Below are positions 1 through 34,874 of a DNA stretch of 34,874 nt, in pieces. The stretch comes from Bolinopsis microptera (taxonomy: Eukaryota; Ctenophora; Tentaculata; Lobata; Bolinopsidae). The notes below the pieces were generated by a model. It made no database searches. It saw only the letters and a list, made by a program, of their open reading frames with translations, and was not told the origin of the DNA. The stretch spans positions 1-34,874 of the forward strand of contig NW_026971829.1 of the NCBI RefSeq assembly GCF_026151205.1. The letters run 5' to 3'. The position numbers and the translations under genes were made by a program. Each line of letters begins with the position of its first letter. The first letter of the stretch is position 1.

Positions 1-169
1 TCCCAACACCCCCCATACACCAAACAAACGGGGGTCACAAACAAATGCGTTCTTTTTCTTGGGGGAGCTGGTTTGCAGCGTTCCACCTGGTCATTGTGCT
101 GCTTCTTCCTGAGAGAGACGAGTGGGTTCCCTTCAAGGATAGAAAGTATACCACAGAGGTAGTGTAGTG

Positions 170-930
170 TACCTCCTGAGGTAGGAGAGGAGTGAGGGTA
201 GGAGGAGCGCAAGGTAGGAGAGAGTGAGTAGGAGGGGAGTGAGGTAGGAGGAGGGTGAGGTAGGAGGACAATGAGGTAGGAGGAGAGTGAGGTAGGAGGA
301 GAGTGAGGTAGGAGGAGAGAGAGGTAGGAGGAGAGTGAGGTAGAAGGAGAGTGAGCTAGGAGGACAATGAGGTAGGAGGAGAGTGAGTAGGAGGAGAGTG
401 AGGTAGGAGGAGAGTGAGGTAGGAGGAGCGTCAGGTAGGAGGAGAGTGAGGTAAAGGAGAGTGAGGTAAGAGGAGAGTGAGGTAGGAGGAGAGTGAAGTA
501 GGAGGAGAGTGAGGTAGAAGGAGAGTGAGGTAGGAGGAGAGTGAGGTAGGAGGACAATGAGGTAGGAGGAGAGTGAGGTAGGAGGAGAGTGAGGTAGGAG
601 GAGAGTGAGGTAGGAGGAGCGTCAGGTAGGAGGAGAGTGAGGTAGAAGGAGAGTGAGGTAAGAGGAGAGTGAGGTAGGAGGAGAGTGAAGTAGGAGGAGA
701 GTGAGGTAGAAGGAGAGTGAGGTAGAAGGAGAGTGAGGTAGGAGGAGAGAGAGATAGGAGAAGAGTGAGGTAGGAGGAGAGTGAGGTAGGAGGAGAGTGA
801 GGTAAGAGCAGAGTGAGGTAGGAGGAGAGTGAGGTAGGAGGAGAGTGAGGTAGAAGGAGAGTGAGGTAGGGGGAGAGTGAGGTAAGAGGAGAGTAAGGTA
901 GGAGGAGAGTGAGGTAGGAGGAGAGTGGGG
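170..930. repeat. 16-bp minisatellite with higher-order period
   Basis: Tandem array of a 16-bp purine-rich unit, GTGAGGTAGGAGGAGA, with many single-base variants. Because 16 is not a multiple of three, every reading frame of the complementary strand is a 16-residue Pro/Ser/Leu repeat, so the long open frames here are repeat artefacts. Variant units recur in order: a GACAATGAGG variant at about 363 and 551, and a GAGCGTCAGG variant at about 425 and 616. This gives a higher-order unit of about 190 bp, or twelve monomers. The first 170 bases hold no gene that I recognise. Confidence 0.93.
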
Positions 931-940
931 TTGAAAACAT

Positions 941-1222
941 ACAGATAGAAGAACTATTAGATGTAGAATTAGAGACAATTATCTCTAAACATTTTATGAA
1001 GTATTACAAAATTGGACTAAAGATGCATGTTATTTCAGAATAGTTGTAAATCGCATGATCTATAATAATACATGATCAATATATGTTTATTCAAGACAAT
1101 ACTACTAGCATTAACAGCACTTAAAAATATTTATTGAGTAAATGATGGACATATTTTAATTTGGTTCAGTCAGTTCGAAACCTGACTGCACGGCATATTA
1201 GCTTGCGTCTGATTTCTCAACG
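941..1222. other. AT-rich unique stretch
   Basis: Ordinary AT-rich sequence between the minisatellite and the first duplicated cassette. I see no gene, RNA or repeat in it. Confidence 0.5.
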
Positions 1223-1397
1223 AAGAGCAAGAATAGGCATGTTAAACAAACTGCTTACAAATATTTCTTATCCCTACATTTGCTTTACAAGCCCTGTCTT
1301 GTAGAAACAGTATGTAATTCGCTTCTACTAGACTCATGAACATTGTATGAACCTCAACTATGGATTTATATGAGAAAGTTATTATGTGCAGTCCATT

Positions 1398-1933
1398 TCA
1401 CAGTGCTGGCAAGCACGACCGGTGCATTTATTGTGGGTATACTATGTACCCCCTTTACTATTATACCCCCTTTACTATTATACCCACTTTACTATTATAC
1501 CCCCTTTGGTACACGTTACAAGCCTCTTTCGTGCACGCGAAGCGTGCACTCCGGCCGGAGGCGGCGGCCGAAGGCCGCCGCCTCCGGCAGGAGTTTTTCA
1601 GGCATTAAGACTCATCGGAAGTCGTTCAGCAGATTTATTTTTAGTTCAAAACATTCTAATTTGATGTCAAAGATGACAGGAATAAAAAATAGTTATGTTG
1701 AGATTTTTAAGAAATTTGCATAAAATACTCGCCAGCACTGTTATACGAAATTCGGTAAAAAACCCAAAATCGCCATATTCAGGTGCCTTAAAAACCATGT
1801 TAAAATCGAGTTAGAGATCTGAAATTTTTCAGGGCGTCTAGATGTTGACCAATCGACTGCAAAAAAAGTTTCAGGTTTCAGGAACATCGGGAAATGGGTT
1901 TTCTAGAACCCCTGTTTTACGACAGATTGTCGG
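1398..1933 (+). mobile_element. Element A, copy 1 (hairpin/minisatellite element)
   Basis: Non-autonomous element starting TCACAGTGCTGGC. An inverted copy of CAGTGCTGGC lies internally (1731-1740). Between them are three units of a 17-bp minisatellite (CCCCCTTTACTATTATA) and two adjacent GC-rich hairpins with GAA loops (1531-1549 and 1554-1588). The right end is a small hairpin, ACGACA-GAT-TGTCG, followed by a TA-rich tail. Sub-terminal repeat, internal minisatellite and a 3' hairpin recall Helentron-associated elements of the DINE/HINE type, but I see no CTRR end and no coding capacity. Open frames here are identical in all copies and not gene-like. Confidence 0.75.
1531..1588. other. Twin GAA-loop hairpins (A1)
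   Basis: Two perfect inverted repeats side by side. The first is GTGCACGC-GAA-GCGTGCAC, an 8-bp stem. The second has a 16-bp stem of almost pure GC (1554-1569 and 1573-1588), also with a GAA loop. The first contains GCGAAGC, a DNA mini-hairpin known for exceptional stability. Both stems are intact in all four A copies. Confidence 0.9.
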
Positions 1934-1956
1934 GACATATACAGATAGATATACAT

Positions 1957-2472
1957 ATATTTTACCAAAACCCATAATCATGGGTAGAGTGGACCGCTGT
2001 CAGTGTCTCTCTTTCCCAAACAAAAGGAAATGATATTAATTTGATTGACCGTTCTCAAATGCAAAATGATACCGAGAATGAAATCGGTCGCTCGCTTTTC
2101 CCATTCATTCACGGCTTACGAATTGTATAATTAAGTTTCGATTGATTACATCAATCAGATGCTGTAAAAATCTCTTTGGGTTGCGTTCGGGTCGATAGTA
2201 TTTCGGGGTAAGGGACAAGGGTGGTAGTTATTACTTATTGAACAAGCTGAAGTTTATTGAATCTTCATTGCCGAGTACAGCTGCCTTTGGGTAGTTCTTC
2301 TTAATCTATTACAATTGTAAATGAATGGGAAAAGCGAGCGACCGATTTCATTCTCGGTATCATTTTGCATTTGAGAGCGGTCAATCAAATTAATATCATT
2401 TCCTTTTGTTTGGGAAAGAGAGACACTGACAGCGGTCCACTCTACCCATGATTATGGGTTTTGGTAAAATAT
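1957..2472 (+). mobile_element. Element B, copy 1 (long-TIR fold-back MITE)
   Basis: Fold-back element with terminal inverted repeats of about 153 bp (1957-2109 and 2320-2472) starting ATATTTTACCAAAACCC, around a unique core of about 210 bp. No coding capacity. It abuts the TA tail of A1. Its right flank, in reverse, matches the left flanks of B3 and B4, so B is probably part of a larger composite unit. Confidence 0.88.
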
Positions 2473-2911
2473 CATCTCTTTTTGATTATAATGTCAGGTG
2501 GATCGTTGGTATACCATTAAATCGATTTAACACCGCAATTCCAGTCGCAAGCCTGGGACCACTACTAGCATAGTCACAACATCTACAAAGCTGCCATATA
2601 GCCTGACTGACAATTTTCTCGACTGACTGACAATGTTTCTTCTTTTTCCCCATTTAGAGGATTGATTAATATTTATGAGTTATTTATTATAAGTTTTACA
2701 GATTATAAACCTCTGAATATACTGTGATTTTCTAATAAGAGCAAGAATAGGCATGTTAAACAAACTGCTTACAAATATTTCTTATCCCTACATTTGCTTT
2801 ACAAGCCCTGTCTTGTAGAAACAGTATGTAATTCGCTTCTACTAGACTCATGAACATTGTATGAACCTCAACTATGGATTTATATGAGAAAGTTATTATG
2901 TGCAGTCCATT

Positions 2912-3447
2912 TCACAGTGCTGGCAAGCACGACCGGTGCATTTATTGTGGGTATACTATGTACCCCCTTTACTATTATACCCCCTTTACTATTATACCCA
3001 CTTTACTATTATACCCCCTTTGGTACACGTTACAAGCCTCTTTCGTGCACGCGAAGCGTGCACTCCGGCCGGAGGCGGCGGCCGAAGGCCGCCGCCTCCG
3101 GCAGGAGTTTTTCAGGCATTAAGACTCATCGGAAGTCGTTCAGCAGATTTATTTTTAGTTCAAAACATTCTAATTTGATGTCAAAGATGACAGGAATAAA
3201 AAATAGTTATGTTGAGATTTTTAAGAAATTTGCATAAAATACTCGCCAGCACTGTTATACGAAATTCGGTAAAAAACCCAAAATCGCCATATTCAGGTGC
3301 CTTAAAAACCATGTTAAAATCGAGTTAGAGATCTGAAATTTTTCAGGGCGTCTAGATGTTGACCAAATCGACTGCAAAAAAAGTTTCAGGTTTCAGGAAC
3401 ATCGGGAAATGGGTTTTCTAGAACCCCTGTTTTACGACAGATTGTCG
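2912..3447 (+). mobile_element. Element A, copy 2
   Basis: Same structure as A1: TCACAGTGC start, three 17-bp minisatellite units, twin GAA-loop hairpins (3045-3063 and 3068-3102) and a 3' hairpin. It duplicated with the surrounding cassette rather than inserting separately. Confidence 0.75.
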
Positions 3448-3471
3448 GGACATATACAGATAGATATACAT

Positions 3472-3987
3472 ATATTTTACCAAAACCCATAATCATGGGT
3501 AGAGTGGACCGCTGTCAGTGTCTCTCTTTCCCAAACAAAAGGAAATGATATTAATTTGATTGACCGTTCTCAAATGCAAAATGATACCGAGAATGAAATC
3601 GGTCGCTCGCTTTTCCCATTCATTCACGGCTTACGAATTGTATAATTAAGTTTCGATTGATTACATCAATCAGATGCTGTAAAAATCTCTTTGGGTTGCG
3701 TTCGGGTCGATAGTATTTCGGGGTAAGGGACAAGGGTGGTAGTTATTACTTATTGAACAAGCTGAAGTTTATTGAATCTTCATTGCCGAGTACAGCTGCC
3801 TTTGGGTAGTTCTTCTTAATCTATTACAATTGTAAATGAATGGGAAAAGCGAGCGACCGATTTCATTCTCGGTATCATTTTGCATTTGAGAGCGGTCAAT
3901 CAAATTAATATCATTTCCTTTTGTTTGGGAAAGAGAGACACTGACAGCGGTCCACTCTACCCATGATTATGGGTTTTGGTAAAATAT
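3472..3987 (+). mobile_element. Element B, copy 2
   Basis: Same long-TIR fold-back element as B1, with ATATTTTACC ends, present here through the tandem duplication. Confidence 0.88.
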
Positions 3988-4219
3988 CATCTCTTTTTGA
4001 TTATAATGTCAGGTGGATCGTTGGTATACCATTAAATCGATTTAACACCGCAATTCCAGTCGCAAGCCTGGGACCACTACTAGCATAGTCACAACATCTA
4101 CAAAGCTGCCATATAGCCTGACTGACAATTTTCTCGACTGACTGACAATGTTTCTTCTTTTTCCCCATTTAGAGGATTGATTAATATTATATTTTTACTT
4201 ATAGTTTACCTAGATTATA

Positions 4220-6690
4220 AAGTCGAAATATAAACTGATATCTTCATTAATAAGGAGGAAGTTTCAACGATTTCGAAATTTTTCCTTTAAAAACATTTCC
4301 TTGTGTTTAGGGAAGCATATCGGTCGATCACTGACTGAATATGCCACTTAATACTCATTCAAGTTGGCATTAAATTCATATATAATGACATTAAACTGTC
4401 GTGGCAAAGCAGAATTTGTTGGAAATCACGAATGAGCAAAATTCTCACCTTTCGCACGTGCAAACTTTGAGCGGACGTTGCGTGCGCATCCAATATTGAA
4501 TCGCCGTAAATTTTTGCATGTAATTGTTTTATATATAGCTTGATAAGCATGCAAAGTTTCAAAGTATTTCAAGAAGAACTGTAATCACAACGGCACTCTA
4601 AAGTTGACAGAAAATGACGAAAACAGCAATTTTAAGTGATTTTAGCGATTTTCTATCAATTTGGGCGTGTTCCCACGTGTGCAACTTTTCGATTTTCAAC
4701 TTTAAAACTAGCCTAATGCACAATTTATACCTATAAAAAGCAGAACTGAGCTCCACAACTCAAGGCATGGCCCAACACCAGAGAATACTAAATCGCAAAA
4801 TTGACGTTTTTATAAAATAATTCTTCAAAAAAGCACAAACTTCAATAACGAATATCTTTATGAAGGAGCAAGCTAGAAAAACTTTCCGATAGATTTTCAG
4901 AATGCTTGAACAATTATCTAAGATGAAAATTACTCAGATTTTGAATAAAATTACTCCTTAATGGTTTAAAATTAATTTTAAAAGTTATTACTTTGTCAAA
5001 AATCAAGTTTTAAAAACGGTTAACTTGATGACGTCATCAAGGGGTGTTTATGACGTCAAATAATTTTTTTATACAATGTAAACTAAAGTATAAACAATTA
5101 TTTGCAAGACCTGTGGTCGGGAATGGCTGTATCTTTTATACTTTTGAATCTATGGAACTTAAATACAGGCTACAATTGACTGGCAAAGCGTCTATCCCTG
5201 AATATCACAGTGCTGGCAAGCACGACCGGTGCATTTATTGTGGGTATACTATTTTCCTCCTTTACTATTATACCCCCTTTACTATTATACCCCCTTTGGT
5301 ACACGTTACAAGCCTCTTTCGTGCACGCGAAGCGTGCACTCCGGCCGGAGGCGGCGGCCGAAGGCCGCCGCCTCCGGCATTAAGACTCATCGGAAGTCGT
5401 TCAGCAGATTTATTTTTAGTTCAAAACATTCTAATTTGATGTCAAAGATGACAGGAATAAAAAATAGTTATGTTGAGATTTTTAAGAAATTTGCATGAAA
5501 TACTCGCCAGCACTGTTATACGAAATTCGGTAAAAAACCCAAAATCGCTATATTCAGGTGCCTTAAAAACCATGTTAAAATCGAGTTAGAGATCTGAAAT
5601 TTTTCAGGGCGTCTAGACGTTGACCAAATCGACTGCAAAAAAAGTTTCAGGTTTCAGGAACATCGGGAAGTGGGTTTTCTAGAACCCCTGTTTTACGACA
5701 GATTGTCGTGATATCTATATACATACATATATATATTCAGGGATAGACGCTTTGCCAGTCAATTGTAGCCTGTATTTAATTGTCCATAGATTCAAAAGTA
5801 TAAAAGATACAGCCATTTCCGACCACAGGTCATGAAAATAATTGTTTACACTTTAGTTTACATTGTATAAACAAATTATTTGACGTCATGAACACCCCTT
5901 GATGACGTCATCAAGTTAACCATTTTTAAAACTTGATTTTTGACAAAGTAATAACTTTTAAAAATGATTTTACACCATTAAAAAGTAATTGTATTCAAAA
6001 TCTGAGGAAATTTTTACCTTAGATAATTGTTCAAGCATTCTGAAAATCTACCGGAAAGTTTTTCTAGCTTGCTCCTTCATAAAGATATTCGTCATTGAAG
6101 TTTGTGCTTTTTTGAAGAATTATTTTATAAAAACGTCAATTTTGCGATTTAGTATTCTCTGGTGTTGGGCCATGCCTTAGGTTGTGGAGCTCAGTTCTGC
6201 TTCCTATAGGTATAAATTGTGTATTAGGCTAGTTTTAAAGTTAAAAATCGAAAAGTTGCACACGTGAGGACACGCCCAAATTGATAGAAAATTACTGAAA
6301 TCACTGAAAATTGCTGTTTTTGTCATTTTCTGTCAACTTTAGAGTGCCGTTGTGATTACAGTTCTTCTTGAAATACTTTGAAATTTTGCATGCTTATCAA
6401 ACTATATATAAAACAATTACATGCAAAAATTTACGGCGATTCAATATTGGATGCGCACGCAACGTCCGCTCAAAGTTTGCACGTGCGAAAGGTGAGAATT
6501 TTGCTCATTCGTGATTTCCAACAAATTCTGCTTTGCCACGACAGAACTTGAATGAGTATTAAGTGGCATATTCAGTCAGTGATCGACCGATATGCTTACC
6601 TAAACACAAGGAAATGTTTTTAAAGGAAAAATTTCGAAACTGTTGAAACTTCCTCCTTATTAATGAAGATATCAGTTTATATTTCGACTT
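4220..6690. mobile_element. Element C: giant palindrome with A3 at its centre
   Basis: The left arm (4220-5204) and right arm (about 5734-6690) are near-perfect reverse complements of almost 1 kb. The right arm lacks about 33 bp that the left arm keeps near 4380. The arms meet at TATCCCTGAATA / TATTCAGGGATA, and element A3 sits between them. Each arm carries two TGACGTCA palindromes (5029, 5051; mirrored at 5881, 5903). No coding capacity beyond short chance frames. The single arm at 8133-9117 is a third copy. Confidence 0.88.
5205..5709 (+). mobile_element. Element A, copy 3
   Basis: The A copy at the centre of palindrome C. It has two 17-bp minisatellite units rather than three, and lacks about 14 bp between two GGCA direct repeats just after the second hairpin. 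The twin GAA hairpins (5321-5339 and 5344-5378) and the terminal hairpin (5695-5709) are intact. A TA-rich tail (5710-5733) follows. Confidence 0.75.
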
Positions 6691-6726
6691 CATAAAGTAC
6701 CCTGACATTATAATCAAAAAGAGATG

Positions 6727-7371
6727 ATATTTGACCAAAACCCATAATCATGGGTAGAGTGGACCGCTGCCATGGTCTCTCTTTCCCAAACAAAAGGAAA
6801 TGATATTAATTTGATTGACCGTTCTCAAATGCAAAATGATACCGAGAATGAAATCGGTCGCTCGCTTTTCCCATTCATTTACAATTGTAATAGATTAAGA
6901 AGAACTACCCAAAGGCAGCTGTACTCGGCAATAAAGATTCAATAAACTTCAGCTAATTCAATAAGTAATAACTACCACCCTTACCCCGAAATACTAGGTA
7001 TCGACCCGAACGCAACCCAAAGAGATTTTTACAGCATCTGATTGATGTACCTAATCAATCGAAACTTATTACAATTCGTAAGCCGTGAATGAATGAAAAC
7101 CTAGTATTTCGGGGTAAGGGTGGTAGTTATTACTTATTGAATTAGCTGAAGTTTATTGAAACTTTATTGCCGAGTACAGCTGCCTTCGGGTAGTTCTTTT
7201 TAATGTATTACAATTGTAAATGAATGGGAAAAGCGAGCGACCGATTTCATTCTCGGTATCATTTTGCATTTGAGAACGGTCAATCAAATTAATATCATTT
7301 CCTTTTGTTTGGGAAAGAGAGACCATGGCAGCGGTCCACTCTACCCATGATTATGGGTTTTGGTCAAATAT
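6727..7371 (-). mobile_element. Element B, copy 3 (rearranged core)
   Basis: Long-TIR fold-back element with ATATTTGACC ends. It is longer than the other copies (645 bp against about 515). The core runs in the orientation of B4 and is then partly repeated in inverted form, with the turn near 7101. It is a composite or an unequal fold-back product. Confidence 0.85.
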
Positions 7372-7410
7372 GTATATATATATATAAATAAAGTGTAATT
7401 CCCTCATTAT

Positions 7411-7578
7411 TAAGGCCTTGGTGGCCCAGTGGCGCGGCGTTGGGCCAGTAATCGCAAGGTTGCTGGATCAATACCCGCCATCGGCAAAACCAACCTTGAT
7501 GATTTGAGCCATACTGATGAGTCCTAATAGGACGAAACACTGTGTCTATGGATATATATATATATATATGTATATATC
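7411..7578 (+). mobile_element. tRNA-derived SINE ending in a hammerhead ribozyme
   Basis: The head looks like a tRNA gene: an A-box-like TGGCCCAGTGGC at 7422-7433 and a B-box-like GGATCAATACC at 7465-7475, about 32 bp apart, as expected for an internal RNA polymerase III promoter. A short body (7480-7508) leads into a hammerhead ribozyme (7509-7551) and then a TA-repeat tail. The tail faces the TA tail of A4, so the two elements are joined tail to tail. No coding sequence. tRNA-like SINEs that carry hammerheads are known in some invertebrates (Schistosoma Sm-alpha). I cannot say whether this family is described. Confidence 0.8.
7509..7551 (+). ncRNA. Hammerhead ribozyme, type I
   Basis: All core elements are present in order. 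Stem I CCATA (7509-7513) pairs with TATGG (7547-7551). The core CTGATGA is at 7514-7520. Stem II is GTCC/GGAC with a TAATA loop (7521-7533). GAA follows at 7534-7536. Stem III is ACA/TGT with a CTG loop (7537-7545). The cleavage-site C at 7546 completes GTC. Predicted self-cleavage lies between 7546 and 7547. The very short stem III is typical of hammerheads in Penelope-like elements and retrozymes, which often act as dimers. Confidence 0.93.
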
Positions 7579-8132
7579 ACGACAATCTATCGTAAAACAG
7601 GGGTTCTAGAAAACCCATTTCCCGATGCTCCTGAAACCTGAAACTTTTTTTGCAGTCGATTTGGTCAACGTCTAGACGCCCTGAAAAATTTCAGATCTCT
7701 AACTCAATTTTAACATGGTTTTTAAGGCACCTGAATATGGCGATTTTGGGTTTTTTACCGAATTTCGTATAACAGTGCTGGCGAGTATTTTATGCAAATT
7801 TCTTAAAAATCTCAACATAACTTTTTTTTATTCCTGTCATCTTTGACATCAAATTAGAATGTTTTGAACTAAAAATAAATCTGCTGAACGACTTCCGATG
7901 AGTCTTAATGCCTGAAAAACTCCTGCCGGAGGCGGCGGCCTTCGGCCGCCGCCTCCGGCCGGAGTGCACGCTTCGCGTGCACGAAAGAGGCTTGTAACGT
8001 GTACCAAAGGGGGTATAATAGTAAAGGGGGTATAATAGTAAAGGGGGTATAATAGTAAAGGGGGTATAATAGTAAAGGGGGTACATAGTATACCCACAAT
8101 AAATGCACCGGTCGTGCTTGCCAGCACTGTGA
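7579..8132 (-). mobile_element. Element A, copy 4 (minus)
   Basis: Reverse-oriented A element: terminal hairpin at 7579-7593, sub-terminal repeat GCCAGCACTG/CAGTGCTGGC, four 17-bp minisatellite units, and both GAA hairpins intact (7925-7959 and 7964-7982). Its 5' end joins directly to a C arm at 8133, in the same arrangement as A3 and the right C arm. Confidence 0.75.
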
Positions 8133-9117
8133 TATTCAGGGATAGACGCTTTGCCAGTAAATTATAGCCTGTATTTAAGTTCCATAGATTCAAAAGTATA
8201 AAAGATATAGCCATTTCCGACCACAGGTCTTGCGAATAATTATTTACACTTTAGTTTACATTGTATAAAAAAATTATTTGACGTCATAAACACCCCTTGA
8301 TGACGTCATCAAGTTAACCGTTTTAAAAACTTGATTTTTGACAAAGTAATCACTTTTAAAATCGATTTTACACCATTAAGAATTAATTTTATTCAAGATT
8401 TGAGGACATATTGAAGTTAAATAATTGTTTAAGCATTCTGAAAATCTACCGGAAAGTTTTTCTACCTTGCTCCTTCATAAAGATATTCGTCATTGAAGTT
8501 TGTGCTTTTTTGAAGAATTATTTTATAAAAACGTCAATTTTGCGATTTAGTATTCTCTGGTGTTGGGCAATGCCTTGGGTTGTGGAGCTCAGTTCTGCTT
8601 CCTATAGGTATAAATTGTGCATTAGGCTAGTTTTAAAGTTGAAAATCGAAAAGTTGCACACGTGGGGACACACCCAAATTGATAGAAAATTGCTAAAATC
8701 ACTGAAAATTGCTGTTTTCGTCATTTTCTGTCAACTATAGAGTGCCGTTGTGATTACAGTTCTTTTTGAAATACTTTGAAACTTTGCATGCTTATCAAAC
8801 TATATATAAAACACCAACATGACAAAATTTACGGCGATTCAGTATTGGATGCGCACGCAACGACCGCTCAAAGTTTGCACGTGCGAAAGGTGAGAATTTT
8901 GCTCATTCGTGATTTCCAACAAATTCTGCTTTGCCACGACAGTTTAATGTCATTATATATGAATTTAATGCCAACTTGAATGAGTATAAAGTGGCATATT
9001 CAGTCAGTGATCGACTGATATGCTTACCTAAACACAAGAAAATGTTTTTAAAGGAAAAATTTCGAAATCGTTGAAACTTCTTCCTTATTGAATTTGATGA
9101 AGATATCAGTTTATATT
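8133..9117. mobile_element. Element C, single right arm
   Basis: Third copy of the C arm, matching 5734-6690 and retaining the 33-bp segment missing there. It has TGACGTCA at 8279 and 8301. The partner left arm is absent: on the other side of A4 lies the SINE-hammerhead unit. Short open frames in it are repeat shadows. Confidence 0.85.
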
Positions 9118-9178
9118 TTGTATTTCAACTATTTATTTTTAAATTAAAGTACCCTGACATTATAATCAAAAATAGATG

Positions 9179-9691
9179 ATATTTGACCAAAACCCATAAT
9201 CATGGGTAGAGTGGACCGCTGCCAGTGTCTCTCTTTCCCAAACAAAAGGAAATGATATTAATTTGATTGACCGTTCTCAAATGCAAAATGATACCGCGAG
9301 AATGAAATCGGTCGCTCGCTTTTCCCATTCATTTACAATTGTAATACATTAAAAAGAACTACCCGAAGGCAGCTGTACTCGGCAATAAAGTTTCAATAAA
9401 CTTCAGCTAATTCAATAAGTAATAACTACCACCCTTACCCCGAAATACTAGGTATCGACCCGAACGCAACCCAAAGAGATTTTTACAGCATGTGATTGAT
9501 GTAATCAATCTAAACTTATTACAATTCGTAAGCCGTGAATGAATGGGAAAAGCGAGCGACCGATTTCATTCTCGCGGTATCATTTTGCATTTGAGAACGG
9601 TCAATCAAATTAATATCATTTCCTTTTGTTTGGGAAAGAGAGACACTGGCAGCGGTCCACTCTACCCATGATTATGGGTTTTGGTCAAATA
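9179..9691 (-). mobile_element. Element B, copy 4
   Basis: Long-TIR fold-back element with ATATTTGACC ends and its core in the opposite orientation to B1 and B2. Its left flank (CCCTGACATTATAATC at about 9160) is shared with B3 and, in reverse, with the right flanks of B1 and B2. Confidence 0.87.
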
Positions 9692-9820
9692 AACAATACA
9701 ATATCAGTCAATATAATACGTAAAACCCAGTAACATTAGTAAGTAACTTTAAACATATCTACTACAAAACTAAACTTAATAATGTTTTATCACGCGAGCT
9801 ATAGGCTCTAATTTCTCTAA

Positions 9821-12155
9821 TCAGTTACGGTTAATGTGTTTACCTGCATCATCTGAACTATCTTCATACGATAATAACGGGCGGTGTATTATCAGAATAG
9901 AGCACTTAACCCGTGCTCGTGATATTGCGGTATAAAGAAGACTCAGATCATGAAGCTCATGTCCCTCCCATAAAAACACTGCAATAACAGCAGGCCACTC
10001 ACTTCAATGGCTATCTTGACACTTGCACGTTATTATTTTATCAGTGTCGTAACCTTCAGTTCTCAGTGTGTCTACAGCAGTCTTTACAATAACATTAGCG
10101 TCGGAGTGTAGTATTCCTATATCAGTATAATCTAAATCATTTGTCTTCAATAACATCTTAAATTCATTTATCAAAACGTCTTTAAACAATATAGTACAGT
10201 AATCGTAACCTAGTCTCTCCATAAAATGTATCGTAGTTAATGGTCCATGTATGAAATGTCCATACTCCTGTTTTGGGAAAAACTTTTGCAGTGCTTTTTG
10301 CAGTATACAAATCCCTTACCACATCTAAAACAGATGATATGTCGAAGGTGTTCCTCAAGTTTTTAGACAAAGAAACTCGCTGCTCATCTGACAACAATAC
10401 CAGTTCAGTATCTAAATATTCGCGATCAAAGCTGCGATAAAACTTATACCAGTGACCCTGTATCATGTCACAGGCTACCCACACGTGGTGTTCATCAGTT
10501 AACTTTATTAGAGTAACAATTAACTCTTGCATCACAACGTTAGTGGGAGGAGAATAGTTCCAGAAAACCTGCATATCGTCTATAAATGCACTACTGTCCG
10601 TTTGAGATGCTATCAGATTCGCTATATTTTGAGGTAAACCTATCAGTCGTTCCATCTTGATGATAACAACTTGGTTTCTTACTTCTACTAACTACATTTA
10701 TTAACTTCCCATTTAGCTCAACTTATGTGTTATGGGGGTCTTCATATTCAACCGTGATCGTCTCACAGCTTACCCCTGCGTAACCCAGTGCAGTTTCATA
10801 CAAGTTAGCATTATTACCTTCACCAGCAAATGTGATAACCACGATCTTGTTCTTCTTATCAGATAACGCTATCTCTAGAATCTTCCCGCACATAATAACT
10901 GTTTTACCGGTCCCAGCCGGTCCATGAGGGTCCATCTATCCACAACAACTTTTCTTTTGATTTTAATGTCTTGTCTTGTTCAGCAGTCAAATATTTGATA
11001 CCGACAAAATCTCTTACTTCAGGAGGAGCTTCTAGTACACCAGGATTTAATTTAACATTTCTCACTCTCTTTTTCTCAAACGTGACAATTGCGTTCCTCA
11101 ACTGCTCATCAATATCTCGGATATTCCATCCCAAAGAACATCTCTTTTTCTCCCATTTATTATCCTTGTTAGCCCGCAAAGCGAGAAGGACGTTCTTGGT
11201 CTCCTCAAATAATTCAGGGCACTGCATTTTTGCAGAAGCTTTGTCTGTGATGTTCTTCTTCCACCAACGGCGGAATTTCTCGTCATTATAAGATGGTTCC
11301 TTGTATTCATTTGATGCAACAACAACCTTGAATACCGGAGGGATAACACTTCCTAACATTTCAGCAATCCCCAGGATAAGCTTTTCTGTTCGACTCGCTT
11401 GAAGTTGAAGTTTTCCATACCCCAGATCAGCTTTGTTTTTCTTTAAACTTCAATGATAACGAAATAGTTTTTTCCCATTATGACGAAGTCACACTCCCCT
11501 TCTTTAACATTGTCGTCTCGATCACATGGCTTCTTATCGCCAGTTATGTATAAATGGTCTCCAACAAAAATCTGGTAATCACTGTGACGGTATTCCAAAC
11601 TTTGAAGTACTATGATTTCCTCACCTTGCTTCATTCTCTCAAGAACCCTAAAAACCTTAACCTCAGCCTCAAACCCATTTTTGCTATTTTGAAGTGCTTC
11701 ACAGTATTTCTTAACTTCTGGCTTTGTTTTCTTGACCTTGTTAACAGTTTTCCAATCAATTTTATCGACGAATTTAGATATCGGCATTGGCTGCACCGCC
11801 ACCATAACCGGGTAATAGACAGATGGTTGTTCTGGATTCTGTTTGGGTAGTGGTTGGAATGTTGGGATGTAGTTTGCACGTATATCTTTACCGTCTGTTT
11901 TCAGTTCTGCGACCCGATCACCTGTTAAATTGTTTGGCATATAACAAACGGTTGATAATTCAGCGCTTTATGGACATTAACAACACATAAAAAGATAGTG
12001 GGTATCTTCAATTCTGTGGATTGTGACCCTGGCCTCAGGGAGATAAAATTGCAACAGTAAAAGAGGACATTAATCTTACCACTTAGGTCTGATTGGAGGG
12101 TTTCTTGAGGATCTATTTCACTTTCAGTCATTTTGATTCTAGATCTTTCTAGCAC
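9821..12155 (-). pseudogene. NERD-domain superfamily 1 helicase gene, frame-broken
   Basis: Exon 1 starts at 12155 or, more likely, the internal ATG at 12131, and ends at 12080. A phase-1 intron (11922-12079, GTAAGA...AACAG) joins it in frame to a NERD-like nuclease domain (11443-11921). That domain shows the acidic core AEVKVF, HSDYQI, ECDFVI and IIEV; the following Lys is lost to a frame break. Then come Walker A GPAGTGKT (10900-10923), FIDDMQ (motif II-like, about 10575) and motif VI LLYTAISRAR (9901-9940), with a stop at 9821. Frame breaks lie near 11443, 10924-10933 (10-bp insertion), 10660-10735, 10205-10222 and 10005. It would be a nucleic-acid-dependent ATPase fused to a nuclease-like domain. 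The domain order is clear. Whether the breaks are real decay or sequence error is open. Confidence 0.82.
11922..12079 (-). other. Intron of the NERD-helicase gene
   Basis: On the minus strand the donor is G|GTAAGATT and the acceptor TTTAACAG|GTGATC. Removing these 158 bp joins Asp-Leu-Ser to Gly-Asp-Arg-Val in one frame, split in phase 1 within the Gly codon. A clean intron argues against a processed pseudogene. Confidence 0.7.
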
Positions 12156-13547
12156 ATTCTAGAAATTTTTTTGTAGGTCAGATTTTATGGACAGTGTGAG
12201 GTATGATAAATAACTTAAGAATTCTTCGTACATTTTATTGATTTTCAACGAGTTAAGTTAGTACTTGTGTTTTAAAATGTGGTGAATTTAAGATTAGCCA
12301 CAAAAAGTAATGACACAGTAATTATTCAATAAAATACCATACCAATATATTGTAAATCATCATATTAGTTCGACTGTAGAGTGATTTAGCACGCTCGCGC
12401 TCGAACAATAATTAGCATATTAGCATGATTAGGTTACATATTGATATATGGTTACATAGAAATATACACGATTTTAAAATTCAATATGGAATCAACTGGG
12501 CGGCCTGTTTATACTCTGCCATATCCGCATGCGTACTATAATTATAAACAGTAAAGAATGGGTCCTCAGCCCTCAGGCCGGTTGTATGGAATATGATATA
12601 ATACGCCATATCAGATTCACGGATCGGGAAATTGAGCGGCCATCCACAAAGAGAAACAATAAAATGGCCCATCTCACTCTCAGTCTATTTATTGGTTATA
12701 GGGCCTAGGGTTAGGAAATCAAAGTAACGCGTGGGTGTTATTTGAAGTGGAATAGATCGACAGGGGCTCGCTAAGACGCTATAGTAGCGCTACAATAACT
12801 ACATGGGCTCGCTATACCTATAATAGCTATAGAGCGTTTACAGTGCCGGACAGGTAATTCTTCACTTCCTGAAATTCAATAATTACAATTACATTATTAT
12901 TCTATTAATCTCTACGTGTACTTATAGTGGTGTTATGGTTATTTCATGCTTTATTCAGGAGCGACCTGTAGTACACGCACCGAGCATTAACCTTAATTAC
13001 CTGTCTATGCTCTCTCTTTCTTCTTATCTCTATCTCAGTTAGTATGTTGCTATCTATCAGCTGTTTAGCTACTTCTATCTCCTCTTTTGTACCTGAAAAC
13101 AGTTAGTGAGATTCACAAAACTATTATATCTTTCCTTCTCAATTTCTGGTTCTGCAATATTAATTAAATGGATTGCTCTTCAGATGATAAAATTGTATTA
13201 CGTAACTTATCTGGATCCACTTACAAAAAACTGTTTTGAGTATCAGAAATCTACTTAATTTATTATAGGCATTAAGGAAGAACATTTCTTGGCACATTTA
13301 AGGCGCTTAGAAGGCAAGGCGGGCGTGAAGAGTGAACTGCTCCTTTCTGAAAATTTGCCAAAATAATTACAACATAGGAATTAAGAGGTCAAAAGGGTCT
13401 GCAATTCTGATTTTGAGTAATGGTTAAAAATTTTAATAGAACTCCTCTGCTTGGTCTAGAGATAAATCATTATTCTAGTTGTCGAGATTTCATTCAGTTG
13501 CACCCACTAATTTTCTAGATCCTTCCTCGCAGAGACAATATCTTACC
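12156..13547. other. Intergenic, no gene recognised
   Basis: AT-rich spacer between the divergent helicase and GPCR genes. A 63-codon minus-strand frame (12481-12672) resembles nothing I know. Around 12760-12840 a short motif, GGGCTCGCTA, occurs twice near CTATAG-rich palindromic bits. Both upstream regions should lie here, but I see no convincing core promoter. Confidence 0.4.
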
Positions 13548-13620
13548 CTGTAACCCTGGTAACTGTTACTTTGTAACCTTGGTAACTGTAACCTTGGTGA
13601 CCGTAACCCTGGTTACCATA
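13548..13620. repeat. GGTAAC/GTTACC minisatellite
   Basis: Degenerate tandem repeat of GTAACC(C/T)TGGTAACTGT, internally palindromic, ending just before the likely GPCR start codon. The same motif recurs at 17028-17110 and 20158-20205. Confidence 0.8.
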
Positions 13621-13626
13621 TCTAAC

Positions 13627-14745
13627 ATGTCAGTTAAAGAGACATTCCCAGGACCCACAGAAATTCCGGACGCTAGAAAGTATTTCTTGCTGGCCTACAA
13701 GAACATTGCTCCCCTGAACCTAGGTTTAAGTGCCCTGATAATACTGTTCAACAGTCTGGTGATAGGTCACTACTACAAAAACAGGTCCCGACTAACCTTC
13801 CTTATCTTTGTGCTGATCTCCATCTGTGATATCCTGACAGCTGCTGGGAACATTGTGTTTGCAGGAGGGTCCTTACTCTGGAGTAGTGACTCACAGAGGT
13901 ATGACGGTGTGATGTGGTGGTGTTATATCGGGTATAGAGTAGTGGGTATACTCGCCTACTCCTGCTCCATCTACTTCAACACTCTCCTTGCAGTCTTGAG
14001 GAGCATCACTATCTACAACCCCTTCTATCGGCCCCAAGTCTCTATCATGCAGATAGTTTCCACAACCTACATCCTGCTGCTTCTGTCCCTGACAGCATAC
14101 GATATCTACATCCTAGCTTACTTAACCACCACAAAGACCTTCAGCGACCTCATCTCCTTCTGGTTCATGCTAGTTTCTCTAGCATCAGTAGCCACGTTCC
14201 CCGGCCAGACCATCTCCTGGTCTGTATGGACCTCTACTGGGTTTAAAACGGAGCCTAGTGCAGGTATAGAGTGCACGCTGCTGACTGTGCAGTACCTGAT
14301 TCCTGTCCTGTCTATCTTGGTTAGTATGGTAGTACAGGTGATAACAGGCTGGCAGCGTGCCAGAGCTAGAGAAGACACGGAGACTGTTATAATAGACTGG
14401 GGTCACATTAACACCACAGTTTTCCAGCTAGCAGTCTTAACATTCCTCTGTAACACTCCACTCTCCATTTCTTCTATCATGATTCAAGTCCTCATGACAA
14501 CCTGCACTGAACCTGCAGACTGGGTCTACAGCATGTTCGGAGCTCTCCAAACTCTGCTTCCTCTTCTTAATGCTGTTGTGTCTCCTCTTAATAGTTTAAT
14601 TCAATCTCACCTGTATTACTGCGCTACTGTTTGGGGTACTAAATCTTTAAATTCCAGTCAGTCTTATTCTCTGCTCAAAAGAGAAGCTATTCGCGCCACT
14701 GATTCAGAATATCATAATTATTTTTACGACAAAGAAAAAACGTAA
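13627..14745 (+). CDS. Rhodopsin-like orphan GPCR with LINE-derived C-terminus
   Basis: Intact 372-codon single-exon gene. The ATG at 13627 is preferred to an upstream in-frame ATG at 13579, because the extra residues are only translated minisatellite. Seven hydrophobic segments are visible: TM1 LSALIILFNSLVIG, TM2 FLIFVLISICDILTAAG, TM3 ending LLAVLRSI with Arg at the usual E/DRY place, TM4 YILLLLSLTAYDIYIL, TM5 TVQYLIPVLSILVSMVV, TM6 VFQLAVLTFLCNTPLS and TM7 LLPLLNAVVSPLNSLI. The ligand is unknown. From about residue 321 the sequence changes character: IQSHLYYCATVWG and the LLKREAIRAT that follows match the C-terminal region of LINE reverse transcriptases. The natural cytoplasmic tail seems replaced by about 47 retrotransposon-derived residues. 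GPCR identity is confident; the family assignment is loose. Confidence 0.88.
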   Translation: MSVKETFPGPTEIPDARKYFLLAYKNIAPLNLGLSALIILFNSLVIGHYYKNRSRLTFLIFVLISICDILTAAGNIVFAGGSLLWSSDSQRYDGVMWWCYIGYRVVGILAYSCSIYFNTLLAVLRSITIYNPFYRPQVSIMQIVSTTYILLLLSLTAYDIYILAYLTTTKTFSDLISFWFMLVSLASVATFPGQTISWSVWTSTGFKTEPSAGIECTLLTVQYLIPVLSILVSMVVQVITGWQRARAREDTETVIIDWGHINTTVFQLAVLTFLCNTPLSISSIMIQVLMTTCTEPADWVYSMFGALQTLLPLLNAVVSPLNSLIQSHLYYCATVWGTKSLNSSQSYSLLKREAIRATDSEYHNYFYDKEKT

Positions 14746-15192
14746 ACTACCATCTCACACAAAATCCATCTTCAACAAAATAGGAATTTTGGCTCTTCCT
14801 AATCTGCATTGCTAAAAGCTGTCTAACTTTGATGCACAAGGTTTATAGTGGGGAGTAGCACCATCGAGTATCTGTAGTATATTTGAAAAATCTCCGCTTA
14901 GACAAACGAAAGGAGAAATCCAAGTATTTTGAAATTAAGTTCAACAGATTACGGATTAACCGATTATAGCATCTCTAACGTAGGACCACGATTATATAAC
15001 AACACGATAAACGAAATAAACAAAATCCTTCCCTTCAACGTACCTAAGTTACAAGAAAAGTTATTAATCATACAAGGACAACATTGTACGTTACTTACTG
15101 GACAAGACAAAAACTTGACTAGAAAACCTTTCGTGGACGGGACAAGAACTTTGTCCTTTACAACTTTTAAACAAAATATTAGCAAAATATAA
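14590..15192 (+). mobile_element. LINE 3' fragment fused to the GPCR
   Basis: Degenerate non-LTR retrotransposon end in the same orientation as the GPCR. In order and in shifting frames: SLIQSHLYYCATVWG (GPCR frame), SIFNKIGILALPNLH (about 14765-14815), TLMHKVYSG and then SSICSIFEKSPLRQTKGE (about 14825-14910), and SISNVGPRLYNNTINEI with PFNVPKLQEKL (14960-15060). This is the usual C-terminal order of CR1/Jockey-type reverse transcriptases. Several frame breaks show that it is dead after the GPCR stop codon. Confidence 0.82.
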
Positions 15193-16037
15193 CAGCTGTA
15201 AGAATCCTAAACGTTAGTTGCACTGTGCAGTCAAATAAATGAACTGCGATAATGCATTTGACAGTCAGTCACTGCAATTTATTCTGCTACTTATTTTTCA
15301 ATTTTCACTGCCACACTTAGGCTTAGCTTGCCTACACATTTTAAAGAAAAACGAAATTCCTTGCGCACTCGAGACGAACAATTAGATTGAGTGTCTACCG
15401 CTTTGATTTATGACGTCTTAAGAGGGGATTTATATGGGGTGTTATATATTATAGATTATTTAGTCTTTAGGGTAGATTTAAACGTATGTGGATATTATTT
15501 TACCATGTGGAAGGAGCAACCTGACGGTATTGATTGTTTGATATATTTAATGATACATTGTTATTTTAATTTAGATTGTAGATATTTTTAGTGGTGGCAC
15601 ATGCCACCCCATCGCGGGTGTTACGACTACTTCTACGACTACTACTACTGAGCATATCTCCGAATAGCGATAAGACTTGACTTGTGGTTCTATTTGTAGC
15701 TTTTTTAGGCGTCGAGGAGAAGTACAATACCCCTAACTAGACTAACAGGACCCTTGTGATTATAAGCATACAGTTAGTAATTGAAACACTAGTACCAGAC
15801 GGAACTTGATGAATAATTATTGCTAAGTGTTCGAGATAAATTTTCTAGTGCCAACATTTTTTTGATTTTATCTCCATGCAGGACGTTTTTTATATCGGAC
15901 ATAATAGCTTTTACTGGGTACACTGTTTACTACTATATATAGTTTTTTGAGAAATTTAATTCGATTAAATATGTTTCAAGAAGAGTTTGAAAGCTTGTGA
16001 TAACTTAAATGTGTTTTTGAGTGTTTTTATTACTTAC
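15193..16037. other. AT-rich stretch, possible LINE 3' UTR
   Basis: No gene recognised. A 66-codon frame (15391-15591) looks like chance in T-rich DNA. At 15596-15612 a perfect palindrome, GGTGGCACATGCCACC, is followed by CGACTACTTCTACGACTAC-type triplets. If the KH gene continues downstream on the minus strand, its next exon should lie here or further left, but I could not identify it. Confidence 0.4.
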
Positions 16038-16246
16038 CATTTTTTATGATGGTTTTATTACCTTCAATTGAGCAGAGTCGTATCTCTCGTTTCCCTACTA
16101 ATTAGTATCCTTGTGCCACTGTGTTCCCTGATGTCCTTCAAATTCTCTCCTCCTTTTCCTATTATCTTACCGCAGTACTCAGCTCTGATTTCTATGTTTT
16201 TCTGTAGTATTTTGGGTTTTAGCTGGCACGCCTCCTGGACCATATC
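16038..16246 (-). other. KH exon E4 (KH2 core)
   Basis: Acceptor TTAATTTCAG|GATATG at 16247 and donor AATG|GTAAGT at 16038. It encodes DMVQEACQLKPK, then IEIRAEYCGKIIGKGGENL and SGTRILISRE in one frame. A one-step frame shift follows at a GGGAAACGAGAG stretch, giving REIRLCSIEGNKTIIKN, the KH beta strand and start of the last helix. In the first frame a TGA occurs at 16064-16066. Confidence 0.75.
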
Positions 16247-16971
16247 CTGAAATTAACATTCAGGTAATAAAAAAATATTATGAACATTCATATGATCGAT
16301 CGAAATTCGAAAACGAAGAAAAAAAAAACATTTAGAAATATAATAAATAGCTGTTAATATTATACGTAATATTAATTAGCTGGGCTTAGTTAATTTAATC
16401 TTTAAAGTCGATTGTCTAAAAATTACACTCACTGGACTTCTAGATACCAGTTGTCTTTATAGACAGCCAGTATTTATAAAAAGTGTTTAGTAAACAGAGT
16501 GCAAGTGTTTATAAATAGCTAGTTTCAAAGCAACGTCACGATTCTAAACAACTTATAGCAAAGAACATCATAACAATGAAACAGAATTGGCGGGTGTTTC
16601 GGCAAATGGTGGCTTACAATAATTAACTCACGATTTAACTAAGCTTCGAAGTTACTGTGCAGATTACTAAAGCTATGTAATATTATATACAATGTAAGAA
16701 CTTATGTAAGTCTACCTCACATAAAATATATTTCTTATGTCAAATTGATATTTATAAGCTCTAATAGAAAGTGCATAATAAAGACTTGATGCATCAGTGA
16801 ACCATGTTAAGTTCCATCTACTGCTCTCCTTCTCTAAAGTCTTCACCAGACTCCAGAAAGAAACATCGCTGGGTCGGAAAAGATCAAAAGTCTTGAACAC
16901 AACAACGATACATATAAGACGTGTAATAAAGCGTAATGTTGGCAAAGTATTTATAATTGGTAATAACTTAC

Positions 16972-17155
16972 TATTGCCTCTGTTATATCATCGTTACAGG
17001 CTCCCTTAACTTCAACTATCTGAGACGTGTTACCATGGTTACAGTTACCAGTGTTACTGTTACCAGGGTTATAGTTACCAGGGTTACTGTTACCAGGGAC
17101 CAGGGTTACTGACTTCTGGGGATGAGATCTTGACTCCGCATCGACTCTCAAATGT
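16972..17155 (-). other. KH exon E3 with coding minisatellite
   Basis: Acceptor CCCTAAAG|ACATTT at 17156 and donor GCAATA|GTAAGT. KH1 sequence TFESRCGVKISSPEVSNPG runs into a GTAACC-type repeat that encodes Asn-Pro-Gly-Asn-Ser units, then TSQIVEVKGACNDDITEAI. A duplicated 7-mer ACCAGGG (17092-17098 and 17099-17105, plus strand) puts the two halves in different frames. Confidence 0.75.
17028..17110. repeat. GTTACC minisatellite inside KH exon
   Basis: Tandem 15-bp units of the type GTTACCAGGGTTACT. Read on the minus strand, they encode a Gly-Asn-Ser-Asn-Pro pentapeptide series in the KH1 variable loop. Same family as the repeats at 13548-13620 and 20158-20205. Confidence 0.85.
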
Positions 17156-17846
17156 CTTTAGGGGTAAATTTAGCAGTGCTAAATTTTGGAATTTGGGCCG
17201 CCAAATTTTTAAAGGCCTAACATCAAAATTCTGTCGCAAACTTAAGGTCATGAGACAATTCTACGTTGATTCTGAAAATTTCATGAAAAAATATTGAAAC
17301 CCTATTGAGTTCTATTGTTTGAGCGAAGTCAGTTTTGCAAATATCGCGAACTCAGATATGGGCAATTTTGTTCATTTTTTGCAATTATTTCACATAGAAT
17401 CCACAATTAGGTATGAGACTGAGTTGATAATCATAGATTAATGTGTAGTATAGCTTATCTTCCATATAAGTTGGGTTTTATTCATAAATATTTGATTTGG
17501 ACCAATTTATGGGCCAAAATCGATCAAGGTTTGGTGCGTATGCCCAAATATGGTCATAGGGTTTTTTGCTCATAACTCAGTCATTTTTTGTCCAATCTTG
17601 ATAAAAATTCATATACGAGTTCAGGGAATCACTAGCTACAGTAGAGCACCTAAAATCTGGATTTTGGGCATGTTCAAGGTTTTGGCTAAATTGGGCCTAA
17701 TTTTGAACCAAATATGGGCGTGGCTGCCCCGCGAGCACCGTTTGGCGGTTGGGGGTTCGGGACCCCCTCAAAAGTTCGGTCACTGGTCCTAGTTTGGTTG
17801 GTCATCTGCTAGCTCGAAACCAAGTTTCACAAAAAATCAGGGTGAA
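17156..17846. other. Intronic repeat-like sequence
   Basis: Intron between KH exons E2 and E3. A perfect 21-bp palindrome (AAATTTAGCA-G-TGCTAAATTT) at about 17165-17186 lies next to the E3 acceptor and may mark the end of an inserted element. The remainder has repeat-like phrases (for example GGGCGTGGC at 17715) but no gene. Confidence 0.45.
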
Positions 17847-17865
17847 CCCCCCCCCCCCCCCCCCC
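17847..17865. repeat. Poly-C/poly-G tract of 19
   Basis: Uninterrupted C19 on the plus strand, adjoining KH exon E2. On the gene strand it reads poly-G immediately after GTTATTA, where a splice donor would be expected. Confidence 0.95.
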
Positions 17866-17897
17866 TAATAACACAGCCTCTCTTACCTATCACAAAC
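17864..17897 (-). other. KH microexon E2 (GxxG loop of KH1)
   Basis: Acceptor CGTATTCAG|GTTTGTG. Joined to E1 in phase 2 it reads EDVRFVIGKRGCVIR, and the TFESRCGVKI of E3 then completes a KH helix-turn-helix of the normal length. The 3' boundary is uncertain because poly-G follows. Confidence 0.6.
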
Positions 17898-18156
17898 CTG
17901 AATACGTATCAGTTAATTGATACACAAGCTAAACTACATAATACACCAAGTAGTAACAAGCCCAATTGAATGAATGAATGCAATGAACAGGAGGTAGCAG
18001 GGGGATGAACGTGCAAACCTAGGCATTGCGAAAACAAGTTTTAGCCTTAAATAATAAAGAAATAATATTGCCAGGGGTACTGTTATAAATTCCCTTGCAG
18101 TTCTGTTTTTACAAGAATAAATGCTCTGTAAAGTATAAACGCGCTAATAAACTGAC

Positions 18157-18330
18157 CTAACATCCTCCTTGTCGATAGTAGTGGTTCTAACTATCTTCTC
18201 TTAGGTTCTTCTTGACATGTTGCCTCTCAGTCCAAACGATCCCCTCCTCCCTCCTGTCCCCTGTCTCCTCCCACGGTACCAGAGCAGAGCAAGTGGGACC
18301 AGAACCAGTACTGTCACAGAGCCTGCTACT
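18157..18330 (-). other. KH gene exon E1 (membrane anchor)
   Basis: Encodes a strongly hydrophobic segment, a basic flank (WYRGRRQGTGGRRG), MSRRT, an in-frame TAA at 18201-18203, then EKIVRTTTIDKEDV, with the donor at 18157|GTCAGT. The 5' end is unclear because LINE tail repeats abut it. Confidence 0.6.
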
Positions 18331-18374
18331 ACGTACGTTTGGGTACGTTTTGGTACGTTTTGGTACGTTTTGGT
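18331..18374. repeat. 10-bp tandem repeat at LINE 3' end
   Basis: About four units of ACGTTTTGGT (plus strand), that is ACCAAAACGT in LINE orientation. Short 3' tandem repeats are typical tails of CR1/L2-type LINEs. The repeats directly adjoin the KH gene exon E1. Confidence 0.8.
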
Positions 18375-20097
18375 GAGTTTGGGCATGGCGTGCTCAGGAC
18401 AACTGCATCGAGTGCGTCTTCCTCCAGCTCAGCATTGATGTTATCGTTTGTCGGAGTGTAGCCCGGAACCGTGGTGTTCTGGGGTAGCTGTTCCATAAAT
18501 CTGCCTAGACCAACTTTGAAACTGTCTAGCAATGTGATACTCCGGAGCTCCGATGGGAGCACGTTGAAGAGCTGAGCTGCCCTAACTCTAAAGGCTGTTG
18601 TCGTAATCTGTTCTTACCGACAACTGTGCGTTTTTGTTCATGGCTGGGATCTCGTGCCTTAATACCATGCCTTTGAATGAGACTTGAACTCGAAGCCCGT
18701 ATCGTTCGAGCATGTTCATAAAGAATTTTCCATACATAATAAAAGAATAACGCTCTCTCCGCCTCTGAAGGGGACATCAACTTAAGCTTCTTCAGCCTGT
18801 CCCAGTACTGGAGATCACGGCAGCCAGATATCTTTCTAGTAAAGGGATCTGCTGTACAGTCTCCAGCTTTTGTATCTCTGTGACTTTGTAGGGTTCCAGA
18901 CTGGACAGCAGTACTCTAGGCTTGGGAGCGAACATGCTTTGTATAAAGTCAGCATGACTACTTGTGACCGGTCTCTAAAGGCACTCAATGTCCAAGCCGC
19001 CATTTTTGCCTAGCTCCTGAACTGTCTTCTCAATGTGAGGACCCCATGACCTACTGCTGCTATCATACTCGCCAAAGGTCTCTGACAGTTTCCTGAGGTG
19101 ATAGGGCGTGTCCTTATTGTGTAGTAAGACTCAACAGTCTCTGGTAGAACGGGACTCGCTTAGAGCTTTTGATCCATCAGGGGTAGTTTACAACCTCAAT
19201 ACTTCTGTTCGTGCGTACTCCAGTTGTTAACACGTGACTCACTCGATGACTATTTGAGATTCATCTTGCAGAACTCCACACTTCTCATTCCTTCGTATAG
19301 CCCAAATCACTGGTAATGCGGCTGCAAAGCTGATGCCGTTTCTTTAGGCTAATGCTGTTCAACACATCTTTGTTGTACAATAAAATAAGAATCGGTCCCA
19401 TAGTCTGTCCCTTGTGGCTCCCCCACTTGCCACAGCTGAAGGATGTTTTGCGACCGGCATCATCGACTGTGGGGTGTCTGGGTGAGCAAAAACTCTTGTG
19501 ATCCACCTTAAAACATGACCACAATTCCGTATCGACCAAGCTTGGCTACACACTGCTGGTCGTCGTGGTCAAAAGCTTGGCAATGTCCGAGGTAATCACA
19601 TCATCATCGTCGTCCATTGGTCTTGAGTTAGAGATTCTGTGCATGTGACTGGAGATGCTGCTCTGGCAACTCCCTCTTTTTGATGTCCCCCGCTGTTCGT
19701 ATGATCCATCTTGTTTCTCTTCCAAATACGAACAAGTTTTCCTCTGATTTTCAACCGCTCGAATGTCGTATATATGTGTGAGGTTAAAGACACTGGTCCT
19801 ATAGTTGCTGTCCGTTCGTCCCCCTTTCTTTTAGAAGGGGGATTATATTGGTCTATAAGGCCGCTGGGATAACCCACTGCTGAACGAGTCCGGCCAGAGA
19901 GTGTACGGTCTGCAAGTGTTCGTTGCAGCTGGGGGTATCCTAGCAGAATCTCTCCATTTAGGTGCGTCCGAATAGGGATCCATTCTCCTAATGCTGCCAA
20001 TGATATCTTTTCTGTGATGCTTTAGCTTCGTTTGATATCCATTCCAGTGCCCTGAGGTATTCCTTTGGCTCTTCATACAGTCATCAAGATCGGCCAC
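18331..20097 (-). pseudogene. Degenerate LINE reverse transcriptase (CR1/L2-like)
   Basis: Non-LTR retrotransposon remnant read in several frames on the minus strand. In order: PVSLTSHIYTTFERLKIRG (fingers, about 19800), SHKGQTMGPILILLYNKDVL (palm, about 19390-19430, normally VPQGSVLGPLLF...), LTLYKACSLPSLEYCCPVW (thumb, about 18900-18960), then GCRDLQYWDRLKKLKLMSPS and ALFFYYVWKILYEHART (18700-18830), ELRSITLLDSFKVGLGRFME (about 18490-18560) and GYTPTNDN. The YADD catalytic box is not recognisable. It has the same strand as the KH gene just downstream and may lie in one of its introns. Inactive. Confidence 0.85.
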
Positions 20098-20157
20098 TCA
20101 TAGGTGTACTAAATTCCTGCTGTACTGCTTCTGAGTAACTAACACGTTTTTTTCTGT

Positions 20158-20205
20158 GACCAGTTACCTAGAGTTACCAGGGTTACCATTACCAGGGTTT
20201 TAAGT
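20158..20205. repeat. GTTACC minisatellite, third locus
   Basis: Short degenerate copy of the GTTACC(AGG) repeat, upstream of the LINE remnant. Confidence 0.75.
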
Positions 20206-20222
20206 AGCAGCTACTGAGTTAC

Positions 20223-20391
20223 TACTTGGACCCCCGGGGCTTGTTCTTCACTGGCATCCTCTGGGATTTCCGTCTAGATTTCTTAGACTGCAAGTCCTTT
20301 TTGCACCGCTTGAGGCACGGGCTATTTGCAGGGAAAAGGTTTCGGTTAGCGATTTTGGATCGTGAACATGAGCAAATATGACAGCACGTAC
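20223..20391 (-). other. Possible terminal exon, Cys-rich with basic tail
   Basis: Tentative. After a possible acceptor (TTTTCAAAAG at 20392) one frame reads TCCHICSCSRSKIANRN, FPANSPCLKRCKKDLQ and a Lys/Arg-rich end to a TAG at 20223. The clustered cysteines (CC..C.C, then C..C) and basic tail look protein-like. I do not recognise a family. An alternative frame is also open here. Confidence 0.3.
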
Positions 20392-20611
20392 CTTTTGAAA
20401 ATAGTGTTAATTTGGGGTGACGAGATGAACATGTCGTCTAGATATTTTGTGACGAGAATTGGTGTCCGTAGATGGAAACAGAATATCTAATTGATTACCA
20501 ACACGAAGAATCGTACATGGCCAGGACGAACATAAGATCCCCAAACATTTCAAAAAATTAAAATAGAAACAGAGGAGAAGGTTTCAAACACTAAATTAGA
20601 CATTCATTCTC

Positions 20612-20842
20612 TCACGCCTCTGCCTCCTCGTCCATCATCACGTTCCTCATCTTCACTGTCTGCATCTCCTCTTTCGCCATCATGTCCCTCTCCCACTGTT
20701 TCCATTTCCTCCTGCTGTTTCTGACCTCTCTTTCTGTGACTACCTTAGGATCGACTTCACGGTGATGGACCTTTGAAGCCTCGTGGAGTTCGTGATGGCT
20801 GCCATAGACGCTCTTACTGCCTCCACTCTTCTCTTCGATGAT
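20612..20842 (-). other. Possible terminal exon of an unrecognised charged protein
   Basis: A strong acceptor (GTTCATCTCAG|ATAACG) is followed by a highly charged frame: NVIIEEKSGGSKSVYGSHHE, HHREVDPKVVTEREVRNSRR, KWKQWERDMMAKEEMQ and a stop at 20612. It can join in phase 1 to an open stretch at about 20970-21095 (RGSLNNIKRRLTPQRVPQTP ... GGAILRYE) through a weak GTCTTG donor. It looks coiled-coil-like. No function is suggested. Confidence 0.35.
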
Positions 20843-21169
20843 AACGTTATCTGAGATGAACGTAATTGGGAGCATTTAGGTTTTAGTTTTCAAGGGTCAT
20901 TCTCTGTACTAGTAGTCTAACCTGCTCGTAGCTTGCTTTCACTGCAATCAAGACCTTCGTACCGTAAAATAGCTCCGCCTACGTCTCTCGTACTTGGTGT
21001 TTGGGGAACTCTTTGCGGAGTGAGTCTCCTCTTGATGTTGTTCAAAGAACCTCTTTGGGTGCTCGGTGTGTGGTAGTCTGTGTACTTACGTTGCAATTAT
21101 CCGAGCTCTCTGTCGTTTGAAATTGCGATTATTGTGCCAGTTTGCTGCTACCGCGTAGTTAGCCGTGGC

Positions 21170-22900
21170 GTTGGACTTTACATCCTATACAAGTCAACTT
21201 AGGAGGATGATCGTATGGGACCCAATCTCTGACCAAATTCAAGGATTCGAGCATGATGATCAGACAAAATGGAAGACATGTTTATTACTATGGGTTCATT
21301 ACGCGGGTAAAGATCTGTAAATAGACGACAGAGAGAGTGGTGAATATGGACAAGTAAATATTTATGGCTGTCATCATCTTTAATATCATCTGGCACTTCG
21401 CGTGTGGGAGCAATAGTCCTCGTTCTACGGCTTATGCATGATGGCTAAATTGAGAATCATATAGTTCTCGAAGACGAAGAGGAGAAGACAAGGAGTTGGT
21501 TCAGCTGCAGGCCAGCTGCTTGGCTAAGGAAAAAGAAATACAGTTGGTTAAGACGTCGGTTAAGGATAAAAAACAGGGCATACAACGTAGTCAGGGATTT
21601 AGACTACAGTCAGCGTACAACAATAACATGCTTGGGTACGTCGGCAACAGAACATCCTGAAGAAGTGGATTAAGATGGGGCGCAAAGAAGGACAGGACAA
21701 GAACCTATTGTGTTTGGGTTATAGAAGAGGGAGATACAGCTTCCAGCGCTATAACCGCAGTCTGGATGAGATGGGAAAACCCTTCTGCGAGCGTCGAGAT
21801 CGCGAAAGCCAGTAGTTCGACTATCCCCAGTAAAGATCACTGTCCCAACTCAACAGCGGTGCTACAGAGGCGATGAAAACAGGAAACTTGCTATTGTGAC
21901 CCACAAAAATGTATGGATCTGGCCAGATAGATCTAGCGAAGAACGAACAACAGAAACATCTGGTACCGACCTGATAAATAAGGTTGTAACTGACTTCATC
22001 CGTACCACTAGAGCCGTTTTCGGAAATCTGTAGCCGTGTTTAAGAAACATCCATGTTCGTTTCATGTCGCTCGACACGAAGCAGTATTTGAATGAGTAGT
22101 GTGATCTTAATAGTTTTCGACTTATCGGTTGGTAAAAAGTTTTAATAAGTTATATACGAGTTTTTTCTTTTTTTCTCACTTCATAGTTCTTAATTTGGTT
22201 CATCACTTCAATAGTCATTTAGTTAAATTCCGAGTGAAGTGACGGTTTTGAGACTTTGGCGGCCATAACCTCTTTTTAAATTAGTTGCCTCTGTACTTGT
22301 TTCACTGACCCACGCTTTATACATTACCATTGTTACTTTTCGGCCCATTTTATAGGTTTTGGTCGTTTGCTGTCATTTGTAGATTTGCTATTTTGGAAAA
22401 GTTTCAAAGCTTATCTATGTGTGCCAGCGGATCGAGGACCTCAGTGGTTTGACGCTTCTTTGAACATCTCGTGTGGATCTTCCACTTGGGGGGTATTCTT
22501 GTCCAACGCATCACGCGGTCTTCTTGTAACACTCCTCTAAATTTATCATCCTCATAATCTAGCGCGCCCCAACAGGTCTCAAGAGCGGGATAATAACTGT
22601 TTTTACCCTTATTTTGTTTTTTTAGAGTACTTCTTCGCAACCTCTAAGATCCTCCGGAAGACTCGTCTCGTGAGAGATCAAATACCACCTTATCTTGGTC
22701 CACTCGGGTCACCAGACACACTCGTTCCTTCCCACTCTCACCAACTTGTTTATTGACCTAGACGCTTTCTCGAAACTCTGACATGAGATCTTACCTTTCT
22801 GTCATCGGATTCAAGTAATTGACATAGGCGCCCCATCCTCAGCGATCTGAACAACAGGTACCACACAACCTCGTCCAGCCGCTGGAGCAGATGCGCCCAT
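21170..22900. other. No confident gene; possible LINE or exon remnants
   Basis: A minus-strand frame at 21199-21396 contains NEPIVINMSSILSDHHARIL, whose SDH is reminiscent of the last catalytic motif of LINE endonucleases. The match is too short to decide. Minus-strand frames at 21862-22077 and 22404-22640 are unrecognised. Confidence 0.3.
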
Positions 22901-24070
22901 CCACATTTAAAAATGCCGCATGTGTCTGGTGGATATCATGAATGTGTAGGTATATTACTGTGAAGTTCAAAATATTAATTTAACCAGAATTTTAATTGTT
23001 TAAAGTAACATTGTTTATGAAAATGAATTAATTATTGGAAAAATCTGATTAAAAATTGAAACTCTTGATCGACAAAATATGAATGCGTACAAATTTAATC
23101 TTCTTTAACAAGCACACTACAGTGTACAAATTATACCACATAATTCGGATTACTATTAAGTGAAACCAACAAATAAAGTGTAATCCAAAAGTGTAGGTAA
23201 ATCTAGGAAGTTGACATTCTAGAAAATAAAATTCTTGAAAAATTATGTCCTTTCACAGCCTTTTTGTATCTTTGTAATAAATGCAGAGACTCCGAAAGTA
23301 AATCACTGAAATGATATTATACAGACTTAAATATAATGGAGAAGCAGTCGCGAATGCATAATCGTTGAATTTAAGGACTGTGAATAATTAATAATAGAAT
23401 ACTATGGGATTATTTAGGTTGACAGATGGTGACGAAGTGAACCTGGTAGAATAGTTTATTTAACATTGGAAATTGGCAGCTATATACTATTGTAAGTTAT
23501 TGTAACGGTATTGAAACCGCGTCGACAACTTATTGTTTTGAAACACTGACTGAGACGCTCACGTCGTCACCAAACTATCAATCGAATTGATCGACCCCCT
23601 CATAGAGCGAAGAAAGATAACTCTAGTATTGAATATATTAATTAAAGAATATTATTAAATAAAAACTCTCTGGCAAGGTCAAATTTTGATATTTAACTTG
23701 TCTGTCACAATGAATTTTATCCTCGTTTACTTTTATGCAAGACTATTAAATTTGTTTGATTAAGTTTCAAATTTCAAAAAAACGTTAGTACATTTTATGC
23801 ATCTTAGAAGTCAAACATACAATTTTTCCATTATTTGGAAACCCTAATAAATCAATTTCTCTTTATCAATATTGCTTAATAGTAATTAAGCGGACTACGA
23901 AGTGTCGTAGTACGTACTTTAAATTTTAAGCTGACTACCAAACTGGTGTAAAAAGCTTTCATAAACAAATGTCCACATTTAACTACTTAGTATAATAAAA
24001 AATACCAGGGTGGAACAACGTATAATCGCAATAATTGTAGCATTATCAAAGCAAGTGAAACACACTCAAT
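22900..24070. other. AT-rich non-coding
   Basis: AT-rich sequence without a long open frame, RNA gene or clear repeat. I see nothing in it. Confidence 0.5.
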
Positions 24071-24137
24071 GTCCGTTCGGAGGGGGGGGGTAGGTGAGCC
24101 TGTGCACGGGACGTCACAATCGCAACCAGATCAACGG

Positions 24138-24190
24138 ACGGCACACACCATATCACGTGACGTCCACACACCATACCACGTGACCTCCCA
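24138..24190. promoter_or_regulatory. Tandem CACGTGAC boxes
   Basis: Two consecutive near-identical units of about 22 bp, CACACCATATCACGTGACGT and CACACCATACCACGTGACCT, each holding a CACGTG E-box (the first also TCACGTGA). Such sites bind bHLH-zipper factors (USF/MITF/MYC-type). The target gene is unknown. Confidence 0.5.
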
Positions 24191-24369
24191 AACAAGTCTC
24201 TAATCCATTAATGTAAAGCTATGACTCGACGATGCCCTTGAATTTACAGGCGGGTAGCGGGTCTTCGGGTACCTAGTTCACCGTCATTAGTAACGTACGC
24301 TCCTGATTCCGATGTTCTGTTCGTGCCTGAACGCTCTTACCTGAAGAGAGAATGTAGTGACTAAAGACT

Positions 24370-24485
24370 GAGTGGGAGCCGGATAACGATAATTAAGTAT
24401 AAGAACTATTAATTAACTATAATATCTAAATTAACTTTAATTAACTATAATTAACTATAATTAACTAAATTAACTATAATTATCT
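24370..24485. repeat. TTAACTATAA tandem repeat
   Basis: Degenerate AT repeat of about 10-11 bp (TTAACTATAA). A short piece of the same repeat (TTTAACTATAATTAAC) recurs at 24730-24746, so the 245 bp between, which holds an 80-codon minus-strand frame of unknown nature (24480-24722), may be an insertion. Confidence 0.6.
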
Positions 24486-24749
24486 AGGAGTATTGGCTGA
24501 TAGCACAGGGTAAGGCCTACACGGTCCGCCGCTAACAGCCCAATACCTGTTTTCAGCGGTACAGGGACTAAAAGAAGCTAAACTAGTAACGGGGGTCATA
24601 GCCATTACACTATAAACTTTTCCATCTTGAATATATTCCAACCAAAAGGAAAATTGCCTTGGTGTGTTGAATCTACCAAGGCGCGTCAAGGTGTACAATC
24701 CAAGCGAAATCCGAAGAATCATTCCAGTTTATTTAACTATAATTAACAA

Positions 24750-26200
24750 GGGGGGCTCTAGAAAGTATAAACAGATTAATAAAATGATCTGAAGGAGATG
24801 GTTGCTTGCAGTACAGCATGCCAACAGGTATTAACTAGAAGTAAGACATTAGACACCACAGGGTGGTTTTTTGGTACTTAATTCTAGTACCAGTAATATG
24901 CTACATGTATTGCTAGTGTGAGGCTAGAACTCTTAGTACAAACTTGGATGTTAAAGGATTGATATTAGAAATACTGGTAAAAATAATAGATTGTTCACGA
25001 AGAGCGAGAGATAGCCACAAGTTGATATCTAGGAGAAACCTCTACCTTTTCAAATGAATGGCCTTGTTTCGTTACATTCAGAGTGCAGTTTTTTGTTGTC
25101 TCTACGTTGGTATAATCCTAAGAATAATAAAAAAAATTTAAAATCGGTTTTTTAAAATATAGTTTGTAGAGGTTAACGGCATCAAAACTATATAACGTAC
25201 AAATATTTGGGTGCTTTTGGGAGATGAATAAAAATGGGGGAGGGCGATGTGATGATAAAGACCTTATACAAATAGTTTTTTTAAATTCGTTAAACAGAGG
25301 AATAGATCATGTGCATTAAATTGTGCAATTGCACTGTGCTTTGTCTTTGTCCGTCGAAGAAACGAAATGTCAACCGATAGAATCGGATCACAAGCCCAGA
25401 AAACTGTTAGAACACCAATATTCATAGACCACAATTCGTTTTGGGGGCTGAAGAGTGAGGAGTGATTGGGAGCCACAAAAGCTCACAGTCAAATGCTGAG
25501 AGCACGAATAACACACCATTTTCAGGTCCGAACCCACAATCTACAGTACCCATTACTCACATGTCATACACCGTACAGTCAATCCCACAGTTCTAGTGTG
25601 CAGAACCACAAAACTGACAGTTTCAGCTCACACTTCATGCAACACTAACTCTCCTGAATATACAAGGGGGCTTGCCGCTTGGTCGGAAGTTCCTGATATA
25701 TATATGAAATAAACTGATCGGCAATGTTTAATTGTAATAATGTTACTTTGTAATTATGTTTCTTTGGAATGAATGCTTTACTTTGCTCTTTGAAATAAAT
25801 GCTTACTTTTTAATATGGCTTTGTAATAATGCTTACTTAGTATTAAAACCAGCGAACATAACATTTGTTGTGCTTTGAACCATCCCTTTCATTTAAAGTC
25901 CCGTGATGCTTGACACAAACCGGAGTTGATTTCACCTCAAAAAGCAAACGCTTTATTTCAAACTCGCACAAATCCCATTTCATGCTGTGTAATATACATG
26001 ACACACTCAGGGTGTCCCGTTGATGGTGAAAATAAGATGTCCCTGGACACCCTGCGGTCAATGCTGTCATCCCACCTGTCGATTGTAACTGTCGTTATTA
26101 CTATCCGACCACATAAACCAAAAATAGCCACATTCTAACGGCATATCCAGCTCCGTAACTTGATTGAGGATTGCCAAGTGGGTCCAGAAAACGCGTTTAC
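24750..26200. other. Mostly non-coding stretch
   Basis: No recognisable gene. 25700-25845 has degenerate repeats around TTTGTAATAATGCTTACTT. 26000-26060 contains an inverted pair, CAGGGTGTCCC and CTGGACACCCTG. Short frames at 25466-25648 and 25843-26138 are not gene-like. Confidence 0.4.
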
Positions 26201-26210
26201 CGAGGAGAAC

Positions 26211-26282
26211 TTTCCCGCTAACTGCGGGAAATGTGAGAGTGAGCGTGAAACACGTGGCGTCACGTGAATTGTGACTCACGTG
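26211..26282. promoter_or_regulatory. E2F-like inverted pair plus three CACGTG E-boxes
   Basis: TTTCCCGC (26211-26218) and GCGGGAAA (26224-26231) form an inverted pair of E2F/DP consensus sites. They are followed within 20 bp by three CACGTG E-boxes at 26251, 26261 and 26277; the last two read TCACGTGA. Also TGACGTC at 26295. This density in 90 bp looks like a promoter or enhancer. No gene could be placed next to it: a 76-codon plus frame at 26564-26794 is unrecognised and lacks an early ATG. Confidence 0.5.
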
Positions 26283-27111
26283 AGGTCAACATCACTGACG
26301 TCTTCAACCTTTTGACGGCCCTGGAGTGCATTAGGTGCTCAAAAACCGCAGTCTAGTTTCAGTTTCTTGGCACAACTGAAACTTTAGAGCAAGTGGGTTA
26401 ACTGGAACGCCATTAGGGTTGAGAATTTACCATCTTCTGGGAGTAAAAGAGTTGTTAGTGAAAATGTGTTAAAATGTGTTATAAGGTTTAAAATGTGACA
26501 TCTCTTGAATGGTATCATTTAGAAATCTGTGTATAAAATATTGCAAGAACCCCTCTTATAATATTGTTAGTGAGCCTGTTGTTTTTTGGAGTTGCTAGAA
26601 TATCCAAGCAATTTTATTCGAAGCTTCTATATTTTCACGCAGAAAATGTTAGATCAACTGCCCAACAATCCTCTGTCAACATAGGTACGAATAAACGCAT
26701 CACAGTGGTGACATGTACTAATAATGATGCTCCTGCCATTTTATCAATACAATTTGAACCAAAGAACGAAAACATTATCTCTCCAATGTCCTAGATCCCG
26801 GTAGATCACTGTCAGCCCAATATTTCTCTGATACATCATTATTTTGTTGAAGACTACGGATCAAGTTCAGGTACTGACACAGTCCTTACTCGGTCTCGTG
26901 TCACAGAAATTCCTATAATTAGTTATAAGTTAATCAGTAATTAGTTAATTATTAGTATGATTAGTGTAACTGCCTAGGTAAGGGCCGCTAACGATTATCT
27001 TACTGAACACTTTTTTGGATTTGTCCGACTGGGGGGGTATAGAATGACTAAATCAACATCGATTATACGTTGGTACGTGTCTCAAACCCAGCGACCATAT
27101 ACCATTACATG

Positions 27112-27142
27112 CCCCCCCCCCACCCCCCCCCCCCCCCCCCCC
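27112..27142. repeat. Poly-C tract at the texture boundary
   Basis: About 30 C with one interrupting A. Everything to its left has normal complexity; everything to its right is homopolymer-rich. Confidence 0.95.
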
Positions 27143-30100
27143 TCCCACATTTATTCCCCCAAACAAAACCTGTTTCTAATAAGAAACCCCAAAAAAACAA
27201 CGGGGGCTCCGGTTCGGGTTTTTTTTTTTTGAAGTCCCATTATTCCCTTGGGGAGTTCTCCGCCGAAATTTTGGAATCCCCCACGTCGTTTTTTAAAAGC
27301 CGTTTGAAGTGGATTAGGGCTAAATATTTCCCTGGGGGGGGAACGGTTGGGTTTTTAAAAAGAAACTACTTTTTATGATTCTGGGGGGGGTTGAACACAT
27401 GGAACGTCCCAGTGAGTTTGTGGGGACGGGTTCAAAAAAAAAACTCACGTGGGAAGCGCTGATGGGCCCCGGGTTTAAAAAGTATCCAAATTTTCCAACG
27501 CACCCTTCAAACTTCATAAATTAAAGGGGAATTTGGGGGGGTTTTAAAGATTGTTTTACAGAAAAAAAATTCGTAACTATAGTTGGCCCTGTTTGGGTTA
27601 CCTTACCCCCTTTAAAAAAACATGTTTGGATAATAGTCCCGCAAATTTAAAAAAATATTTATTACCGATCGGCGTTCCCCAAGATTACGTCAAAGGATTT
27701 TTCTGAAATAAAACTGAGGTGCCCCGATTTTTTTTTCATTATCCGAGTTCTTTTTCTATCTTTTTTTGGACGGGGCCCCACGGGTTCGGGGGGGGGCGAA
27801 AAGCTGGAAGGGGGGAGTTAAAGAATTTAAAAAATTTTATTACCACAAATGAAATTTTATAAAAGGAATTTTTAAAAAAGTTCAAATTTTTTTTGTATTC
27901 AACCGTTAACAACACTAGCAGCATCTTAAAAAGGGGGGGGGACTGGTTTAAAAAGGATTTACTTTAAATCATCCAGTTTTAAAGTTTTAAACGTCGGGGG
28001 GCCCGAGCTTAAGTTTCGGTTTGTCGTTTAAAGTCGCATTTTTCTCCGTAGTTAAAAAAGTTCCGGTAAGTTCATTTAATATGTATTTTCAGCGTTGAAA
28101 AAAGTTTTTTTAATTTATTAATTTTAATTACAATAAAACATTATTTACTCGATTAGATTCCCCGGGCCATCTCCAAACCGGTTTGCAAACCCCCAAACTT
28201 TACCACTCTTAATGGGAAAATTACAAAGCTTTTTAAAAGCTTTCCCCCTGTTTTAAAAAACCTCGCCCTGGGCCCCCCCCACCTCGGGAAAAAAAATTTT
28301 GTTTCCCCGGGGGGGTATTTACAGGGGGTTCATTTTTAAAAGATTTTTTCTAAATTTTTTTTATTTTGAAATTATTTTTTTTTTTTTTTATTTTTTTTTT
28401 TTTGGGTTTATAGTTCCCCCAAAACGGGGGGGGGTGTTTTGGGGCTTCCCCTTGACAAAATTTTTTTTTTTAAAATTTTCCCGTTTAAAAAATAATAAAT
28501 TAAAACAAAAAAAATAAAAAAACATAACAATCTGGGGCCGCAAAATTGGTTTTTTTTAAAAAACTTCCCCCTTAAAAAAAACTGAGTAAATTTAAAAAAA
28601 AATTTGGATGAAACCCAAAAACCAAAAGTTTCAGACCCGTATTTTTTTTGAGATTTCAAAAATCAAAAATAAAACTGGGTTCAAAATAAAAAGATAAAAA
28701 ACCCAAATTTACAATTAAATCGTTAAAATTTATATTTTCATTTTTTAACATAAAAATATACAATTTACATTAAGTTTTCGGGGCCCCATATTTATGAGTT
28801 TCCCCCAAATTTGGAACTTGGTTTTTTTCTTGGGGGGAAAAAATTTTCCCTTTTTGGGGGAAAACTTAAATTTCAAACAAATTGGGAAGCAAAGCAAAAC
28901 TTTAGGCTAGAAACTTTATTTTAATTGAAAAATATTTCCAGTAAAAAAAAACGTCTTCTTCTTTCTGTAAAAAAAAATTTTTTTAAAAAAAAAATGTTTG
29001 TAAAAAAAATTAAAAAAAGACGGGAAAAGAAATTTAAAAAATTTTTAAAATTTAAAAAAAAAAAACAGAGAAATAAAAAATTTTTGAAAAAATGACCCAA
29101 AAAAAAAAGTAAATTGCAAAAAATGTCAAAAAAACAAAACAAAAAAAATTTCGACCCCAAGGAAAAAAAAATGTAAAAACTAATACAACTAAAAAACTGT
29201 TAACTACCCCATTAAAACTAATTTTTAAAAAAAAACGTAAAAAACTGGTTTTTTTTCAGAATTTTTTCAGTTTTTTTTGTGTAAAAAACTTTTGAAAAAA
29301 TCAGCAAAATTAAAAATTTTCCCCAATTTAATAAAAATTTTTCTGCCTAAAGTTTTTGCTGCTTTCAATTTTTTTTCGCAAGTTTTAAAAAAAGGTCTTT
29401 AAAAGAAAAAAATTTTTTCCCCCAAAAGAAAAATCAAGTTCAAAAAAGCGGGACTAAATATTGGGCCCCCCCCTTTAAAAAAATTTTATCCCAACCCGGG
29501 GGGTTTACCTTTGGGGTTTCCCCCGTATTGGGGGTTACCCGTCAAAATTTTCCCTTTGCTTAGGTGAAAAAACTAAAAAAATCCGGGGAAAAAAAAGTTT
29601 TTTGTTTTTTTTTTTAAAAAAATGGGCAAAAGCTACAGGATTTTTTTTCCAGCAATTTTTTATTTTTTTAACAATTTTTAATTTAAAAAAACAGGGGGCA
29701 TTTTTTTTTTTCCCCAATATTTTTTCCCCTTTGGGACTTTTTTTTTTGGTTGTTTTTACATTTAAGGGATTTCCCCGATCCCCAGTTTTAAAAAACAATG
29801 TTTTTAAAAAAAGTTTTTTTAAGGGGAAAACCCCCTCAAAATTTTTTGAAAAAAAAAAAACATTTTTTGGGGTACTAAAAACCCCCCCCTTTTTTCTTTT
29901 TTCTTTGGGGAATCAGTGGTTGTCTTCATGAAAAATTTTTGTCAGTATTTGAAAAAAACAATAATCTGGGGGGGTTTAAAAACCGGATTTTCAAAGGGGG
30001 GGCACTTCAAATAAAATTTTTTACTGGGTTACTTCAGAAAGCATTAAACCCCTTTAAATCCTCCCCCTCCCAAAACCCCACATCGGGGGATCCCTCCCCA

Positions 30101-33100
30101 AAACCCCTACCTCACGAGTTCTGTTTTTTTTAATTGCAAACCCGAAAAAACCCAAAAAACGGTTTTACGGGGCCCCAGCTGGGGGCATTTATCAACCCCG
30201 GTCCCCCCCCCCAAAATTCGCAAATTTTTCCCGGAAAGTGGATGAAAACGTTTGATAAAAAAGAGGTTTTGGGGAAAATGAAACTTTTGGGACGAATTTT
30301 GCGTATAAGTTTTCTTTTGGAAAAAGGGAAAAAAAAAAACGAAAACCAAAAGAAACCAAAAAAGAAAACCTTGAAAACCCCGGACATTTTTGATTTTTTT
30401 TTAAAAAGGCAAGCACGGGGGAAGAAAATGCCCGTTTTTTAAAAAGGGGCCCCCATTCCCGACCACCAAAAAAGAAAAAATTTCCCCCCAAATCGAAAGT
30501 GGACTTGAAAAATTTTTTCAAAAACCCGGTTTTAGGGGGGCTCCTGAGAAACCTGATTTCCCCGGGGCCACCCCCCAAAAACCCTCCACTTTTTTAAAAT
30601 CAGCGAAGGATACGTAAAAATTTAGGAAAGGGCCCCCAAAAATTTTACACTCGAAATCTGAAAGTGGGGGGGAAATTTTGTCCCCTGGGGCTAAATGTTT
30701 TACGTACCGGGGACGCTTTAACGATCGAGCCCCTGAAACAAAAGAAAAAATTTTTGGGTCACCCGGGGAATGGGGTTTTTTAAAAGCCCCACCCTTTCGA
30801 GTTTTCGGGGGGGGAAAATTCGCAGGGGGGCCGGTTCAAAAGGGGGCCCCACTCCTATTAAACCAATCAAAAAATTAAAAAAATGTGCAGATATTGAAAT
30901 CAAGAGTGTTTAAATTTGGGTTTGTGGGGGACATTTGCAAAGTAACCATATGGGAATTAGACTCACGTATTGAGGAAATTATTTTTACTCGTACTCTACT
31001 TACCTACTTTAGCCCCCCCGGTGGGGGGAAACCAAAACAAGTTTTTCCCACCTTTTCTGGGTTTTTTCTTCCCATCAACCCTTGGAGGGGAATATAAAGT
31101 TAGGGGGGGGGCCAATTTTGAAATTTTTTGTGGCTCCCTTACAGGGGAAGTTTGGGCCTTGGTTGTTTTTCCGGGGGGGGCATTTATCGGGCCCCCCCCT
31201 TTGTTTTTAGGAAAGTTTACCTACTTTCATATGTTCGAATTTTTACACCACCTGGGGGGCCCCTTTCCCCCCTTTTAAAGGTTTTTCAGGGGGGAGTTTT
31301 AAATTTAAAAGGGGGTTTTTAACAGTTTTTTTACAGCGGATGATCAGCTTTTTTTTATACGAAATTTTTTAAACAATGAGTGTATTGAGGGGGCAGTTAT
31401 TTAAATTTTTCAAAGGGAAACATTGGGGAGTAAAGTTAAAATCGTTTTTTTTTTTTTTATTTTAGAAATTTAGAGGTAAAAAAATTTTACATTAGTTTTG
31501 GACATTTTTTTTTTACATTTTTTAAAGGGGGGGATTTTTAAAAACACTTTTTTTGGTTTTTTTTTTGGGTTTGGGGGGGGACCACCCCCCCTGTAAAACG
31601 TTTTTTTTGGAAAAGGGGGGGAAAATTCGGCGTAATTATTAAAATTTTTCAGTTATTTAAAATCAGTAACCCCCGTTCGGTTCTTAACAAACGGGGGTTT
31701 TTTAGGGAATATTGCGGTTCCTTAGCCAAAAACCAGAGAAAAAAGCCCCCCTTTTATGTTTTTCAAAAACCCAAAAGCCCGACCCCCCGGGGTCCCGTTT
31801 TAAAAGAATCAAGTGGGGGGAATCGAGGTTTTCCCGTCTACCCCTGCGGATTTTTTTTCCCGTTTTCCCCGGGAGGTCCCGGGAAATCCGGATCGTGAGG
31901 GGGGGGGAAAAGTGCCCCAACCCCGATTAAAACAAGGAAAAAAAAACCCCGAACAAGGGGGATTTTTTACAAACCCAAAAGTCACCCACCCCAAAACCGG
32001 GGAAGGGGGGAGGGGGGTAAGAAAAAAAACTTCTTTAACCCGTAATGCCCCCACCTTGCTTTTTTACAGGCCCCCAAAAAACCATTAAAAGTTTTTAAGG
32101 GGGTCATCGTTGGATCTTTTTAAAAGGGAAAAATTTGGGGCCAACCAAAAAAGAGTTCCCCAAAACGCAAGGAAAAAGGGGGGGGGGGCCCCAGGAGAAA
32201 AACGTCAAAAACCCAAAACCCGGGGTTTCCCCGTTTTCCCCCCCCCCATTTACCTTTTTTTTCTGGAAACAGTTTTTTTTTAATAAATTCGCAAAAAAAA
32301 ACATTTAAAAAACTAACAAACCCCCCCCTCAGGAGTTTTTTTTTTTAACCTGGGTAAGGGGGGGGGTTTTCGGGACATCTTTCGCCGCCTCGTCCCCCCT
32401 GGAAAAAAGAGGGGAAAACTTTTTTGGGGGGACCTTTGGGAAAACCCCCCAACCCAAATTTTTTGGAATCTCCCCCCAGGGCTCACAGGAAAACAAAACA
32501 TGCTCAAAAAAAAGGGGCATTTTTTAATTAGTTTTTCTTTGGGGGGAGTTTTTTTTTGGGGAAGAAGATTTTTCTTGGGGGGGAAAACTGGGAGAAAAAG
32601 GGCCCCCCCCATGGGGTCGTCTGATGGGGGGGCCAGGGCCCGGGGTTTTCTAGGATTTCCTAGAGCAAAAATCCAGAGGAAGGGGTTTTGGGGGGCGGGG
32701 AATACGCATCTCTAAAAATCCTAACCGAACCCCCAGTTTTTTATCTTTTAAGTTTATTGGGTTTAAGAGTAAAAAAAAAAATGTTTTTTTAAGGAAAAAA
32801 TTGAGAAAACGATGTTAAAAATTGAGGTAAGTCCTGAAAAAAAAGGGAATTTTTTTCTGAGTTGAGTTATTTATACATAATTTAGTCGATGGGTTTTTAA
32901 AAATAGTAAAATAATTTTTTTGGGTAGGGGGGGTTTCTTTGGTTTAAACCATTGGGAAAACCGGTTTAACGTTTTTGCTTAAGTGCTGAAATTTTTAAAT
33001 TTATTTTTTTTTTACACATTTTAACTTGGAATTCGAAAAAAAACAGTTTTTTTCTTTTTTCAATTAGTTTTTTGTTCATGGTGTTTTTTAAAATTTTTTT

Positions 33101-34129
33101 TTTATTAGCTTAAAAATTTCTTCCCGTCGTTTTTTTTTTGTTTTTTTTTTTGGGGGGGTTTTTTTTGCAATTAAAAATTTTTTTTGGGTTTTATATTTTC
33201 GTAAAAAATTTTTTTTTCGTTTTTTGTTTTAATGGGGATTTTAAAAATTTTTTTTCCGTCGTTTTTAATTTTTTTTAAAAACCCTGTTTACAAAAATTTT
33301 TTTTTTTAACAGAAAACTGAAGAAAAAGGGAGGTTTTTTTACGTTGGGGGAATGATTATTTCATTCAATAAAAATTTTTCTAGCAAAGTTTGCTGCTTTC
33401 AATTTGTTTTTTGCAAAATTAAAGGAGTCTTAAAAAAGGAAATTTCCCCCCCAAAGGGGAAAAAAACCTATTTCATTTATTTTTAAATTTTTTTTCATTA
33501 CAAAGGGTTTTTATTTGGATTTCTGAAAATGCTGTTACACAAAAAAAAGGGGGTTAAGAATTTTAAATTTGAAGGGTGTCTGTAAAAAATTTTTCCCCCG
33601 CAAGTTTCGCCCCCCCAAAATGAAAAATTAAATTCACTTTCCAAAAATTTTCCAGACTTAAAATCGAAAAAAGCAAAAAAAAAAACCAAGCGTTGAATTT
33701 TAGATTTTTGCAAGAAAAAACCATGCAAAAAAAGGGGTTTTAAAAATCGTCCCCCCGTGGTAAAAAACCCGGGGGGGAAAAAAAAACAAAGTGCTGAAAA
33801 ATTTTAACTAAACAACCCCCTCGAAAAAAGTTCACGGTGGGGGCAAAAAAACCCCTTTTACAACGGCAAAAAAAAAATGCTTTTAAATGATTTTTTGGAA
33901 AAACACCTCTCGCATAACTAAAAAGTATTTACCCAAAATAAGTTAATTTTTTTTTTCCTTTCAAAACAAACAAACACCAAAAAAAGCCCCACGCGATAGA
34001 ATAAAAAAAAAAGCCCACATGACGTTTTTTCTCCCCCGCAGAGATTTTTTTGAAGGGGGAAAACGGGGGGTGGGGTCCCCCCCCCCGGGGAGGGGCCCCC
34101 CTGAAAAGTATACCGTGTTTTTTTTCCGT

Positions 34130-34370
34130 GTTTTTGTATCACGTGGTGGGTTTAGTGGTTGGGGGGGTTCCCGTTTTGGGTCCCCCCGGGTTGTGTTCAC
34201 GTTGTTGTGTTTTTTCGTTGTTTTTTTCCCCCGTGGGTTTTGGGACGGGGGTGGTTAAAAGTGGGTGGGTTTTTCACGTGGGTTGGTCACGTGTTGTATC
34301 ACGTGGTTGGTTTCACGTTTTGGTGTGTCACTGGGTTTTTTCACGTTGGGGGGTCAGTGGGGGGGGGTCC
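34130..34370. repeat. TCACGTGGTTGG-type degenerate repeat
   Basis: TCACGT recurs at irregular spacing with GGTTGGTTT between copies (34138, 34194, 34274, 34287, 34299, 34313, 34340). Probably a minisatellite seen through homopolymer noise. Confidence 0.5.
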
Positions 34371-34619
34371 CCGTTGGGGGTTTTTCAAAAAGTGGTTGTG
34401 TTCCCCCCGGGGGTGGTAAAGTGGTTGTTTCTGTGGTTGGGGGTTTTTTTTCCCCCCTGGGTTTTCCCCCCCCACGTGGTGTGGGTTCACGGGGTTTTTT
34501 TGTCCCCCAGTTTTGGGTTTGGGGGGGGGGGAAAAAAAAAATTAATCGTTTTTTTGTAGGGGGGGGCCGGGAGGGTTTTGAAGCAACCCAAAGCGAAATC
34601 CAGTTTGGGGGTTTAAAAA

Positions 34620-34840
34620 AGGGGCCTAGTTTTAATAGGGTCAGTGTAAATAGGGGGGCTAGTGGGTTTTAATAGGGGGGTTTTAGTGTAAAAAAGGGGG
34701 GGCCCCGGGTTAAAAAGGGGGTCTAGTGGGGTTAAAAAAAGGGGTTTTTAGGTTAAAAAAAAAGTATAGGGGGGCCTAGTTAAAAGGGGGGCCCCAAATG
34801 TTTAAAAAGGGGGGTTTAAAAGGGGGAAAATTTGGGGGAA
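34620..34840. repeat. GGGGCCTAGTTTTAATA-type degenerate repeat
   Basis: Repeated blocks of CTAGTGGGTTTTAATAGGGG character with shifting run lengths, about 25-35 bp apart, at the right end of the window. Confidence 0.5.
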
Positions 34841-34874
34841 AAAGGGGGTTTGGGGGGGGGAAAATTGCCTTTTC

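Follow-up and report, generated by a model that had tools for sequence, protein, structure and literature searches.

A probable 5'-truncated non-LTR retrozyme copy with a tRNA-like head and a hammerhead ribozyme in the ctenophore Bolinopsis microptera

The window analyzed here is the whole of contig C70 (34,874 bases) of the ctenophore Bolinopsis microptera, whose genome was searched over 264.65 Mb in 232 contigs. A ligand-domain stretch of a glutamate receptor from this genome has ML032222a iGluR, a Mnemiopsis protein, as its best match in the PDB, which points to a ctenophore host; a whole glutamate receptor from another locus did not distinguish between phyla in such a search. The feature under study consists of a degenerate tRNA-like head followed by a type I hammerhead ribozyme, with TA-rich DNA on both sides (Table 1). 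An Rfam search of the 34,874-base window identified the hammerhead with 35.9 bits against a gathering score of 34 (E 1.4e-5), and this was the only family above its gathering score. The covariance model thus agrees with the original prediction, made from the letters of positions 7411 to 7578, that a type I hammerhead is located here, and the cut predicted from the sequence, after the GTC that ends at 7546, falls at the same position as had been proposed.

The extent of the element turned out to be different. It had been described as a complete, short SINE unit of 168 bp, but the unit is 277 bp long and arranged in tandem elsewhere in the genome; what the window holds is a copy truncated on its 5' side to the last 161 bp. 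Since the letters from 7394 onward correspond to those that close the preceding unit in the arrays, the element starts at 7394 and not at 7411. Its 3' end lies at 7553/7554, and positions 7555 to 7578 form a TA repeat resembling the TA on the 5' side. This repeat had been taken for a tail of the element, a view not supported by the TA-rich DNA on both sides and by the 15-bp duplications of TA-rich DNA found at two of five loci. As regards the family, we conclude with good confidence that the window holds a 5'-truncated retrozyme copy with a single ribozyme, belonging to a non-autonomous, non-LTR family whose unit is 277 nt long. As it harbors a single ribozyme, no unit-length RNA could be released from the window copy alone.

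Table 1. Features of the probable retrozyme copy and its flanks in the window
Feature	Position	Strand	Basis
TA-rich DNA 5' of the copy, within a recurrent repeat	7369-7393	+	Same repeat flanks L007
Terminal unit of a probable non-LTR retrozyme with 277-bp units, truncated at the 5' end (161 of 277 bp kept)	7394-7554	+	Alignment with array units of L008, L002 and L004-L007
3' end of the body of the preceding unit	7394-7414	+	Identical letters 5' of the head in internal array units
Degenerate tRNA-like head	7415-7486	+	A box at 7422-7433 and B box at 7465-7475; no ARAGORN call
Type I hammerhead ribozyme, predicted cut 7546/7547	7507-7553	+	RF00163, 35.9 bits; aligned with 54 other copies
TATGGATA, copied beyond the predicted cut, apparent reverse transcription start	7547-7554	+	43 of 49 insertions stop here, by eye
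TA-rich DNA, probably target and not element tail	7555-7578	+	TA-rich on the 5' side too; duplications at L025 and L047

The head carries an A box (TGGCCCAGTGGC at 7422) with one mismatch to TRGCNNAGYNGG and a B box (GATCAATAC at about 7465/7466) matching GWTCRANNC exactly, the two being at tRNA spacing. This is the only such pair on either strand of the window, and it does lie with the hammerhead in one mobile unit, as had been claimed; a pair was present in 3 of 60 dinucleotide shuffles. ARAGORN called no tRNA gene in the window. The Rfam tRNA model could be aligned to a sister unit over its full length (1-71), but scored 17.4 bits against a cut-off of 29 (E 0.23 for 161 nt searched with 4,227 families), and much of the acceptor stem is mispaired. 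Heads of an old subfamily gave no match to this model at E up to 10 when 15 kb were searched. Judged from its sequence, the head appears to be tRNA-like, whereas an intact tRNA is not supported. When the sister unit is aligned to the model, AGU stands in the anticodon loop, which would make the head threonine-like.

Searching the genome with the 168-bp query gave at least 43 matches (best 40 of 105 candidates scored), several of them in tandem, and, as anticipated, other copies share both the tRNA-like head and the ribozyme. The hammerhead model gave at least 69 matches genome-wide, 67 of them above the cut-off (best 74 of 35,411 candidates scored). A 40-nt ribozyme string had 59 exact occurrences in the 264.65 Mb compared to none for the control with reversed letters, which rules out a chance hammerhead. 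Separately, a hammerhead-pattern match inside an open frame of L063 was taken as chance.

To describe the conservation of the ribozyme, we aligned 55 ribozymes of our own choice, leaving out most identical internal array units and L052. CTGATGA was unchanged in all 55, the G of GAAA was lost in one row (L049) and the following C in L036, and GTC was lost in one unit of L031 and one unit of L042. No covariation was detected in the 25 distinct rows, where none of the 12 pairs changed on both sides. Between the old-subfamily copy L042 and a young unit of L008, the ribozyme is nearly identical, whereas the body is 93% alike; compared with several young heads, that of L042 shows about 80% similarity. 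This pattern fits selection acting on the ribozyme in source copies, without proving it.

Stem III of the ribozyme is weak (A-U, C-G and A-U, closed by a three-base loop). The original prediction had suggested from its three base pairs that the ribozyme acts as a dimer or in tandem, and a stem of this weakness fits such a mode of action. Between two molecules, ACACUGUGU could form pairs on either side of a U-U mismatch, an arrangement that would be compatible with dimer action. Isolated 54-nt ribozymes (n = 4) gave z values of -0.98, 0.43, -1.21 and -0.99 against shuffled sequences, none being clearly more stable; for the window copy, 34 of 200 shuffles were at least equally stable, and the minimum-energy fold is a hairpin, not a hammerhead. 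The 277-nt unit was more stable than all 200 shuffles (z -2.89).

Tandem arrays of the unit reach about 6.5 units. The L008 array comprises 4.5 copies of 277 bp with a 99% match, L030 5.4 copies with a period of 278, and L034 2.6 copies with a period of 277, while seven ribozymes lie across about 1.8 kb in the C12 array. No LTRs were noticed around the arrays examined, and the GC content of one full unit is 0.451. The L030 array mixes two unit types in the order A A B B A, for which a single circle is insufficient; this order needs ligation of monomers across types, template switching or a mixed parent. Sense TTTT is absent from the L008 array (390-1643), and polymerase III transcripts could therefore run through several units. 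In two other arrays (L010 300-2100 and L052 300-1640), insertions and deletions of single bases are frequent within the units; they seem to reflect errors of assembly or of long reads and not divergence. In a further array, a DNA transposon with inverted ends TAGTACAGACAGATCC has, by eye, apparently inserted within a hammerhead (L019 from about 1007, L002 up to about 1073), with an apparent 3-bp duplication.

We then counted insertions by eye from the printed sequence and the alignment, over the clusters of the 168-bp, hammerhead, head and body searches. Seven pairs of loci were merged: L019 with L002 (one array split by the transposon), L015 with L010 (same array) and, for their shared flanks, L021 with L020, L044 with L012, L039 with L038, L042 with L040, and L036 with L035. 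Two adjoining copies in L006 were counted separately, an inverted fragment in L033 was added, and L055 is the same place as L009. This yielded 49 distinct insertions with different flanks, found on each of C1 to C13 and on C70. As many as 43 end at TGG[A/G]T(A), about 7 to 8 nt beyond the predicted cut, the end being uncertain by at least one base where target letters match the unit. The remaining six end elsewhere, either 3 to 4 nt beyond the cut (L045 and L050) or inside the unit (L051 to L054). Because a ribozyme search favors complete 3' ends, loci from the head and body searches were counted separately, and the fixed 3' end was present in 15 of 17 distinct head-search loci (23 of 23 candidates scored) and in 17 of 20 distinct body-search loci (best 40 of 56 candidates scored). 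With so many insertions ending beyond the cut, the ribozyme, which had been proposed to form the 3' end of the RNA, is not what defines where integrated copies stop on the 3' side. The 5' ends are spread all round the unit. Five insertions start flush with the common 3' end point; L004, L005, L014 and L029 are whole units, and L051 has a degraded 3' end.

TA-rich DNA follows 42 of the 43 regular 3' ends, L016 being without TA on that side, and the TA stretch is short or interrupted at L011, L014, L018 and L020. A repeat search at five loci revealed 15-bp target duplications with identical bases at L025 and L047 and a fuzzy repeat at L043, but none at L028 and L034, despite apparent ones by eye. 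By eye, a repeat with a TA-rich stretch adjoining CACGACAATCTRTYGTAAAACAGGGG is a frequent landing site of the retrozyme, seen at 7200-7800 of the window and at L003, L007, L010, L023, L028, L043, L047 and L060, the last of which resembles an unoccupied paralogous landing site.

The DNA copies continue across the predicted cut, which means that a linear RNA with its 3' end at GTC was not what served as template. The simplest reading of these junctions is a template RNA in circular or uncut multimeric form, on which reverse transcription would begin shortly 3' of the ribozyme, and a circle closed at the cut would also explain the whole-unit inserts and the arrays. Cervera and de la Pena described the anatomy of retrozymes and proposed circular templates and Penelope-like helpers, presenting the enzyme and the priming step as hypotheses (PMC7229834), and Frangieh and colleagues reported for a Penelope-like element (PLE) of Anolis that reverse transcription begins at an internal site 3' of the hammerhead and that the element cuts DNA rich in AT (PMC11167929). 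The cycle we propose takes the units, the arrays, the fixed 3' end, the mostly TA-rich sites, some duplications and the conserved core from the sequence; the polymerase, cleavage, circularization and enzyme are those that we infer. RNA polymerase III would probably transcribe arrays of at least two units, using the A and B boxes inside the tRNA-like head. Cleavage after GTC by each hammerhead, perhaps acting as a dimer, would then release RNAs of 277 nt, which a host tRNA ligase may close into circles. A borrowed reverse transcriptase (RT), most plausibly that of a PLE, would open TA-rich DNA, start at UGGAUA, about 7 to 8 nt past the healed cut, and then go round the circle. The result would be arrays joined head to tail, with a constant 3' end and 5' ends that vary. 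We tentatively suggest that the copies record this kind of circular-RNA retrotransposition, in which an RT primed at TA-rich DNA enters at the healed junction, nearly always 7 to 8 nt past the cut, and rolls round a circle made by polymerase III.

A different step could be envisaged for the same family, with an uncleaved linear multimeric transcript as the RT template in place of a circle. Such a template accounts for the fixed 3' end beyond the cut and for the mixed array L030, and it would be in agreement with the Anolis PLE, whose ribozyme mutants still insert in vitro, ribozyme cleavage not being needed (PMC11167929). However, a circle would be expected to yield inserts of whole units that begin flush with the start point (L004, L005, L014 and L029), as well as the near-identical units of L008 (99%), which a homogeneous parent array could also give; with a linear multimer, the conserved ribozyme would be left without a role. 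We regard copying from a linear multimer as rather unlikely.

The locus might instead represent a monomeric tRNA-derived SINE that has captured a ribozyme and is transcribed by polymerase III, given its RNA 3' end by the hammerhead and mobilized by a LINE. The apparent internal A and B boxes that characterize such SINEs are present in the window at tRNA spacing, the A box with one mismatch; the tRNA model aligned end to end (17.4 bits, below the cut-off of 29), and truncated copies are dispersed, two of them with clear duplications. Unlike a tRNA-derived SINE, the ctenophore unit is not a monomer that starts at its tRNA head and ends in its own tail: units are joined head to tail with no boundary at the head, 5' ends occur all round the unit, copies continue beyond the cut, and a head-only SINE was found at none of the 17 distinct head-search loci (L051 has a degraded ribozyme). 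A SINE with its own tail was rejected, the head sitting inside the tandem unit and the TA reading as target DNA, and we consider the SINE explanation as a whole improbable. Even less credible is a satellite DNA spread by unequal crossing-over and segmental duplication. The 277-bp tandem units would fit it, and five flank-sharing pairs (L020/L021, L012/L044, L038/L039, L040/L042 and L035/L036) look like plain duplications, but it is confronted with 49 short insertions with different flanks on C1 to C13 and C70, 43 of them with the fixed 3' end. These dispersed junctions rule out an origin as satellite only.

Turning to the candidate helper of the proposed circular-RNA cycle, a short Penelope-like RT fragment is located directly 5' of a 5'-truncated retrozyme copy (L009 1238-1477), with TA-rich DNA between them. 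This fragment has at least 148 matches in the genome, including itself (best 150 of 316 candidates scored), many of which sit in open frames above 900 aa. These RT genes are presumably Penelope-like, judged in part by their RT motifs. In a Pfam search of three RT loci, GIY-YIG was found in L062 (28.6 bits versus a cut-off of 22.6), and GIY-YIG in L064 (20.7 bits) and RVT_1 in L061 remained below the cut-off. None of six fetched Penelope-like loci gave an Rfam hammerhead at E up to 10, a pattern search of one locus for the retrozyme end gave no match, and no 3' end common to the retrozyme was seen by eye in the flanks of L060, L061, L062 and L064. Penelope-like RT genes also occur in tandem arrays (C5:23559460-23569659 and C6:13646794-13657002, with spacings of about 3350 and 3353 bp), and seven of the eight units listed there have open frames of 959 aa.

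The element in L062 has a 931-aa frame with an N-terminal GIY-YIG domain and a Twister-P5-like motif in its repeated flank (2181-2225 and 5499-5543, minus strand). The same motif is present in L076 to L083 and sits where other PLEs are reported to carry a hammerhead. It scored 26.8 to 33.0 bits in all nine loci scanned, out of 40 scored copies, in every case below the cut-off of 37.6. RF02684 gave no genome-wide match at E 0.001 among the best 80 of 5,890 candidates scored, and local searches give the motif below the cut-off. At one terminal pair, L062 has U-A where the remaining eight loci have C-G, probably through a single event. Most of these nine copies lose similarity about 50 nt 3' of the motif, at a similar place, which resembles the layout of the Anolis PLE, where a ribozyme is followed by an RT start.

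With respect to known systems, the family is closest in organization to the metazoan non-LTR retrozymes of Acropora, Mytilus and Ambystoma as described in PMC7229834. Like these, it has a type I hammerhead in short tandem repeats and dispersed short arrays, its unit of 277 to 278 bp is within their range of about 150 to 450 bp in dimers to multimers, and its GC content (0.451, below 50%) and stable unit fold are in line with theirs. The window copy itself, as a truncated monomer, differs from their dimers to multimers. Target duplications above 4 bp are likewise shared (15 bp at two loci), and are illegible at the window copy. Metazoan non-LTR retrozymes are further characterized by the lack of an LTR, a primer-binding site and a polypurine tract and by abundant unit-length circular RNA, and the ctenophore family is known here from DNA. 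What sets the ctenophore unit apart is its tRNA-like head with A and B boxes, the terms "polymerase III" and "SINE" being absent from the text of PMC7229834. PLEs with hammerheads also resemble it in having a ribozyme 5' of an internal RT start, AT-rich targets and tandem copies, according to PMC11167929, but they encode an RT and an endonuclease, for which a 277-bp unit is far too short.

The combination of a tRNA-related sequence with a hammerhead is already known, because Sm-alpha of Schistosoma is described as a tRNA-Gln-related, SINE-like element with a hammerhead (PMC2770079 and PMC4918200). The original prediction had placed the novelty in the host and the family, and we concur. Sm-alpha and Sj-alpha likewise have a tRNA-related sequence and a type I hammerhead in each repeat, a likeness drawn from their description; the relation of Sm-alpha is to tRNA-Gln, compared to an AGU anticodon loop in the ctenophore unit, and the flatworm copy number is estimated above 10,000, compared to 49 insertions here. 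A limited literature search found no report of a ctenophore hammerhead repeat with a tRNA-like head; both for hammerheads in ctenophores and for retrozymes linked with polymerase III and a hammerhead it gave only PMC10886601, which, in the part consulted, mentions retrozymes in passing.

The ctenophore family would thus add a second tRNA-related hammerhead repeat beside that of the schistosomes, in animals that belong to the sister group of other animals (PMC10232365). According to a published proposal, the spread of retrozymes involves circular RNA and a borrowed RT that copies it (PMC7229834). Being small, with 49 insertions that can be read and a 3' junction that is fixed, the present family offers a direct test of the form of the template and of the RT start site. 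If the proposed cycle is true, SINE-type expression by polymerase III, ribozyme circularization and a PLE-type internal RT start would be combined in one 277-nt ctenophore parasite.
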